In this document: piece by piece, positions 1 through 64,000 of the stretch
Layout of the letters: each line of letters begins with the position of its first letter
Position numbering within the stretch: the first letter of the stretch is position 1
DNA from: Flavitalea plasmicola
GTDB taxonomy: Bacteria > Bacteroidota > Bacteroidia > Chitinophagales > Chitinophagaceae
NCBI RefSeq assembly: GCF_030546645.1
Contig: NZ_JAUOTO010000001.1
Coordinates: 310,001 to 374,000 of the forward strand
DNA: 64,000 nucleotides
Reading direction: 5' to 3'
The notes under the pieces: generated by a model
Databases searched by the model: none
What the model saw: the letters and a program-made list of their open reading frames with translations, nothing else
Told to the model about the DNA's origin: nothing
Program-made: the position numbers and the translations under genes

Positions 1-58
1 GCTCGGGCGATAGCCACAATTGCTGGTCTTTGATACGGTGTGAATATGGAGCTTGCAT
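1..58 (-). CDS. pdeM: Ligase-associated endonuclease PdeM, N-terminal fragment cut by window edge
   Basis: Only the first 19 codons are visible, starting at the ATG whose first base is 58 and running off the left edge. They read MQAPYSHRIKDQQLWLSPE. The pattern of a short lead-in and then L-W-L-x-P-E resembles the start of PdeM-type metallophosphoesterases, as I remember the family. These belong to the bacterial ligase-associated DNA damage response set with the helicase, ligase and exonuclease found in this window. The call rests mainly on that context and on the open frame beginning 20 bases after the stop of the haem-binding gene. The phosphoesterase motifs lie outside the window, so it remains tentative. 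Confidence 0.5.
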   Translation of the reverse strand, partial: MQAPYSHRIKDQQLWLSPE

Positions 59-78
59 AGCGTATGCAAATGTAAATA

Positions 79-531
79 CTATTGTGCAATCAACCGCTGG
101 AGACTGTCCGCCCAATAGACCAATATGTTCTTTTTTCCCTGATCCAATGCGGCATCGATGTGGATCCAGAGATAGCTGTTGAGGGGCATACCCCCTTCTT
201 TTATCTCTTTCGCCGTGGCTTTGAGTTTTTTCACCTGCTTTTTCACCGGGTAGGAGGCGAACTCGGAAAAGTTCAGCTCCCGTTTGCCTTCCGTTACATG
301 GCTGTTCAGCCACCAGGCCAGGGGCTGGACCCGGTTGTACCAGGGGTAGCGGGTATTGTTGCTATGACAGTCATAGCAGCTGGTCTTTAAAATGGACAGC
401 ACAGTATCCGGCACGGAATAATGCAGGGTAATATCATTGGCGGACAGCTTGTCCGAATGGTTTTCAGCTGGCCGGATGAATTGAATGATGACCAGGAGAA
501 CGAGTAAGACCAAAAGAATTTTTTTTATCAT
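79..531 (-). CDS. Haem-binding domain protein (single CxxCH), membrane-anchored
   Basis: This is a 150-residue protein with an N-terminal hydrophobic segment (about residues 4-20) that should anchor it in the inner membrane with the rest in the periplasm. Residues 52-56 are CYDCH, a covalent haem-c attachment motif, followed by the YPWY and MP...Y...H patterns typical of the small Bacteroidota Haem_bd family. Such proteins are presumed to take part in electron transfer; their partner is unknown. The ATG at 531 lies 24 bases after the helicase stop and the next start (pdeM) 20 bases after its own stop, so the three genes are probably co-transcribed. No convincing Shine-Dalgarno is seen. A link to DNA repair is not established by the sequence. 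Confidence 0.8.
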   Translation of the reverse strand: MIKKILLVLLVLLVIIQFIRPAENHSDKLSANDITLHYSVPDTVLSILKTSCYDCHSNNTRYPWYNRVQPLAWWLNSHVTEGKRELNFSEFASYPVKKQVKKLKATAKEIKEGGMPLNSYLWIHIDAALDQGKKNILVYWADSLQRLIAQ

Positions 532-554
532 GGGGTTTTTTTTGCGTCCTAAAG

Positions 555-3083
555 TTAACGTAATTGTGCTTGCATTTTTTTTACCCTGTCTTCCAGCTTT
601 TCCGAAGACATATCTTCCCGCATACTGTCTACTTTCAGCGGAAAACAGAAAGGTGTCAGCTTATCTGGCCATCGAAGGACAATTTGCCCTTTCTGGATCC
701 TTTCCAGCATATTCCGCAGACGTACTTCCTCCATCTGCTGGTCCATCACCTCATTGTAAGCCTGCCGGATCAGTAAATTGTCCGGATCATATTCAGTAAA
801 GACGTTGAAGAGCAGCGAGGCGGATGATTGCAGATGCCTTGGTTTTGCATACTCACCAGGATATCCCTGGAAGATAAGTCCCCCGATGACGGCAATGTCC
901 CGGAACTTCCGTCGTGCCATCTCCGCGCTGTTGACGCTGCGTTGTATGTCGGCCGTCAGGTCCACCGGACTGAACAGCTCATATACATTGGTGTCGTCGA
1001 CGGGAATGGGTTGATCGCTCAGCAGCTCGAAACCATAGTCGTTCATGGCAAAGGAAAAGCTAATGGGCGTCACCCGGCTGATGCGGTAAGCCAGCAATGC
1101 GGCCATGGCTTCGTGGACCAATCTGCCTTCGAAGGGATAGACGAAAAGATGGAAGCCATCCTTGGTCTCTATCTGCTCGATAAGCAATTCGTTCTCGCGG
1201 GGCATATAAGATAGTTCCGCCTGCAGCTGGAACAGCGGCAGCAAAACTTTCAACTCGATGTCCACCTCTTCCTGCTGGCTTGCAGCTTGCAGCTTGTGGC
1301 TTGTAGCTAAGAGCTCCGCGGCCTCGTCCAGCTTTTTGCGCAACATCATTCCCAGATTGGCTGACAAAGGCATCCGGCCGCCATTCCAGCTGGGAACGAT
1401 GGCTTTTTTCGCATTCGACTTGCGCACCAGCGCAGTCATATCCTTGATCATGACGAATTCAAGGTTCCTTCCCGCCAGGGTGAAAACATCTCCCGGCGAG
1501 AGCCGGGAGATAAAATATTCCTCGATGACGCCGACATATCCGCCGGTGATAAAGCGCACTTTGAGCATGGCGTCGCTGACGATGGTGCCGATGTGCAGGC
1601 GGTGCCGCATGGCGATGCGACGGCTATTGATCTTATAGACGCCATCCTCCATGATCTCTACTTTTTTGAACTCATCGTATTGGTGCAGGGCCGCCCCTCC
1701 TGCCGTAATGAAGTGTAGGATCTCACCCCATTCGTCCTCCGTCATATCGGCGTAGCAGTAGGTAGACTTCAGTTCCGTAAAAAGCGTGGCAGGATGGAAG
1801 CCTTCGGAGATCGCCAGGGTGGAGAGATATTGTATCAGCACATCGTAGCACAGCATCATAGGCTCACGGCTTTCGATAAGACCTATCTTCATGGCCGACT
1901 TCAGTGCCGCCGCCTCCATCAGTTCCAGGGAATGCGTAGGCAGAAAGAAGATCTTGCTCACCTCTCCCGGCTGATGCCCGCTGCGGCCTGCCCGCTGGAG
2001 AAACCTTGCGACCCCTTTCGGGCTGCCCACCTGGATGACCATCTCCACAGGCCGGAAGTCCACGCCCAGGTCCAGGCTGGCCGTCGTGACCACGGCCTTT
2101 AGCTTGCCTTCGTGCAGGGCTTCTTCCACCCAGTTGCGCAGGGCCATATCCACTGAGCCATGGTGCAGGGCGATGGCGCCCGCCAGGTCAGGACTGACGT
2201 CCAACAGCGATTGATACCATCTTTCGCTCATACCGCGGGTATTGATGAAGATCAACGTGGTCCGGCTCCGTTCCAGGATGGGGAGCACTTTGAGGATGAG
2301 CTTCAAACCAAGGTGGCCTGCCCAGGGATATTTCTCGATCTCGTCCGGGAGAATGGATTCCACCTGGATGTTCTTATGGATATTCGCCCGAACAATAAAA
2401 AAATCCCCGCTCGTAGCTCGCAGCTCGTAACTCGTAGCTCTAAGAGGTGCGAGGAGCACATCTCTCGCCTGCTCCAGGTTGCCGATGGTAGCGCTGATGC
2501 CGATGATGGAGCACGCCCCTTCTTTCACGCCGACGATACGGGAGACGGCCAGCTCCACCTGTACGCCCCTTTTGCTGCCCAACAGCTCGTGCCATTCGTC
2601 GACGGCGATGATCCTCAGCTGTTTGAAAACCTCATGATAGCCTTTTTGCGCCAACAGGAGATGGAGGCTCTCCGGCGTAATGATCAGCACCTCCGGCATT
2701 TTGCGTTTTTGCTTTTGCCGCTCGCTTATTTCCGTATCGCCATTGCGGATCCCTACTTTCCACTGCATGCCTAATTGACCAATCACCTCTTCCATGGCAC
2801 GGCCGATGTCCCTGGCAAGGGCACGGAGAGGAGAGATCCATAACAATTGAAGCCCGTTGTTGGCCTTGGTTTTAAAATCTCCGGGATGGCGGTTGATGAA
2901 GTCGATCAGCGCGCCCAGGAATACAGAGAAGGTCTTACCACAGCCTGTAGGCGCATTGACCAATCCCGACCTGCCTGCAATGACATGCGCCCAGGTCTCT
3001 TCCTGGAAGAGAAAAGGCCTGCGATCGTCCGATGACAGCCATTTTGAAATGGTTATATATCCCTGTGTTTCCTGTAATGTCAT
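555..3083 (-). CDS. Ligase-associated DEXH-box helicase (Lhr-like)
   Basis: An SF2 helicase of 842 residues from the ATG at 3083. That start is preferred over the ATG at 3110 because a GGAGGAGAT Shine-Dalgarno precedes it at good spacing. Visible motifs, in order: Walker A APTGCGKT (about 44-51), DEWH box (162-165), SATIG (197-201), then a second RecA domain with HHGS, a T-T-x-S-L-D-L-G-V-D motif V and QRAGRSGH motif VI, then a long Lhr-type C-terminal region. It is the helicase of the four-gene ligase-associated DNA damage response set and should act on nucleic acid in the cytoplasm. Two short segments (about residues 212-225 and 589-602) are translated heptanucleotide repeats and look like insertions. 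They read as L-R-A-T-S-Y-E-L-R-A-T-S and L-A-T-S-H-K-L-Q-A-A-S. Confidence 0.9.
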   Translation of the reverse strand: MTLQETQGYITISKWLSSDDRRPFLFQEETWAHVIAGRSGLVNAPTGCGKTFSVFLGALIDFINRHPGDFKTKANNGLQLLWISPLRALARDIGRAMEEVIGQLGMQWKVGIRNGDTEISERQKQKRKMPEVLIITPESLHLLLAQKGYHEVFKQLRIIAVDEWHELLGSKRGVQVELAVSRIVGVKEGACSIIGISATIGNLEQARDVLLAPLRATSYELRATSGDFFIVRANIHKNIQVESILPDEIEKYPWAGHLGLKLILKVLPILERSRTTLIFINTRGMSERWYQSLLDVSPDLAGAIALHHGSVDMALRNWVEEALHEGKLKAVVTTASLDLGVDFRPVEMVIQVGSPKGVARFLQRAGRSGHQPGEVSKIFFLPTHSLELMEAAALKSAMKIGLIESREPMMLCYDVLIQYLSTLAISEGFHPATLFTELKSTYCYADMTEDEWGEILHFITAGGAALHQYDEFKKVEIMEDGVYKINSRRIAMRHRLHIGTIVSDAMLKVRFITGGYVGVIEEYFISRLSPGDVFTLAGRNLEFVMIKDMTALVRKSNAKKAIVPSWNGGRMPLSANLGMMLRKKLDEAAELLATSHKLQAASQQEEVDIELKVLLPLFQLQAELSYMPRENELLIEQIETKDGFHLFVYPFEGRLVHEAMAALLAYRISRVTPISFSFAMNDYGFELLSDQPIPVDDTNVYELFSPVDLTADIQRSVNSAEMARRKFRDIAVIGGLIFQGYPGEYAKPRHLQSSASLLFNVFTEYDPDNLLIRQAYNEVMDQQMEEVRLRNMLERIQKGQIVLRWPDKLTPFCFPLKVDSMREDMSSEKLEDRVKKMQAQLR
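1277..1315. repeat. Heptanucleotide repeat, copy 1 (inside helicase gene)
   Basis: About five degenerate 7-base units of the AGCTTGC/AGCTTGT type. Read on the gene strand they encode the stretch around H-K-L-Q-A-A-S in the C-terminal half of the helicase, without a frameshift. Confidence 0.8.
2409..2446. repeat. Heptanucleotide repeat, copy 2 (inside helicase gene)
   Basis: About five 7-base units of the AGCTCGT/AGCTCGC subtype. On the gene strand they encode L-R-A-T-S-Y-E-L-R-A-T-S just after the SATIG motif region, between the two helicase domains. Confidence 0.8.
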
Positions 3084-3186
3084 ATTTTCATCTCCTCCGT
3101 TCATCCGCATGTAATAGCTTTTAATCCCACAGCATTAATGTTGTTTTAAGACCAGTATTAATTTTCGATTGAAAATAATCCCGGGG

Positions 3187-3218
3187 TTGGTATTTCAATC
3201 AATCATTGTATAATTTAA
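3187..3218 (+). promoter_or_regulatory. Candidate promoter of the first tandem lipoprotein gene
   Basis: TTGG at 3187-3190 and TAATTTAA at 3211-3218 with 20 bases between them resemble the Bacteroidota -33/-7 pair. The second lipoprotein gene has a closely similar upstream stretch (3987-4015, with TATAATTTT and an A-run), so this region seems to have been duplicated together with the gene. Confidence 0.35.
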
Positions 3219-3234
3219 TAAAAAAACGACTCCT

Positions 3235-3957
3235 ATGCGCCTCTTATCCTTAATACTCATCCTGCTGAGCTTCAGCTCCTGCGTTTCCTATCAGTATCTC
3301 ACGCTCAACTCCCCGGAAATGCCAAAGAACGGTAAAAAAGATTTCTCCTGGGAGAATGACACCATGCGCCTGACCTATAATTTTCATGGCGAAGGCGGCC
3401 CCGTCACCATGACTGTTTTCAACAAAACGGACAAACCCCTGTTTGTCAACTGGAAAAAGTCAGCACTGATCCGCGGTGGGGAGGCTTTCAGTTTGCTGGA
3501 TCACAACGTGCAGATCTCCGGTGGCTATACGGGCTCCTCTGCGGGCGGCAGGGTATTCCAGTCTGCATCGGGGAGCATTAATGGTTCTTTCGAACTTCCT
3601 GAAGGCATCAACCTGGTCCCTCCCGGTACCTTTATTACAAAGAGCCTGAATGCAGTCGTCGAGCCTAACCCTGTGCATAGTGATAAGTTCACGGCCAAGC
3701 CGCAACCTCCGTCAAAAATGCTGACCTCGCCCGCCGGAAAAGCTTACACCTACAGAAGCTTTTCTTTCGACCAGGCCGCCAGCCCCTTCCAATTTTCGAG
3801 CTACCTGACCTTCGCGCTGGCCAACAACACACAGGAATTTTACGTCAGTCATTCCTTTTATGTCCAGGAGGTGATATTGTCCTCCGAGATACCCGAATCC
3901 TTTGGCTTATATAAGCCGGAAGGCGATCAGCTGTTCGTGAAGGTCAGCACACAATAG
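3235..3957 (+). CDS. Putative lipoprotein, first of a tandem duplicated pair
   Basis: A 240-residue protein with a lipoprotein signal: a hydrophobic stretch ending in L-S-F-S-S-C, with Cys16 as the likely lipidated residue. The mature part begins V-S-Y-Q-Y and shares much of its sequence with the next gene, including F-S-W-E-N-D-T, N-K-T-D-K-P and L-P-E-G-I/V near the centre. I do not recognise the family and propose no function. It is probably held in the outer or inner membrane facing the periplasm. It lies between the minus-strand helicase and cytochrome genes and is transcribed against them, which suggests an insertion between two parts of the repair set. Confidence 0.75.
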   Translation: MRLLSLILILLSFSSCVSYQYLTLNSPEMPKNGKKDFSWENDTMRLTYNFHGEGGPVTMTVFNKTDKPLFVNWKKSALIRGGEAFSLLDHNVQISGGYTGSSAGGRVFQSASGSINGSFELPEGINLVPPGTFITKSLNAVVEPNPVHSDKFTAKPQPPSKMLTSPAGKAYTYRSFSFDQAASPFQFSSYLTFALANNTQEFYVSHSFYVQEVILSSEIPESFGLYKPEGDQLFVKVSTQ

Positions 3958-4015
3958 TTGCTATAACGTCTTCAGGCATCCGATGACAATCAATTTATAA
4001 TTTTAAAAAAAACCT

Positions 4016-4726
4016 ATGCGCTTCTTAACTTCAACCCTGATCCTGCCAGCCTTCCTGCTGGCCTTTAGTTCCTGTCGCACTTACCAGTATTTCACCCTCG
4101 ACTCCCCCGAAGTTCCGAAAAATAGTAAAGGAGATCTCTCCTGGGAGAACGATACGCTCCGATTGGAGTATGGTTATGCCGGCGAGGGGGGACCTGTCTG
4201 GATGTCCATCCACAACAAGACGGACAAACCATTGTACATCAATTGGAAAAAATCCGCCTTTATTAAAGGAGCCTTTGCCAACAGTTTATTCAACCCCAAT
4301 ACCCAGTTCTCGGCTTCTTTCGTTGGTTCAAGAGGCTACATCAATTCTTCCGGTAGCCTGGCCGGCTCTTTTCAACTACCTGAGGGTGTGGATTTCATAC
4401 CCCCGGGAATCGCCATCGCCAGGCGTCTGAGCCAGACCGTTCAGGCCTCTTCTGTTGATATCAGCAAGATCGACGGGAAACCCCGGTTGCAAAAGCAGAA
4501 ACGCCAGAACGGAGCAACCCATGAACAAGCGGATTATGCTTTCGACAAGGCTGCTTCCCCTCTGCAATTCAAGCTTTATCTGACCTTTGTTCTGGGTAAC
4601 AGCAGTGCCGAAGAATTTGCGATCAGTCATTCCTTTTACGCCCGGGGACTCACGTTGACTTCCGAAAAGCCCTGGGCTTTTAGTCCCTATATGTCATCGA
4701 GGGGGGACGAGTTTTTTGTAAAGTAG
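4016..4726 (+). CDS. Putative lipoprotein, second of a tandem duplicated pair
   Basis: A 236-residue paralogue of the preceding gene, in the same orientation with a 58-base gap. The signal peptide ends in L-L-A-F-S-S-C (Cys20), and the mature start R-T-Y-Q-Y-F-T-L matches the V-S-Y-Q-Y-L-T-L of its neighbour. Conserved blocks run through the whole length, and divergence is greatest at residues 150-180. The upstream region with its AT-rich promoter-like stretch is also similar, so the gap can carry its own promoter. Function is unknown. Confidence 0.75.
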   Translation: MRFLTSTLILPAFLLAFSSCRTYQYFTLDSPEVPKNSKGDLSWENDTLRLEYGYAGEGGPVWMSIHNKTDKPLYINWKKSAFIKGAFANSLFNPNTQFSASFVGSRGYINSSGSLAGSFQLPEGVDFIPPGIAIARRLSQTVQASSVDISKIDGKPRLQKQKRQNGATHEQADYAFDKAASPLQFKLYLTFVLGNSSAEEFAISHSFYARGLTLTSEKPWAFSPYMSSRGDEFFVK

Positions 4727-4762
4727 GTACTTCAACACAAATACGCCGGCAGTTGTCGCCTG

Positions 4763-6145
4763 TCATAAGGTCTTCAGGTATTCGATGACGGCCCTGCGTT
4801 CCCTATCGGTGAGCTTGTCACCGAAGGTATGGCCATAATTTCCATATCCGTGAAGCGTCGTGTTATAAACTGCCGTGCCCCTGGGTGCCGCTTCCCGGGT
4901 ATATTTCCAGCCCACCTGCTCATAATCGTATTGAGGGTTGGAAAAGTCCCTTGACCAGTATGCGGGCCTGGTCTTGCTGTCCAGCAGCGCTTCCAGCGTC
5001 GGGACAGACCCATTGTGCAGGTAGGGCGCGGTAACCCAGATGCCATCCAGGGGAGGTGCGATATAGCCGTTGAAAGGTTCCAGCCTGGCCGGATGATCGC
5101 CCATGGCAAACCAGCTTTTGTTAAACCAGTCGATGAATTGCGGACTCTGGTAATTGCTCTTATAAAGAAAGGAATCCGTTTTTACCGTGGATTCCGGTAT
5201 CAGCAGGTTGGGGTAGTCGCCGTCCTGTCCATAATGTCCATGACATTTGGAACAGTTTTCCACGAAGACGATGCCGCCCTGCTTTGCCAATGACTGATTG
5301 ATGGGATGGGGATATTTGGGCGGCTCCAGTGAATAGATGTAGGCAAGCACGTCATTGAAATGGCTGTCTACTTCGCGGGCTTCCGAGCTGTCGCTCACAG
5401 TCAGCAGATTGGACGCCATGAGGAACCTTCCGAAATCTCCCCGGCCAAAGCCGTTGTAGAACATGGCGTGCTTCTTTTTCAGCAGCCACCAGGGCGGTGT
5501 ATCCGTGGGAATGAGCCCTGCAGCTACCTCGATAACAGGGGTGTCGCTCCATTGTAAAGTTGCCGGATCCCGATGCGCTACCAGAAGGTCCGCAATTCTG
5601 TCCGCCGAGTTAACGCCTCTCACTTCCGTGTAGAGCTGACTACCCAGGACCTTCATGGATTGCAGGAAGGGAGCGGCTGCCGCATATTTTTTGGGATCGC
5701 CTTTTTTAAGAATGGCTTCCGCCATGGACGCATTCCTTGCATTCAGCTTTTGATGATCCGTAAAGTCGATCATGGTATTACCCATTCCGATATACAGCTT
5801 GTCTTCAAACACCTGTGCATGACATTGCAGGCAGTTGGGCGCTACCACTGTCTCTCCGTTGGCGGCCTTCACTGCCGTATATTCCTGGCTGATGAGGTGA
5901 TTGGGGCTATCCCTTTTCAGGAGGTTGCTGAGGCTCTTTCCGAACCCCAGCAGGAAGTAATTATAAGGGATCCCGCTCTTGATGTAGTCTCCTGTTGTAA
6001 GGTATTGGTATCCTTTATCTTTTTGTCCCACCCGCTGCGGGCTGGCGGGAATGGCCACCGGCTCTTCTTTGCGATGCCCGCGAAAGACAGTGGAAAAGGC
6101 CAGACAGGTGCATCCTAACAGGGTCAACACGAACAACTTCTTCAT
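4763..6145 (-). CDS. Di-haem c-type cytochrome (peroxidase/RoxA-like family)
   Basis: A 460-residue exported protein with an N-terminal signal segment (about residues 1-19) and two haem-c motifs, CLQCH (105-109) and CSKCH (298-302). The stretch A-P-Y-L-H-N-G-S-V-P-T-L near residue 370 is typical of the C-terminal haem domain of di-haem peroxidase-like, MauG-like and rubber-oxygenase-like cytochromes. It should act in the periplasm as a redox enzyme. The substrate cannot be read from sequence. The start is 13 bases after the ligase stop, so it may be co-transcribed with the ligase. Like the small haem protein after the helicase, it sits directly behind a repair gene. Confidence 0.8.
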   Translation of the reverse strand: MKKLFVLTLLGCTCLAFSTVFRGHRKEEPVAIPASPQRVGQKDKGYQYLTTGDYIKSGIPYNYFLLGFGKSLSNLLKRDSPNHLISQEYTAVKAANGETVVAPNCLQCHAQVFEDKLYIGMGNTMIDFTDHQKLNARNASMAEAILKKGDPKKYAAAAPFLQSMKVLGSQLYTEVRGVNSADRIADLLVAHRDPATLQWSDTPVIEVAAGLIPTDTPPWWLLKKKHAMFYNGFGRGDFGRFLMASNLLTVSDSSEAREVDSHFNDVLAYIYSLEPPKYPHPINQSLAKQGGIVFVENCSKCHGHYGQDGDYPNLLIPESTVKTDSFLYKSNYQSPQFIDWFNKSWFAMGDHPARLEPFNGYIAPPLDGIWVTAPYLHNGSVPTLEALLDSKTRPAYWSRDFSNPQYDYEQVGWKYTREAAPRGTAVYNTTLHGYGNYGHTFGDKLTDRERRAVIEYLKTL

Positions 6146-6158
6146 AAAGTAAATTTAC

Positions 6159-8045
6159 TCATTTCCCATGCAGTTCCAGCATCTTCTTCAGGTCTTCCAA
6201 AGTGTTAATTTCTTCCGGCTTTTTGTCCTTTCGCCAGCGATTGATACGGGGGAATCTTAATGCCACCCCGGACTTATGCCGGCCGGAGGCGGCGATGCCC
6301 TCAAAAGCTATTTCGAATACCAGTTCCGGACGGACGGTACGCACCGGGCCGAACTTTTCCAGGGAGTTGCGTTTTACGAATGCATCTACCTCTCCCAGCT
6401 CCTTGTCGGTGAGGCCGGAATAAGCTTTTGTGAAGGTGACCAGCTTGTCGCCGTCCTTTACGGCGAAAGTGTAGTCTGTATACAGATTGCTTCTGCGACC
6501 ATGGCCTTTCTGGGCGTAGACCATGACGGCGTCGATGACCAGGGGATCGATCTTCCATTTCCACCAGTCTCCCCGCTTGCGGCCCACCTGGTAAGGCGAG
6601 CCTTTTTTCTTGAGCATGACCCCTTCGCTGCCTTTGTCTCTCGCCTGCAGTCTTTGAGCGGCCAGCTCCTCCCAGGTATCATAGGATATGATGGGCGAGA
6701 GGTGCAATAAGGGTTGGTTGATAGCGCTTACGATCTTTTCCAGTTGCGTTCTTCTTTCTATTAGCGGTCGTTCCCGCCAGTCGACCCCTTCGTATTCCAG
6801 CAGGTCATAGGCGATGAAGCCCACCGGCGCTTCGGTCAGCTGCTTTTTTGTCACATTCTTTCGGCCTATGCGGGTCTGCAAGGCGGCAAACGGCAATACC
6901 TTAAAACCGCCCCCGCTCTTTTGTTGATCTCCCTCGCTTGTAGCTTGTAGCTTGGAGCTTGGAGCTTCGCTCGCGGCTCGCAGCTCATCGCTCACAGCTT
7001 CAGATCCCTCGCTCGCGGCTCGTAGCTCATCGCTCGCGGCTCGCAGCTCCCCACTCACGGCTCGCAGCTCACGGCTCACAGCTATCCCAATGATCTCCCC
7101 GTCCAGCACCGTTCCTTCCGGCAAGCCATGAGAGAAGGCCTGGTATTCCGGTAGCCTATCCGTGATCAGTTCCTCCCCGCGGCTCCATACGAACAGCTGT
7201 CCGCCACGTTTGATCAGTTCGCCCCGTATGCCGTCCCATTTCCATTCGGCCTGCCATTCTTCGGGATTGCCCAGTGCGGCAGGCTCATCTTCCAGCGCAT
7301 AGGCCAGGTAAAAGGGATAGGGGCGCGAAATATCGCTGCCGGTGCCTTCTTCGCTGAGCAGGCTGTCAAAGGAAATAGTGGAAGGGTCCCAGTTACCGCT
7401 GATCCGGTGTGCGATTACAGCAGCGGACGTTGCCGTCGTTTTCGCCAGTGCGTTGACGATCATCTTTTGGGAAACGCCGATCCGGAAGCCGCCCGTGATC
7501 AGCTTGTTGAAGACGAAGCGTTCGTCCCTGTTCATATGGGCCCAGCATTGGACGATAAAATCTTTTTTTATGATCTCTTCTTCTTTGCCGATCTCCGTCA
7601 GCCTTGCAAGGTAGTAGGCCAGGCTGCCGTCCCCTTTTGCGGCGCTGCGTTGCCCGATCTCGTTCATCCTGTCCTCTTCTGTTCGTTCTATAGTGGTGAG
7701 GGATTTCCACACCGGGTCCCCCTGGTCGGGCAACAGCAGGGCGATGGTCTCAGCCAGGTCGCCCACCGTGTGATAGCTTTCTTCATACAGCCAGGAGGGC
7801 AGACTAGTGATCTCCAGGCTCCAGACTGCCAGCTGAGTGGCGTTGACAGTTCGTTTGGGCCTCCGTCCGCTGAACAGGGCGACGACCCAGACTTTGTCTT
7901 TGTCGATGGATGCTTTGAAGTACTGGGTGAGGGCTTCCAGCTTATCGTTGGTTTTGGTGCTGGTGCCCAGCAATACGACCAGCTCGGCAAACAAGCCCAT
8001 GCCGCTGCTGCTTTCAGTAGCTATATAGTTGTCGATACCCGTCAT
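6159..8045 (-). CDS. ATP-dependent DNA ligase of the ligase-associated repair set
   Basis: A 628-residue ATP-dependent ligase with the adenylation motif E-W-K-W-D-G; Lys269 is the expected AMP-carrying lysine. Also visible are D-G-E-I (about 315-318), L-P-F-A-A-L-Q-T-R-I-G-R-K and the C-terminal E-G-V-M-L-K-K and K-W-K motifs V/VI. An N-terminal helical domain precedes the core. It seals nicks with ATP, probably in DNA damage repair with the neighbouring exonuclease, helicase and PdeM. The ATG at 8045 overlaps the exonuclease stop by 4 bases (ATGA), so translation is probably coupled. About 50 residues (321-370) after D-G-E-I-I-G are a translated heptanucleotide repeat that relatives, usually around 530 residues as I recall, would not be expected to have. 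Confidence 0.92.
   Translation of the reverse strand: MTGIDNYIATESSSGMGLFAELVVLLGTSTKTNDKLEALTQYFKASIDKDKVWVVALFSGRRPKRTVNATQLAVWSLEITSLPSWLYEESYHTVGDLAETIALLLPDQGDPVWKSLTTIERTEEDRMNEIGQRSAAKGDGSLAYYLARLTEIGKEEEIIKKDFIVQCWAHMNRDERFVFNKLITGGFRIGVSQKMIVNALAKTTATSAAVIAHRISGNWDPSTISFDSLLSEEGTGSDISRPYPFYLAYALEDEPAALGNPEEWQAEWKWDGIRGELIKRGGQLFVWSRGEELITDRLPEYQAFSHGLPEGTVLDGEIIGIAVSRELRAVSGELRAASDELRAASEGSEAVSDELRAASEAPSSKLQATSEGDQQKSGGGFKVLPFAALQTRIGRKNVTKKQLTEAPVGFIAYDLLEYEGVDWRERPLIERRTQLEKIVSAINQPLLHLSPIISYDTWEELAAQRLQARDKGSEGVMLKKKGSPYQVGRKRGDWWKWKIDPLVIDAVMVYAQKGHGRRSNLYTDYTFAVKDGDKLVTFTKAYSGLTDKELGEVDAFVKRNSLEKFGPVRTVRPELVFEIAFEGIAASGRHKSGVALRFPRINRWRKDKKPEEINTLEDLKKMLELHGK
6935..7084. repeat. 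Heptanucleotide repeat, copy 3 (long array inside ligase gene)
   Basis: About 150 bases of 7-base units, mostly of the AGCTCGC/AGCTCAT/AGCTTGT types. On the ligase strand they encode repeated D-E-L-R-A-A-S and S-S-K-L-Q-A-T-S peptides. It is the longest copy in the window, and it lies in the adenylation domain between motif III and the L-P-F-A-A-L-Q strand. Confidence 0.88.
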
Positions 8046-9136
8046 TCTTCCCTGCTGTTTACCGGCGGCTCATTCTGCACCTGTTTTTCCTGTCCGGTGC
8101 CATTATCTTTTCCGTTCAGCGCCCCTTCCTCCTCCGCCAGGGCCGGTGCTCCCTCTTCATCCTCCCCATATTCTGTTTTGACCTCTGCCGCCCAGATCCC
8201 CTTTTCGTTGAGGAATCGACTCAGTGCGGCCTGGAAGCCGTGGGTGACAAATACTTTTTCGGCCTTGGTGGCTTTTATCGCGGATAGGAGGCCTTTCCAA
8301 TCCGCATGATCGCTGAGGGCGTAGCCTGCATCCGCATTTCTCCGCCGGACATTTCCACGCACCTGCATCCATCCGCTGCATACGCCCACTTCGAAAGGCT
8401 GGAATCTTTTGATCCAGGGGGACTCGTCAGCCCCGGATGGAGCGATGACAACGCTGCTTGAAAAGGTTTCTTTAGGCGCGTCCAGGTGCACGCGCTGGAC
8501 AGGCGGCAGCACGATGCCAGCGTCGACCAGCGTCTGATGGACATTCCAGACGGCGCCATGCAGGAAGATCCTGTCGCTGACCTCGGACAGGCAGGGAAGG
8601 ATCCTTTGGGCTTTACCCAGGCTGTAGGCTATCAGCACGGAGGTTTTGCCCGCGGCCTGGTTCTTCTTTACCCAGCTTTGAATGGAGGCAAAGATCTCCT
8701 TTTGGGGCTTCCAGTTATAGATGGGCAGGCCGAAAGTCGATTCGGTTATAAAGGTATGGCAGGCAACAGGCTCGAAGGCGCCGCTGATACCGTCATTTTC
8801 CGTTTTGTAGTCGCCGCTGACGACCCAGACCTCGCCCTGGTATTCGACGCGGACCTGCGAAGAGCCAATGATATGGCCTGCCGGGTGCAGGCTGACTTTG
8901 ACGCCATTGATGGTGATGGTTTCGCCCCATTCCAGGGACTGGTAAGGGTATTCGCCCAGGCGGAGCCTCAGCAAAGGCAAAGTGAGGTGGTGACAGAGAT
9001 AGTATTTGCTGCCTGCCCTGGCGTGGTCACTATGGGCATGAGTGATGATGGCTTTGTCTACGGGCCGCCATGGGTCAATGTAGAAGGCGCCCTGCGGGCA
9101 ATAAAGGCCTCGGTCTGTGAATTCGATGAGCGGCAT
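8042..9136 (-). CDS. Ligase-associated DNA damage response exonuclease (MBL fold)
   Basis: A 364-residue metallo-beta-lactamase protein of the mRNA 3'-end processing factor-like exonuclease type. The metal-binding motif H-A-H-S-D-H is at residues 33-38, with G-H-I-I-G-S and V-S-G-D-Y-K further on and a late F-V-T-H-G-F. It is expected to be a cytoplasmic nuclease working with the ligase, whose start codon overlaps its stop. The last roughly 45 residues are acidic and low in complexity (E-E-E, N-G-K-D-N-G) and lie beyond the expected catalytic fold. The ATG at 9136 lies 25 bases after the stop of the binding-protein-like gene. Confidence 0.9.
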   Translation of the reverse strand: MPLIEFTDRGLYCPQGAFYIDPWRPVDKAIITHAHSDHARAGSKYYLCHHLTLPLLRLRLGEYPYQSLEWGETITINGVKVSLHPAGHIIGSSQVRVEYQGEVWVVSGDYKTENDGISGAFEPVACHTFITESTFGLPIYNWKPQKEIFASIQSWVKKNQAAGKTSVLIAYSLGKAQRILPCLSEVSDRIFLHGAVWNVHQTLVDAGIVLPPVQRVHLDAPKETFSSSVVIAPSGADESPWIKRFQPFEVGVCSGWMQVRGNVRRRNADAGYALSDHADWKGLLSAIKATKAEKVFVTHGFQAALSRFLNEKGIWAAEVKTEYGEDEEGAPALAEEEGALNGKDNGTGQEKQVQNEPPVNSREE

Positions 9137-9161
9137 GGTGGTGATTATGCAAATAATACGC

Positions 9162-10406
9162 CTAATACACGCCCGTCACCGCCCCATCCACCTTCTTAAT
9201 AAAATACAGCTTCTTATTCTCGAAATAATCCAGCGTCATATTCTGCCTGTTAAGGAATACAGGCTGTATATCAAAATCAGTAAAGATCTTGAACTTCTTC
9301 TCTCCCAGGCTGCCACTGAGGCTTTTCCCCGTATGCAGCAGCTGCCGGGAAAAACGATAGGTCGTCTCATATCCCCGGAACACCATGTCGGTGGGACGGG
9401 AATAGAATTTCAGCTTGTAGTATTGCTGAATGTTCCTCACCAGGGCATCAGTCTGATTGATATAGAAAGGCGTGGAATAAACGATCTCCTCCCCGTTGAA
9501 TTCAGGGTGGGAAAAATCGATATTGTCCCAGGTAGGCATGCCGATCACCAGTGAAGTGTACGTTTTATTCACGGAGGCCAGTCCCTGGCAAAGCATCCTG
9601 GCAAAATTTTCATCGAGGCTGCCGGCTACACAAATAGTCTGGGTAGAGCTGTCAAGGTGGGGCGTCAGCGCAGTGACGTCGAAGACATCGTCCAACGTAA
9701 CGTATTTGATCTTCAGGGGCACGGAATTCGTCGTCTTACCAATTTCGTCGAAATAGTTCTTCAGCCGATCTTCCTGGGTGCCCTTTTTCCGGAACAGGAT
9801 AATGGGTTTAGTAGGATAGTTGCGTTGGATGAACCGGTAGATGCCTTCACAATGCGTCTTTAAAGTACTATTCAGGATGACGAACTCCGGGTTGTTCGTG
9901 ATCCCTCCGTCATTGGGGAAATTCACATTGATGAAAGGGACATTCATTTGTGCCGCTGCCGCAGCCAGCTGTTGTAATTCCCCTGTTCCAACATGCCCGA
10001 TGATCAGCTCTGTCCGTTGAAATTCCGGGCTTTGCAGCACCTGTGCAATGTTCTTCTGGCTGGACCGGGTGTCATAGATATGTACCTCCAGCTTTGCGTT
10101 TTCCTTGACAAGCGAGTCCAGTGCCAGCTGTGCTCCTTCATAGAATTCCAATCCCGGGTTGATGAACTTGGGGAAGTTCTTGTCATAGCGGTAGTTGTTC
10201 GATGCGTCAAAAGCAGAATCCAGGTACAAAGGAAGGAAGATGGCCACCTTATGGCGATTGATGCCGCTGTCGCTGCGATGCTGCAGCGTATCGCCGGTCC
10301 GGCGGGTCGAGTCGGTCACCTGCGCCCGGACAACGGAGGTAGTGGCCAGCAGAATGCATAAAAGATAATATCTGGAAGTAGCTTTCATCTGATGATTGTC
10401 GAACAT
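9162..10406 (-). CDS. Periplasmic-binding-protein-like protein (type 1 fold), secreted
   Basis: A 414-residue protein with a signal peptide ending near V-V-R-A-Q (about residue 29), then H-K-V-A-I-F-L-P-L-Y-L-D and G-L-E-F-Y-E-G-A-Q-L-A-L-D. This is the layout of leucine-binding-type ligand-binding domains of ABC transporters. No permease or ATPase is nearby, so it may be a stand-alone lipoprotein-like or signalling receptor instead of a transporter component. The ATG at 10406 has a G-rich GGAGGGGA 4-5 bases upstream; an ATG at 10388 is an alternative. The start is 15 bases after the guaA stop. Ligand unknown. Confidence 0.65.
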   Translation of the reverse strand: MFDNHQMKATSRYYLLCILLATTSVVRAQVTDSTRRTGDTLQHRSDSGINRHKVAIFLPLYLDSAFDASNNYRYDKNFPKFINPGLEFYEGAQLALDSLVKENAKLEVHIYDTRSSQKNIAQVLQSPEFQRTELIIGHVGTGELQQLAAAAAQMNVPFINVNFPNDGGITNNPEFVILNSTLKTHCEGIYRFIQRNYPTKPIILFRKKGTQEDRLKNYFDEIGKTTNSVPLKIKYVTLDDVFDVTALTPHLDSSTQTICVAGSLDENFARMLCQGLASVNKTYTSLVIGMPTWDNIDFSHPEFNGEEIVYSTPFYINQTDALVRNIQQYYKLKFYSRPTDMVFRGYETTYRFSRQLLHTGKSLSGSLGEKKFKIFTDFDIQPVFLNRQNMTLDYFENKKLYFIKKVDGAVTGVY

Positions 10407-10421
10407 TGAATCCCCTCCCGC

Positions 10422-11954
10422 TTATTCCCACTCGATCGTAGCTGGTGGTTTGCTGCTGATGTCATATACCACCCGGTTGATACCCTTCACATTGTTGATG
10501 ATCTCGTTGGAGACATCCGCGAGGAAGGTGTAAGGCAGGTGCGCCCAGTCGGCCGTCATGCCATCCACGGAGGTGACGGCCCGTAAGGCCACGGTGAACT
10601 CATACGTCCGTTCGTCACCCATGACACCGACGCTCTTCACGGGTAATAAGATCGCTCCGGCCTGCCACACTGTACTATACAGATGATGATCTTTCAACGC
10701 CTTGGTGTATACATGATCGGCGTCCTGCAATAACCGGACCTTGTCTTCCGTGATCTCGCCCAGGATGCGGATAGCCAGGCCGGGACCGGGGAAAGGATGC
10801 CGCTGCAGCAGATCGTCGGGGATTCCCAGCTCGGCGCCGACGCGGCGGACCTCGTCCTTAAATAAAAAGCGGAGCGGCTCTACCAGTTCCAGGTGCATTT
10901 TTTCGGGCAGGCCTCCCACATTGTGATGGGATTTGATCGTCACGGAAGGGCCATGGACGGATACGCTTTCTATCACATCCGGATAGATCGTTCCCTGTCC
11001 CAGGAGACCGACGCCTTCCACTTTAGCGGCCTCTTCCTGGAATACGTCGATGAATAGCTTGCCGATGGTCTTACGTTTTGCTTCGGGGTCCGTCTTGCCT
11101 TTCAGCTCGTCGTAGAAGAGCTTTTTGGCATCGATGCCTTTTACATTGAGGCCTATCTGGTGGTAGGTGTCCAACACCTGCTGGAATTCATTCTTGCGTA
11201 AGACGCCGTTATCCACGAAGATACCGTATAGCCTGTCGCCGATGGCTTTGTGGATGAGGGTCGCCGCCACCGTCGAATCTACGCCCCCGCTGAGGGCCAT
11301 GATCACTTTCCTGTCTCCGATCTGTTTGCTCAGCCTGTCGACAGTATCACTGACAAAATGGGCGGGTGTCCAGTCCTGGTGGCAGCCGCAGATCTCTACC
11401 AGGAAGTTCCTGAGGATCTTTTTCCCCTCGATGCTGTGATAGACTTCGGGGTGGAACTGCAGGCAGTACAGGGCCTGTTCGGTCCCGTTCTTACGGAAGG
11501 CGGCATAGGGAATATCTTCGGTATTGGCCAGGACTTCGAATCCCTGGGGGAGATCGAGAACGGTGTCGGCATGGCTCATCCACACCTGCGACAGCTCGAT
11601 CACATCTTTCAGGATGACGTCTTCTTTTTGTTTGTGCAGGAGGGCCCGGCCATATTCCCTTTTATTGCTGTTGGCCACCCGACCCCCAAACTGTTTGGCC
11701 GTCAGCTGGGCGCCATAGCAGATGCCCAGCACCGGCAGCCGTTGATGAAGGGCCTCAATATCCACCAGCGGCGCATTGGCATCATTTACTGAAAAGGGGG
11801 AGCCGGAGAGGATAATACCTTTTAAAGATGGCTCAAAGTTGATGGGCTGGTGGAAGGGAATGATCTCGCAATACACATTTGCTTCACGTACTGCTCTGGC
11901 AATCAATTGAGTATATTGAGAGCCGAAGTCGAGAATCAGGATTTTTTCCGTCAT
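10422..11954 (-). CDS. guaA: GMP synthase (glutamine-hydrolysing)
   Basis: Converts XMP, ATP and glutamine to GMP in the cytoplasm. The 510-residue protein begins [14 protein letters not shown] at the ATG at 11954. A longer reading from 11984 is not needed and has no homologous look. The class I glutamine amidotransferase domain has the nucleophile in G-I-C-Y-G-A-Q. The ATP pyrophosphatase P-loop is L-S-G-G-V-D-S-T. The dimerisation domain ends in P-P-A-T-I-E-W-E, the normal end of GuaA. A TACCTTCG -7-like box lies at 11969-11962 upstream. It starts a minus-strand run through the binding protein, exonuclease and ligase with gaps of 25 bases or less. Confidence 0.97.
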
Positions 11955-12058
11955 GGTGACGCGAAGGTAAAAAAAATTGGCCAATCGGGGCGGGGTTGGC
12001 GCCGACAGGCCTATGTAACTTCTTTTCGGCGGACGGCGTCAAAATGGGGGGTGAAAGG

Positions 12059-12090
12059 TTTTAAAATGCCGTGGAAATGTTTAACTTTTG
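12059..12090 (+). promoter_or_regulatory. Candidate promoter of the GIN-domain gene
   Basis: TTTT at 12059-12062 and TAACTTTT at 12082-12089 are 19 bases apart and match the Bacteroidota -33/-7 pattern with one mismatch each. The start codon follows at 12135. Confidence 0.4.
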
Positions 12091-12134
12091 TAGCCCGCAA
12101 TCAACCATTTAAACAAGTGAATAAAATACCTAAT

Positions 12135-12908
12135 ATGAACTACACTGCACACGCTGGTTTTGATAAGAGCGCTTCTTTCCTGAAATATATTTGGATACTC
12201 CTGGCATTTTCTGCGCTGGCCGGCCTGGGTTCCTGCCGCAATATTATGGGCAAACGGGTCAGGGGTAGTGGCAATATACATAAGGAAGAACGGCCGGTCA
12301 ACAACTTTAAAGAGGTCGAGGTGGGCGGCGCGGCGAAGGTAATGGTGTCCCAGGGCGACAAGTCTGCGGTCCAGGTGGAAGCCGACGACAACCTTTTGCA
12401 ATATATAGAGGTGTTCCAGGAAGGGGATAAGGTCTATGTCAGGGAAAAGAAAGGATTCCATCTGCAGCCTTCCGGCGACATCAATATTTATGTTACCTCT
12501 CCTGTCTACAGCCGGATCAGCGCTTCAGGGGCATGCGACATCATCGGGCAGAATAAGATCTCCAATCCCGAGGACCTGCACCTGGAGGTCACGGGCGCCG
12601 GCGATATCAAAATGGAAGTAGATGCTCCCAAATTGTCGGCCGAAGTATCGGGCAGCGGCAGTATCAAGCTGAAGGGGCAGACGAAGGATGTAGACCTGGA
12701 GCTCACCGGGGCCGGTCACGCCTATTGTTATGATCTCCTCGCTGAAAACACCAAGGTGGATATTTCCGGGGCAGGCTCTGCGGAGGTCTATGCCAGTGTA
12801 AAGCTCGATGCCCAGGTCAGCGGTGCAGGAAACGTCAGCTATAAGGGCAACGCCTCGGATGTTAACCAACACGTCAGTGGCGCCGGCAGCGTAAAAAAGG
12901 TGAATTAA
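12135..12908 (+). CDS. Head GIN-domain (DUF2807) lipoprotein
   Basis: The frame is open from 11850, but the ATG at 12135 gives a proper signal peptide ending in L-A-G-L-G-S-C (lipobox), so a 257-residue lipoprotein is called. The mature protein has the DUF2807 pattern: V-N-N-F-K-E-V-E-V-G-G followed by repeated S-G-A-G or T-G-A-G-D turns at regular spacing, as expected of a right-handed beta-solenoid. These proteins are exported in Bacteroidota and have no agreed function. The reading upstream of 12135 overlaps the guaA start and is rejected as coding. Confidence 0.85.
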   Translation: MNYTAHAGFDKSASFLKYIWILLAFSALAGLGSCRNIMGKRVRGSGNIHKEERPVNNFKEVEVGGAAKVMVSQGDKSAVQVEADDNLLQYIEVFQEGDKVYVREKKGFHLQPSGDINIYVTSPVYSRISASGACDIIGQNKISNPEDLHLEVTGAGDIKMEVDAPKLSAEVSGSGSIKLKGQTKDVDLELTGAGHAYCYDLLAENTKVDISGAGSAEVYASVKLDAQVSGAGNVSYKGNASDVNQHVSGAGSVKKVN

Positions 12909-12956
12909 TTAACATTTACGGCATACCGGGTTATCCCGGGACAACGTTGAAGGCAG

Positions 12957-13553
12957 ATGCGCATCATTATCATCTGCCTTTTTCTATTTGTCGCCATGGC
13001 TCACCGGGCGGGGGCGCAGCCACAGCCTTCCCCGGAAGATTTTGTGAACCAGGTTTTTCATATGATCGTGGACAGTTCTTTTTCGAAATATTACCTGGTA
13101 GAAAGAGCCGACTCCTGCCGGTTTGAAAAGTACGACTATGACGAATGGACAAAGTACTATCTGAAAGAGCCAGTGTCCCTGGCCGTAATGAACGAGCTGG
13201 CACAGAAGGTTTACCTTTCCCACATAAAATATGACTGGCGGCAAGACCAGTTGAAAAAAGCCGTTTGTATCACTGCAAGGAAGGGGGATTCGTTATTCAC
13301 GATCAGCAACCCTGCGCTGACAGCCAGGAGTACTGGCAAGCGGAAAATACTGCGTCAATGGCAGGAGCTGCCGGCGGAGGAACGGACCCTGTTCAGCTTC
13401 TCCTTACCCCATTTTACGGATGATGGCCAGTATGCTGTCATCGACCTCAATTTTATTTGTGGTATAGCCTGCGGCACGGGATTCACCTTCCTCTTCCGTC
13501 ATGCTTCCGGTGGCTGGAAGCTCATTGGCAAATATGCCAACTGGTCGGCCTGA
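12957..13553 (+). CDS. Small secreted protein of unknown function
   Basis: A 198-residue protein with a clear signal peptide (hydrophobic core I-I-I-I-C-L-F-L-F-V-A-M, cleavage near R-A-G-A-Q). The mature part has no motif that I recognise. It has two cysteines close together, C-G-I-A-C-G, near residue 170, then a Trp-rich C-terminus (G-G-W-K-L-I-G-K). It follows the GIN gene by 48 bases on the same strand and converges with pbpC 10 bases further on. No function is proposed. Confidence 0.65.
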   Translation: MRIIIICLFLFVAMAHRAGAQPQPSPEDFVNQVFHMIVDSSFSKYYLVERADSCRFEKYDYDEWTKYYLKEPVSLAVMNELAQKVYLSHIKYDWRQDQLKKAVCITARKGDSLFTISNPALTARSTGKRKILRQWQELPAEERTLFSFSLPHFTDDGQYAVIDLNFICGIACGTGFTFLFRHASGGWKLIGKYANWSA

Positions 13554-13563
13554 CCAGGTAGGG

Positions 13564-15948
13564 TCATAAATTTACATATCTCACCCTGATCCATATATTC
13601 CTGTTTCGCCCCTTGTCATCTGTACAGGAGATCTTCACCGGCCCTTCTTCGGGGACAAAGAATTGTTTGCTGCCCGCCTCGCCGGCTTTGTAGAATTTGT
13701 TGTTGATGTACCAGTAAACTTTCCCCACGTCATTGCTGACCCTGCATTTCAATTGTAGGGGTTCCGGGTCTTTCCGGTTGATCAGGTATTCGCTGCCGTT
13801 GGAAGGGCTGACCACCAGGGGTGCTCCGTCCCTGAATACCTTTTCGCAGTCGGGATTGTGCGGGGGGATGGACTGGTAAGCGATCCTTTTCTCTTCGAAA
13901 TATTCCTTCATCTCCGGGGTGATGATCTTAAAGAACTTTTTCTTATATCCATTCTCCGGCAGACAGCTCCGGCAGTAGGATATTTTTTCATCGGGTGATA
14001 GGAAGATCTCCTGCATATTGTCGCATTTCTTGGAAGTGGAGATCAGCGGGACGAAGTAATCCGTCACCAGGCTGGTGCAATGATCGGTGGGGGGCAGGCC
14101 TGTTTCAGCGCATACGGTGCGGACCTCGCAATCTTTGGGCCGGGAGAACCAGGGCTGGTCGTCGTCGTAATCAATCGTGTTGAAGACCTGGAACAGCAGG
14201 GGAGTGGCCGTATTTGCGCCGCTCAATTCCGGGACACCGGCGCCTGAAAAATTCCCCGCCCAGATGCCCACGGTGAACCGCTTGTTATAGCCGATGCTCC
14301 AGGCGTCGCGGCGGCCATAAGAGGTGCCCGTCTTCCAGGCGATCTTGGGCAGATGCATCGTGGTTTCCCATGTCAGGGGGAAATCCGGCCGGTTCACCTT
14401 CGAGAGCGTTTCATTAATCATAAACGTCGCCTCCGGACTTAATATCGTCCTGCTTGCAGGTTGCACCTTGTAGCTTGCAGCTTCCTCCCGGCTTGCAGCT
14501 TGTAGCTTGTAGCTTGTAGCTTCCCGAAGATATGCCGGAGCTGTGTACCTTCCCTCATTCGCAAAGATGGAATACAGGCCCGTCATCTCTTCCAGCGTGG
14601 CGCCGCATCCGCCCAGGATCATGGAAAGGCCCAGCTTTTTCTGATCTTTTTTTATCTGCTGGAAATCACAGCTGGCCAGCTTGCGGACCAACTTGTCCTT
14701 GCCGAGGGCTTTCAGGCTTTTTACGGCGGGAATGTTGAGCGAATGTTCCAGCGCATATTCCATGGTGACGTAGCCGTTGAATTTCCTGTCATAGTTCTCC
14801 GGGGCATATCCTTCGTAGTTCACCGCCACGTCGGTGATCACCATTTTGGGGGTGAGCAGACCCTCGTCGATACAAAGTCCGTATAATAAAGGTTTCAGGG
14901 TGCTGCCCGGTTGCCGGACGGCTGCAGCCCCGTTCACCTGGCCGCCGTCCGTCGTATCCCTGAAATCGGCTGAACCCACGTAGCTGATCACCCGGTGGGT
15001 GCTGTTATCCAGTACGATCACCGCCGCATTATGGATGTTCTTCAGGTTGAGGGTCCGGGAATAGTCCTTCACCAGCTTTTCGATCTTCCGCTGGGTATTG
15101 AGCTCGATCGTGGTGTGGAAGACTTCCGCACCGCCCTTTTTTTTCAGTTTCCAGGCCAGGTGAGGAATGAAATGCGGTATGGTGCCCCGGCTGGCAGTCA
15201 ATGGCTCATTCAGCGCATCGGCGATCTCTTTTTCCGTAAAGACCTTTTCCCGGGCCCAGCGTTTCAGCCACTTATTGCGCTCCTCCACGATCCTCCCATT
15301 GTTTTTTCCCATCACCAGCGAAGAAGGACGATTGGGAATAATGGAGAGGGCCGTGATCTCAGCCAGGGACAGGTGGTCGGGGTTCTTTTTAAAGTACAGG
15401 AAAGCGGCTGATTTCACCCCTTCGATGTTGCCGCCGTAAGGCACTTTGTTCAGGTACAGCTGCAGGATCTCGTCCTTGCTGTACTTCCATTCCAGCTGCA
15501 GGGCCCGGAACATTTCCCTGACCTTGTTCCAGTAGGTCCGCCGTTTGGGCTCCAGGCTACGCGCCACCTGCATGGTGATGGTGGAAGCGCCGGAGGTCCG
15601 CCGCATATGCAGGATATTCATAAAAAAGGCCCTGCTCATGGCCAGCAGGTTGATGCCCGGATGATAATAGAAGTACCTGTCCTCCTTTTCAACGATGGTC
15701 TTGCGCAGCAGCGGCGAGATTTCCTCCAATTCCGTCTTCATCCGCCATTGCTGGTCACGGGTGAGGAATGCATTGACCACTTCACCCTGGCTGTCCTCGA
15801 TGATGGTGGAATATTCGATGCGGTCGGGGACAGGAAAGATCCGGTTTAACACCAGGAAAAGCAGGAAAGCGCCAACCAGCCCGATGCCCAGTCTCACCAG
15901 CATCCGCCGCACCGACCAATTCCTGATATGACGAAGTATTCTTTTCAT
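13564..15948 (-). CDS. pbpC: Penicillin-binding protein 1C (bifunctional glycosyltransferase/transpeptidase)
   Basis: A 794-residue protein with an N-terminal membrane anchor (about 20-38). The glycosyltransferase family 51 domain has E-D-R-Y-F-Y-Y-H-P-G at 89-98 and G-A-S-T-I-T-M-Q. The transpeptidase domain has S-T-L-K (catalytic Ser in R-Q-P-G-S-T-L-K, about 350), H-S-L-N and K-T-G-T-S, and a PBP1C-type beta domain forms the C-terminus. It polymerises and crosslinks peptidoglycan in the periplasm. It is divergent from the alpha-2-macroglobulin gene, the classic pairing. Residues 475-499 (A-T-S-Y-K-L-Q-A-A-S and A-A-S-Y-K-V-Q-P-A-S) are a translated heptanucleotide repeat inserted between the S-x-N and K-T-G motifs. 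Confidence 0.94.
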   Translation of the reverse strand: MKRILRHIRNWSVRRMLVRLGIGLVGAFLLFLVLNRIFPVPDRIEYSTIIEDSQGEVVNAFLTRDQQWRMKTELEEISPLLRKTIVEKEDRYFYYHPGINLLAMSRAFFMNILHMRRTSGASTITMQVARSLEPKRRTYWNKVREMFRALQLEWKYSKDEILQLYLNKVPYGGNIEGVKSAAFLYFKKNPDHLSLAEITALSIIPNRPSSLVMGKNNGRIVEERNKWLKRWAREKVFTEKEIADALNEPLTASRGTIPHFIPHLAWKLKKKGGAEVFHTTIELNTQRKIEKLVKDYSRTLNLKNIHNAAVIVLDNSTHRVISYVGSADFRDTTDGGQVNGAAAVRQPGSTLKPLLYGLCIDEGLLTPKMVITDVAVNYEGYAPENYDRKFNGYVTMEYALEHSLNIPAVKSLKALGKDKLVRKLASCDFQQIKKDQKKLGLSMILGGCGATLEEMTGLYSIFANEGRYTAPAYLREATSYKLQAASREEAASYKVQPASRTILSPEATFMINETLSKVNRPDFPLTWETTMHLPKIAWKTGTSYGRRDAWSIGYNKRFTVGIWAGNFSGAGVPELSGANTATPLLFQVFNTIDYDDDQPWFSRPKDCEVRTVCAETGLPPTDHCTSLVTDYFVPLISTSKKCDNMQEIFLSPDEKISYCRSCLPENGYKKKFFKIITPEMKEYFEEKRIAYQSIPPHNPDCEKVFRDGAPLVVSPSNGSEYLINRKDPEPLQLKCRVSNDVGKVYWYINNKFYKAGEAGSKQFFVPEEGPVKISCTDDKGRNRNIWIRVRYVNL
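14451..14524. repeat. Heptanucleotide repeat, copy 4 (inside pbpC)
   Basis: Two blocks of AGCTTGT/AGCTTGC units separated by a few bases. On the gene strand they encode S-Y-K-L-Q-A-A-S and S-Y-K-V-Q-P-A-S within the transpeptidase domain, in frame. Confidence 0.85.
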
Positions 15949-16160
15949 TTTCGTACCTAAAGATCAATTCTTCCAACGGTCTTCCACATCCCAGTAATAT
16001 ATTTTTTCCGGCTTTAACAAATTCTTATCGTGGTGCCCCTTGCAGACATGCATCCCCGTAGTATATCTTCACAGCGGGATCTTTTTCCCAACGATTATGG
16101 CCTCCCCAACAATTCCTCCTTAGCTTCTCCGTTACATATTTTTCAGTGCTTGAACGCTCT

Positions 16161-16190
16161 TTTGGCGATTGGTATTTTATTGTATCTTGA
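16161..16190 (+). promoter_or_regulatory. Candidate promoter of the alpha-2-macroglobulin gene
   Basis: TTTG at 16161-16164 and TATCTTGA at 16183-16190, 18 bases apart, fit the Bacteroidota promoter pattern. A start of transcription near 16197 would leave a leader of about 40 bases before the ATG at 16237. Confidence 0.45.
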
Positions 16191-16236
16191 CAACGTTTTA
16201 TTAAAAAATAGCTCCTATCCTCAATCAGACCTCCTT

Positions 16237-19200
16237 ATGCGTATAAGTTCCGGCTTCATTACGACAGCCCTTTTAGCTACCGTATTTTCCACATTGATCA
16301 CCATGACGGCATGTAATCGCAGCGCTGTCGCTCTGCAATATACAAATGCCAGGGATGAGGTTCCGCCATTGGGCAACCTGATCTTCCGATTTGACCAGGA
16401 CCTGGTGAAGGACTCCCTCCTGGACCGTTGGGATTCCACCCAATACATCAGCTTTGAGCCGAAGATTGCCGGCCGCTTCCGCTGGGAGCATCCCGACGAG
16501 CTGGTGTTCTCCCCTGCCCAGCCCCTGACGCCGGCCACTACTTTCAAAGCTACCCTGAAGAACGATATCCTCCAGTACAGCAGCTATGGACGGATCAAAA
16601 AAGGAGAGGACCTGGTCTTTCATACGCCCGAGCTGAAGCTGGACAATACCAATACCACCTGGGTGCTCCAGGATGAGAACAGCAGCATGGCCGTTCCACA
16701 GGTGGACCTCCAGTTCAATTACCCTGTCAACCCCAATTCACTGAAGGAGAAATTACAGATCGCGGTGGGTGGCCAGCCAGTGAGCTATAACCTGCAAACA
16801 CTTTCTGCCGACGACCGGATCACCGTGCGGCTGTTGAATCTGAAGATGGAAGACAAGAACCTGGAAGCGACCATTTCCATCGATAAGGGACTGGTGCCGG
16901 AGGGCGGCGCCAACGGATTGAAGGAAAAGCTGGAAAGCAAGTCCATCATTCCCTCTCCCTTTGTTCTGCAGATCAATGAAGTCACGACGGAGCATGACGG
17001 AGAGACAGGCACTATAAAAGTATTGACCAGCCAGCAGGTGGTCCCCGCTAACCTGGCGACGTTCGTCAAGCTGGACCCGGCCGTTAAATTCACGGTAGAG
17101 CCTGCCGAAGATGGATTTACTATCAAGAGCGACAATTTCGATCAGTCGAAAAGCTATGCGCTTACCCTGACAAAGGGACTGCGTGGCCGCATCGGAGGTG
17201 TGCTGCACGAGGAATATAATACCAACATCACATTTGGAGAGCTGGCGCCTGCCGTCAGCTTTGTCAATAGCAAAGGGGTTTACCTCTCCGGTAAGGGCGC
17301 CCAAAACATCGAAGTGAAGATCATCAATGTGCCGAAAGTAAAAGTGATCATCTCGAAGATCTATGAGAGCAACCTGCTGATGGCGTCGCGGTATGGCTAC
17401 TATCCGAAGGAGTCGTCGCGGTCGGGTTCGTCTTCGGGTGATGAGGGCGAGGAAGGGGAAGGCGATTATACCAGCTATGACAACAGCAGCGCCGATGTCA
17501 CGCTGGGTGATGTGATCTACGAGCAGGAGGTGGATACCCGTTCCCTGCCGAAGAGCGGTAATAACAGGTTGTTTAATTTGAGCATTGCCGATAAATTGCC
17601 GGAATTCAAAGGCATTTACCATGTCATGATCCGGAGCGTGAAAGATTATTGGGTCAGGGACAATCGATTTGTGTCCCTTTCAGACATTGGTCTCATCGCC
17701 CGGGAAGGCAATGAAAAGATGCTGGTGTTCGTCAACTCCATCAAGAGTGCGGCGGCGCTGGCCGGCGTCAACGTGCTGGCCTATGGGTCGAACAACCAGC
17801 TGTTGGGTTCGGGCGCCACCAATGCCGATGGCGTGGCGGAGATCGCCTATGCCCGCAAGGAGCCCGTGGGCTTCCGGCCCGCGATGATCATTGCCAAGAC
17901 AGCGGATGACTTCAACTATCTTCCCTTTGGTACGACAAAGGTCAACACTTCCCGCTTTGAGGTAGGAGGACGGCATAGCAATAGTACAGGGCTGGACGCT
18001 TTTGTTTACCCGGAAAGGGATATCTATCGGCCGGGAGAAAAGCTCAACTTCTCCGTCATTATACGGGATAAACAATGGAAGTCTCCTGGCGAGCTGCCTG
18101 TCAAGCTGAAGTTCCTCCTGCCTAACGGAAAGGAATTAAAAACCTTCCGGAAGAGCCTTAACGAGCAAGGCTCCGTGGAAGGCAGCGTGGAGATCGCGCC
18201 CTCCGCCATCACCGGCAGCTACTCGCTGGAAGTATATACCTCCAATGACATATTGCTGGCAACACAGCCTTTCCGGATCGAGGAGTTCGTACCTGACAGG
18301 ATCAAGGTGACGGCGAAGCTGGACAAGCCTTACCTGGCGACGGGCGATATCGCCAGGCTAAACATCCACGCAGTGAACTTCTTCGGTCCTCCTGCCGCGA
18401 ACCGCAACTATGAATACGAGACGCAGGTGCGGCAGAAGACCTTCAATCCGAAGAATTACAAAAATTATGATTTCAGCCTGGCCGACAATAATGTGACGTT
18501 CAGCAAGGATAATAAGGAAGGCAAGACGGATGAGCAGGGCAATGCGGTGGAGAAATACGAAGTGCCCGACATGTATAAGAACGTAGGGCTGCTGCAGGCC
18601 ACTTTCTACGCCACCGTCTTTGACGAGACAGGCCGGCCCGTCAGCCGCAGCACCAGCGTGGATATATTCACGCAGCCTGTTTACTTCGGGGTGTCGGACG
18701 ACGGATATTCCTATTATGCGCTTAACCAGACCATACAATTTCCCCTCATCGCCCTGGATCGTAATGAAAAAGTGTCCGGCGGGACCCTGGCGCGGGTGCA
18801 GGTGATCAAGCATGAGTACAGGACAGTGCTTACGAAGAGCGGCAGCTATTTCCGGTATGAATCCCAGAAAGAAGATAAGCTGGTTGCTTCCACGATGGTG
18901 AATGTCGGTGGAGAGAGCACGAAATACTCCTTTATGCCCCGCAGTCCCGGCGACTATGAATTGCGGGTTTCCATACCTGGCGCCAATACGTATGTCAGCA
19001 GGAGCTTTTACAGCTATGGCTCCTGGGGTGGCGACAATACTTCATTCGAGGTAAATAATGAAGGGCATATCGATATCGACCTGGAAAAATCATCTTATTT
19101 CACGGGAGAGTCGGTGAAAGCGCATTTCAAGACACCATTCAGCGGACGCATGCTGGTGACCATGGAGACGGATAAGGTGCTGTCCTATCAATATGTCAAT

Positions 19201-21705
19201 GTGGACAAGCGTGACGCTTCGCTGGACCTGCCACTCACAGCCGACGATATTCCCAATGTCTATATCACCGCCACTTTGATCAAGCCGCATGAGCTCTCGG
19301 ATATTCCTTTGACGGTGGCCCACGGCTATCAATCGGTGAAAGTGGAAGAGAAAGACCGTAGGATACCGGTGGAGATCGTGGCCCAGAAATCCGTGCGTTC
19401 CCATACCCACCAGAAGGTGAAGGTCAAGGCGGTAGCCGGCAGTATGGTGACGCTGGCGGCCGTGGACAATGGGGTGCTGCAGATCTCCGATTTCGAAACC
19501 CCCGATCCCTATACGCATTTTTATGCCAAGCGCGCCCTGGAGGTCAATGGTTATGATCTCTATCCCTTGCTTTTCCCCGAAGTGCGGCCCAGCCTCAGTA
19601 GTACGGGTGGCGATGCCGGGAGCGATATGAAGAAGCGGGTGAACCCCATGCCCGCCAAGCGGATTAAGATCGTTTCGTATTGGAGTGGTATTGCAAAGGC
19701 TGACGGCAGCGGCGAGGCGGAATTTGAATTCGACATACCCCAGTTCTCAGGGGAAGTAAGGCTGATGGCTTTGGCGTATAAGGATGCAAAGTTTGGCGCC
19801 AGGGAATCGGCCATGACGGTGGCGGACCCCATCGTGCTGAGCTCCGCATTGCCCAGGTTCCTCAGTCCCGGCGATACAGTGACAATGCCGGTGACGATTA
19901 CGAATACGACGAGTTCTGCTGCCAGCGCCGATGCACGCCTGAAGGTTAGTGGGGCGGTGCGGATAGCAGGGGAAGATCATCAGACCCTGTCTGTAGCGGC
20001 GAATAGCGAAGGGCGTGCGGTCTTCCAGATCATCGCCCCGCCCACGATCGGTGTGGGTAAGGTGTCCGTTGAAGTGGCCAGCATGGGCGAGCATTTTACG
20101 GATGAGACCGAGATAGGCGTCCGGCCTTCAGCGCCCCTGCAAAAGATCACGGACGCAGGAGCTGTCACAGGCGGTGCTTCCCAGACATTGAACTGGAATG
20201 CGGGTGATCTGATCCCTTCCAGCCTGGATTATCAGCTTATGGTGAGCAGGTCGCCAGTGATCGAGCTGTCAAAATATCTCGACTGGCTGGTGAGATATCC
20301 ATATGGGTGTACTGAGCAGACAGTCTCGGCAGCTTTCCCACAATTGTATTATGGGGATCTGGCGGACCTGATGCGTTCAGGTGGCCCTGCCGCATTGAAA
20401 GCATCGGCCAATTCGAATATACAGGAGGCGATCCGCAAGATCAAGATGCGGCAGCTGTACAGCGGCGCGGTGACGTTATGGGACAACGAAGGCACGGAGA
20501 ACTGGTGGGCGACCATCTATGCCGCGCATTTCCTGCTGGAAGCGCAGAAGGCCGGCTTCGATGTGGACAAGGGGCTGCTGGAGACCATGCTCGGCTATAT
20601 CAACAGCCGGTTGAAAAACAAGGAGACGATTACTTACTATTACAACCGTGACCAGAATAAGAAGATAGCTCCTAAAGAAGTAGCCTATGGACTATATGTG
20701 CTGTCCATGGCAGGCAGGCCCAACATCAGCGTGATGAACTACTATAAAGCCAATCCGGCGCTGTTGAGCCTGGATTGTAAGTACCTGCTGTCGGCGGCCT
20801 ATGCATTGTCGGGCGATAAGAAGAGCTTCCGGGAATTCCTGCCGACCCAGTTTGCAGGAGAAGAGTCGGTGGCACAGACGGGCGGCAGCTTCTACTCTGA
20901 TATCCGGGACGAGTCGCTGGCGCTGAATGTCCTGGTGGATGCCGACCCGGACAATACGCAGATCCCGACGATGGTGAGACATATTGCAGGTAAATTAAAA
21001 ACACGCTATTGGTTCAGCACACAGGAGCTGGCGTTCAGTTTCCTGTCCATGGGCAAGGTTGCCCGGCGCGAAGCGGGCTCCACGGCTACGGCGGATATCA
21101 AGGTAGACGGCAGGACCGTGGCTTCGATGAATGGCAGCCCGGTGAAGTTGGGGTCGGCTGCACTCAAGGGGGCGGGAACAGGCGCTCCGAAGGTGGATAT
21201 TGTCACCAAAGGTTCGGGGAAAGTATATTATTTCTGGCAGCTGGAGGGCATCAGCTCTACGGGAGCTTATAAGGAAGAGGACAGCTACCTGAAGGTGCGC
21301 AAGCGGTTCTTCGACAGGAACGGCCGCCCCATTGCCGGGAATACCTTCCATCAGAATGACCTGGTGATCGTGCAGATCACATTGGAGAAGACCTATTCGA
21401 CGGATATTGACAATGTGGTGATCACGGATATGCTGCCAGCGGGTTTTGAGATCGAGAATCCACGGACGAAGGATATTCCGGGGATGGACTGGATAAAAGA
21501 TGCGGAGACGCCGACGGCGCTGGATGTGCGGGATGACAGGATCAATTTGTTCGTCAATCAGCATTATAATAAACAGGTATATTACTATGCGGTGCGGGCG
21601 GTGTCACCAGGTGTTTACAGGATGGGGCCCGTAGGCGCAGATGCGATGTACAACGGAGAATATCATTCGTACAACGGGGCGGGGACAGTGAAGGTGATAC
21701 AGTAG
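16237..21705 (+). CDS. Bacterial alpha-2-macroglobulin family lipoprotein
   Basis: An 1822-residue protein from the ATG at 16237. That start gives a signal sequence with a lipobox-like L-I-T-M-T-A-C; the frame stays open upstream to 16030 but the extra part has no signal character. The early part holds Big/MG-type beta domains. The thioester motif Y-G-C-T-E-Q is present (Cys at about residue 1358), followed by the helical thioester domain and a C-terminal receptor-like domain. It is thought to trap proteases in the periplasm and so protect the cell envelope, working with PBP1C, whose gene is divergent. Residues about 395-420 are rich in Ser, Gly and Glu and form a flexible stretch. Confidence 0.92.
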   Translation: MRISSGFITTALLATVFSTLITMTACNRSAVALQYTNARDEVPPLGNLIFRFDQDLVKDSLLDRWDSTQYISFEPKIAGRFRWEHPDELVFSPAQPLTPATTFKATLKNDILQYSSYGRIKKGEDLVFHTPELKLDNTNTTWVLQDENSSMAVPQVDLQFNYPVNPNSLKEKLQIAVGGQPVSYNLQTLSADDRITVRLLNLKMEDKNLEATISIDKGLVPEGGANGLKEKLESKSIIPSPFVLQINEVTTEHDGETGTIKVLTSQQVVPANLATFVKLDPAVKFTVEPAEDGFTIKSDNFDQSKSYALTLTKGLRGRIGGVLHEEYNTNITFGELAPAVSFVNSKGVYLSGKGAQNIEVKIINVPKVKVIISKIYESNLLMASRYGYYPKESSRSGSSSGDEGEEGEGDYTSYDNSSADVTLGDVIYEQEVDTRSLPKSGNNRLFNLSIADKLPEFKGIYHVMIRSVKDYWVRDNRFVSLSDIGLIAREGNEKMLVFVNSIKSAAALAGVNVLAYGSNNQLLGSGATNADGVAEIAYARKEPVGFRPAMIIAKTADDFNYLPFGTTKVNTSRFEVGGRHSNSTGLDAFVYPERDIYRPGEKLNFSVIIRDKQWKSPGELPVKLKFLLPNGKELKTFRKSLNEQGSVEGSVEIAPSAITGSYSLEVYTSNDILLATQPFRIEEFVPDRIKVTAKLDKPYLATGDIARLNIHAVNFFGPPAANRNYEYETQVRQKTFNPKNYKNYDFSLADNNVTFSKDNKEGKTDEQGNAVEKYEVPDMYKNVGLLQATFYATVFDETGRPVSRSTSVDIFTQPVYFGVSDDGYSYYALNQTIQFPLIALDRNEKVSGGTLARVQVIKHEYRTVLTKSGSYFRYESQKEDKLVASTMVNVGGESTKYSFMPRSPGDYELRVSIPGANTYVSRSFYSYGSWGGDNTSFEVNNEGHIDIDLEKSSYFTGESVKAHFKTPFSGRMLVTMETDKVLSYQYVNVDKRDASLDLPLTADDIPNVYITATLIKPHELSDIPLTVAHGYQSVKVEEKDRRIPVEIVAQKSVRSHTHQKVKVKAVAGSMVTLAAVDNGVLQISDFETPDPYTHFYAKRALEVNGYDLYPLLFPEVRPSLSSTGGDAGSDMKKRVNPMPAKRIKIVSYWSGIAKADGSGEAEFEFDIPQFSGEVRLMALAYKDAKFGARESAMTVADPIVLSSALPRFLSPGDTVTMPVTITNTTSSAASADARLKVSGAVRIAGEDHQTLSVAANSEGRAVFQIIAPPTIGVGKVSVEVASMGEHFTDETEIGVRPSAPLQKITDAGAVTGGASQTLNWNAGDLIPSSLDYQLMVSRSPVIELSKYLDWLVRYPYGCTEQTVSAAFPQLYYGDLADLMRSGGPAALKASANSNIQEAIRKIKMRQLYSGAVTLWDNEGTENWWATIYAAHFLLEAQKAGFDVDKGLLETMLGYINSRLKNKETITYYYNRDQNKKIAPKEVAYGLYVLSMAGRPNISVMNYYKANPALLSLDCKYLLSAAYALSGDKKSFREFLPTQFAGEESVAQTGGSFYSDIRDESLALNVLVDADPDNTQIPTMVRHIAGKLKTRYWFSTQELAFSFLSMGKVARREAGSTATADIKVDGRTVASMNGSPVKLGSAALKGAGTGAPKVDIVTKGSGKVYYFWQLEGISSTGAYKEEDSYLKVRKRFFDRNGRPIAGNTFHQNDLVIVQITLEKTYSTDIDNVVITDMLPAGFEIENPRTKDIPGMDWIKDAETPTALDVRDDRINLFVNQHYNKQVYYYAVRAVSPGVYRMGPVGADAMYNGEYHSYNGAGTVKVIQ

Positions 21706-21717
21706 GCGCCATAAAAC

Positions 21718-21745
21718 AAGGGCCGGCCTACGGGTCGGCCCTTTT
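21718..21745. terminator. Terminator between the alpha-2-macroglobulin and YciI genes
   Basis: AAGGGCCG and CGGCCCTT form a strong stem around a short loop, with a T-run on the plus strand and A residues before it on the other side. It lies between two convergent genes and can serve both. Confidence 0.75.
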
Positions 21746-21751
21746 ACGCTT

Positions 21752-22087
21752 TTAAGGCAAGCTGTCTCCTGGAAAACTTCTCGTTGCATGAACCTCATAG
21801 GTGAGGATACCTTCCATGACGGCCGGATCTCCTTCTATTATTTTTTTTGTTTGCTCGATGTCGGCATTGAATATCCCGATACCGGCTTTGTCACTATCAT
21901 CTCTGATAGGAAAGACGACGGACAGAAGACCTTCGGCGCGTAGGGTGAAATTACGCCGGCCATGTTCCCAGATAATGGCGCCGGCATCCGGTCGGGAAAA
22001 GTTGGGACCCTTCGTCAGGATGACAACGGTGTAAGGTTTTGTCGTCGTCATCATTTGTTTCATGAATTCGTCGGTAATGGTATTCAT
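21752..22087 (-). CDS. YciI-related domain protein
   Basis: A small cytoplasmic protein of 111 residues. K-P-Y-T-V-V-I-L-T-K-G-P-N at the start, E-H-G-R-R-N-F-x-L near the middle and a late E-V-H-A-T-R-S-F follow the ferredoxin-like YciI pattern, where a conserved His and Asp/Glu form a putative active site. The true substrate of the family is mostly unknown. It faces the alpha-2-macroglobulin gene across a shared terminator and has no close partner on its own strand. Confidence 0.7.
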   Translation of the reverse strand: MNTITDEFMKQMMTTTKPYTVVILTKGPNFSRPDAGAIIWEHGRRNFTLRAEGLLSVVFPIRDDSDKAGIGIFNADIEQTKKIIEGDPAVMEGILTYEVHATRSFPGDSLP

Positions 22088-22302
22088 ACAGGTGTGTTGG
22101 TTACTTTAAAATACGTCTTTTCATGCAAAAAGGCGGATATCCGGTGTCCAATGTTTCATATACCCTAAAGCCGGTGTTGGATGAGACTTTGAACATAATG
22201 GAATAAAATTAAACTATTTTAAGAAGCTCATTTACTGCGGCAAAAGTGCAGTGGGCGAACAGATTTTTATTTTTTTTGCATTCGGTTTATTTCTAACTTT
22301 AG

Positions 22303-22369
22303 TGCCTGATAGCGCCTTTGGCCTTTCCCTCTCAAACAATAGTGAGCAGCGAACCCAAAGGCTTTTTTT
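22303..22369 (+). promoter_or_regulatory. Attenuator-like hairpin leader of the NYN gene
   Basis: GCCTTTGG (22314-22321) pairs with CCAAAGGC (22355-22362), enclosing an inner CTCA/TGAG stem. Seven T residues (22363-22369) follow directly and run into the ATG at 22370. A -7-like TAACTTTA lies at 22294-22301, which would start the transcript just before the hairpin. The arrangement looks like an intrinsic terminator placed on the start codon, so readthrough would be needed for expression. The 280-base gap upstream (22088-22302) holds an ACTGC/GCAGT stem-loop near 22230-22255 and otherwise nothing recognised. Confidence 0.5.
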
Positions 22370-23029
22370 ATGAAACCAACTGTAGCCGTCCTCATCGATG
22401 GCGGATTCTTTCTAAAACGGTATTACGACCTTTACAAGGGATCGGAAACACATAATGCTGAAACGATAGCAAAAAATATTTGCAGAGCAGCAATGAAACA
22501 TGTATCGGTAAAGCACGAGCTCTACAGGATATTTTATTATGATTGCTCTCCATTGGATAAACGAGTACATAATCCCATTTCTGGGAAGTGCATAGACTTT
22601 AAAAAAACAGAGGTCTACAAATTACGCCTTCAATTATTCGAAGAGCTTAAAAAAAAGAGAAAGGTCGCACTTCGACTGGGGCAAATTAGCGACTTCGGAA
22701 GCTGGCAGATCTATCCATCGAAAGTCAAGGCATTATTGAAAGGTGAAATCGCGTTAAAAGATATAAGAGAAATCGATGTTTTTTATGAAATGAGACAGAA
22801 AGGCATTGATATGAAGATTGGAGTTGATATTGCATCACTGGCATTAAAAAAGCAAGTCAATCAGATCGTCTTGGTTTCCGGCGACGAAGACTTTGTACCA
22901 GCTTCCAAATTGGCAAGAAGAGAAGGAATAGATTTTATTCTGGATCCACTCTGGAATCACGTAAATGCCAACCTCTTCGAACACATAGACGGCCTGAATT
23001 CCACCTCTCCCAAACCAACGAAAAAGTAA
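22370..23029 (+). CDS. NYN-domain (PIN-like) nuclease
   Basis: A 219-residue protein of the NYN/DUF88 (LabA-like) family. Acidic residues expected to bind metal are in L-I-D-G-G-F-F (residues 8-14), K-G-I-D-M-K-I-G-V-D (about 143-152) and V-S-G-D-E-D-F (about 167-173). Such proteins are predicted RNases of the PIN-like fold; some are linked to RNA turnover or to defence. It stands alone, with an attenuator-like leader and a lysine-rich C-terminus. The gene is visibly richer in A and T than its neighbours, which suggests a different origin. The target RNA is unknown. Confidence 0.85.
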   Translation: MKPTVAVLIDGGFFLKRYYDLYKGSETHNAETIAKNICRAAMKHVSVKHELYRIFYYDCSPLDKRVHNPISGKCIDFKKTEVYKLRLQLFEELKKKRKVALRLGQISDFGSWQIYPSKVKALLKGEIALKDIREIDVFYEMRQKGIDMKIGVDIASLALKKQVNQIVLVSGDEDFVPASKLARREGIDFILDPLWNHVNANLFEHIDGLNSTSPKPTKK

Positions 23030-23039
23030 CCCAATTCCC

Positions 23040-23285
23040 TCAAAAAAAAGTAGGAAAGCTGATCAAAAACTCCTTGATCTGTTCTTCGGTCGTTTCCGGA
23101 TGGATCGACTCCATCTTGACAACTTGCTCCTCCGCATCGTAATAGGCAGAGTACAGATCGTTCGATACATGGAACTGATGCCGTTGCGTATCCTGCTGCA
23201 TTCCATAATGCTGGCTCAACCGGTTGATCAGCTGGAAAGCTTCATCCTGCCCCGAGACGGGTATTTTTTTTAATTCCTTTACCAT
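23040..23285 (-). CDS. Small conserved-looking protein of unknown function
   Basis: An 81-residue protein from the ATG at 23285; a TTG at 23303 would add six residues. It has no signal peptide, is charged, and ends in E-F-L-I-S-F-P-T-F-F. The sequence D-E-A-F-Q-L-I-N-R-L-S-Q-H-Y-G-M suggests an amphipathic helix. No family recognised. It converges with the NYN gene and is divergent from the M28 peptidase with about 76 bases between the starts. Confidence 0.5.
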   Translation of the reverse strand: MVKELKKIPVSGQDEAFQLINRLSQHYGMQQDTQRHQFHVSNDLYSAYYDAEEQVVKMESIHPETTEEQIKEFLISFPTFF

Positions 23286-23361
23286 AAAAGATCCGTTATG
23301 CAAATCCCGGGCCCCGGAGATCTTCCCGCAGTCTGCTCTTATTATTTCTTATATTGGGCGT

Positions 23362-24912
23362 ATGAAAAAACGCGCATCCTTCTTTATAGCCCTTTGTTTT
23401 TCTACCGCCCCTGTCCTGGCGCAGCTGAAAGACACCATCATCGACAATATCATAAAAGAAGAAAATGACAGCTCACAGCTGCAAAAGCTGGCCCATGAGC
23501 TATTTGATGTCATTGGCCCCCGATTGGTCGGGACACCCCAGATGGAGCAGGCCCGCGACTGGGCCATTGGCAAATACACCAGTTGGGACATACCGGCCCA
23601 CAGTGAAAAATGGGGCGAGTGGAGAGGATGGGAGCGGGGCATCACGCACATCGATATGATCTACCCTCGCGTGAAGACGCTGGAAGGTACACAGCTGGCG
23701 TGGAGCCCCGGTACGGGGAAAAACACCGTGACAGCCGGGCTGATCATTCTTCCCGACCTGGCCGACTCCCTCGCCTTCCAGCAATGGCTGCCGAATGTAA
23801 AAGGGAAGTTTGTCATGGTCTCGATGATGCAACCCACCGGCCGTCCCGATTATAACTGGCAGGAATGGGCGACAGCGGCGTCGTTTGATAAGATGAAGAA
23901 AGAGCGGGCGGCACAAACGGATGCCTGGGCACAGCGGATCAAAAAGACAGGCTATACGGCCCGGACGCTCCCGGTCGCACTGGAGAATGCAGGAGCCGCA
24001 GGCATTGTTTCCTCCAACTGGTCGCAGGGCTTTGGCGTAGACAAGATCTTTGGCGCCTTTACTAAAAAGATCCCCACCGTTGATATTGCCCTGGAAGATT
24101 ATGGGCTGCTGTACAGGCTTGCGGAGTCGGGCGATAAACCCAGGATCAGCCTGCATTCGGAATCGAAGGAGCGGGGAATTGTACCCACTTTTAATACGAT
24201 CGCATCCATCAAAGGCAGTGAGAAGCCTGATGAATATGTTATCCTGTCCGCGCATTTCGATTCCTGGGACGGCGGCTCGGGCGCTACGGACAATGGCACC
24301 GGCACGCTTACCATGATGGAAGCCATGCGGATCCTGAAGAAAGTATATCCCCATCCCAAACGCACGATCATGGTAGGGCACTGGGGCAGCGAAGAACAAG
24401 GTTTAAATGGTTCCAGGGCTTTTGTGGAAGATCATCCTGAGATCGTACGACATATCCAGGTCGTTTTTAACCAGGACAATGGCACGGGTAGAGTGGCCTC
24501 TCTCGCCGGACAGGGATTCCTGCACGCGGCTGAATACCTCACCCGCTGGCTGGCCGCGCTGCCTTCAGGGATAAAGGATTCAATACAAACGCAATTCCCG
24601 GGCACTCCGGGTGGCGGCGGATCTGACTTTGCATCGTTTGTTGCCGTCGGTGCACCTGCCTTTTCCCTGAGCTCCAAAAGCTGGTCTTACTTTGCGTACA
24701 CGTGGCATACGAACCGGGACACTTATGACAAGATCGTTTTTGATGACCTGCGTAACAATGCAATCCTGGCCGCGGCATTGGCATACATGGCCAGTGAAGA
24801 TCCTGTAACAACATCACGTGAAAAAAGCGTCCTTCCGGTGAATGAAAGAACGGGTCAGCCGACGCAATGGCCTGCACAAGTGAAATCCATACGTAAAGGC
24901 GGCGTTGATTAG
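23362..24912 (+). CDS. M28 family zinc peptidase (carboxypeptidase Q-like), secreted
   Basis: A 516-residue protein. The ATG at 23362 gives a signal peptide ending near A-P-V-L-A-Q; the open frame upstream to 23224 overlaps the divergent gene and is rejected. The zinc ligands are in S-A-H-F-D-S-W-D-G-G-S-G-A-T-D-N-G-T-G and G-H-W-G-S-E-E-Q-G, with N-Q-D-N-G-T and T-W-H-T-N-R-D later. An inserted domain (about residues 100-270) is of the protease-associated type. It probably cleaves dipeptides or removes amino acids from peptides in the periplasm or outside the cell. Confidence 0.9.
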   Translation: MKKRASFFIALCFSTAPVLAQLKDTIIDNIIKEENDSSQLQKLAHELFDVIGPRLVGTPQMEQARDWAIGKYTSWDIPAHSEKWGEWRGWERGITHIDMIYPRVKTLEGTQLAWSPGTGKNTVTAGLIILPDLADSLAFQQWLPNVKGKFVMVSMMQPTGRPDYNWQEWATAASFDKMKKERAAQTDAWAQRIKKTGYTARTLPVALENAGAAGIVSSNWSQGFGVDKIFGAFTKKIPTVDIALEDYGLLYRLAESGDKPRISLHSESKERGIVPTFNTIASIKGSEKPDEYVILSAHFDSWDGGSGATDNGTGTLTMMEAMRILKKVYPHPKRTIMVGHWGSEEQGLNGSRAFVEDHPEIVRHIQVVFNQDNGTGRVASLAGQGFLHAAEYLTRWLAALPSGIKDSIQTQFPGTPGGGGSDFASFVAVGAPAFSLSSKSWSYFAYTWHTNRDTYDKIVFDDLRNNAILAAALAYMASEDPVTTSREKSVLPVNERTGQPTQWPAQVKSIRKGGVD

Positions 24913-24914
24913 TG

Positions 24915-24937
24915 CAGTCCATCGTTGTAATGGACTG
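24915..24937 (+). terminator. Hairpin after the M28 peptidase gene
   Basis: CAGTCCAT and ATGGACTG form an 8-bp perfect stem with a 7-base loop, directly after the stop codon. There is no T-run behind it, so its role as a terminator is uncertain. Confidence 0.4.
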
Positions 24938-25095
24938 TGGCAAGGCATTCTACAGGCAATCACTTAGCAACACTTATAACTCTTTTGAAGAGGGATTTAT
25001 AACGAAATTCAGTATCTAAAAAATTACCCAACAAATTTCAATATTATTACCAGATATAGAGACCATCTTTGTATTTTTACCCCAAATTCACGTGC

Positions 25096-25545
25096 ATGAA
25101 GCTTTTTGTAGCAGGTTTACCTTCTGATTTCGACGATGTTGATCTAAAAGAAATGTTTGAATTGTATGGTGTCGTTCACTCCGCTAAAGTTGTCATTGAC
25201 AGGGAGACCGGGAAAAGCAAAGGCTTCGGCTTCGTAGACATGGCTGACGATACGGAAGCCAAAGGGGCGATAGAGACCCTGGACGGCGCAGGCATCAGAG
25301 GCAAAAAGCTGGCCGTGAAAGAGGCGGATGAGCAAGGCAGAGGCGGCGGTGGCGGCGGCAACCGTGGCGGTGGTGGAGGATATGGCGGCGGCGGCGGACG
25401 CGGTGGTGGAGGATATGGTGGCGGCGGCAACCGTGGCGGCGGAGGTGGATACGGCGGCGGCGGCGGACGCGGCGGTGATCGTGGTGGAGACCGCGGCGGT
25501 GATCGCGGGGACCGCGGTGGCGGTGGTGGCGGAAGAAGATATTGA
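25096..25545 (+). CDS. RNA-binding protein: single RRM plus glycine-rich tail
   Basis: A 149-residue cytoplasmic protein from the ATG at 25096. Residues 2-7 (K-L-F-V-A-G, RNP2) and K-G-F-G-F-V (RNP1, about 42-47) define an RNA recognition motif of about 80 residues. The rest is Gly, Arg and Tyr in R-G-G-G-G and G-Y-G-G-G-G repeats. Single-RRM proteins of this type are common in Bacteroidota and cyanobacteria and bind single-stranded RNA; cold induction is known for some, but nothing here shows it. The tail is encoded by GGCGGT/GGCGGC-type repeats, which are prone to length change. Confidence 0.93.
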   Translation: MKLFVAGLPSDFDDVDLKEMFELYGVVHSAKVVIDRETGKSKGFGFVDMADDTEAKGAIETLDGAGIRGKKLAVKEADEQGRGGGGGGNRGGGGGYGGGGGRGGGGYGGGGNRGGGGGYGGGGGRGGDRGGDRGGDRGDRGGGGGGRRY

Positions 25546-25591
25546 TCCGGCAGGCTTAACATTTACTGGCATCCCAATTTTCAAAATAACC

Positions 25592-25611
25592 GGCCGTCCC
25601 ACAGGACGGCC
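25592..25611 (+). terminator. Hairpin after the RRM gene
   Basis: GGCCGTCC and GGACGGCC form an 8-bp perfect stem around a 4-base loop, 47 bases after the stop. Only three T residues follow (25617-25619), so termination is probable but not certain. Confidence 0.5.
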
Positions 25612-25784
25612 AAACCTTTCCGGGAAAGGGCGTTGTAATCTGACCATATCCGTATAAGTTGCACTATCTCAGTAACATATACATGAGTTTCCTCTTGATA
25701 CTGTCCTATCCGACAAAAAGTGATCTTTTCCGGCCTGTCCGATGCTGAACAATGGTGTTTTATTTCATCTTTAAACGATAAACC

Positions 25785-26150
25785 ATGGAACAGACGAACA
25801 TTGCGCCAGCTACCGGTGCTAACCCGGGCTTCAATTGGAGAGACTTCCTCTCTTTTCGTACCATGATCACCTTACAGATTATCCAGATCGTTTATGTAGT
25901 GGTTGCTGTCCTCATCACGCTGGCCAGCCTTGCTGCTATGTTCAGCGGCAGCCGCAGCCGTGGTGGATTCGAAGAGTTTGGAGGAGGAGGCCTCAGCCCT
26001 TTTAGCCTGCTGGGAGGCGGCGGTTTCATCGGAGGATTGATCATGCTGATCGTCGGCAATGTCGCCTGGAGAATATGGTGCGAACTGATCATCATATTTT
26101 TCAGGATCAATAAAACCCTGAATAACATTGAAATAAACACCAGGATATAG
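25785..26150 (+). CDS. DUF4282-type membrane protein
   Basis: A 121-residue protein with two membrane segments (about 32-53 and 82-106). They are separated by a glycine- and serine-rich loop (G-S-R-S-R-G-G, G-G-G-G-L). The start F-N-W-R-D-F-L-S-F-R-x-M and the C-terminal R-I-W-C-E-L-I-I-I-F-F-R-I-N follow the DUF4282 pattern, a family of small membrane proteins of unknown role. It faces rpsT across a shared terminator. Confidence 0.75.
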   Translation: MEQTNIAPATGANPGFNWRDFLSFRTMITLQIIQIVYVVVAVLITLASLAAMFSGSRSRGGFEEFGGGGLSPFSLLGGGGFIGGLIMLIVGNVAWRIWCELIIIFFRINKTLNNIEINTRI

Positions 26151-26184
26151 CTTCCGGCCTGGAGGAGCACGCCGGTCAAAATAT

Positions 26185-26213
26185 AAAAAGCATCCTGTTA
26201 AAGGATGCTTTTT
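26185..26213. terminator. Bidirectional terminator between the DUF4282 gene and rpsT
   Basis: AAAAAGCATCCT and AGGATGCTTTTT form a near-perfect stem with A and T runs at the outer ends, so it can stop transcription from both sides. Confidence 0.85.
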
Positions 26214-26238
26214 GAATATCTGATATCCTGAAATAGGT

Positions 26239-26508
26239 CTATTTAGCCGCAGTAGCGCCTAAAGTGTTGACCTTCCGGGCCAGCTTGCTCTTTAGGTTGG
26301 CAGCCTTATTCTTGTGAATAACGCCTTTTTTAGCCAGTTTGTCGATCATGGCAGCTACTTCAGGCAGCTTGTCACCAGCTTCCTTCTGCACCTTGATCTC
26401 CCTCAGGTCACGGATCGCATTACGGGTGGTTTTGCCATAGTAGCGATTGCGATCCCTGCGCTTGGTGGCTTGCCTTACATCTTTTTTGGTTGCCTTATGA
26501 TTTGCCAT
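26239..26508 (-). CDS. rpsT: 30S ribosomal protein S20
   Basis: An 89-residue basic protein beginning M-A-N-H-K-A-T-K-K-D-V-R, with the helical K-x-x-R-N-A-I-R-D-L pattern and a lysine-rich C-terminal helix (H-K-N-K-A-A-N-L-K-S-K-L). It binds 16S rRNA in the body of the small subunit. Length and sequence are normal. It is a single-gene unit with its own promoter and a shared terminator. Confidence 0.97.
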   Translation of the reverse strand: MANHKATKKDVRQATKRRDRNRYYGKTTRNAIRDLREIKVQKEAGDKLPEVAAMIDKLAKKGVIHKNKAANLKSKLARKVNTLGATAAK

Positions 26509-26529
26509 TACTCGACATTTTTAGGACGG

Positions 26530-26561
26530 CAAAGGTAGCCCCATGCTACGAATTTTCCAAA
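26530..26561 (-). promoter_or_regulatory. Promoter of rpsT
   Basis: On the minus strand TTTG (26561-26558) and TACCTTTG (26537-26530) are 20 bases apart, a perfect match to the Bacteroidota consensus. It leaves a leader of about 15-20 bases before the ATG at 26508. Confidence 0.75.
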
Positions 26562-26627
26562 TCCAGGCAGGTTTTATTCATAAAAAGTTCCGGAGAGGCA
26601 CTTGGCGGGCTATCGGGCCGTTTAAGA

Positions 26628-26720
26628 GGCTTGGGAAGGGGCAGGGAGGGGCCGGAAAGCAAATAAAGAGAAAGGGAAGGTTAAAAACAAGAAAATGGAG
26701 GGGGGCGGGGACGGAAATGA
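26628..26720 (+). other. Polypurine tract with a G-quadruplex motif
   Basis: Almost all bases on the plus strand are A or G over about 90 bases. At 26633-26651 four runs of three or four G are spaced by one or two bases, a canonical G-quadruplex motif. More G-runs lie at 26700-26710. The tract fills the region between the divergent rpsT and sucA genes. Confidence 0.6.
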
Positions 26721-26721
26721 C

Positions 26722-26729
26722 TAATTTTG
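26722..26729 (+). promoter_or_regulatory. Candidate -7 element of sucA
   Basis: TAATTTTG matches TAnnTTTG exactly, about 100 bases before the sucA start. No TTTG is found at the right distance upstream, where the polypurine tract lies. Confidence 0.4.
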
Positions 26730-26749
26730 AACGATATTTGTAGGCCAAA

Positions 26750-26789
26750 AACGAACCGGCATTGTCCGCCTACCGGCGGAAGGTTCGTT
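26750..26789 (+). promoter_or_regulatory. Leader hairpin upstream of sucA
   Basis: AACGAACC (26750-26757) pairs with GGTTCGTT (26782-26789), and inside it CCGCC (26766-26770) pairs with GGCGG (26775-26779). It lies between the candidate promoter and the ATG at 26831, with no T-run behind it, so a leader structure is more likely than a terminator. Confidence 0.5.
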
Positions 26790-26830
26790 GTCCAAACATA
26801 TTTCTGGGCAAATAATGATTAAGCGCTTCT

Positions 26831-29626
26831 ATGAAGGACTATTCGTTTATAACTAATTCACACCCCTCTTACATCGAGGGCTTATACCAGGATTTTGTAA
26901 AGAACCCGGAGGCAGTAGATCCTGAGTTTAGAAAATTTTTTGAAGGATTCGACTTTGCCATCACCCAGGGAAAAGCCGTAAATGGGGTCAATGGGTCTGC
27001 CAATGGCGTTCATACGGCTACGGCCGGCCCCCGACCCGCCGACGGCGTACTGACCACCTCCGACGGGATGGATTGGAAAAAAGAACTGGGGGCCTACCGG
27101 CTCATCCTGGGCTATCGCAATAAAGGCCATCTGCTGGCCAAAACAAATCCTATACGTCCCCGCAAGGATCGCGGCGCCAACCTGGACCTGGCCTTCTACG
27201 GTTTTACGGAAGAGGATATGGACAGGAACTGTTTTGCCGGCAATCTCATCGGCCTCGGCACCACTTCACTCCGGAAGATCCTGCAGCACCTGCAGAACTG
27301 TTATGCGGCGCACGTAGGGATCGAGTTCAAATACATCAGCGACCAGAAGAAGGTCGACTGGCTTACCAACGAGATGGAGAAAAAATTCCTGACCCCTCTT
27401 TCTCTCGACAAGAAGAAACGTATCCTGGAAAAGCTGAACGAAGGGGTCATGTTCGAAAAATTCCTCCATACGAAATACATCGGTCAGAAAAGATTTTCAC
27501 TGGAAGGTGGAGAGACTACCATTGCGGCGCTGGATACCATCATCAACACAGCTTCTGACAACGGCGTGGAAGAAGTGGTCATCGGCATGGCGCATCGCGG
27601 CCGGCTGAACATACTGGCCAATATCATGGGCAAAACGTACGAGCAGATCTTCAGCGAGTTTGAAGGAACGGCCAAACTGGACCAAACCATGGGCAGCGGT
27701 GACGTGAAATACCATATGGGCTATGGCAGCGAGGTACAATCTGACAAGGGTAAGACGGTCCACCTGAAGCTGATGCCCAACCCCTCTCATCTGGAAGCCG
27801 TCGACCCCGTGGTCGTAGGTTTTGCCAGAGCCAAGGCTGACGTCATGTACGCCAGCGATTATGACAAGATACTTCCCATCCTCATTCATGGCGACGCATC
27901 CGTTGCCGGTCAGGGCATCGTATATGAGGTCCTGCAGATGAGCGAGCTGAAAGGATATAACACAGGCGGCACCATACATTTTGTCATCAACAACCAGATC
28001 GGCTTTACCACCGACTTCGATGACGCCCGCAGCTCCGACTATTGCACTTCCCTGGCAGCAGCCATCCACGCGCCCGTATTGCATGTGAATGGCGACGACG
28101 CAGAGGCCGTTATAAAATGCGCCGAGATTGCCACCCGCTACCGCCAGGAATTCAATACGGATATTTTCATCGACATGGTGTGCTATCGTCGCCATGGGCA
28201 CAATGAAGGAGATGACCCGAAGTTCACTCAGCCGCATCTGTATGCGCTGATCGACCAACACCCCAATCCCCGGGAAGTATATACCCAGTTCCTTATTGAG
28301 AATGGAGAATCCGACGCCAAGGACCTGGCAAAGGAAATGGAAAAGAAATTCTGGGGCGACCTGCAGGAGCGGCTGGATGAGGTGAAGCAACATCCTCTGC
28401 CTTATCATTATCAGCAGCCCGAGCTTTGGTGGCGTAGTCTGCGCAAGGCAAATCCGGCGGATTTCGATCAATCGCCCGTCACCGCCATCAGCGAAGCGGA
28501 TTTTAGAAAAGTATTCGACGCGATCATGCAATGGCCGGAAGATTTCAAGCCGCTGCGTAAAGTCGAAAAGATATTGCAGGACAAGGTAAAGGCGTTCTCG
28601 GAAGAAAGGAAGGTGGATTGGGCCACTGGAGAGCTCCTGGCCTATGGCAGCCTCCTGCTGGATGGAAAGGATGTGCGCATGAGCGGACAGGACGTACAGC
28701 GTGGCACTTTCTCCCATCGTCATGCCGTCCTGCTGGACGAGAATACGGACAAACCCTACAATCGCCTCAGCCGGCTGCCTGATGCCAAAGGACAGTTCCG
28801 CATCTACAATTCATTGCTCAGCGAATATGGCGTGCTGGGATTTGAATACGGTTACGCCCTGGCCAATCCGAATGCCCTGGTATTGTGGGAGGCCCAGTTC
28901 GGCGACTTCAGCAATGGCGCACAGACGATGATCGACCAGTTCATCTCTGCCGCAGAGCAGAAATGGCAGCGCATGAATGGCGTCACCCTGCTGCTGCCCC
29001 ATGGATATGAAGGACAAGGACCCGAGCACAGCAGCGCCCGTATGGAGAGGTTCCTGCAGATGTGCGCCGAGCTCAATATGGTGGTAACGAACATCACTAC
29101 GGCCGCCAACCTTTTCCATGCTTTCAGGAGACAGCTGGCATGGCCTTTCCGTAAACCCCTGATCAATTTCTCGCCAAAGGCGAACCTGCGTCACCCCGGC
29201 ACCTGGTCGAAGATGGAGGAATTTACTTCCGGCGGCTTTAAGGAGGTCATGGACGACCCCTTCGTGGATGATGCCGGTCAGGTGAAGAAAGTGCTGTTCT
29301 GCAGCGGAAAAGTATATTTCGACCTGGCTGAGCGCCAGCAGAAGGAGAACCGTAAGGATGTAGCCATCGTCCGGCTGGAACAGCTGTATCCCTTACCCCT
29401 GCCCCAGCTGGAAGTCTTATACAAGAAATACAGCCAGGCTTCCACGTGGTTCTGGGTGCAGGAAGAGCCCCTGAATATGGGCGCCGCTTCCTTCCTGCAG
29501 ATGAACCTGAAGACGATCAATTATGGGGTCATCAGCAGACAGCCCAGCGCTGCTACCGCCACCGGTTATTCGAAGGTGCATGCACAGGAGCAGGCAGAGA
29601 TCATCGAGACGGCATTCAGCATATAG
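26831..29626 (+). CDS. sucA: 2-oxoglutarate dehydrogenase E1 component
   Basis: A thiamine-diphosphate enzyme of 931 residues that decarboxylates 2-oxoglutarate and passes the succinyl group to SucB in the TCA cycle. The N-terminal segment S-Y-I-E-G-L-Y-Q-D-F binds the core. I-G-M-A-H-R-G-R-L-N, H-G-D-A-S-V-A-G-Q-G and R-R-H-G-H-N-E-G-D-D-P form the cofactor and active-site region. H-G-Y-E-G-Q-G-P-E-H-S-S-A-R is the conserved C-terminal motif. The segment at about residues 55-80 is a low-complexity Gly/Ala/Asn linker. It is followed after 55 bases by sucB, so the two form an operon. No E3 gene is in the window. Confidence 0.96.
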   Translation: MKDYSFITNSHPSYIEGLYQDFVKNPEAVDPEFRKFFEGFDFAITQGKAVNGVNGSANGVHTATAGPRPADGVLTTSDGMDWKKELGAYRLILGYRNKGHLLAKTNPIRPRKDRGANLDLAFYGFTEEDMDRNCFAGNLIGLGTTSLRKILQHLQNCYAAHVGIEFKYISDQKKVDWLTNEMEKKFLTPLSLDKKKRILEKLNEGVMFEKFLHTKYIGQKRFSLEGGETTIAALDTIINTASDNGVEEVVIGMAHRGRLNILANIMGKTYEQIFSEFEGTAKLDQTMGSGDVKYHMGYGSEVQSDKGKTVHLKLMPNPSHLEAVDPVVVGFARAKADVMYASDYDKILPILIHGDASVAGQGIVYEVLQMSELKGYNTGGTIHFVINNQIGFTTDFDDARSSDYCTSLAAAIHAPVLHVNGDDAEAVIKCAEIATRYRQEFNTDIFIDMVCYRRHGHNEGDDPKFTQPHLYALIDQHPNPREVYTQFLIENGESDAKDLAKEMEKKFWGDLQERLDEVKQHPLPYHYQQPELWWRSLRKANPADFDQSPVTAISEADFRKVFDAIMQWPEDFKPLRKVEKILQDKVKAFSEERKVDWATGELLAYGSLLLDGKDVRMSGQDVQRGTFSHRHAVLLDENTDKPYNRLSRLPDAKGQFRIYNSLLSEYGVLGFEYGYALANPNALVLWEAQFGDFSNGAQTMIDQFISAAEQKWQRMNGVTLLLPHGYEGQGPEHSSARMERFLQMCAELNMVVTNITTAANLFHAFRRQLAWPFRKPLINFSPKANLRHPGTWSKMEEFTSGGFKEVMDDPFVDDAGQVKKVLFCSGKVYFDLAERQQKENRKDVAIVRLEQLYPLPLPQLEVLYKKYSQASTWFWVQEEPLNMGAASFLQMNLKTINYGVISRQPSAATATGYSKVHAQEQAEIIETAFSI

Positions 29627-29654
29627 AAATAGATAAATTTTTTAAATAAATACG

Positions 29655-29676
29655 CTCCCCGCGGGGGAGAAGGAGG
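29655..29676 (+). promoter_or_regulatory. Hairpin and Shine-Dalgarno before sucB
   Basis: CTCCCC (29655-29660) and GGGGAG (29664-29669) form a tight stem-loop directly followed by AGGAGG (29671-29676), 5 bases before the sucB ATG. The strong Shine-Dalgarno is unusual here, since most starts in this window lack one. Confidence 0.6.
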
Positions 29677-29681
29677 ATTAA

Positions 29682-30944
29682 ATGATCGATATTAAAGTTC
29701 CGGCAGTAGGTGAATCTATCAGCGAAGTTACCCTGGTGAAATGGTTGAAACAGGCAGGTGCATATGTTGACCGTGACGAAGTGATCGCAGAACTGGAGAG
29801 CGAAAAAGCAACTTTCGAGGTCAACGCTGAACAGGCAGGTGTACTAAACCCGATTGGCAAGGAAGGGGATACGTTGAAGATCGGCGATGTCGTGGCACAA
29901 ATCGATGAGACGGCTGCAAAGCCATCCTCCAACGGAAGCACCGCCGGCGCTCAGGCCACCGCTGCTGCAACATCGGCTCCGGCAACCACCGCTGCCACCG
30001 CCGCCCCCACGGCAACGGCCACCCCCGCCGCGCAGGCGCCCGTTACATCCATTCCAAATGATATCAGGGCTACACCCGTAGCCGCAGCCATCATATCAGA
30101 TAAGAAGATCGATGCCGGCTCCATCACCCCTTCAGGTGCTGGCGGCAAGATCCTCAAACACGACGTGCTGGAAGCCCTGGCCCATCCCGGCCGCACACCC
30201 GGCAAAGAGCTGTTCACCCGCGCCGACAGGCGCGAAAAGATGAGCAATCTCCGTAAGACGGTATCCCGCCGCCTCGTAGAAGCAAAAAACACCACGGCCA
30301 TGCTCACCACCTTTAATGAAGTGGATATGAGCGCCGTGATGGCCCTTCGTACGAAATACAAAGACAAGTTCAAAGAAAAGCATGGCGTCAACCTGGGCTT
30401 TATGAGCTTCTTCACCAAAGCCACCTGCTATGCCCTCCAGGAATGGCCGGCGGTCAACGCCTACATCGATGGCGAAGAGCTGGTGTACCACGACTATTGC
30501 GATATTTCCATTGCCGTCAGCGCCCCTAAAGGACTCGTGGTCCCCGTGATCCGCAATGCCGAAAGCCTCAGCATGGCCGACATCGAAAAGAAGGTGGTCG
30601 AGCTCGCTACCAAGGCGCGGGACAACAAGCTCAGCATGGAGGAAATGCAGGGAGGAACTTTTACCATCACCAACGGGGGCGTATTCGGCAGCCTTATGTC
30701 GACGCCCATCATCAATATCCCACAGTCCGCCATTTTGGGAATGCATAAGATCGAAGAGCGTGCCGTGGTCGTAGGCGGGCAGATCGTCGTACGTCCGATG
30801 ATGTACCTGGCAGTGAGCTATGACCATCGCATCATCGATGGTCGCGAATCCGTCAGCTTCCTGGTAAGGATCAAGGAGCTGCTGGAGAATCCGGACCAGC
30901 TCTTGTTTGGTAAAGATCCGGTGAAAGCTTTGTTGGAGCTGTAA
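29682..30944 (+). CDS. sucB: Dihydrolipoyl succinyltransferase (2-oxoglutarate dehydrogenase E2)
   Basis: A 420-residue E2 protein. The lipoyl domain (residues 1-75) carries its lipoyl lysine in E-L-E-S-E-K-A-T. A long Ala/Thr/Pro linker (about 85-125) follows, then the peripheral-subunit-binding domain ([15 protein letters not shown]). The catalytic domain ends with [10 protein letters not shown], holding the active-site His and Asp. It forms the core of the complex with SucA, encoded just upstream. Length is normal for the family. Confidence 0.96.
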
Positions 30945-30947
30945 GCC

Positions 30948-30965
30948 GACGAAGGAGGCTTCGTC
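30948..30965 (+). terminator. Hairpin after sucB
   Basis: GACGAAG and CTTCGTC form a 7-bp stem with a GAGG loop 3 bases after the sucB stop. There is no T-run, so it is at best a weak terminator. Confidence 0.35.
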
Positions 30966-30990
30966 CGCAAGGACAGATATTAGCGTACTG

Positions 30991-31027
30991 CCGGGGATTC
31001 GCTAATTTTCACAAAGCGAATACCCGG
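30991..31027 (+). promoter_or_regulatory. Long hairpin just before the RsmB-like gene
   Basis: CCGGG-G-ATTCGCT (30991-31003) pairs with AGCGAAT-A-CCCGG (31015-31027): 12 pairs with one mismatch around an 11-base loop. It ends 10 bases before the GTG start at 31038. It may control translation or end the suc transcript; the absence of a T-run favours the former. Confidence 0.55.
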
Positions 31028-31037
31028 TATATAAATA

Positions 31038-32210
31038 GTGAAATTCGATAACCAGCTCCGCTACGCCACCACCATCCTCTCCTCCTACTGGGGAGGAACG
31101 CCGCTGCACACCTGGCTGAAAGATTTTTTCCGGCAGCATAAACAGATGGGCTCCAACGACCGCAAGACCGTCAGCAACATGGTCTATGCTTTCTATCGCC
31201 TGGGGCATGCCGTTAGAGGAATGCCCGTCGATCAGCGTATCCTTCTGGGACTATTCTTTGTCCATGATCAGCCCGGCGAATTGCTGGCATACTTCCGTCC
31301 GGAATGGAATGCACAAGCCAGCCGCCCATTGGAAGAAAAGATCGCCCTCGTGCACCACGCAGGCATCGACTTCTCTCCGGCTGAGATCTTTCCCTGGAAG
31401 GATGAGCTTTCGGAAGGAATTGACCACCATGCTTTCTGCCTTTCGTTCCTTCGCCAGCCCGATCTTTTTCTTCGCATCCGGCCCGGATACGAACAATTGG
31501 CGCTGAGCAGGACAAAAGAAGTGGCGCACGAGTTCATTCCGCCCTTTACACTACGCCTGCCCAACGGTACTAAAGTGGAAGCCCTTTTCACCCCCGACAA
31601 GGAAGTGGTGATCCAGGATTACAGCAGCCAGCGCATCGCCGGCTTCCTCCGCCCGACGGCATCACCCGTCATCTTCTGGGATGCATGTGCGGCCAGCGGA
31701 GGGAAGTCGATCCTCGCGTATGATACGATACCCGGAATAAGTATAACGGTGTCGGATATCCGTGAATCTATCCTGAAGAACCTGCAGCAGCGGTTCCGGC
31801 AGGCAGGCATCACCCAATTCTATTCTTTTGTCGCGGATCTCACACGGAAGGATACGGCCCTTTCTTCCGACACACTGCCATACAACCTCGTCCTGGCCGA
31901 CGTACCCTGCACCGGCAGCGGCACCTGGAGCCGCACGCCTGAAGAGCTGTTTTTTTTCAATCCCGGGAAGATCCTGACGTATAGCGCCGCACAAAGGGCT
32001 ATTGTCGGCAACATCTTACCACGGCTGGCGCCGGGCGCTGGTTTCGTATATACTACGTGCTCCGTGTTCAGGAAAGAGAATGAAGCGATCGCAGGATTGG
32101 TCAGGGAAAAGTTCGGACTGCGGCAGGAACAGGCGGGCGCTATAAAGGGATATGACGAGAAGGCTGATACGATGTTTGGGGCGCGCTTCAGCACCATGCG
32201 GGACAGCTAG
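31038..32210 (+). CDS. RsmB/NOP-family rRNA cytosine-5 methyltransferase-like protein
   Basis: A SAM-dependent methyltransferase of 390 residues that should methylate cytosine in rRNA. The first part (about 1-150) resembles the NusB-like RNA-binding region. S-A-M binding is by F-W-D-A-C-A-A-S-G-G-K-S. The catalytic cysteines are in A-D-V-P-C-T-G-S-G (motif IV) and Y-T-T-C-S-V (motif VI), and D-V-R/E-type residues lie in between. The start is GTG, chosen because it is the first in-frame start after a hairpin and no later start keeps the whole domain. The exact target base cannot be told. Confidence 0.85.
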   Translation: MKFDNQLRYATTILSSYWGGTPLHTWLKDFFRQHKQMGSNDRKTVSNMVYAFYRLGHAVRGMPVDQRILLGLFFVHDQPGELLAYFRPEWNAQASRPLEEKIALVHHAGIDFSPAEIFPWKDELSEGIDHHAFCLSFLRQPDLFLRIRPGYEQLALSRTKEVAHEFIPPFTLRLPNGTKVEALFTPDKEVVIQDYSSQRIAGFLRPTASPVIFWDACAASGGKSILAYDTIPGISITVSDIRESILKNLQQRFRQAGITQFYSFVADLTRKDTALSSDTLPYNLVLADVPCTGSGTWSRTPEELFFFNPGKILTYSAAQRAIVGNILPRLAPGAGFVYTTCSVFRKENEAIAGLVREKFGLRQEQAGAIKGYDEKADTMFGARFSTMRDS

Positions 32211-32214
32211 CGGA

Positions 32215-32997
32215 TCAGTTGTGGCGCAGCAGCGTGAAGGTCACCTCGAAACCGATCTTATACCCTCCCTGCGTGCTGTTGGGGACAGGCGGCTGATATT
32301 CCCAGAGGATGCTGTGCCTGTATACCAGGCCTATGTTCTTTGCATAGGTCTCCGACCAATAGGTCCTGGACGCAAATGCAGTGTCTATGACGATAGGCAC
32401 GTTGGCGGAATCATCTTCCTGCAGGATCGTTACCGTGCTGTCGTAAGTGGTGCCTCCCGCAGTAAAGGGCGCATTAACATTCTGGTAGGTATAGACCCAT
32501 TGGTTGAGGTTGACATTGCTCGGCGCCGTGAATTTAAAGATGTCCTGGTAAGGCGCATTCGGTAGATAGCTGTTGCCATTCCAGGTCCCTCCATTGGCCA
32601 TCGGGTATGCCAACTTGATAAAACGAAGGTTGTTCTCGGTGAACCCGATCGAACTTGTGGAAGGTGTCACCACATTCGTTTCGGAAGGCGCCCAGCCCTC
32701 AGGGTCTGAAATAGGGGTGATATACCGGACCACCGTCCAGGAAGTATGGCCCAGGTTGTCGACAAATGAGCCCTCCACCGAATCCTTCACGAAATAATGT
32801 GTCAGGGTGTCCAGCTGCCCATAATAATAGAAATTCAGCGAATCCACCTGGTAAATGGCATATTTGCCTACCTCCAGAGGAAGGAAATAGTGGGTCAAAC
32901 TATCGTCTGGGTGGTTATAAAGCGTTCTTTTGCAACTAATTATAGTAGTCAGGGTTAGAAGAGATATAGCACCGGCCAGGCGAATATTTTTCATCAT
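32215..32997 (-). CDS. Lipoprotein of unknown function
   Basis: A 260-residue protein with a lipoprotein signal (L-L-T-L-T-T-I-I-S-C, Cys22). The mature part is rich in Tyr, Thr and Asn, with paired aromatic residues (Y-F-L-P-L-E-V-G-K-Y-A-I-Y-Q-V-D), a pattern common in Bacteroidota surface lipoproteins of beta structure. No domain recognised. It converges with the RsmB-like gene 4 bases away. Confidence 0.65.
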   Translation of the reverse strand: MMKNIRLAGAISLLTLTTIISCKRTLYNHPDDSLTHYFLPLEVGKYAIYQVDSLNFYYYGQLDTLTHYFVKDSVEGSFVDNLGHTSWTVVRYITPISDPEGWAPSETNVVTPSTSSIGFTENNLRFIKLAYPMANGGTWNGNSYLPNAPYQDIFKFTAPSNVNLNQWVYTYQNVNAPFTAGGTTYDSTVTILQEDDSANVPIVIDTAFASRTYWSETYAKNIGLVYRHSILWEYQPPVPNSTQGGYKIGFEVTFTLLRHN

Positions 32998-33042
32998 ACG
33001 CTATTAGTCCTTAGGGAAACGTTTTAGCGGGAAAATTATTAT

Positions 33043-33136
33043 AGCTACAGGCTGCAAGCTACTAGCCACAAGTCACTTATTTAAACTCTTTAAGCTCCTG
33101 GCTTGCAGCTTGAAGCTTGTAGCTTGTAGCTCAAAG
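33043..33136. repeat. Heptanucleotide repeat, copy 5 (intergenic, inverted pair, at the mnmA end)
   Basis: A left arm of AGCTACA/AGCTGCA-type units (33043-33075), about 25 unrelated bases, then a right arm of AGCTTGC/AGCTTGT units (33100-33136). The arms are partly complementary, so a long hairpin can form. The right arm contains the mnmA stop codon (TGA at 33133-33131). Confidence 0.85.
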
Positions 33137-34237
33137 CTGCCCCCCGCTGCGCTGTATGATGCCTCCCCCAATGACCTCGTCACCCTCATAAAAGACGGCA
33201 CTTTGTCCGGGGGCGATACCTTTCGCCTTATCGTAGAAGCGTATGTTCAGTTTGTCTCCTTCAGGGTAGAGATTGCTTAACGACCCCTTATCCTTATAGC
33301 GGATCTTTGTAATAGCCTCCATGCCCGGCGTTATGGAGTCGTATTTCATCAGGTTCAGCTTGCCCACGACCATTTCCTGTTCGTCAAGGTCGCCTTCATC
33401 TCCCAGGACGACCGTGTTGGTCTCCGGGCGGATGGCCGTCACATAGACTGGTTTCCCGAAGGTGATGTCCAGTCCTTTGCGCTGCCCCACTGTATAGAAA
33501 GGATAGCCTTTATGCTGTCCCAGGATCTTGCCATTCTTGTCCACGAAATTCCCGCCGGCCACCTGCTCTTCCAGGCCTTCTATCCGGCGCTTTAAAAATC
33601 CCCTGTAATCATTGTCGGGGACAAAGCAGATCTCATAGCTTTCGCTCTTGGCTGCCAGCTCCGGATAGCCATAGCTGAGGGCCATCTGCCGGATCTCCGT
33701 CTTGCGGTATGGCCCCAGTGGCAGGAGTGTTCTGCTCAGCAGGTCCTGCTGCAAGCCCCACAGCACATAACTTTGATCCTTTGTTTCATCCAACCCTTTG
33801 GCAATAGTATACCGGCCATTCTCATGACGGCGGATATTACCATAATGGCCCGTAGCGATGAACGCACAGTCCATGGCATCCGCCCGCTTGAGCAGCGCTC
33901 TCCATTTGATATGCGTGTTACAAAGCACGCAGGGATTGGGCGTTCTGCCGGCCATATATTCATCCACGAAATTGTTGATGACAAAGTCCCCGAACTCCTC
34001 ACGGATATCCAGCACGAAATGCGGGAACCCATGCTGTACAGCCGCCATCCGCGCATCGTTGAAGCTGTCCAGGTTGCAGCAGCCCGTCTCCTTTTTTGAA
34101 GCCCCCGCACTGGCATAATCCCATGTCTTCATCGTGATGCCCACCACTTCATATCCTTCATCGTGCAGCATGAGAGCCGTAACGGTACTGTCAATACCGC
34201 CACTCATTGCTACCAGGACCTTTCCTTTACGGCTCAT
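33131..34237 (-). CDS. mnmA: tRNA-specific 2-thiouridylase
   Basis: A cytoplasmic enzyme of 368 residues that puts sulfur on U34 of certain tRNAs. The ATP-binding loop A-M-S-G-G-I-D-S-T is at the N-terminus. The catalytic cysteines are in N-P-C-V-L-C-N and S-Y-E-I-C-F-V, and the K-D-Q-S-Y-V-L motif is present. The C-terminus ends in G-G-G-I-I-Q-R-S-G-G-Q-L, where the last two codons and the stop lie in a heptanucleotide repeat. The gene has its own promoter. Confidence 0.96.
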   Translation of the reverse strand: MSRKGKVLVAMSGGIDSTVTALMLHDEGYEVVGITMKTWDYASAGASKKETGCCNLDSFNDARMAAVQHGFPHFVLDIREEFGDFVINNFVDEYMAGRTPNPCVLCNTHIKWRALLKRADAMDCAFIATGHYGNIRRHENGRYTIAKGLDETKDQSYVLWGLQQDLLSRTLLPLGPYRKTEIRQMALSYGYPELAAKSESYEICFVPDNDYRGFLKRRIEGLEEQVAGGNFVDKNGKILGQHKGYPFYTVGQRKGLDITFGKPVYVTAIRPETNTVVLGDEGDLDEQEMVVGKLNLMKYDSITPGMEAITKIRYKDKGSLSNLYPEGDKLNIRFYDKAKGIAPGQSAVFYEGDEVIGGGIIQRSGGQL

Positions 34238-34256
34238 AACTTAATTTATTGGACGG

Positions 34257-34287
34257 CAAAGTTACGAAAACAGCGACAAGGGGCAAG
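34257..34287 (-). promoter_or_regulatory. Promoter of mnmA, with -33 element in a repeat
   Basis: On the minus strand TAACTTTG (34264-34257) is a perfect -7 box and CTTG (34287-34284) lies 19 bases upstream. The CTTG is part of the heptanucleotide repeat that begins at this point. Confidence 0.6.
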
Positions 34288-34406
34288 CTGCAAGCTACAA
34301 GTAGTGCCTAATCAAACTCAACTTGCTCATAATTAATCGCTTGCAGCTTGTAGCTTGTAGCTTGCAGCTTGTAGCTCGAAGCTCACCGCTCACTGCTCGT
34401 AGCTCC
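34283..34406. repeat. Heptanucleotide repeat, copy 6 (intergenic, inverted pair)
   Basis: The left arm (34284-34302) has GCAAGCT/ACAAGCT units, then about 35 bases of AT-rich spacer. The right arm (34338-34406) has about ten AGCTTGT/AGCTTGC/AGCTCGA units. The left arm is the exact complement of part of the right arm. The right arm runs into the coding end of the next gene. Confidence 0.88.
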
Positions 34407-34866
34407 TAACCACTTCGATCTCCCCATCCCTTACAATGAGATCCTTCCATTCAGGGGCATTTTGAATATGCACTACGTAGGCCAAAGATCGGAATTGGGA
34501 AACTTCCTTTACCCATCCGATGGAAAAGTCATAGTAGGTGCTTTTCACCAGCCTTCTTACTTCTCCGGGCAATTCCTTTTCACTATACTCCCGCATGGTG
34601 TAAAGCCAGTTCCCATTTCTGTCAAACACCAGCTTGTTGTGGATCGTTCTTTCCTCGAATTCGGCAAGATAGCCCCCGGGCAGCATGTACCAGCGCTCTT
34701 CCTTGTTCTCTCCGGCCAGTTTCATGAATTGCCGGGCAGCCTTCACGCCGCCTTTATCATTTCGCAGCGTATGCAGGTTGAGGAAAGTATTGCTGGTGGC
34801 CTGCGCATCAGCGGGCATGTATCCTATCAGGAGCAGACAGGAAAGAATGATGATACTTCGTGTCAT
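34390..34866 (-). CDS. Small secreted protein of unknown function
   Basis: A 158-residue protein with a signal peptide ending near P-A-D-A-Q (about residue 22). The mature part has no family that I recognise; it has a basic middle (G-E-N-K-E-E-R-W-Y-M-L-P-G-G-Y-L-A-E-F) and alternating charged stretches that suggest a beta fold. Y-D-F-S-I-G-W-V-K-E-V is a pattern seen in beta-propeller-like or PepSY-like-domain proteins, but this is not enough for a call. The last residues, R-S-Y-E-Q, and the stop are encoded by a heptanucleotide repeat. Confidence 0.6.
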   Translation of the reverse strand: MTRSIIILSCLLLIGYMPADAQATSNTFLNLHTLRNDKGGVKAARQFMKLAGENKEERWYMLPGGYLAEFEERTIHNKLVFDRNGNWLYTMREYSEKELPGEVRRLVKSTYYDFSIGWVKEVSQFRSLAYVVHIQNAPEWKDLIVRDGEIEVVRSYEQ

Positions 34867-34983
34867 AACTATAGGTTTTATGACCTGAAGCTAACGCGCT
34901 TCCACCTGTAGCGCCAGCCAAAACCAGCCATCGGAGGCAGATAATGGCCCACCGGTCTTTTTGAATGAGTAATCGGGAAATGT

Positions 34984-35730
34984 TCAGGACCGGGACGGTT
35001 GTAATTTTTTCAGGAGATTTTCTTTGCGGCTGCGGGAGACATTGATGGAAGATCCGTCGGACATGACAAGATAACCGCCTTCACCCTTGACATATTTGGA
35101 CACTTCGTTGAGATTGACGAGACTGGAATGATGCACACGGAGGAATGAGTAGTCTTCCAGCAGCTCTTCGATCTCCTTAAGGGTACGGGATGCCACTACC
35201 TTCTGCTGATCTTTCAGCGAAAGGATCGTGTAATTGCTGTCCGAAGTGCAATACATGATACTTCCTACGGGCACCATTTGCAGCCCTTCCATGGTAGGGA
35301 TCGCTATCTTGTTGAAAAGATGGGCGGGATTTTGCAGTTTCTGGAAGAGCATGTCTATCTGCAGGGGAAAGAGCAGACGATGTTCTACTTTCTGCACGGA
35401 ACGCTGCAACTCTTCCCGGTCGATGGGCTTCAGCAGGTAATCCAGGGCGCTGAAGCGGATGGCCTTAATGGCATACTGGTCATAGCTGGTAGTAAAGATC
35501 AGCTGCAAGGGGATATCTTTTATTTTTTCCAGCAGCTCGAAACCATTCATACGTGGCATTTCAATGTCGAGGAACAGCAACTGTGGGCGTTGCTCCTTAA
35601 TGGCCGTTAAAGCATCCGCCCCGGAATGATAGCTGCCGGTCACGCTCACCTGGGGGCAATAACGTTCCAGGAGGATAGCCAGCGCTTCGCAGCAATAAGG
35701 TTCGTCATCGACAATGATAGCTCTGATCAT
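34984..35730 (-). CDS. LytTR-family response regulator
   Basis: A 248-residue regulator. The receiver domain (1-118) has acidic pocket D-D-E and the phosphorylation Asp in L-F-L-D-I-E-M-P. The LytTR DNA-binding domain (about 145-245) has L-R-V-H-H-S-S-L-V-N-L. The start is the ATG at 35730; a TTG at 35757 would overlap the kinase stop but adds an unlikely tail. It lies directly after the sensor kinase gene and should be its partner. The regulated genes are not visible here. Confidence 0.93.
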   Translation of the reverse strand: MIRAIIVDDEPYCCEALAILLERYCPQVSVTGSYHSGADALTAIKEQRPQLLFLDIEMPRMNGFELLEKIKDIPLQLIFTTSYDQYAIKAIRFSALDYLLKPIDREELQRSVQKVEHRLLFPLQIDMLFQKLQNPAHLFNKIAIPTMEGLQMVPVGSIMYCTSDSNYTILSLKDQQKVVASRTLKEIEELLEDYSFLRVHHSSLVNLNEVSKYVKGEGGYLVMSDGSSINVSRSRKENLLKKLQPSRS

Positions 35731-35753
35731 ATGTACAATTTTTGTGAATAGTT

Positions 35754-37829
35754 TCAAGCCGGCTCTCCGGCAGCACTGTTGATCCTTATCCGCAGGACCA
35801 CCCTGGTGCCCGCCGGTCTTCCTTCCGCATCGTAGAGGTCTTCGATATTGAAAAAATGGCCCGGTGCGCCTGAGCCTGTCAATAAGTGGAGACGTTCTGC
35901 CGTTATCTGCAAACCCATCGATTTATGTCTTTGCGCGGATTTGCTTTTTAGCAGGACCGCTTTTTGACGACCCACGCCATTGTCCTGTATAATACAGGTG
36001 AGCATATCGCCCTCCGCCCGGAGGGTCACTGTCAGCAGTCCCCTTTCCTGCTTGTGCATCAATCCATGCCAAACCGCGTTTTCCACAAATGGCTGTAGCA
36101 GCAGCGGCGGAATATAGATATCTCCCGCATCCAGTTCTTCTTCCACGACGATGTTGTAATCAAAGGCGTCTTTGAATCGCAGTCGTTCCATGTCGAGGTA
36201 CAGCTGTAGCACCTCCAGCTCTTCCGCAAGGGAGATGACGGAATGCCTGGAGTGGTTCATGATCATTCGCATCAGCCGGGAGAACTTGGTGAGGTAGTCC
36301 GAGGCAGCCTCTGTTTCATGACCCAATATAAACCGGTTGATGGCATTCAGGCAATTGAAGATGAAATGGGGGTTCATTTGGCTGCGCAGGGCCTGGATCT
36401 CCAGCTCCTTTGCCCGCTGCTGCAAGGCTGCCTTGGCCTTCTCGCCTTCCAGCCGTTGGATCTCCAGCTCATTCTCCGCCCTTTTCCGGAGATGCGCCTC
36501 GTTCTTTCTTTTCAGCAGGACATAACGGGAGAAGATAAAGCCGATCAATAATAAGGCTATGATGCCGCCGATGAGCAATCTTTTGGTGGCAAGCGTTTCC
36601 CGCAGGCAGACCTCGTTCAGCTGCTTCTCCTTGTTCAGCAGGGCGATCTGCTGTTCGTACGCCCAGGACGCGAACTTCCCTTTCAGCTGCTCGCTATTGA
36701 CACTGTCCTTCATGGCATTATAGCGCCTGTAAAACGCGTATGCGCTGTCGGCCCTTTTTGCTTTATCGTACAGCGAATAGAGCGTCAGGCAATTATCCCT
36801 GATATATTGCCGGGCCTTGAACTGCTCGGCAATGGCCAGGCTCTCCCTGGCATATTGGGCCGCCACCTTGTCCCTGCCCAGCCATTGGTTGGCGAGGGAG
36901 AGATCCTTGAGACAGCGCATCACCTGGTTGCGATCGTTCAGCTGCCGTTGGTAGACGAGGCTCTTTTCAAAATAAGGCAACGCTTCGCTGCTTCTGTCCT
37001 GGAGCAGATAATATTCCCCTTTGCTGACCAGGTAGGAGCGTAAGATGGCGGGCTTCAGGGCGGCGGAGTCAAAACGGTTGTAATAATGCAGCGCCGAGTC
37101 GAACAGTCCTTGCCGGCTGAGGAGCTCGGCATAGACGAGGACCTTCCAGGCATGGGACATGGACGGCTGACCTTGCCCGAACCCAAGGTGAAAATATTTT
37201 TTGGCGGCGTCATAGTCCTCTATCTGGATGAACAGCTCAGCCAGCTCATAATATTCGCTTGGCATCAGCTCGGGATGATGGCTTTCCCCGGCCATCTGCA
37301 GACAGCGGCGGTTGATCTCATAGGCCTTTTCATAGTCCCCGCTTTCCCGGTGAGCGCAGCCGATGAGGGACAGGGCCCTGATGACATTGGCGGTATCGCC
37401 GGCTTGCCGGGCATAGTCCTGCGCCAGCTTTATGTAATGGATCGCTTCTTCAAATCGGCTTTGGGCGTAAAGGTCGAATCCCAATGCATAATACGCATAG
37501 GTGATATTGTCTTTGTTGGCCGTGCGATCAAACCAATCCAGGGATTGCCGGGCGATCTGTTCGCCCTGGATAAAATCATTGGTGTAATATATCGTATAGA
37601 TCGACTTGCAGGCTGTGGCTAATGCTATGCCATGGACATAATTGGCTTTCCGGGACTCCTCTAATGCCCTGTCCGCATACCACCCGGCTGAATCATCGAA
37701 ATAGCCAGCATGCCGGAGAAATAGGTCCACCAGGCTGTCGATCGGGGGATTCCTGTCCACACGGCCCGATTGGGCATGGGTGACAGCCAGGCCGCAGAGC
37801 AATAATATGGTAAGCAAGGGCTTTTGCAC
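35754..37829 (-). CDS. LytS-type sensor histidine kinase with periplasmic TPR domain
   Basis: A 691-residue kinase. A signal sequence ends near T-H-A-Q. About 370 residues of helical repeats of the TPR type follow (A-L-G-F-D-L-Y-A-Q-S-R-F-E-E-A-I-H-Y and similar), then one membrane segment (about 413-433), a coiled coil, and the His_kinase/HATPase part. The phospho-accepting His is in M-N-P-H-F-I-F-N (about 483-490), and D-N-G-V-G-R is an ATP-binding motif. The start is GTG at 37829. It is presumed to sense an extracytoplasmic signal through the TPR part and to phosphorylate the LytTR regulator encoded next. Confidence 0.92.
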   Translation of the reverse strand: MQKPLLTILLLCGLAVTHAQSGRVDRNPPIDSLVDLFLRHAGYFDDSAGWYADRALEESRKANYVHGIALATACKSIYTIYYTNDFIQGEQIARQSLDWFDRTANKDNITYAYYALGFDLYAQSRFEEAIHYIKLAQDYARQAGDTANVIRALSLIGCAHRESGDYEKAYEINRRCLQMAGESHHPELMPSEYYELAELFIQIEDYDAAKKYFHLGFGQGQPSMSHAWKVLVYAELLSRQGLFDSALHYYNRFDSAALKPAILRSYLVSKGEYYLLQDRSSEALPYFEKSLVYQRQLNDRNQVMRCLKDLSLANQWLGRDKVAAQYARESLAIAEQFKARQYIRDNCLTLYSLYDKAKRADSAYAFYRRYNAMKDSVNSEQLKGKFASWAYEQQIALLNKEKQLNEVCLRETLATKRLLIGGIIALLLIGFIFSRYVLLKRKNEAHLRKRAENELEIQRLEGEKAKAALQQRAKELEIQALRSQMNPHFIFNCLNAINRFILGHETEAASDYLTKFSRLMRMIMNHSRHSVISLAEELEVLQLYLDMERLRFKDAFDYNIVVEEELDAGDIYIPPLLLQPFVENAVWHGLMHKQERGLLTVTLRAEGDMLTCIIQDNGVGRQKAVLLKSKSAQRHKSMGLQITAERLHLLTGSGAPGHFFNIEDLYDAEGRPAGTRVVLRIRINSAAGEPA

Positions 37830-37962
37830 CTTTAAATTTACGCATACAAGGGCTTATTAGGGTGCCGCCTGTCCCTGGAATTGAGCCGTTGGCGCTTTAT
37901 GGACGCATTTCGCCATGCTGACTGAGTGGTTGGAGTGGGAAACTTTGGGAAAACTTTCTCCA

Positions 37963-37991
37963 TTTCACCACTCTGAAAATTTGTAATTTGC
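37963..37991 (+). promoter_or_regulatory. Candidate promoter of ssb
   Basis: TTTC at 37963-37966 and TAATTTGC at 37984-37991 are 17 bases apart, a fair but not perfect match to the Bacteroidota pattern. The ATG at 38015 follows. Confidence 0.35.
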
Positions 37992-38014
37992 CGTTTCACT
38001 ATAAATCTACCATT

Positions 38015-38455
38015 ATGATAAAGCTACAAGTAATCGGAAACCTGGGTAAGGATTGTGTCACCAATACAGTGAACGGGAAGAACGTGATCAATTTCAACGT
38101 GGCACATACCGAGAAGTTCCGTGACGCACAGGGCAATCAGAAGGACAAGACCATTTGGGTAGAATGCGCCTATTGGACCGACCGCACCGGTATTGCTCCC
38201 TATCTTAAAAAAGGAACACAAGTATACGCAGAAGGAACACCTGAAGTAAGGACCTATCCAAAGAATGATGGTACACAAGGTGTATCTCTGACCCTGCGTG
38301 TGCAGAACGTCCAGTTGCTGGGCAGCAGAGGTGCCGAAGGTGGTGGTGGCTACAGCGGCGGTTCCGAAGGAGGCTATGCTTCCCAGGGGGCGCCTGCTTC
38401 CCGCGTGTCCTCGCCCGGCGATATCACGGAGCCGATCGACGATCTTCCGTTCTAA
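38015..38455 (+). CDS. ssb: Single-stranded DNA-binding protein
   Basis: A 146-residue protein from the ATG at 38015. An OB-fold with M-I-K-L-Q-V-I-G-N-L-G-K-D and V-N-F-N-V-A-H-T type motifs fills residues 1-105. A Gly/Ser-rich linker and the acidic tip D-D-L-P-F, which docks partner proteins, form the end. It binds single-stranded DNA in replication and repair. An open frame from 37988 (TTG) adds nothing plausible. It shares a terminator with the next gene. Confidence 0.95.
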   Translation: MIKLQVIGNLGKDCVTNTVNGKNVINFNVAHTEKFRDAQGNQKDKTIWVECAYWTDRTGIAPYLKKGTQVYAEGTPEVRTYPKNDGTQGVSLTLRVQNVQLLGSRGAEGGGGYSGGSEGGYASQGAPASRVSSPGDITEPIDDLPF

Positions 38456-38470
38456 AAACGGCCTAAAAGA

Positions 38471-38500
38471 AAGAACCCCGGTCTAGCGACCGGGGTTCTT
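38471..38500. terminator. Bidirectional terminator whose arm encodes the end of the FAD gene
   Basis: AAGAACCCCGGTC (38471-38483) and GACCGGGGTTCTT (38488-38500) form a 13-bp perfect stem with a TAGC loop. The FAD gene's stop TAG (38485-38483) lies at the loop and its last codons form one arm. It can terminate both ssb and the FAD gene. Confidence 0.88.
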
Positions 38501-40453
38501 CAATAGTAAGATCGCATCCGCGATCACGACACCATCGGCTCCTTTATTACTGATAGACACATAGTTATCCTTGCCGGCCACAAAAGTGTACCTTCCGCAT
38601 TCCACCCATTCTCCCGAAGTCTGCCCTTCCACCTGCAGCTTTCCCGTGGCGATGCTTACCGCCGTAACCTTGCCACCGGCAGAGACGGTCACGGGAGTGA
38701 CAGAGCTGGCATGCTGTACCTTGGGGACATAGATATATAAGGTATACTGCCCGGATACTTTGATCCGGGGTTCAAAACGCACCTGCCGGAATGCAGGGTC
38801 CTTATGCAGGTCCGCCAGCCTGGAAAACCCATAGCTGTCATGTTTCTCCCTCGTCCATTCGCCTTCCACCAGCACATGGGCCGAATCATCATTGTCGACA
38901 ATGATCTGGGGCGTGCTGCCGTCGGCCAGTGGATTGCTCCCAAGGACAGACCGAATGCCGGCGGCGTCTACTTCCTGCACAGAGAGATGCCGGTCGATCG
39001 CCATCGCGGCCGCAATGGCGGAAGACTGCCCCAGTTCCATGAAGACAGGCTCCATCCGGATGGAGCCATAGGCAATATGACTGGCCGACAGGCATACGGG
39101 CACCAGCAGGTTGCGGCATTCTCCCGCCTTCGGCACCAGCGAGCGATAGGAAATAGGGTAAGGAGGGAATCCCCCGATCTGTACATCCCCTTCATTCTTT
39201 ACCATACCGTCGACGACCAGCCGCTGGCAATTATGAGAATCCATCGTATAGGCGGCCAATCCCACGCCGTCCGTCACAACGGCCTTTCCTTCGCAATTGG
39301 CCTGCGTCATGACATAGGCGCCGGTCATCCGTCTTGCTTCTCGGACGTACATCTGCGGCGTCCAGTGGTCGTTGTCGGCATATTCGTCCCGGGGATAGCC
39401 CCATTGCAGCATCAGGGGCCGCAGGTGGGCCGGCATGCGATCGTCATGCCCGATGAAATACAGCAGCCCTTTTACATAGTCCGTATGCGCCTGCGCGATC
39501 TTTAGCCGCGTGGTGGGGTCTGCTTCGGGATAATCATAGTTCATGCCGATCATATCCGTGGAAAAAGGACCATTGTTATTGATATCCGTCTTGTGCCCTG
39601 GCAGCAGGTCGAACTTCAAAATACCCCAGAGGTCTTTGGCGGGCTTTTTCTCCAGCAGCCTTAGCAACAGCTCATAACGCGTGGAATCGTATCCTGCCGG
39701 CCTGGAGATGGGTATCCGGTTGGCGGGATCATCGGTGAGGCATATACGGTAGTTATAGCTCTGTACCTTTTTATCGCCGTCCCCTTGCTGCCCCAGCCTC
39801 TCGCTGCTGATGCCCCATAAGAGGCCGGAGGAAGGGTCTTTCGGTGTCTTATACGGATCGATGCCGTCAGGGAACTGGTGTTTGTCCCGCAGTTGAATGC
39901 CGTCATAGGTCTCGCCGTAGAGAGCATTGGCTTCGCGTCCCACCGTATAGGATACGCCGGCCTTGGCCATCAGGTCGCCTTCATAGCTGCAGTCGATGAA
40001 CATCTTTGCCTTAATGGAGTGGGCCGGCTGTAGCTGAATGCGCTTGATCACCCCCTCCTGTTTGGCGGCAGCGACGATGTGATAGCCATACAGCACTTTC
40101 ACATTCCCTTCCCGGATGTATTGTTTGAAAATATCCTCCGCCACATGCGGCTCGAAGATCCACTGCTCGAACTTTCCGTAATGGCGTCCCACCCTGCGGT
40201 AAAAATCAAGGGAGAGGCCGGCAATGGCATATTTATTACCGATGTCGGTGTAGCCCAGTCCTCCCGAGCTCAGTCCGCCCAGGTGGCGGCCGGGCTCTAC
40301 GAGCAGGACGCTCTTATGCATCCGGGCGGCGGTGTACGCTGCGATGACGCCGGCTGAGGTACCGCCATAAACGCAGATGTCATAGTCTGTCTGTGCGAAA
40401 GCGTGGCCGGTGAGGCAGATGGAAAAAATGACTGCTGATAAGACTTTTTTCAT
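38483..40453 (-). CDS. FAD-dependent oxidoreductase with golvesin-like C-terminal domain, secreted
   Basis: A 656-residue protein with a signal peptide ending near H-A-F-A-Q. The dinucleotide-binding fold is V-Y-G-G-T-S-A-G-V-I-A-A and the second half of the domain, V-E-P-G-R-H-L-G-G-L-S-S-G-G, matches the FAD_oxidored family (PF12831-type). The last 130 residues form a beta domain like those at the C-terminus of golvesin and xanthan-lyase-annotated proteins. It probably oxidises a carbohydrate or a glycan part in the periplasm. It is the last gene of a SusC/SusD unit, 10 bases after the SusD stop. The substrate is unknown. Confidence 0.85.
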   Translation of the reverse strand: MKKVLSAVIFSICLTGHAFAQTDYDICVYGGTSAGVIAAYTAARMHKSVLLVEPGRHLGGLSSGGLGYTDIGNKYAIAGLSLDFYRRVGRHYGKFEQWIFEPHVAEDIFKQYIREGNVKVLYGYHIVAAAKQEGVIKRIQLQPAHSIKAKMFIDCSYEGDLMAKAGVSYTVGREANALYGETYDGIQLRDKHQFPDGIDPYKTPKDPSSGLLWGISSERLGQQGDGDKKVQSYNYRICLTDDPANRIPISRPAGYDSTRYELLLRLLEKKPAKDLWGILKFDLLPGHKTDINNNGPFSTDMIGMNYDYPEADPTTRLKIAQAHTDYVKGLLYFIGHDDRMPAHLRPLMLQWGYPRDEYADNDHWTPQMYVREARRMTGAYVMTQANCEGKAVVTDGVGLAAYTMDSHNCQRLVVDGMVKNEGDVQIGGFPPYPISYRSLVPKAGECRNLLVPVCLSASHIAYGSIRMEPVFMELGQSSAIAAAMAIDRHLSVQEVDAAGIRSVLGSNPLADGSTPQIIVDNDDSAHVLVEGEWTREKHDSYGFSRLADLHKDPAFRQVRFEPRIKVSGQYTLYIYVPKVQHASSVTPVTVSAGGKVTAVSIATGKLQVEGQTSGEWVECGRYTFVAGKDNYVSISNKGADGVVIADAILLLKNPGR

Positions 40454-40463
40454 GGCGATGAGA

Positions 40464-41912
40464 TTAATAGCCCGGGTTCTGATCCTTTGCCGGATCGATG
40501 GCTTTATTATAATTATATTCCGTGGTTGGGATAGGCCATAACAAATGCTTGTCCGCCACCGTGATGCCTTTCACAGCCTGGATCACCTGCTTAACGATGC
40601 CCATTCTTTTCAGGTCCAGCCAGCGCTTGCCTTCCGAGCAATCTTCATAACCTCTTTCCTTTACCACCAGGTCGAGGAAGGCAGCGGGATCGCTGTAATC
40701 GCTCAGTAAGAGGTCGACGGAAGCGTCCGCTGTTAGGGGGTCCTTTCCATAGGCCCGCCGGTGCACCATATTCAGCTTTTCCATTCCATCCGCCGTAGGT
40801 CCGTTGTTCACCCGGCTCTCCGCCTCGGCATACAGGAGGAGCAGGTCCGCATAGCGGTACATCGGGTAATCGTTGCCCGCGCCTGTGACGGCCTGTTTGT
40901 CCGCGAACTTCCTGTTCAGCATGGTGGTAGCGCCCAGCCCGAAGGTCTGGCTGTACCAGTTGTACGTATAGCGAAGGTCGTGCTTATCCCAGTGCTGCAG
41001 CACGGCGTTTTTGACCGAGTCGCTGTAAAAAGTATAATAACCTCCCGGCGGATAATAGCCCGAGTTGGGATAAAAGGCATAGATAGGATATTGCCAGCCC
41101 TGGGTGGCAGCGCTGCGGGAGAATTTAATGTAAAAGATCTCTTCGGTCGAGCTGACGACGTCGGCGCCGTACAGCTTGTCGAAGTCGGACACCGCCGACA
41201 CCTTCACCAGCGAGAACTTCCCCGAGGCGATCACCTCTCCCGCCTTGCTGTCCGCATCGTTGTATTGTCCCAGCCACATATAGACCTCGGCCAGCACCGT
41301 CTTGGCGGCCCATTTGGAAGGGGCGCCCACCAGCCTGCCTGCATCCGGCAGGTTGGTTTCGGCAAATTTCAGGTCTTCGAGGATGAAGGCATATACGTCG
41401 GCGGCAGCGCTCCGCCTCAGGTTGATGGAGTCCATATTGTTTTCCGTCCGCAATGGCACACCTGCCCAATTGCGCACCAGGTAGAAATAATCCAGGGCCC
41501 GCAAATACCTTGCCTCTGCCAGGTATTGGGCTTTTGCGGCATCGCTCACGGACTTTGCCAGGGGGATCTTCTGCACCATGATATTGGCATTGCGGATAGA
41601 TAAATAGAAGAACCCCCAGATATTACCTACCCGGGTGATATTGGTATTGTCCAACCCCTGGTAATTGTTGAGGACAGCATGGCTGCCCCGACCATACATA
41701 TAATCTGCGTAGCATTCCAGCTGCACCTGGTAGATGGCGCCCAGGGCGTTGCCGTCCCTTAAAGGTGAATAGATGGCGTTGAGCCCGGCTTCCACTTCGG
41801 CGGGCTTGTTATAGAAATTCTCTGCGGCAATGGATTGCGGCTCTTCTTCCAGGGTCTTCTTACAGGAGGAGAGCGCCGCCGCCATGATAATGATTGAAAT
41901 TATATATCTCAT
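40464..41912 (-). CDS. SusD/RagB-family outer-membrane lipoprotein
   Basis: A 482-residue protein from the ATG at 41912, which gives a lipoprotein signal M-R-Y-I-I-S-I-I-I-M-A-A-A-L-S-S-C. An ATG at 41948 is less likely. The mature part has the helical TPR-like SusD fold (L-R-A-L-D-Y-F-Y-L-V-R-N-W-A-G-V-P near residue 140) and ends in L-L-W-P-I-P-T-T-E, the usual ending motif. It caps the SusC channel and binds the glycan at the surface. The gene follows susC by about 23 bases. Confidence 0.95.
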   Translation of the reverse strand: MRYIISIIIMAAALSSCKKTLEEEPQSIAAENFYNKPAEVEAGLNAIYSPLRDGNALGAIYQVQLECYADYMYGRGSHAVLNNYQGLDNTNITRVGNIWGFFYLSIRNANIMVQKIPLAKSVSDAAKAQYLAEARYLRALDYFYLVRNWAGVPLRTENNMDSINLRRSAAADVYAFILEDLKFAETNLPDAGRLVGAPSKWAAKTVLAEVYMWLGQYNDADSKAGEVIASGKFSLVKVSAVSDFDKLYGADVVSSTEEIFYIKFSRSAATQGWQYPIYAFYPNSGYYPPGGYYTFYSDSVKNAVLQHWDKHDLRYTYNWYSQTFGLGATTMLNRKFADKQAVTGAGNDYPMYRYADLLLLYAEAESRVNNGPTADGMEKLNMVHRRAYGKDPLTADASVDLLLSDYSDPAAFLDLVVKERGYEDCSEGKRWLDLKRMGIVKQVIQAVKGITVADKHLLWPIPTTEYNYNKAIDPAKDQNPGY

Positions 41913-41935
41913 ACGTAAGCATTGAAAGTTAAGGA

Positions 41936-44900
41936 TCAAAAGCCACACCGGATACCAAATGTCACGGACTTATAAGTGGGGTAAGTATAATAATCGATTC
42001 CCGGCATGATGGAGTTGCTGCCGCCATAGGTGTTGACGTCCGGATCATACCATGAATATTTTGTCACGGTGATCAGGTTTTGCCCGCTGGCATACAGCTG
42101 CAGGTTCCTGCACCAGTCAATACCCCACTTGCCGACAGGAAGGTTGTAGGCCAGCTGGATATTCCGGAAGCGCAGGTAAGAGCCATTCTCTACAAAACGG
42201 GAAGACATATTGCCGGATAGACTCCTGCTTACCTTCGGGTATTTTGCATTCGTGCTGGAAGGGGTCCAGTGATGGTAGAACTGGTCCTGTGTCAGGTTGA
42301 GCCCCATTCCCAGGTCCAGTGATGAGGCCATGTTCAGGTTGTATAAATCATTGCCCTGGCTACCCTGAATGAATACCGTCAGCTCGAAGCCCTTCCAGGA
42401 TGCGATGGAATTGAAGCCGTAGATGAATTTGGGATTCGGATCGCCGATGTAGGTTTTGTCGTCAGCCGTTATCTTTCCGTCCTTGCTCCTGTCCTCGTAC
42501 TGGATATCTCCCGTGGAGGTATACCCGGTCTCCTTGTAGCCGTAAAAGATGCCGTACGGCTGGCCTTCCCGGAGCAGGTTGACATAATCATTCAGGCTGC
42601 CTGTATAGATGACGTTTCCGAATATATCCTGTCGCTGGTAAAGTCTGACTACCTTATTCCGGTTGAACGAGATATTGGCAGCCACTGTCCATTTCACGGG
42701 GCCTTTGAGAATATCCGATTCCACGCCGATCTCCAGACCTTTGTTCTGGATCTCTCCCACGTTCTGGAAGGTGGTGGTATAGCCCATGGAAGAGGGCAAC
42801 TGCACCCTGTTGAGAAGATTCTTTGTCTTTTTAAGGTAGACGTCCGCCGTCAGCCGCACCCGGTTGTCCAAAAATCCTGCATCGAAGCCCGCATCGAACT
42901 CATTGGTGGTCTCCCATTTCAGATTGCCCGGAAGGGTCTGGCTGGGAGCATAGGTAGTGCTCAGTGCGTCGCCGAAAATAGTATAGCCCGAAGTCAGCTG
43001 GTTCAGCGTCTGGTAAGGATTGACCGCCGTGCTGCCCGTGGCGCCATAACTGGCTCTTATCTTCAGATCGGACACGACATGGGAGCTTTTCAGGAAAGGC
43101 TCGCTGGACATATGCCAGGCAAGCGCTGCCGAGGGAAAATTGCTCCATTTGTTGCCCGCGGAGTAACGGGAAGATCCATCCCGGCGAAAGCTCACCGTCG
43201 CCAGGTATTTGTCGGCATAGCTGTAGTTGAGCCTTCCCAGGTAAGACAACAGGCCCCATTTCTGGTAGCTGCTGGAAGGAATACCCGGTGTGGTGGCCGA
43301 TCCAAGGCTGCCCGTTTGTATCACATCACTGAGAAATCCCGTGCCTGATGCCGCCAGCGAAGTGTACAGGTAATCCTGGTAGGTGAAGCCGCCCGTCAAG
43401 GTGAAGCGGTGTTCACCAAGGGTCTTATTATAGGTGACGACATTCTCGTTCAGGAAACTGGTATTTTGTGTGGTGTTCACGGTAGCGCTGCCCGTGGAGT
43501 TGGTGGACGGCTCGATAGCGGTATAGAGATCACTTCGGTTGTCCTCGTTCTGCACGCCGCCGGAGATCCGGATGGAAAGGTCTTTTATGGGCTTGATGGT
43601 AAGCGCCGCATTGGAAAAGACCTTGTCCGACTTGATCTTGTCGGACACCTTATAAATGGTCACCAGCGGATTGACGATGACATTCGAGATGAAGGAGTAG
43701 GCGGTATTCAGCCTTCTGTATGACCCATCGGACAGGTAAGGCGTGAGGGTGGGAGGGGCCATCAGCATGCCTGAGATGAGGTCGCCGCCCCGGTTGCCAC
43801 TACCGGAATTCTGGCGCCGGCTGTCGATGCGCGTGAGGTAGATGTTGTAAGACACGGAAAAGATCTTGCTGATGTCGTGGTTCAGCGAGCCCCTGAGGGT
43901 ATAACGGTTATAATCGCTGTTGCGGATTATGCCATCCTGTCGTAAGACACCTGTTGACAGGGAAAATTTGGTCCGCTCATTACCCCCGCTGATATTCAGG
44001 TTGGTGGTCAGCATGGGTGCATGGTGCATCACCAGGTCCTGCCAGTCCGTGTTGGGACCTTTGGCAAATGAGTCGATCTGCTGCTGTGTGAAGTAAGGTG
44101 CGACATTGTCATTGGCGGCTTGTTCATTATAGAACTGGGCGTATTGCTGGCCATTCATCAACTTGATCTTTTTCATGGGCGACTGGATGCTGTAGCCTGT
44201 CTCCAGGTCCACCAGGGGCTTGCCTGATCTGCCGCTCTTTGTGGTAATGATGATGACCCCATTGGCGCCACGGGAGCCATAGATGGCGATGGAAGAGGCA
44301 TCCTTAAGTATTTCGATGGACTCGATGTCCGCATTTTGCAGGAAGGTGGGGTTGCCGGAAAAAGGAAAGCCGTCGATGACATACAATGGTTCATTGCCGC
44401 CCAGGATGGAGTTGGCCCCCCTGATACGGACGCTGATGTTCCCGCCGGGAGCGCCATTGTTTTGCTGCACCAGCACGCCTGCCGCCCTTCCCTGGAGGGC
44501 GTTGACGATATTGTTAGTGGGATAGCTGGTGACTTCCGCTGGCTTCACCTGGGAGACGGAGCCGGTAAGGTCCCGCTTGCGCACCGTTCCGTAGCCGACG
44601 ACGACTATCTCGTTCAATGCCCTGACATTGATGGACATTGACAGCCTGATCTCGTGACGCCCACGCAGGTTTATTTCTTCTGTCTTATAGCCCGTGTAGG
44701 AAATGATGAGCACGGCATCCTGGGCGATGCCTTTCAGGATGAAAGCGCCGTCCTGGTCCGTAGTAGTGCTTTGACCAGTAGCTTTAACGATGACGGTGGC
44801 GCCAAGAATAGGATTGCCTTTCTCATCCGTGATCTTTCCTGTCACGTCGGCAGGCGGCGGAAGATCGGAAACGCCGGGTCGGGGGGTGGCGCTCTCCCGG

Positions 44901-45259
44901 GGCTTTTCCTTGATGATGATCATCCTGTTCAAAATGGACCAGGTGTAGGATTGGTTAGAGAAGCATTCCGCCAGCGCCTGCTCCAGTGGAGCATTCCGGA
45001 GACGGACAGTGATAGGGTTCGCCTTTTTGAGAAAAGTTTCGGTGTAGATGAACTTATACCCCGTTTGTTTTTCGATGAGGGCGAATACTTTCTCCGGTGC
45101 GGCATTCTGTTGGGATAGCGACACCTTCTGGGCAACGCCCCTGGCACCTACCTGTAGGATCGTGCATACTAAAAAAGCCACCGTCAGTTTCATCTTTTTA
45201 GCAATTTGAAGTGGGTTGCCCCCTGCCCTTCGTCTTTGGCAAATAGCAATCAATACCAT
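41936..45259 (-). CDS. SusC/RagA-family TonB-dependent transporter with STN domain
   Basis: A 1107-residue outer-membrane transporter. An STN domain (about 45-115) implies signalling to a FecR anti-sigma factor; a carboxypeptidase-regulatory-like domain (about 137-210) follows, then the plug (I-V-V-V-G-Y-G-T, L-Q-G-R-A-A-G-V and Y-V-I-D-G-F-P) and a 22-strand barrel. The energy is from TonB. The ATG at 45259 gives a 22-residue lead often seen in Chitinophagaceae proteins of this type; M-K-L-T-V-A-F-L-V from the ATG at 45193 is an alternative. It is preceded by FecR and the sigma factor. The imported glycan is not known. Confidence 0.95.
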   Translation of the reverse strand: MVLIAICQRRRAGGNPLQIAKKMKLTVAFLVCTILQVGARGVAQKVSLSQQNAAPEKVFALIEKQTGYKFIYTETFLKKANPITVRLRNAPLEQALAECFSNQSYTWSILNRMIIIKEKPRESATPRPGVSDLPPPADVTGKITDEKGNPILGATVIVKATGQSTTTDQDGAFILKGIAQDAVLIISYTGYKTEEINLRGRHEIRLSMSINVRALNEIVVVGYGTVRKRDLTGSVSQVKPAEVTSYPTNNIVNALQGRAAGVLVQQNNGAPGGNISVRIRGANSILGGNEPLYVIDGFPFSGNPTFLQNADIESIEILKDASSIAIYGSRGANGVIIITTKSGRSGKPLVDLETGYSIQSPMKKIKLMNGQQYAQFYNEQAANDNVAPYFTQQQIDSFAKGPNTDWQDLVMHHAPMLTTNLNISGGNERTKFSLSTGVLRQDGIIRNSDYNRYTLRGSLNHDISKIFSVSYNIYLTRIDSRRQNSGSGNRGGDLISGMLMAPPTLTPYLSDGSYRRLNTAYSFISNVIVNPLVTIYKVSDKIKSDKVFSNAALTIKPIKDLSIRISGGVQNEDNRSDLYTAIEPSTNSTGSATVNTTQNTSFLNENVVTYNKTLGEHRFTLTGGFTYQDYLYTSLAASGTGFLSDVIQTGSLGSATTPGIPSSSYQKWGLLSYLGRLNYSYADKYLATVSFRRDGSSRYSAGNKWSNFPSAALAWHMSSEPFLKSSHVVSDLKIRASYGATGSTAVNPYQTLNQLTSGYTIFGDALSTTYAPSQTLPGNLKWETTNEFDAGFDAGFLDNRVRLTADVYLKKTKNLLNRVQLPSSMGYTTTFQNVGEIQNKGLEIGVESDILKGPVKWTVAANISFNRNKVVRLYQRQDIFGNVIYTGSLNDYVNLLREGQPYGIFYGYKETGYTSTGDIQYEDRSKDGKITADDKTYIGDPNPKFIYGFNSIASWKGFELTVFIQGSQGNDLYNLNMASSLDLGMGLNLTQDQFYHHWTPSSTNAKYPKVSRSLSGNMSSRFVENGSYLRFRNIQLAYNLPVGKWGIDWCRNLQLYASGQNLITVTKYSWYDPDVNTYGGSNSIMPGIDYYTYPTYKSVTFGIRCGF

Positions 45260-45448
45260 AACTTTGGATAGTTTGGGTTAATCAATTACTGCTCCGCTTT
45301 CCGGCGGAGAACAGTCTTGTCAAGATCATGTTTTGGATTAATCCGATATAGCCGGATCCTGATGGCGTCAGGGTCCGGTGTTTATTTTTATAGGTTGTTT
45401 CAGTATATGGTTACCTCCTTTTTTTAGCTTTCAGAACTTAAAGTTTTT
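45260..45448 (-). other. FecR-susC intergenic region with two hairpins
   Basis: The gap holds CCGGATCCTGA/TCAGGGTCCGG (45352-45378, 10 pairs with one mismatch, 5-base loop) and CTCCGC/GCGGAG (45292-45309). There is no T-run on the minus strand after either. They may be a processing site or leader that sets susC expression apart from that of fecR. A promoter within the gap is likely, but I see no clear consensus. Confidence 0.5.
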
Positions 45449-46645
45449 CTATGGGGAGACAGTGATGGTCTTGTCACCCGTCCTGAAATGTACGCTGCCT
45501 GTCATGGACAGCGCCTTCAGCACTTCCGAGATGGGTACATTCCTGGGGATCCGGGCGTAAAAGCGCTCTTCTATTTCGCCGCCTTCGTAATCCACTTTTA
45601 TATTGTACCAGCGCGACAGCTGCCGCATGATGGTCCGTATATCCGCCTTCCGGAAGAAGAACTGATCATTCTTCCAGGCCACCACTTCTTCCGTATTGAC
45701 GTCGTTCAACACTTTCATGGTTCCATTGGTCATCTGCACCTGCTGTCCCGGGCTGATCAGGGTCTGATCATTGCCCCGGATCACTTTTACCGAACCTTCC
45801 AGCAGCGTGGTAGCCACCGACCTTTCATCCGTATACGCATTGACATTGAAGTGCGTTCCCAGCACCTGCACCGTCATGTCCTTATAATGCACAAGAAAGG
45901 GCCGGCCGGCATCGGGTGCGATCTCGAAATAAGCTTCCCCGGTGATATCGATGGCCCTTTCTTTTCTGCTGAAGTTGACGGGAAATCTTACGGACGAGGC
46001 TGCATTCAGCCAGATCCGCGACCCATCCGGCAATACCAGCTGGTATTGATTGCCCGCATTCGTGGAAAGGGTATTGTACGCCATTTCTCCCGGAGTGCCG
46101 GCAGCGTTCATGGCGTTGTAGGCCAGGGTTCCTTTCATGTTGATGACGGCCATATTGCCCTGCCGGCTGATGGTGCCGTTGGCGGAGCTGTCGAGTGCTA
46201 TCTGCTGGCCATTGGCCAGGGTAAGCACAGCTGCCTTATTGCCGGGGGCTGCGTCATATTTTTCCGGCGTGCTGACCGCTATGGAAGGGGATTGCTTTCG
46301 CGGCCTTAGAAAGGGAACGCTTACCAGGGCTGCCAGGATCACGACGGCTGCGGCCCACCAGATCCGGAGGCGCATACGGCGGACAGGTGCTTTTGCTGTT
46401 CGCGGGGCCCCGGCTGTCACTATCCGGGAAAAGATCCGGTCCGCGCTTTCTTCGCTCAGTGGAGGCGTGTCGATCTGTTCCGGTACACCGGCGTTTTCGA
46501 TCGCTTCGTCTATCAGCCGTTGTATGGCTGCTTCATGGGATCCTCTATGGACGATGTCCATAAGCTCCCGGCGCTCAGCCGCCGTAGCTTCCCCATTTTG
46601 GTGCCGAAGGAAAAGGTATGTAAGTCTTTGAAGGCTCGTGTCCAT
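45449..46645 (-). CDS. FecR-family anti-sigma factor
   Basis: A 398-residue inner-membrane protein from the ATG at 46645 (a TTG at 46669 is rejected). It has a cytoplasmic N-terminal part that binds sigma, a membrane segment (about 97-116: W-W-A-A-A-V-V-I-L-A), the FecR domain in the periplasm (R-I-W-L-N-A-A-S-S-V-R-F-P) and a C-terminal DUF4974 domain. It probably holds the ECF sigma factor encoded just upstream until the STN domain of SusC signals. Confidence 0.94.
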   Translation of the reverse strand: MDTSLQRLTYLFLRHQNGEATAAERRELMDIVHRGSHEAAIQRLIDEAIENAGVPEQIDTPPLSEESADRIFSRIVTAGAPRTAKAPVRRMRLRIWWAAAVVILAALVSVPFLRPRKQSPSIAVSTPEKYDAAPGNKAAVLTLANGQQIALDSSANGTISRQGNMAVINMKGTLAYNAMNAAGTPGEMAYNTLSTNAGNQYQLVLPDGSRIWLNAASSVRFPVNFSRKERAIDITGEAYFEIAPDAGRPFLVHYKDMTVQVLGTHFNVNAYTDERSVATTLLEGSVKVIRGNDQTLISPGQQVQMTNGTMKVLNDVNTEEVVAWKNDQFFFRKADIRTIMRQLSRWYNIKVDYEGGEIEERFYARIPRNVPISEVLKALSMTGSVHFRTGDKTITVSP

Positions 46646-46687
46646 AATAAGGTAGACACACGGGAGCAAAAAAGGGGGTAGAAAAAA

Positions 46688-47296
46688 TCAGGAATGCTGA
46701 AAAAAAATCAGCAAAAGGCTCCATTGCGGGATATGTCTGTGGCGCAACAGCTGTCCCCTGACGATGCGCAATGCCTCGGAGACATGTTTTTTTACGGTCT
46801 CGCGGGAGATATTCAGCTGTGTGGCGATCTCCTCGTGCTTCAGTCCTTCCAAACGGCTGAGCTCGAACACTTTTTTCTGCTGGGGCGTTAGCGTGGCGAT
46901 CACTTTTTGCAGGGTGTCCTGCAGCTCTTTTAAAGACAGATTCTCAATGGGAGCATCGGGACGGTCCGCGGGGTGCGGCGTCAGCAGCTTTTCCAATAAT
47001 AATTCTTCATTGGCCAACTTACGCAGGGCGTTGTAAATATGGTTGCGGGTGATGGTGGCCAGGTAAGCGCTGAAGCAATTTATTTCAGGAAGTTTTTCAC
47101 GACCGACCCAAATTTTCATAAAAACCTCCTGCAAGACATCTTCCGCGTGGCTGGCCGACTGCAGCAGCCGCAGCGCTGAATGATACACCTTATGCCTGTA
47201 ATGGGTAAATAATGCATGAAAGGCGGCTTCATCACCTTTGGCTGCAAGGGCCAGCAGCCCTTTCTCCTCGTGTGTGGGGATATTATTCACAAGCAA
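46688..47296 (-). CDS. ECF-family RNA polymerase sigma factor (FecI-like)
   Basis: A 202-residue sigma factor. Region 2 has L-F-T-H-Y-R-H-K-V-Y and D-V-L-Q-E-V-F-M-K-I-W; region 4 has L-T-P-Q-Q-K-K-V-F-E-L-S-R-L-E-G and the helix-turn-helix N-I-S-R-E-T-V-K-K-H-V. It directs polymerase to the Sus operon. There is no ATG near the start; a TTG at 47296 or a GTG at 47290 is used. The gap to the previous gene's stop is only 9 bases, so it may be read from an upstream promoter. Confidence 0.92.
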   Translation of the reverse strand: MLVNNIPTHEEKGLLALAAKGDEAAFHALFTHYRHKVYHSALRLLQSASHAEDVLQEVFMKIWVGREKLPEINCFSAYLATITRNHIYNALRKLANEELLLEKLLTPHPADRPDAPIENLSLKELQDTLQKVIATLTPQQKKVFELSRLEGLKHEEIATQLNISRETVKKHVSEALRIVRGQLLRHRHIPQWSLLLIFFQHS

Positions 47297-47305
47297 TCTG
47301 AGTGG

Positions 47306-48631
47306 TTAATGCACTAAAGGTACAGATTTTCCTTCCCATTTTGACACCCATGCCTCTGCTTCCGCCCTGCTGACAGGCGTGTGCCGGTCATCCACATTGA
47401 TGACATACAAATATCCTTTTCTTCCAGGCGTGGACAAAAAGGCACTGACGAGGTTGAGCTGCTCGCTCACCAGCGGATGGCCGTTGGTGGGATTCCATAG
47501 CTCCTTCGCGCACAGGCAGCCCATCGTCGGTGTCAGGGGATAAAAAGGTTTGTCCTTAAAATATTCCGGGTCGATGGTGGTGCCATGGGCGATGATCTCC
47601 GTCCGGCCGATGTGTCCGGCCGACCAGGCCTCCATCATAGGTGCATAGTTTCGCCAGTCGGAGGGGAGGAGTTCCTGGTATAACCGTGAAGAATCGATCG
47701 TCTCCTCCACCAGCGCAGTATCATCATCCAATTGAAAGTATCGACGCCACGTTCCTTCAAAAGGCATCAGCAGCTGCAGATTGGTGGTCGGACCGATGAA
47801 ATTGACCCTCGACACGTCCGTACCCCGGATGCTGTATACTCCCTGCGGCGTGCTGCCATCCGTTATGAAATAAGGCAGGTCGGAGCCCGACCGGGCCAGC
47901 TGCTGGAATACCTGCAGCCGGCCCTGCGCATCACGAACGAATTTTCCGTTCTCATCCTGCACGACGGCCAGTCCGGGATAATCCCTGCTCCATCGCTGGA
48001 AAGAATAGATCGTCTTTTGTTTGCGCGCACGCTGGTAAGCAAAGAGGGACGAAAGGTCCGGTGTCTTTTTTTTCACCAGCTGCCCATGATAGCTCAGGTA
48101 CGCCGCCAGCTCCTGCAGGACCGCCATCGAATCATAGCCCGGAAATTTTTCCACCATCCGGATCTTCAGGGCATTGCTGTTCTCCGTGCTGGTGTCGGCG
48201 CGATAGAGATAAACGGCGCACATGGAAAAGAGCTTTGGGTCCTCTTCCTGCTCCAGGACTTGCTGTATAGCCGGGATATAACGTTTTGGGGCAACGGCGT
48301 AAGTGGCCTCCAGCAAAGCCTTCTTTGTATCGTAGGATAAAGTGGAATAGCCATTGAATAAAGTGTCGAGTCCGTGCTCCACCTGCGGGGTGTAAATGAG
48401 GAATTGAGCGATGGCCCAGCAGGCGGACAAATATTTATCTTCTGTGTTGCTGTCCAGCGCCAGGCTCATGTTCCTGCCGGTGATGCGCTCCCGCAGGTCT
48501 TTCTCCAGCGATACACGATTCTGATAGAGTACCGACGCGGAATAGATGTCTTCCCTCCGGGTTTGTCCTTCAGCAACTTGTATAAATGTCAACAACATGG
48601 CCGCAGCCAGCGATCGCTTTATGACGTTCAT
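47306..48631 (-). CDS. Secreted L,D-transpeptidase-like protein
   Basis: A 441-residue protein with a signal peptide ending near V-A-E-G-Q. The first 210 residues are helical. The later part has F-I-T-D-G-S-T-P-Q-G-V-Y, I-I-A-H-G-T-T (about 346) and T-P-T-M-G-C-L (Cys about 370), which resembles the His ... S/T-x-G-C pattern of the YkuD L,D-transpeptidase active site. This suggests crosslinking of peptidoglycan or attachment of protein to it. The match is by pattern and spacing only. It lies just before the sigma factor on the same strand. Confidence 0.55.
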   Translation of the reverse strand: MNVIKRSLAAAMLLTFIQVAEGQTRREDIYSASVLYQNRVSLEKDLRERITGRNMSLALDSNTEDKYLSACWAIAQFLIYTPQVEHGLDTLFNGYSTLSYDTKKALLEATYAVAPKRYIPAIQQVLEQEEDPKLFSMCAVYLYRADTSTENSNALKIRMVEKFPGYDSMAVLQELAAYLSYHGQLVKKKTPDLSSLFAYQRARKQKTIYSFQRWSRDYPGLAVVQDENGKFVRDAQGRLQVFQQLARSGSDLPYFITDGSTPQGVYSIRGTDVSRVNFIGPTTNLQLLMPFEGTWRRYFQLDDDTALVEETIDSSRLYQELLPSDWRNYAPMMEAWSAGHIGRTEIIAHGTTIDPEYFKDKPFYPLTPTMGCLCAKELWNPTNGHPLVSEQLNLVSAFLSTPGRKGYLYVINVDDRHTPVSRAEAEAWVSKWEGKSVPLVH

Positions 48632-48696
48632 ACTGTAAATCTAAAAAAACCCTTAATTTGAGCTCTCTATTTTTTGGACCATACAAACTATTCATC

Positions 48697-49584
48697 ATGA
48701 AATTGAAGATGCACGTATTATTGCCTTGCCTCTCTGTCCTTGTGATCCTCAGCTCCTGCGGAAGCCAGCCGGCCGCCGATGCAGCGAAAGATTCCGTCAC
48801 CAAACCTGTCGATTCCCCTTCCGTCGCCGCCAACTGGAAGATCGGCGTTCAATTATGGACATTCCATTTTGTTCCTTTCGTGCAAGCCATCGCCAAGGCT
48901 GACAGCGCGGGGATCAAATACCTGGAAGCTTTTCCCGGCCAGGACCTGGGCGGCGGTATGAAAGGCAAGTTCGGTACGGACATGACGGCGGACGAAAAGA
49001 AGAAAGTGAAAGACCTTCTCCAGTCTAAAGGGATCAGCATTGTGGCAATGGGTGTCATTACGCCAAAGACGATCGACGAGTGGAAAAAATATTTCGATCT
49101 TGCCAAAGAGTTCGGTCTTAGCTATATCACGGCAGAGCCCCTGAAAGACCAATGGGGCGCCATCGACAGCCTGGCAGGCGCCTATGGCATCAAAGTAGCC
49201 ATACACGACCATCCTAAGCCCAATCCATACTGGCATCCTGACTCTGTGCTCGCCGCAGTGCAGGGACATCCCAACATCGGCTCCTGCGCAGACGTAGGAC
49301 ATTGGGCACGTAATGGCCTGGATCCCGTGGAATGCCTGAAAAAGCTGGAAGGACATATTTTCGGGCTCCACCTTAAAGACATCGACTCCGTCGGTAACAC
49401 GAAAGCAAATGACCTGGTAGTCGGCACGGGCAAGATCGATTTCCCTGCGATCTTCAGGGAGCTCAATCGTCAGAAGTTCAATACAGGTATGTTCTCCATC
49501 GAAAGAGAGAACAACTGGTACAACAATGTGCCCGATGTGATCGCCACGGAGAAGTACTTTAAAGAGCAGACGTCTAAACTTTAA
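48697..49584 (+). CDS. Sugar phosphate isomerase/epimerase-like TIM-barrel protein, lipoprotein-type export
   Basis: A 295-residue protein from the ATG at 48697. A lipoprotein signal (L-V-I-L-S-S-C, Cys20) precedes a xylose-isomerase-like TIM barrel: G-V-Q-L-W-T-F-H-F near the start, then H-D-H-P-K-P-N, S-C-A-D-V-G-H-W and G-L-H-L-K-D-I-D, which hold likely metal ligands, with S-I-E-R-E-N-N-W late. It probably isomerises or epimerises a sugar or keto-sugar, outside the cytoplasm. It starts a plus-strand set with two dehydrogenases. Confidence 0.82.
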   Translation: MKLKMHVLLPCLSVLVILSSCGSQPAADAAKDSVTKPVDSPSVAANWKIGVQLWTFHFVPFVQAIAKADSAGIKYLEAFPGQDLGGGMKGKFGTDMTADEKKKVKDLLQSKGISIVAMGVITPKTIDEWKKYFDLAKEFGLSYITAEPLKDQWGAIDSLAGAYGIKVAIHDHPKPNPYWHPDSVLAAVQGHPNIGSCADVGHWARNGLDPVECLKKLEGHIFGLHLKDIDSVGNTKANDLVVGTGKIDFPAIFRELNRQKFNTGMFSIERENNWYNNVPDVIATEKYFKEQTSKL

Positions 49585-49637
49585 TCACCAGCTCCAGCCC
49601 CGTCAGGGGCTGGAGCTTCTCAAATACGACTCGCTAT

Positions 49638-50972
49638 ATGAATTCCCGCCGCCAATTCCTCAAAGAAAGCGCTTCCCTCCTCCTGTCCACAGGCGCCCTT
49701 CCTGCCTTCGCGGCTAATGACACCATCCGCGTAGGCGTCATCGGTATGGGCATCATGGGTTTCAACGATATCAGCACCGCGCTGAAAGTGCCCGGCGTGG
49801 AATGGGTGGCGGCTTGCGATCTCTACACCGGCCGGCTGCAAAGGGCCAAAGAGGTGCAGGGGAAGGACCTTTTCACCACCCGCCATTACCAGGAGATCCT
49901 GGACCGCAAGGACATCGACGCAGTCATCATCGCCACCAGCGACAACTGGCATGCACGTATCGCTACGGCAGCGCTGGAAAAGGGTAAATCGGTCTACTGT
50001 GAAAAGCCCATGGTACACCAGCTGAAGGAGGGCCTTCCGCTGATAGCCGCCTGGCAGCGCTCTAAGAAGACCATGCAGGTCGGCAGCCAGCGGGTCAGCA
50101 GCATCGCTTATGCCAGGGCGGCAGAACGCTACAGGGCCGGCGCCATCGGCCAGCTGACTTGCATCGAAGCCAGTTTCGACCGCCAAAGCGCGCTGGGAGC
50201 ATGGGAATACACCATGCCTACGGATGCCTCTCCCGCTACGGTGGATTGGGACGGCTATATTGCCGGCACCCCTCACCAGCCTTACGATCCTAAGAAGTTT
50301 TTCTGGTGGCGTAATTACCGGGCATTCGGCACCGGCGTGGCAGGCGATCTTTTCGTACATCTCCTGTCGGGTATCCATGTGATCACGGGTTCGAAGGGGC
50401 CCGAGAAAATCATTTCCACGGGTCAGACGGCTTACTGGAAGGATGGCCGCGACGTGCCTGACGTGATGACCGCCATCATGCATTACCCCGATACGAAGGA
50501 ACATCCTGCTTTCGAGCTGATGCTTCGGGTGAACTTCATCAGCGGCCAGGGCGAGACCAGCAGCGTTAAGTTCTTTGGCTCGGAAGGCGTGTTGGACATG
50601 GGCTACGATGGATTTACCATCCGGCACCATAAAATGCCGGCAGCCCCGGGCATAGGAGGATGGGATGCCCTGACCACCTATCCGCAAGCCATGCAGGACG
50701 AGCTGCGACGGCAGTATGATCAGCGCTGGACATCGGATCAGCAAAATACCGTCGACGCCGAACCCACAGTCTACAAATTACCCCAAGGTTTTGACGAGCA
50801 CGTGGAGCATTTTAAAAATTTTTTCCAGGGCGTACGCACCGGCAGCCCTGTGGTGGAAGATCCCATTTTCGGGTTCCGTGCCGCGGCCCCCTGCCTGATG
50901 GCGAATGAAAGCTATTTTCAACGGAAGATCGTGCATTGGGATGCAGTGAATATGCAGCTGAAGGAGGCCTGA
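49638..50972 (+). CDS. Gfo/Idh/MocA-family oxidoreductase with Tat signal
   Basis: A 444-residue protein. Its first residues, N-S-R-R-Q-F-L-K, are a twin-arginine signal. The NAD(P)-binding fold has V-G-V-I-G-M-G-I-M-G and the C-E-K-P-M motif. The second domain has an alpha/beta sheet with W-D-G-Y-I-A-G-T-P. It probably oxidises or reduces a sugar or cyclitol and binds its cofactor before export by Tat. It lies 53 bases after the isomerase gene and 45 before the Ldh-type gene. Confidence 0.9.
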   Translation: MNSRRQFLKESASLLLSTGALPAFAANDTIRVGVIGMGIMGFNDISTALKVPGVEWVAACDLYTGRLQRAKEVQGKDLFTTRHYQEILDRKDIDAVIIATSDNWHARIATAALEKGKSVYCEKPMVHQLKEGLPLIAAWQRSKKTMQVGSQRVSSIAYARAAERYRAGAIGQLTCIEASFDRQSALGAWEYTMPTDASPATVDWDGYIAGTPHQPYDPKKFFWWRNYRAFGTGVAGDLFVHLLSGIHVITGSKGPEKIISTGQTAYWKDGRDVPDVMTAIMHYPDTKEHPAFELMLRVNFISGQGETSSVKFFGSEGVLDMGYDGFTIRHHKMPAAPGIGGWDALTTYPQAMQDELRRQYDQRWTSDQQNTVDAEPTVYKLPQGFDEHVEHFKNFFQGVRTGSPVVEDPIFGFRAAAPCLMANESYFQRKIVHWDAVNMQLKEA

Positions 50973-51017
50973 GGGCTGACGCTTTTTCCCGATCTTTGCG
51001 GACCTACAACCACTCTC

Positions 51018-52154
51018 ATGCCACAACACCAAAAAAAGCAGGATCCATCTCTGACAGCAGGCGCCAACACAGCCTTTTTCTTTCCTTACGAGGACCTGCT
51101 GTCTTTTACGATAAACATCTTTACTAAGATCGGCTGCCCGGAAAAAGACGCGCGTACAGCCGCCGTCGCCTTGCTGAGCGCGGACCTCAGGGGCATCGAT
51201 TCCCATGGCGTGGCCCGCCTCATCGGTTATGTGCGCTTATGGGAGGCAGGCAGAGCGAATCCTACACCCAATATCCGGATCATCCACGAAACGCCTTCTA
51301 CGGCAGTGATAGATGGAGACGGCGGGTTGGGGCTCGTGGTGGCGCCCTTTGCCATGCAGGTGGCCATCGAAAAGGCGAAGAACGTGGGTACGGGCTGGGT
51401 CAGCGTGCAGCATTCCAATCATTTCGGCATCGCCGGCTATCATGCGCTGCAAGCCGTCCGTGAGGATATGATCGGTATTGCCATGACCAATGCCAGCGCC
51501 CTGGTAGCGCCTACTTTTTCCATCGAGCGCATGCTGGGCACCAATCCCATCTGCGTGGCCGTGCCCGCAGGGGAAGAGCCGCCATTTGTAGCCGACCTGG
51601 CCACCACTACGGCTGCCAACGGCAAACTGGAGATCCTCCAACGAAAAAATGAAGAGGCCCCCCTGGGCTGGATACAGGATAAGGATGGCAATCCCACAAC
51701 GGATGCACATGCTTTGAAGACAGGCGGCGCCTTGCTGCCGCTGGGCGGCGACCGTGACCATGGCAGCCACAAAGGCTATGCGCTGGGCGCCGTGGTGGAT
51801 ATTTTTTCCGCCGTTCTCAGCGGCGCGAATTACGGTCCCTGGGTACCTCCTTTTCCCGCCTTTGTTCCCATGCCCACCGGCATGCCTGGCAAGGGTATCG
51901 GTCATTTTTTTGGCGCCATGCGCATCGATGCGTTCCGTCCTGCCGCCGAGTTCAAGGAACATATGGACAACTGGATCCGCCGGTTTCGCAGTGCTACACC
52001 GGCGCCCGGCCAGGAGAAAGTGCTCATCCCGGGAGATCCCGAGCGGGAAATGGAGGCCGAGCGGCTCACCATCGGCATACCGCTGCTCGCCCCCGTGGTA
52101 GCCGACCTGAAAGGTCTGGCGGAAAAGTTAGGAGTGGAATTTCCGGCTTACTGA
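51018..52154 (+). CDS. Malate/L-lactate dehydrogenase-family (Ldh2) oxidoreductase
   Basis: A 378-residue cytoplasmic NAD(P)-dependent enzyme. It has the type-II Ldh pattern: A-D-L-R-G-I-D-S-H-G-V-A-R near the start, then H-S-N-H-F-G-I-A-G-Y, T-N-A-S-A-L-V-A-P and G-S-H-K-G-Y-A-L-G. The family reduces 2-keto acids, including sugar acids such as 2,3-diketogulonate. The exact substrate is not known. No signal peptide, unlike the two preceding genes. Confidence 0.88.
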   Translation: MPQHQKKQDPSLTAGANTAFFFPYEDLLSFTINIFTKIGCPEKDARTAAVALLSADLRGIDSHGVARLIGYVRLWEAGRANPTPNIRIIHETPSTAVIDGDGGLGLVVAPFAMQVAIEKAKNVGTGWVSVQHSNHFGIAGYHALQAVREDMIGIAMTNASALVAPTFSIERMLGTNPICVAVPAGEEPPFVADLATTTAANGKLEILQRKNEEAPLGWIQDKDGNPTTDAHALKTGGALLPLGGDRDHGSHKGYALGAVVDIFSAVLSGANYGPWVPPFPAFVPMPTGMPGKGIGHFFGAMRIDAFRPAAEFKEHMDNWIRRFRSATPAPGQEKVLIPGDPEREMEAERLTIGIPLLAPVVADLKGLAEKLGVEFPAY

Positions 52155-52159
52155 CCGGG

Positions 52160-52190
52160 TTTCATTTCCTGCTTTTTTTGTCTATTTTGG
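52160..52190 (+). promoter_or_regulatory. Candidate promoter of the NHL-repeat gene
   Basis: TTTC at 52160-52163 and TATTTTGG at 52183-52190 are 19 bases apart. The ATG at 52198 is so close that the message may have almost no leader. Confidence 0.45.
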
Positions 52191-52197
52191 GCGTCTT

Positions 52198-54600
52198 ATG
52201 TCTCCCTGGAAATTGCCTGGATCCTTATTTTGCACTGCTGCACTCCGAATACTTATTATCCAGGGCCTGCTACTTTTTCAGGCCCCCGTTTTCAGCCAGA
52301 AAGTGGTCAGTACGATCGCAGGCACGGGCGTTCCTGCTTTTTCCGGTGACGGAGGGCCTGCGCTAAACGCAGGGCTGGACTTCCCGCTGGGGATCTGCTT
52401 TGACCCTGCAGGCAATATGTACATTGCCGATTTCAGCAATCAGTGCGTACGCAAGGTGGATGCCGTCACGGGAGATATCAGTACGATCGCAGGCTCCGGC
52501 GGTAACAACGGTTTTTCCGGGGATGGAGGTCCTGCCGTTAGTGCACGGCTCAATCACCCCCTGCGGGTATGTGCTGATAAGAATAATCACCTGTTTGTCA
52601 TCGACTATGAAAATCTCCGCGTCCGCAGGGTGGACCTTGCCACCGGGATCATTACCACCATTGCGGGCAATGGCACCGCGAACTATGTCAACGGTGGACT
52701 GGCTGTTAATGGCGGGCTTGTGCCATTCGGAATTGCAGTGGATCAGGCCGGACACCTGTATATCTCCCAGCCGGAGACCAATGCGGGAACGCCTACCCAT
52801 TTGCTCATCAGCAGGCTGGACCTTTCCTCAGGGATCATAACTACCGTTGCCGGATCCGGCCAGCCCGGCGATATCACGGGCTATGGCGGCAGCCCCCCGG
52901 GACTGGCCTGCGATGCCGCAGGCGAACTTTACGCTGCAGGCGGTGTGTATGGAGGGGTCAGTAAGATCGATCCCGTGACCGGGCTCATCACCCATGTTCC
53001 TGTCAATATCCCCACGACACAGCCAATGGACGTGGTTGTAGATGGCCTGGGCCATCTCATCGTGTCGGACATGACGGGCGCCCAGGTGATCAGCGTGGAT
53101 CTTCAGACCGGCGCCGGCACTGTCGTTGCAGGCGATGGTGTCACCGGTATGGGACCGGATTGCGTAACGCCCACGGCTTCCCGCATCAATTACCCCATGG
53201 GGCTTGCCCTCGACGGCCAGGGTAATATCTGTTTTAGCGAAATGCTGAATAACCGCGTCCGCAAAATATTGACGCCACCTGCCCTGCCCCCGATGACCGT
53301 TCTTGCTTCCGTTAATCCTGTCTGTGCCGGACAAGCTGTCACCTTTACGGCCCGGGTGACGAATGCCAGCGGCGGCACTTTCCGATGGAGCGTGAACGGG
53401 AGTCCCGTCAGCGGTAATTCGGACACCTACGTCACCAAAAGGTTGTCGGACGGGGACAAAGTAGCCTGTGAGCTTACCATCGCAGCAGCCGGGACCTGTG
53501 GCTTCACGAGCAATGCCGTGACCGTCCGGGTTTTATCGGCCAGTTCGCCTTCCATCAGCATATCCACACCGTCAACGATACTTTGCGGCGTGAATACGGC
53601 GGAGTTCACCGCCTTTGTCACCAACGCCGGAGATCACCCCACCTATCAATGGCTGCTGAATGGCAGTCCCGTGGGGAATAATTCAGATACTTATGACGCT
53701 GCGGGCCTGGCGGATAACGACGAGGTGGCTTGCCGGCTGACAGGGGATCCCACCTACATCTGCAGCACCGTTCCCCCGGTGACATCCGTTCCCATCCATA
53801 TAGACATCGTTCCGGATGCCCCACCCACGATCCGGGTGACGGCTTCTGCCAATCCCATCTGCCCGGGCGATTCCGTGGTTTTCAAGGCAACAGCGCAGGA
53901 CGTGGGCGCGGGCTTTTCGTATCAGTGGATGATCAACGGAGCCAGGACGGGTGTCAGCAGCGATACATATGGAAATGCACATTTAAAGGATGGCGATATT
54001 GTCAGCTGCGCGCTGGATCCCGGCAATACGCCCTGCAGGACAGGTCAGCCGGTGACCTCCGGTCCGCTGACCATTTCGGTGAGGAAGGTGCCTGAGATCG
54101 TGCTGCCCTTTGCCGATACGACGATACTGCCGGGGCGGCAGATCGTTCTTCAGGCCAGCATACAGGGGAATGCACAGTCCTGGCAATGGAGCCCCGCCGA
54201 TGCCCTGATCAACCCCGCTGCGCTGACACCCCTGACAGTCGCGATGACTGCGACGACGGATTTCCACCTTACGGCATTTTCCATGGAAGGCTGCCCCGTC
54301 TATGGGGATATAGCGGTCAGGGTCTTTTACAAGCTGGTCCTTCCCAACAGTTTTACACCCAACGGGGACGGCAGGAACGACCTATTCCGGATCCCTCCTT
54401 TCGTCACCCTGGAGCTGGAAGAGTTCTCCGTCTACGACAGGTGGGGCAATAAAGTATTCAGTACGCGCCATGCCGGCACAGGCTGGGATGGAACCCGGAA
54501 TGGCCAGGCCTGCGCAGCAGGCACTTACGTGTATGTCATAAAAGGCAAAACGATCCAGGGAGAGGTGCTGTCGAAGGGAACGGTCCTCCTGGTTCGATAA
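52198..54600 (+). CDS. NHL-repeat and Ig-like secreted protein with gliding-motility-type C-terminal domain
   Basis: An 800-residue secreted protein. A signal peptide ends near P-V-F-S-Q. Repeats of the type S-T-I-A-G-x-G-x-x-x-F-S-G-D-G-G-P-A (from about residue 40) and N-R-V-R-K-I form an NHL beta-propeller to about residue 360. Three Ig-like/PKD-like domains follow (about 365-640), each with Y-Q-W-x-x-N-G or similar. The end has F-T-P-N-G-D-G-R-N-D and Y-D-R-W-G-N-K-V-F, the gliding motility-associated C-terminal (CHU_C) domain used by the type IX secretion system. Likely a surface or released adhesin-type protein. Confidence 0.92.
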   Translation: MSPWKLPGSLFCTAALRILIIQGLLLFQAPVFSQKVVSTIAGTGVPAFSGDGGPALNAGLDFPLGICFDPAGNMYIADFSNQCVRKVDAVTGDISTIAGSGGNNGFSGDGGPAVSARLNHPLRVCADKNNHLFVIDYENLRVRRVDLATGIITTIAGNGTANYVNGGLAVNGGLVPFGIAVDQAGHLYISQPETNAGTPTHLLISRLDLSSGIITTVAGSGQPGDITGYGGSPPGLACDAAGELYAAGGVYGGVSKIDPVTGLITHVPVNIPTTQPMDVVVDGLGHLIVSDMTGAQVISVDLQTGAGTVVAGDGVTGMGPDCVTPTASRINYPMGLALDGQGNICFSEMLNNRVRKILTPPALPPMTVLASVNPVCAGQAVTFTARVTNASGGTFRWSVNGSPVSGNSDTYVTKRLSDGDKVACELTIAAAGTCGFTSNAVTVRVLSASSPSISISTPSTILCGVNTAEFTAFVTNAGDHPTYQWLLNGSPVGNNSDTYDAAGLADNDEVACRLTGDPTYICSTVPPVTSVPIHIDIVPDAPPTIRVTASANPICPGDSVVFKATAQDVGAGFSYQWMINGARTGVSSDTYGNAHLKDGDIVSCALDPGNTPCRTGQPVTSGPLTISVRKVPEIVLPFADTTILPGRQIVLQASIQGNAQSWQWSPADALINPAALTPLTVAMTATTDFHLTAFSMEGCPVYGDIAVRVFYKLVLPNSFTPNGDGRNDLFRIPPFVTLELEEFSVYDRWGNKVFSTRHAGTGWDGTRNGQACAAGTYVYVIKGKTIQGEVLSKGTVLLVR

Positions 54601-54627
54601 TTTGAAATTTTCTAATCCATCAGCCCG

Positions 54628-54635
54628 TATCTTTG
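54628..54635 (+). promoter_or_regulatory. Candidate -7 element of lysC
   Basis: TATCTTTG is a perfect -7 box; the nearest TTTG upstream (54601-54604) is at 23 bases, longer than usual. The leader contains an AATGC-GTGA-GCATT hairpin and a short open frame (ATG at 54653 to TAA) that carries no run of regulatory amino acids. Confidence 0.45.
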
Positions 54636-54707
54636 CCATCCCAAAAACAGAAATGATGAAATGCGTGAGCATTCCATCTGACCATTAAAAAAGACAAATA
54701 ATTCCAG

Positions 54708-56030
54708 ATGAAGGTCATGAAATTCGGAGGCACCTCCGTCGGCAAGCCCGAACGTATGCGCCAGGTAAGCCAGCTGATCACCAAAGATACCGAGCCTACG
54801 ATCGTCGTGCTAAGCGCACTGAGCGGCACCACCAACTCGCTCGTGGAAATAGGCAACTCCATTGCCTCCGGGGACCGGGATGCCGCCCGTCAGCAGATAG
54901 AAAAGCTGGAAGCCCATTACCAGGCGTTCATCCGTGATCTGGTCAAGAGTGAAAAAGCCCTTGCCAAAGCGAAGGCCATCGTTGCCGAGCATTTCGAATT
55001 CCTTACCATCATCCTGCGGATCTCTTTCAGCGAAGCGTTGAACAAAGATATCCTGGCCCAGGGAGAGCTGCTGTCCACCAAGCTTTTCTCCGTCTTCCTG
55101 GAAGAGAACGGCATCGACCATGTGCTGCTGCCCGCCCTGGAATTCATGAGCATCGATAGCCATGACGAACCCCAGGTCAACAGCATCAAGACCCGGCTGG
55201 GACACCTCCTCCAGCAGCATCGGGACAAAACGCTGTTTATCACCCAGGGATACATCTGCCGCAACGCCCGCGGAGAGGTGGACAACCTGAAAAGAGGCGG
55301 CAGCGACTACAGCGCCTCTCTTATCGCCGCAGCGATCAATGCATCTGTCTGTGAGATATGGACGGACATCGACGGCATGCATAACAACGACCCCCGCGTC
55401 GTGAAGAAGACAGTGCCTATCGAGCAGCTGAGCTTTGAAGAAGCCGCCGAGCTGGCTTATTTCGGTGCGAAGATCCTTCACCCTGCGTCTATCTGGCCCG
55501 CCCAGTTCTATAAAGTGCCGGTAAAGCTGCTGAACACCATGCAGCCGGAAGCAAAAGGCACGCTGATCACGGAAGAGGCAGGTTCGGTAGGTGTGAAAGC
55601 CATCGCCGCCAAGGATGGCATCATCGCCATCAATATCCGCAGCAGCCGCATGCTCCTTGCTTATGGCTTCCTGCGCAAGATCTTCGAAGTATTCGAGAAA
55701 TACCGCACCCCCATTGATATGATCACCACGTCGGAAGTAGCCGTATCCGTAACCATCGATACTGCGGCGGACCTGAAAGCCATCGTAAAGGAGCTGGAGC
55801 CTTTCGGCAACGTCGAGGTGGAAGACAATCACAGCATCGTTAGCATCGTCGGCAACGAGATCGCCCTGACGCAGGATGTCCTTGCGAAATTGTTCGAGGC
55901 GCTGATACCCGTGCCCGTTCGTATGGTGAGCTATGGCGGCAGCAGGCATAATGTATCGCTGCTGATCCCTTCGAGCCACAAGACGCAGACCTTACAGCTG
56001 CTGAACAAGGGGTTGTTCGGACTGGAATAA
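54708..56030 (+). CDS. lysC: Aspartate kinase
   Basis: A 440-residue cytoplasmic enzyme that phosphorylates aspartate, the first step to lysine, threonine and methionine. K-F-G-G-T-S-V-G starts the kinase domain, with F-I-T-Q-G-Y-I-C and R-G-G-S-D-Y-S-A as further conserved motifs. Two ACT domains (about 300-440) should bind feedback amino acids. There is no homoserine dehydrogenase part, so it is the single-function form. It stands alone in its transcription unit, though the next gene follows by 25 bases. Confidence 0.95.
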   Translation: MKVMKFGGTSVGKPERMRQVSQLITKDTEPTIVVLSALSGTTNSLVEIGNSIASGDRDAARQQIEKLEAHYQAFIRDLVKSEKALAKAKAIVAEHFEFLTIILRISFSEALNKDILAQGELLSTKLFSVFLEENGIDHVLLPALEFMSIDSHDEPQVNSIKTRLGHLLQQHRDKTLFITQGYICRNARGEVDNLKRGGSDYSASLIAAAINASVCEIWTDIDGMHNNDPRVVKKTVPIEQLSFEEAAELAYFGAKILHPASIWPAQFYKVPVKLLNTMQPEAKGTLITEEAGSVGVKAIAAKDGIIAINIRSSRMLLAYGFLRKIFEVFEKYRTPIDMITTSEVAVSVTIDTAADLKAIVKELEPFGNVEVEDNHSIVSIVGNEIALTQDVLAKLFEALIPVPVRMVSYGGSRHNVSLLIPSSHKTQTLQLLNKGLFGLE

Positions 56031-56055
56031 GACGTACATTCATGGAGCACTTTCC

Positions 56056-57237
56056 ATGAAACAGACTTTATCCCTTATTGCGTTCATAATAGGGTCGATT
56101 TTTTCCACCTGGTCCCAAAGCCTGTCCGGAACCGTAATGGATGCGATCACGGGGAAACCGGTCTCCGGCGGCAGCGTTTACCTTAATACTTCTTCTATTG
56201 GCGCCGCTACGACGGAAAGCGGGACATTCCTGCTTAAAAGGATTCCGCACGGCAAGTGGGATCTCATCGTTTCGGCCATAGGTTATGACACCTATACACT
56301 GCGCATCAGCAGCGACAGCCTGCCATCGGAGCTGGAGATCCGCCTGCGGCAAAATGCCTCAGAACTCTCTTCCCTTACAGTGGAAGCCTATCTGAAGGAC
56401 GGCTGGCGGCAGTGGGGCAAATTCTTCCTGAACAATTTCATCGGCACAACGGAAAATGCCTCTTCCTGCCAGATCCTCAACAAAGAGGCGCTTCGCTTCC
56501 ATTATTCCATGAAGAACAGGAAACTGACGGTATCTGCCACAGCTCCTCTTATCATACATAACAAGGCGCTGGGCTACGATCTGCAATACCAGCTGGAAGC
56601 CTTTTCCTATGATATGAAGACAGATGTTGTATTGTACAAAGGCTACCCCTTGTTCAGGGAAATGTCAGATGGAGAGGAAAATAAGCGACGTCGATGGGAA
56701 GAAAGAAGGAAAAAAGCCTACCTCGGCTCAATGCATCATTTTGTGCAAAGCCTCTACGCAGGCAGCTTGGCGGAACAGGGATTCCTCGTCGAGCAGACGA
56801 TACGCATTCCCAACGCAGAGAAAGAAAGGGTAAAGAAAGTGTTCGATCCCAAAGCGCCTGCTGGCACTTATCCTGACGATTCCCTTCATTATTATTGGAG
56901 GATATTGAAACAGTCCGATCAATTGCTGCAGGTGGTCCGGGCCGACACAGCTGAATTGGTCAAAGATATCCCGGGCGGTTCCAGGAGCTTATTCTTCCCC
57001 GGTGCGCTCTATGTCAAATATTTCAAGGACCTCTCCACCACGTATGACCACTGGCTGTCGGAGCTGAGGCTTACAACGCCATCACCTGTGGAGATCGATG
57101 GCAGTGGCAATTATTTCCCCGCGGAGAACGTGCTGGCATCGGGGTACTGGGCACAATCGGAAAAGATCTGCAATCTGCTGCCCCTGGATTATCCTATGCT
57201 CGCAGTCGACCCCGGGGCCAAAAGGCTTCCTTTGTAG
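56056..57237 (+). CDS. Carboxypeptidase-regulatory-like domain protein, secreted
   Basis: A 393-residue protein with a signal peptide ending near T-W-S-Q. Residues 22-100 form a carboxypeptidase-regulatory-like beta sandwich (L-S-G-T-V-M-D-A-I-T-G-K-P-V-S-G-G-S-V and a G-T-F-L-L-K turn). The rest has no recognised domain. Such proteins are commonly anchored at the cell surface or are related to TonB-dependent systems in Bacteroidota. It follows lysC and converges with the hydrolase gene. Confidence 0.8.
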   Translation: MKQTLSLIAFIIGSIFSTWSQSLSGTVMDAITGKPVSGGSVYLNTSSIGAATTESGTFLLKRIPHGKWDLIVSAIGYDTYTLRISSDSLPSELEIRLRQNASELSSLTVEAYLKDGWRQWGKFFLNNFIGTTENASSCQILNKEALRFHYSMKNRKLTVSATAPLIIHNKALGYDLQYQLEAFSYDMKTDVVLYKGYPLFREMSDGEENKRRRWEERRKKAYLGSMHHFVQSLYAGSLAEQGFLVEQTIRIPNAEKERVKKVFDPKAPAGTYPDDSLHYYWRILKQSDQLLQVVRADTAELVKDIPGGSRSLFFPGALYVKYFKDLSTTYDHWLSELRLTTPSPVEIDGSGNYFPAENVLASGYWAQSEKICNLLPLDYPMLAVDPGAKRLPL

Positions 57238-57243
57238 ATCAGC

Positions 57244-58158
57244 TTAGCGCTTCATCCATCCATTATCTCCCAGCCAGGTGATCAGCCTGTCGAACCAAAG
57301 GTCCTTTGTCGTATTGTTATGCAGGCCGAAACCATGGCCGCCATGGGGATAGATATGCATCTCCGCAGGTACGCCATTCTGCTGCAATGCCTCATAGAAA
57401 TGGATGCTGTTGGCCACAAGCACTACCTGGTCGTCCCCGGCATGTATCAGGAACGCAGGAGGTGTGGCGGGGGTCACCTGTAATTCATTGGAATATTCCC
57501 TGATCTTTTCCGGAGAAGGCGCCTTGCCGATGAGGTTCTCCCGGGAACCACGATGCGCAATGCTGTCGGAGAAGCTGATGACGGGATACATCAGGATCAT
57601 AAAGTTGGGGCGCAAGGAGATATTATCCGGATTGTCGATGTAGGCCTTGCTGAAATGGGTGCCCGCCGTGGAAGCCAGGTGGCCGCCTGCCGAGAAGCCG
57701 ATAATGCCTACGCGTCCTGTGTCCACCCCCCATTTGCCGGCATTTTGCCGCACCAGCTGGATGGCCCGCTGTGCATCCTGCAGGGGCCCTATTTCTTTGT
57801 TGACCATCGTTTCGTCGCTGGGCAGCCGGTACTTCAGCACAAAGGCCGCAATACCCATCTCATTCAGCTTTTCCGCTATCTCTACACCTTCATGTCCCAT
57901 GGCAAGATGGTGATATGCTCCCCCGGGCACCACGACGATACCCATGCCTGTGGCCTTTTCTTTTGACGGTAAATAGATCTTCAGGGTCGGTCGGCTCACC
58001 AGACTAAGGCTTAGCTTATTGGCGCCTTCGGCCTTTTCTAAGTCTTTAGTGGGCTTCGAATTGGGGATCGCTCCATCGTATAACGGGATCTCCTGTTGCT
58101 GGGCATTGGCCATGGTCATCAAATGTAGGGCGGCGAGGATGGATAGTAATTTCTTCAT
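57244..58158 (-). CDS. Secreted alpha/beta hydrolase (esterase-like)
   Basis: A 304-residue protein from the ATG at 58158, with a signal peptide ending near M-A-N-A-Q; the open frame upstream overlaps queA and is rejected. The oxyanion region is V-V-P-G-G-A-Y-H-H. The likely catalytic Ser is in G-F-S-A-G-G, the Asp in H-A-G-D-D-Q and the His in G-G-H-G-F-G. This is the layout of acetyl-xylan or carbohydrate esterase-like hydrolases of the BD-FAE type. It probably cleaves an ester on a sugar in the periplasm; the substrate is not known. Confidence 0.87.
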   Translation of the reverse strand: MKKLLSILAALHLMTMANAQQQEIPLYDGAIPNSKPTKDLEKAEGANKLSLSLVSRPTLKIYLPSKEKATGMGIVVVPGGAYHHLAMGHEGVEIAEKLNEMGIAAFVLKYRLPSDETMVNKEIGPLQDAQRAIQLVRQNAGKWGVDTGRVGIIGFSAGGHLASTAGTHFSKAYIDNPDNISLRPNFMILMYPVISFSDSIAHRGSRENLIGKAPSPEKIREYSNELQVTPATPPAFLIHAGDDQVVLVANSIHFYEALQQNGVPAEMHIYPHGGHGFGLHNNTTKDLWFDRLITWLGDNGWMKR

Positions 58159-58183
58159 ATGCTGGTCGTAGTTATAAAAATAG

Positions 58184-58210
58184 GAAAAGGGGCCGAAATG
58201 ACCCCTTTTT
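58184..58210 (-). terminator. Terminator after queA
   Basis: AAAAAGGGG and CCCCTTTT form a stem around a 9-base loop, followed by T residues on the minus strand, between the queA stop and the hydrolase gene on the same strand. Confidence 0.7.
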
Positions 58211-58228
58211 CGGAAAATTTTAAGCGCC

Positions 58229-59278
58229 TTATAATAACAGCATGGCATCCCCGTAGCTGAAGAAGCGATACTTGTCCTTGATGGCCTTTTTGTAAGCTTC
58301 CATCGCCAGATCGTAGCCGGCAAAGGCACATACCATGATCAGGAGGCTCGTCTTGGGCAGGTGAAAATTGGTCACCAGCGCATCTGCAATATTGAACTGG
58401 TAAGGCGGATGGATAAAAGTATTGGTCCAGCCTTCGGAAGGCTTCAGCAGTTTTTCGGCCGTGAAGGAAGATTCTACTGCACGCATGGTCGTGGTGCCGA
58501 TCGAGCATATCCGGTGATTGCCCAGGCGCGCCTTGTTCACGATCTTGCAGGCATCGTCCTCGATACGATAGTACTCGGCATCCATCTTGTGCTTGCTCAG
58601 GTCCTCCACCTCGATAGGACGGAAAGTTCCTAATCCCGTGTGAAGGGTGACTTCAGCGAACCGCACGCCTTTTATCTCCAGGCGTTTGATCAGCTCCTTG
58701 CTGAAATGCAAACCTGCGGTAGGCGCCGCGACGGCTCCTTCATGCTTTGCATACACCGTCTGGTAGCGCTCTTTATCCTCTTCGTCCGGCTTGCGCTTGA
58801 TATACTTGGGTAAAGGAGTCTCGCCCAGGATCTCCAGCACCTGGCGGAACTCGTCGTCGCTGCCATCCCATAAGAACCGGATGGTCCTGCCGCGACTGGT
58901 GGTATTATCGATGACTTCCGCTACCAGCTCATCATTGTCGCCAAAATATAGTTTATTGCCAACCCGGATCTTACGGGCCGGGTCTACGATGACGTCCCAA
59001 AGGCGGTTGGGCTTGTTCAGCTCGCGAAGAAGGAATACTTCGATCTTGGCGCCTGTCTTTTCTTTGCGACCATACATTCTTGCGGGAAAAACCTTGGTGT
59101 TATTTACGACGAAAACGTCCTTGTCATCGAAATAGTCGAGAATGTCCCTGAAATGCTTGTTTTCGATCTGGCCGGTCTGGCGATGGACAACCATCATTCG
59201 GCTGTCTTCTCTTTTTTTCGCAGGGTGCTGGGCAATAAGGTTTAAAGGAAGATCAAACTTAAACTGTGAAAGCTTCAT
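58229..59278 (-). CDS. queA: S-adenosylmethionine:tRNA ribosyltransferase-isomerase
   Basis: A 349-residue cytoplasmic enzyme that moves the ribosyl part of SAM to preQ1-tRNA to make epoxyqueuosine. F-D-L-P-x-x-L-I-A-Q-H-P near the start, T-A-G-L-H-F-S-K and [12 protein letters not shown] in the centre and [10 protein letters not shown] at the end are family motifs. Length is normal. It has a long leader and its own promoter. Confidence 0.96.
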
Positions 59279-59405
59279 GTGGATGCTGTTGTTTTTTTAT
59301 TCGCACATGATACCAGGTAGGTGGTAATGATATTACGGAGGGCTTCCGGCACAAACCAGGTCTTACGGCACCCGATTTGATATCATGTTACGGCATGATT
59401 TAAGC
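59279..59405 (-). promoter_or_regulatory. Long structured leader of queA
   Basis: In the roughly 125-base leader, read on the minus strand, ATCATG/CATGAT (59399-59382) form a hairpin near the 5' end. GGGT...GCCC with inner CCG/CGG forms a second stem (59373-59340), and GTAAT/ATTAC a third (59336-59324). The hexamer CCGTAA occurs three times (59393, 59368 and 59338). TTCGCAC and GTGCGAA flank the element, but the outer copy overlaps the promoter, so it may not be transcribed. I do not recognise a known riboswitch class. Confidence 0.45.
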
Positions 59406-59408
59406 GTG

Positions 59409-59440
59409 CGAAGGTAATAAAAAAAACGGCCATACCCAAA
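59409..59440 (-). promoter_or_regulatory. Promoter of queA
   Basis: On the minus strand TTTG (59440-59437) and TACCTTCG (59416-59409) are 20 bases apart, with one mismatch in the -7 box. The same TACCTTCG box precedes guaA. Confidence 0.6.
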
Positions 59441-59450
59441 TAATAATTTT

Positions 59451-59547
59451 AAAGCTGCTAGCTGCAAGCCTCAAGCTACAAGTGAATGACCTGTAAGCAT
59501 TTAAAGAAATCCTTAGCTTGCAGCTTGCAGCTTGTGGCTTGAAACTA
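59451..59547. repeat. Heptanucleotide repeat, copy 7 (intergenic, inverted pair)
   Basis: The left arm (59452-59482) has AGCTGCA/AGCTACA-type units, then about 30 bases of AT-rich spacer. The right arm (59514-59545) has AGCTTGC/AGCTTGT units. The arms can pair in part. It lies between the divergent queA and TraB-family genes, upstream of the queA promoter. Confidence 0.85.
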
Positions 59548-59610
59548 AAATATTTTTCCTGATTTCCCGTCTTTTATGCAACTTCATGAACCATCGATTA
59601 ACTCCCGATA

Positions 59611-62600
59611 ATGAGATCGACCCCTACGCGAAAGATTTTTGTGGCGCTTGTTATTCTCCTACTTCCGGCAACCATACTGACAGCGCAGCGGCGGGCGGAA
59701 AAGAAATATCCCGCCCTGTTATGGGAGATCACGGGTAATGGCCTGAAAAGGCCCTCTTATCTCTTCGGGACCATGCATGTCAGCAGCAAGCTGGTCTTTC
59801 ATCTCAGCGACTCCTTTTACCTGGATATCCGGAATGCCGAAGTGGTGGCGCTGGAACTGGACCCCCAGCTTTGGCAGGACCAGCTGTTCCGCTTCCAGCG
59901 GATGCAGAACAACCTCCGGTTCTATACGCAGGGGGCCCCCGGCGACTATATCAATGAAAGGTCCTTCCAGCTGGAAAAATATGACGACAAGCTGAAATCG
60001 GCCCTTAGCGACGAGCCGACCATCATCAACGGCTTGCTTTACCGCACCTTCCAGTCCCGGGCCGATTTCGAGGAAGATACCTACCTGGACCTCTATATTT
60101 ACCAGACGGGCAAAAAGCTGGGTAAACAGGCCACAGGCGTCGAAGATTATTTCCAGACAGAGCAGCTTGTCATGGAGGCGGCACAGGATATGATGAAGGA
60201 TAAGAGGAAGAAAGCGCCCGATACGGACGGCGCCTCTCCTTATGAGCTGGAGAAAAAGACACAGGAAGCCTACAGGAAAGGAGACCTGGATATGCTGGAT
60301 TCTCTGGAAAAGCTCCTGCAGCCTTCGGAGTCCTATATGGAAAAATTCCTCTATCGCCGGAATGAGATCCAGGCGGCATCCATCGACAGCATTGTAAAGC
60401 ATCATTCCCTTTTTGTAGGGGTAGGGGCCGCGCACCTGCCTGGCAAACGGGGCGTCATAGAGCTCCTTCGCAAGAAAGGCTATACGCTCCGGCCCGTCAC
60501 CATGCCTGACCGTGACGCCACCCAGAAAGAGGACATCGATAAGATCAGAGTGCCTGTCAGCTTCTCCACCTTCACATCCGACGACGGGGATTTCTCCGTG
60601 CGGCTTCCCGGCAAACTCTACCGGCGGAGCGAAAGCCGCACCGCCGACAGCTGGCAATATGCCGATATGGGCAATGGCGCTTACTATATGATCGGGCGGG
60701 TGAAGACCCATGGGGCCTTCCTGGGGCAGAAGGAAGAGACCATCCTGCGAAAGGTGGATAGCCTGCTGTATGAGAATATCCCGGGTAAGATCCTGAAAAG
60801 AACGGCCATTACCCGCAGCGGTTTTAAAGGCTTTGATGTCACGGGCAGGACCCGGCGTGGCGATATCCAGCGATACAATATCGTGGTCACCCCCTACGAG
60901 GTCCTGATCTTTAAAATGAGCGGGAATAACAACTATGTGGAAGGCAAAGAGGCCGAACAGTTCTTCAGTTCCATCACCCTGCATCAGACCGGGCCGCCGG
61001 GATGGACGAACTATACCCCCCCGCAGGGAGGTTTCAAGGTCGTTCTTCCCCGGCCGCCAGCTGAATACAGGAATACCTCCAATCCCGACGGCATCACCCG
61101 CTGGGAATATGAATCCGTGGATTCAACCACCGGTGATGCATTCCTCATCTGGAAAAAAGCCGTGCAGAATTATCATTTCCTGGAGGAGGACACCGCCGAC
61201 CTGGCCCTGATGGAAGAAAGCTTTCGCCTTTCCGACTGGATAGAAAGGCCCATCAGCCGTCACACGGGTGTATACCGGGGCTCCCCATGCCTGGAAGCGG
61301 CTTACCAGCTGAAGGACGGCTCTTATGTATGTACAAAGTTCCTGATCAAAGGTCCCCATTATTATTTGCTGGCCAGCCGAAGCCTTAGCAAGGAGAAGAC
61401 CTTTCCTCTATTTTTTAATTCCTTTGAGTACAAACCCTTTAAATATGGCGTCTTCCGTAATTATGTGGACACCTTTATCAATATTAGCGTCAGGACGCCC
61501 GTGATCCCCGACATAGATGCAGGGATGAGAGGTATCCTCGAACGGGCTACCAGCGAAGAGTTCCTCAATACTGTCCCGGATTACAACAGCTATTGGCCCC
61601 GCAGCAAAACAGCTCTGTTCCAGGATGATTCCACAGGAGAAGCTATTTTCGTATCGATGGAGACCTTTCCTAAGTATTATTTCCCCAAGGATTCCGCCAG
61701 TTTCTGGAAAGACGAGACCAACGAGCGCCGCATACGCGAAGACCTTGTCATACGGAATAAACAACCTTTTCGATTGGGTGATCCTTCCACTGGCGCGCCA
61801 GGATACAAATACACCATCGTCGACACCAATACATCCCGGTGTATCACCACCTGGCTTTTTTTGAAGGACAACCGCCTTTTCCGGGTGGTCTCGCTGGGTG
61901 ATACGCTGCAGGAAAGCTCTGCCTTCACCGATCAGTTTTACGCCAGCATCCGTCCCCTGGACAAGAAGCTGGGGCCGCCCGTGTTTGCCAATAAGCTGGA
62001 TACTTTTTTCAGCGACTTTTATAGCAAGGATTCCCTGCGCAGCCGGCGGGCAAAGGACGCTATTCCCAACGTCTATTTCGGCGTTCGGGGCGGCCTGCCT
62101 GTATTGCTGAAAGCCATCCAAACCCTCCCTTACAATGGAAAGGATTATTTCGAGACCAAGGCCCGCCTGATCAATGAGCTGGGGTATATCGACGATTCCT
62201 CCTCGGTAAAGGCAGTAGTAGAAGGGCTCCGCGAGATCTATGAACGGGCAGGTGATACCAGCACCTTTCAGAATGCCGTGTTCAAAGCGCTGGCCCGCCA
62301 CCGGACGCTTCCGGCCTACGAAATGCTGCGGGGATTGCTGGTACAGGACCCGCCCGTGTTTGACAACAGCTCCGACTATAATTCGCTTTTTCAGGACCTG
62401 CGGGATTCACTTCCCCTTGCCCGTACCCTGTTCCCCGACCTGCTGCAGCTGGCCAGCGTGGATGATTATAAGGTCGATATCCAGTCCCTGCTGGCAATGC
62501 TGGTGGACAGCGGCTATCTGCGCAGCACCGATTATGAATCCTATTTCGGACAGCTGTATTTCGATGCCAGGATACAATGGAAAAAGCAGGAGGGCCGTGA

Positions 62601-63303
62601 TGAAAAAAGGCTGCAGAAAAAAGAGTACGAAGGCGATGAGCCCGTCAGGACGGATGGGGATGACGACACGGATGATCTCCTGGCGGATTATGCCGTGCTG
62701 CTGATGCCCTTCTATGACAGGAATGCCACGGTGCCGCATTTTTTCGACAAGCTGCTCCGGAGCCGGGACCCCTCCCTTCGACTGAGCACCACCGTGTTGA
62801 TGTTGCGGAACAACCGGCCCGTGGCCGACACCATCATCCGCAACCTGGCTGCCAGCGACCAGCACCGAAGCCACCTGTTGAAAGAGCTGAACGCCATTCA
62901 TAAAAGCGACCGTTTTCCGCGCGCCTTCCGAAACCAGGTGGATATCGCACGCAGCCTGCTGGTCAGCAGCAAGGGCGACAACGATTTTTTCGACGTTCAG
63001 TTAGTGGATAAGAAGCTGGTACAGTTCCGGCAGCGTAAAGGGTATATCTATTTTTTCCGGTATAAGATGGGTAAGGACGATGAATGGCAGATGGGCCTCA
63101 GCGGAATGCAGCCGCTGAACCTGAAGGAGGTCAGCACAGGAGATGACTTTGTACGCCTTACGGGCAGAAAGATCCGTGCCGACATTCCCGTGCGCGATCA
63201 GTTTGAGCGACAGCTGAAGCAGTTCCTGTTCTCCAAACGAAAAAGTGCCAATTCATTCTATCTCGACAACGATTATTATGGAGATCACGGCGATGAAGAC
63301 TAG
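59611..63303 (+). CDS. Very large TraB/GumN-domain protein, secreted
   Basis: A 1230-residue protein with a signal peptide ending near A-T-I-L-T-A-Q. Residues about 35-300 are a TraB/GumN domain: Y-L-F-G-T-M-H-V-S-S near residue 50, and the closing motif G-V-G-A-A-H-L-P-G-K-R-G-V. Free-standing members are about 300 residues, so 900 residues are added. The first part of the extension has repeated beta modules of the F-S-V-R-L-P-G and F-K-V-V-L-P-R type. The last 350 residues are helical and possibly HEAT-like. The role of the extra part is unknown. It overlaps the next gene by 11 bases. Confidence 0.8.
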   Translation: MRSTPTRKIFVALVILLLPATILTAQRRAEKKYPALLWEITGNGLKRPSYLFGTMHVSSKLVFHLSDSFYLDIRNAEVVALELDPQLWQDQLFRFQRMQNNLRFYTQGAPGDYINERSFQLEKYDDKLKSALSDEPTIINGLLYRTFQSRADFEEDTYLDLYIYQTGKKLGKQATGVEDYFQTEQLVMEAAQDMMKDKRKKAPDTDGASPYELEKKTQEAYRKGDLDMLDSLEKLLQPSESYMEKFLYRRNEIQAASIDSIVKHHSLFVGVGAAHLPGKRGVIELLRKKGYTLRPVTMPDRDATQKEDIDKIRVPVSFSTFTSDDGDFSVRLPGKLYRRSESRTADSWQYADMGNGAYYMIGRVKTHGAFLGQKEETILRKVDSLLYENIPGKILKRTAITRSGFKGFDVTGRTRRGDIQRYNIVVTPYEVLIFKMSGNNNYVEGKEAEQFFSSITLHQTGPPGWTNYTPPQGGFKVVLPRPPAEYRNTSNPDGITRWEYESVDSTTGDAFLIWKKAVQNYHFLEEDTADLALMEESFRLSDWIERPISRHTGVYRGSPCLEAAYQLKDGSYVCTKFLIKGPHYYLLASRSLSKEKTFPLFFNSFEYKPFKYGVFRNYVDTFINISVRTPVIPDIDAGMRGILERATSEEFLNTVPDYNSYWPRSKTALFQDDSTGEAIFVSMETFPKYYFPKDSASFWKDETNERRIREDLVIRNKQPFRLGDPSTGAPGYKYTIVDTNTSRCITTWLFLKDNRLFRVVSLGDTLQESSAFTDQFYASIRPLDKKLGPPVFANKLDTFFSDFYSKDSLRSRRAKDAIPNVYFGVRGGLPVLLKAIQTLPYNGKDYFETKARLINELGYIDDSSSVKAVVEGLREIYERAGDTSTFQNAVFKALARHRTLPAYEMLRGLLVQDPPVFDNSSDYNSLFQDLRDSLPLARTLFPDLLQLASVDDYKVDIQSLLAMLVDSGYLRSTDYESYFGQLYFDARIQWKKQEGRDEKRLQKKEYEGDEPVRTDGDDDTDDLLADYAVLLMPFYDRNATVPHFFDKLLRSRDPSLRLSTTVLMLRNNRPVADTIIRNLAASDQHRSHLLKELNAIHKSDRFPRAFRNQVDIARSLLVSSKGDNDFFDVQLVDKKLVQFRQRKGYIYFFRYKMGKDDEWQMGLSGMQPLNLKEVSTGDDFVRLTGRKIRADIPVRDQFERQLKQFLFSKRKSANSFYLDNDYYGDHGDED

Positions 63304-64000
63304 GCTGGCCTGGCTGATATTGGCATGCCTGCCTGCGCAAGGCTTCTCCCAGCAGCCCAACCTGCTGGCCAACAACAGCTTTGAGGATGTCAACACCTGC
63401 ACGGAATATCACGCGCAGTGTGCTCCCGCAGCATGGTTTATCGTAACTACCACAAAAGTGAAATGGCCTCCGCCCAAAGACGGGGAGTCCGTCATGCCGA
63501 TTGTTTACGACGACATGTATGCGCCGATGACCGGCCGGACTTTTCCTTATACCATGTTATTATGTCCCCTCAAGGCCGGTCGCGAATACGACCTGTCCTT
63601 TTGGCTTTACACCGGGGAATTTCCTTTTACGCACCTGGACGTTGTGCTGACGCATGCCGATCCGACCCGGGCTCCTTCGGTGATAGGGAAGATCATCCCC
63701 TCCTTCAGCCTGTCTAAGTCCGATGTCCTGGAAAAAGACAAGGACGGATGGATGAGGGTACGCAAAAGGTTCACCGTTGACGAGGAAAAGAGGTTCTTCC
63801 TCATCGGCAATGTGATGCCTTCCGGGGCGTATCCGCACAGCGTGGAAAAGAAGCTTAAGAGACCCGGCAGCGGATTGATCACTTTTTGTATAGACGATAT
63901 CAATCTTTCCGCGGTCGATACGACCGAAATAATGTGCCCTTCCTTCGCTTATACGCATTCCATCGTTTATGAAGAGCACCACCGCCATACCCGGCATATC
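63293..64000 (+). CDS. Secreted protein, partial (cut by window edge)
   Basis: The open frame begins at the ATG at 63293 inside the last codons of the TraB-family gene and continues to the edge, 236 codons without a stop. A signal peptide ends near G-F-S-Q. The mature part begins N-L-L-A-N-N-S-F-E-D-V-N-T-C, the start seen in many Bacteroidota OmpA-family or carbohydrate-binding-like outer-membrane proteins. The end of the protein, where an OmpA domain would lie, is outside the window. The overlap suggests coupled translation. Confidence 0.7.
   Translation, partial: MKTRLAWLILACLPAQGFSQQPNLLANNSFEDVNTCTEYHAQCAPAAWFIVTTTKVKWPPPKDGESVMPIVYDDMYAPMTGRTFPYTMLLCPLKAGREYDLSFWLYTGEFPFTHLDVVLTHADPTRAPSVIGKIIPSFSLSKSDVLEKDKDGWMRVRKRFTVDEEKRFFLIGNVMPSGAYPHSVEKKLKRPGSGLITFCIDDINLSAVDTTEIMCPSFAYTHSIVYEEHHRHTRHI

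What the first reader, a model, noticed from the sequence alone, without database searches (positions are those of the whole stretch)
6935..7084. Heptanucleotide repeat family that is stop-free in all frames of one strand, with a long array inside the ligase
The units are 7 bases long (AGCTTGT, AGCTTGC, AGCTCGC and variants). Since 7 is not a multiple of 3, a run of them passes through all three frames, so any frame of one strand gives the same seven-residue peptide (S-Y-K-L-Q-A-T or D-E-L-R-A-A-S) with no stop. The other strand has TAG wherever the unit is AGCTTGT or AGCTCGT. Such a repeat can enter or grow in a coding region without breaking it, in one orientation only. In the ligase about 50 residues have been added after the D-G-E-I strand of the adenylation domain. 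This resembles the Rickettsia palindromic elements in effect and the heptanucleotide STRR repeats of cyanobacteria in form. I know of no description for this group.
Basis: partly seen in the sequence, partly recalled or inferred. Interest (0 to 1): 0.8.

Follow-up and report, generated by a model that had tools for sequence, protein, structure and literature searches.

The report
Seven-base hairpin elements at stop codons
The seven-base repeats inside this DNA ligase belong to a family of hairpin-shaped DNA elements dispersed in this bacterium's genome, mostly seated at gene stop codons and sometimes, as single arms, inside proteins.

Summary
The array at 6936-7083 is real: heptads AGCTYGY and variants add about 51 residues to a variable loop of an ATP-dependent DNA ligase; no orthologue examined has it. 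That it is stop-free in every frame of one strand is wrong for this array: the two unused minus frames carry 4 and 3 stops, and one plus frame is open. The array belongs to a genome-wide family. In 1.57 Mb of the 8.73 Mb genome I found 111 arrays; 78 form 39 inverted pairs, 5'-(RCAAGCT)n-core-(AGCTTGY)n-3' (39 against 1 in reverse order), arms mostly about four heptads. The outer edge sits on a stop codon: 31 of 43 stop-side distances are -9 to +5 nt. Three orthologous junctions (sufB-sufC, sufS-sufE, pheT) lack it in relatives, so it was gained there. Genic copies are single arms, biased (13 of 18) but not limited to one orientation. The nearest described kind is the Xanthomonas GGGAATC heptameric repeat (four units, inverted pairs, near stop codons), linked there to G-quadruplexes; the heptads here have no G-tracts. 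No mobilising enzyme was identified. I rate it a new variant of a known kind.

The parts
6936..7083 (+). Heptad array (AGCTYGY strand is plus); encodes about 51 residues of the ligase on the minus strand
6159..8045 (-). ATP-dependent DNA ligase (NCBIfam TIGR04120, cisplatin damage response ligase), host of the array
555..3104 (-). Ligase-associated DEXH helicase (TIGR04121) with two further single arrays
1278..1316 (+). Single heptad array in helicase residues about 596-609, a variable linker
2409..2440 (+). Single heptad array in helicase residues about 221-232, a variable linker
14452..14522 (+). Single heptad array in penicillin-binding protein 1C gene (13564-15903 minus, TIGR02073)
33043..33138 (.). 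Inverted pair (dyad): arms 33043-33072 and 33088-33138, overlapping by 8 nt the 3' end of mnmA (33131-34237 minus)
34272..34405 (.). Inverted pair: arms 34272-34301 and 34339-34405, overlapping by 16 nt the 3' end of the ORF at 34390-34818 minus (no NCBIfam match)
59452..59543 (.). Inverted pair between divergent called genes: arms 59452-59482 and 59514-59543

Best explanation
The ligase array is a stray arm of a multi-copy, hairpin-forming repetitive element. The usual form is about 80 nt: an arm of about four heptads (RCAAGCT)n, a core of 15-21 nt that is itself roughly palindromic (near CAGGNTTTAATAAGNCCT) or a longer one of 30-42 nt, and the inverted arm (AGCTTGY)n. SHOWN: architecture, copy number in the part read, seating on stop codons, and absence from three orthologous junctions in relatives, i.e. 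gain, with the protein end kept where I could compare it (SufB, PheT). INFERRED: it spreads as a non-autonomous mobile element whose insertion either targets the end of a coding region or survives almost only there; transcripts then carry a strong hairpin just after the stop codon, which could act in mRNA 3'-end protection or operon punctuation as proposed for REP elements, but does not look like a classical terminator. Single arms that land in genes, or lose their partner, grow by slippage and persist only where one frame stays open and the protein tolerates a longer loop, as in the ligase and helicase linkers.
For: 39 of 40 close opposed pairs are in one order, the odd one lying between two neighbouring dyads. 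All 37 dyads of at most 180 nt (of 39) were folded: mean -44 kcal/mol, 33 with z below -3. 40 of 43 stop-side distances lie -30 to +18 nt; 10 are exactly -2, of which 9 are TAG with its AG inside AGCT or AGCN and one TGA. 19 of 23 tandem-gene dyads overlap the upstream stop or start at most 3 nt past it, 3.7 expected if uniform in the spacer. Empty sites: sufB-sufC, sufS-sufE, where five relatives have overlapping genes and G018 a 5-nt spacer, pheT with C-terminus KELQAEIRK unchanged in G018 and G004; no array in 23 of 23 relatives' sufB loci, 26 of 26 sufS loci and 9 of 9 pheT loci, flanks included. Elsewhere in the family the arms keep the same order, 11 against 2, though 7 of the 11 are from one genome, G234. 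Variable loops.
Against: No mobilising enzyme found; I saw no target-site duplication at the junctions (by eye). Arms of one dyad are not more complementary to each other than to arms of other dyads (own 12.67, cross 13.47, permutation p 0.95), so neither recent hairpin copying nor selection on exact pairing shows. 33 of 111 arrays are unpaired, 4 of 39 dyads lie between divergent genes with no stop beside them and 2 fall in called genes. Only three junctions were tested; about 18% of the genome was read; gene calls come from my own simple caller.
Confidence: 0.7

Rival explanations
1. Plain simple-sequence repeats: heptads arise and expand by replication slippage at each site, and inverted pairs come from template switching across a small palindrome; nothing moves.
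For: Arms vary from 23 to 296 nt; period 7 dominates in other family members with quite different units (27 arrays of period 7, 10 of period 8, 2 each of periods 9 and 11, none of 4-6 and 10 in 80 loci). G018 has AGCTAG at its sufS stop, a possible seed.
Against: One unit and a recurring core over 111 arrays in one genome, while 17 of 20 other genus genomes have no strict match; a whole 75-nt dyad at the sufS-sufE junction, which is 0 or 5 nt in 6 of the 12 relatives printed (the other 6 have spacers of roughly 20-190 nt, without arrays).
Confidence: 0.18
2. Bidirectional transcription terminators made of heptads.
For: Hairpins at 3' ends, enriched between convergent genes (10 of 37 dyads; background 54 of 611 spacers of 60 nt or more).
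Against: No T-tract: 4.37 T in the 15 nt downstream against 4.35 in background, TTTT in 7 of 41 against 12% of 564; present between sufB and sufC and between sufS and a SufE-like gene.
Confidence: 0.1
3. Coding elements in the manner of Rickettsia palindromic elements, favoured because they add useful peptide segments in one orientation.
For: Genic arrays in ligase, helicase (two), PBP1C and others, 13 of 18 in the sense that reads ELRAASYKLQATS.
Against: 5 of 18 in the other orientation; most copies are outside genes; the 18 single genic arrays lack the palindrome; the ligase insert is predicted at low confidence (pLDDT 27-57) in a loop that varies freely in relatives.
Confidence: 0.05

Closest known systems
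Xanthomonas GGGAATC heptameric repeats (Rehm et al. 2015, PMC4692102; section 10 read, abstract and other sections in passages)
   Same: Heptamer units, four units most common, 70 and 75 inverted pairs in two genomes, strong bias to lie very near or overlapping the stop codon of the upstream gene, intragenic 7-11%
   Different: G-rich, and linked by the authors to G-quadruplexes; here AGCTYGY without G-tracts, another phylum. [quoted passage not shown]
REP/BIME elements with RAYT transposases (PMC3733652, passages read)
   Same: Many short palindromes outside genes, some inside replication and repair genes, hairpin RNA
   Different: REPs are 20-40 bp with GTAG or CGTC tags, not heptad arrays; Y1 transposases here are found alike in genomes with and without many arrays
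TAACTGA direct repeats of Beggiatoaceae, cyanobacteria and five Bacteroidetes (PMC4679880, passages and section 12 read)
   Same: Heptamer arrays, patchy distribution, mostly outside genes
   Different: In the main genome described, mostly just upstream of start codons and direct, not inverted
Nostoc tRNA-Leu intron P6b stem (PMC4476775, passages read)
   Same: A stem built of seven-base repeats on both sides
   Different: One intron stem, not a dispersed family
Borg tandem repeats (PMC9879509, passages read)
   Same: DNA repeats that create protein repeats, genome-specific
   Different: All repeats within ORFs there have units divisible by three

Membership tests
Xanthomonas-type heptameric repeats | Tandem heptamers, mostly about four units | tested here: met
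   46 of 78 dyad arms are 29-33 nt, 59 of 78 are 29-36 nt
Xanthomonas-type heptameric repeats | Inverted pairs near stop codons | tested here: met
Xanthomonas-type heptameric repeats | G-tracts able to form G-quadruplexes | tested here: not met
   Unit consensus AGCTYGY holds no run of three G (sequences)
REP with RAYT | High-copy, mostly extragenic palindrome | tested here: met
   39 dyads in 1.57 Mb, about 217 if extrapolated to the genome
REP with RAYT | Y1 transposase gene flanked by the repeat | tested here: not met
   2 Y1_Tnp hits in the genome, no array (score 12 or more) in the loci with about 1.5 kb flanks; Y1_Tnp found in 18 of 18 genomes, rich and poor in arrays
REP with RAYT | GTAG or CGTC tag at the foot of the hairpin | not tested
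   Not scored; dyad ends often overlap stop codons
Intrinsic terminator | T-tract after the hairpin | tested here: not met
Rickettsia palindromic element (definition recalled) | Palindrome inserted in frame in coding regions | tested here: not met
   The 18 single fully genic arrays have no opposed partner within 110 nt; 2 of 39 dyads fall in called genes, one across a gene end and one where I judge the start called too early
Cyanobacterial STRR (definition recalled) | Tandem heptanucleotide repeats dispersed in the genome | tested here: met
   taxon and units differ
Known Rfam families | Match at gathering score | tested here: not met
   0 matches in the window

The most novel reading that the evidence does not exclude
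Heptad-armed hairpins are a general class of bacterial mobile element that recognises the stop codon or translation end as its landing place, with arms written in a seven-base unit that differs by lineage (AGCTYGY here, GGGAATC in Xanthomonas, others in other Chitinophagaceae), made by an unknown enzyme that copies a seven-base template; G-quadruplexes are not the reason for the design.
Probability: 0.2. Interest if true: 0.85.

Novelty: new variant of a known kind. Interest (0 to 1): 0.62.

Why it matters
It joins scattered reports of bacterial heptamer repeats into one architecture (about four heptads, inverted, at the stop codon) found here without G-tracts, which counts against G-quadruplexes as the general reason for that design. 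It gives presence/absence junctions between suf genes, so both the insertion mechanism and the effect of a stop-codon hairpin can be tested, and it suggests a route by which intergenic repeats add segments to conserved repair proteins.

Tried and rejected
Expansion in 21-nt steps to keep frame: genic arrays of 60 nt or more are not more alike at lag 21 than at lag 7 (0.60 against 0.68, n 7; intergenic 0.74 and 0.73, n 13); only the ligase hints at 21/42. Hairpin covariation within dyads: none. RAYT as the driver: not supported. Terminator: not supported. AlphaFold of the ligase (20 rows): insert at low confidence and much of the C-terminal third too, so not used for structure claims; in two solved ligases, 3gde and 4eq5, 2 and 5 residues lie between the aligned stretches where query 323-381 or 323-383 sits. 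Pattern counts miss divergent units, so 0 in a genome does not prove absence; the pattern-free scan also has limits (1 array in 100 kb of G091, which has 65 strict matches genome-wide).

Rows not shown or dropped: the ligase alignment used 28 of the 80 loci; one search printed the sufB junction for 14 of 24 full-length loci, another the sufS junction for 13 of 27, 16 ligase rows of 18 loci, the window's own included. One search scanned all 24, all 27 and all 9 pheT loci for arrays: only the window's own genome had them. In one search the table was cut, so I did not trace the genome of every locus counted. One genic antisense array lies in a doubtful 64-aa ORF (my judgement).

Full report
WHAT WAS CHECKED. 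The window is G000:C11:310001-374000, part of an 8.73 Mb genome in 19 contigs. Its nearest records by ligase are Chitinophagaceae MAGs, among them one labelled Puia dinghuensis; I infer the family from that. The array at 6936-7083 is a run of seven-base units inside a 628-aa minus-strand ORF that NCBIfam calls the cisplatin damage response ATP-dependent DNA ligase, beside the ligase-associated exonuclease and helicase. It codes for about 51 residues with ELRAAS/ELRAVS/KLQATS repeats after VLDGEII.

CHANCE AND SCALE. A cyclic heptad score found 45 arrays at 16 or more in 800 kb, 1 in one dinucleotide-preserving shuffle. The strict 18-mer occurs 189 times in the genome, 72 on one strand and 117 on the other, reversed control 0. 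In 394 family genomes 44 have at least one match and few have many: G091 65, G234 47, G238 43, G281 31, G390 28, G051 20, G116 19; the reversed control matched in G191 (1), G230 (8) and G406 (1). Of 20 other genus genomes examined with this pattern, 3 have any (G017 3, G030 2, G004 1). A pattern-free scan found no period-7 array in 100 kb each of G018, G017 and G004, 80 kb of G024 and 18 kb of G009, against 19 in 200 kb of G000; G116 had 5, G091 1, G315 5 and G378 11 per 100 kb.

In 6936-7083 the minus frames have 4, 0 and 3 stops and the plus frames 2, 0 and 1. Units AGCTCAC and AGCTCAT carry TGA in the supposedly stop-free strand. Over 78 dyad arms stops per 100 nt are 5.84 in the AGCTTGY strand and 3.30 in the other: a bias, not a rule. 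Single fully genic arrays: 13 in the sense orientation, 5 in the other, p 0.096 two-sided; consistent with a filter for open frames (p 0.34).

ARCHITECTURE. In 1,568,161 bases read (C11 and C3 whole, 40 kb of C12) there are 111 arrays. 78 make 39 opposed pairs reading (RCAAGCT)n-core-(AGCTTGY)n; one pair has the reverse order and one within 110 nt is in tandem. The other 33 are single: 18 fully in genes, 15 not. Arms are mostly 29-36 nt (59 of 78), about four heptads. The 26 cores of 8-22 nt agree weakly on about AGnCAGGnTTTAATAAGnCCT. All 37 dyads of at most 180 nt were folded, 33 with z below -3. Arms of one dyad are not specially matched to each other.

SEATING ON STOP CODONS. Of 39 dyads 10 lie between convergent, 23 between tandem and 4 between divergent genes, and 2 in called genes. 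Of 43 distances to a flanking stop, 40 lie between -30 and +18 and 31 between -9 and +5; 10 are exactly -2, 9 of them TAG and one TGA sharing letters with the first heptad. Start-side distances are spread, -15 to 306. In tandem pairs 19 of 23 lie at or before +3 of the upstream stop, 3.7 expected for uniform placement. TAG is used in 19 of 41 dyad-flanked genes against 281 of 1183 genes (p 0.0025).

EMPTY SITES. SufB is 97% identical in G004 and G018 and is followed there by short spacers; here the dyad follows the stop directly and sufC follows it. At sufS-sufE (the second gene matches SufE below NCBIfam's cut-off), G004, G001, G028, G021 and G030 have overlapping stop and start (ATGA) and G018 a 5-nt spacer; the other six of twelve relatives printed have longer spacers; here a dyad separates the genes. 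At pheT the C-terminus KELQAEIRK is the same in G018 and G004, with TAG then a short spacer; here TAG runs into the dyad. A scan of all relatives' loci of these searches found no array in 23 sufB, 26 sufS and 9 pheT loci. So the dyad was gained at these three sites. At the sufB site some relatives carry other repeats: G031 has a different heptad-like run right after the stop (by eye).

GENIC COPIES. Between the stretches aligned to the ligase, two solved ligases have only 2 and 5 residues where the insert sits, and the linker is very variable in relatives (28 loci; 15 genus rows; the sets overlap). Two arrays in the helicase also sit where 9 orthologues vary. PBP1C has a further one. The model of the ligase gives no reliable structure for the insert.

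BEYOND THIS GENOME. brought loci from nine genomes with matches, seven of them in six other genera and two (G017, G004) in the same genus. In 21 distinct loci of these, opposed pairs have the same order 11 to 2; 7 of the 11 are from G234, which has a recurrent core near acctatagtt...cttacttcagt, unlike the core here. Other family members have period-7 arrays of quite different units, some inverted (L066, L058, by eye).

LITERATURE. Rehm et al. 2015 (PMC4692102; section 10 read, abstract and other sections in passages) describe in Xanthomonas the same plan with GGGAATC. Searches listed no paper that by its title or abstract start describes this family in Bacteroidota; lists were capped and subscription papers are not covered. 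MacGregor 2015 (PMC4679880, passages and section 12) describes TAACTGA repeats in five Bacteroidetes.

HOW IT MOST LIKELY WORKS. A non-autonomous hairpin element spread in this lineage; it lands at, or is kept almost only at, the end of coding regions. The enzyme is unknown: Y1 transposases are found in array-poor genomes as well. Effects on RNA are inferred; the lack of T-tracts and seats between suf genes speak against plain termination.

Noticed in passing
L305 (G031), just after the sufB stop; also L296 (G028), L298 (G017): Same junction carries a different heptad-like run (GTGAGTG/GTCAGTG) in G031 and other repeat- or palindrome-like sequence in G028 and G017 (by eye), as if this stop were a recurrent landing site.
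   Followed up: partly
L288-L292 (G378), L283-L287 (G315): One genome holds several unrelated heptad units (in G378 ATTGACC, AATTCCC, GGAACAA, CACGTCT), so period 7 rather than a given sequence is what recurs.
   Followed up: partly
L224, L233, L241, L249 (G234): Heptad arms flank a recurrent asymmetric core (acctatagtt...cttacttcagt, in L249 on the other strand), in some loci as repeated copies of the dyad.
   Followed up: partly
window 25348-25497: Tandem repeat rich in GGC/GGA (periods 33 and 69) by Tandem Repeats Finder, unrelated to the heptads.
   Followed up: no
L223 (G091:C1:14819-14899): Intergenic array with a 21-nt higher-order repeat of three different heptads.
   Followed up: no
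G230: The reversed control pattern matches 8 times in this genome, perhaps another heptad family.
   Followed up: no
G000 C11:1101107-1103650: An 847-aa called gene with two heptad arrays in the antisense orientation, the clearest exception to the one-orientation idea.
   Followed up: partly
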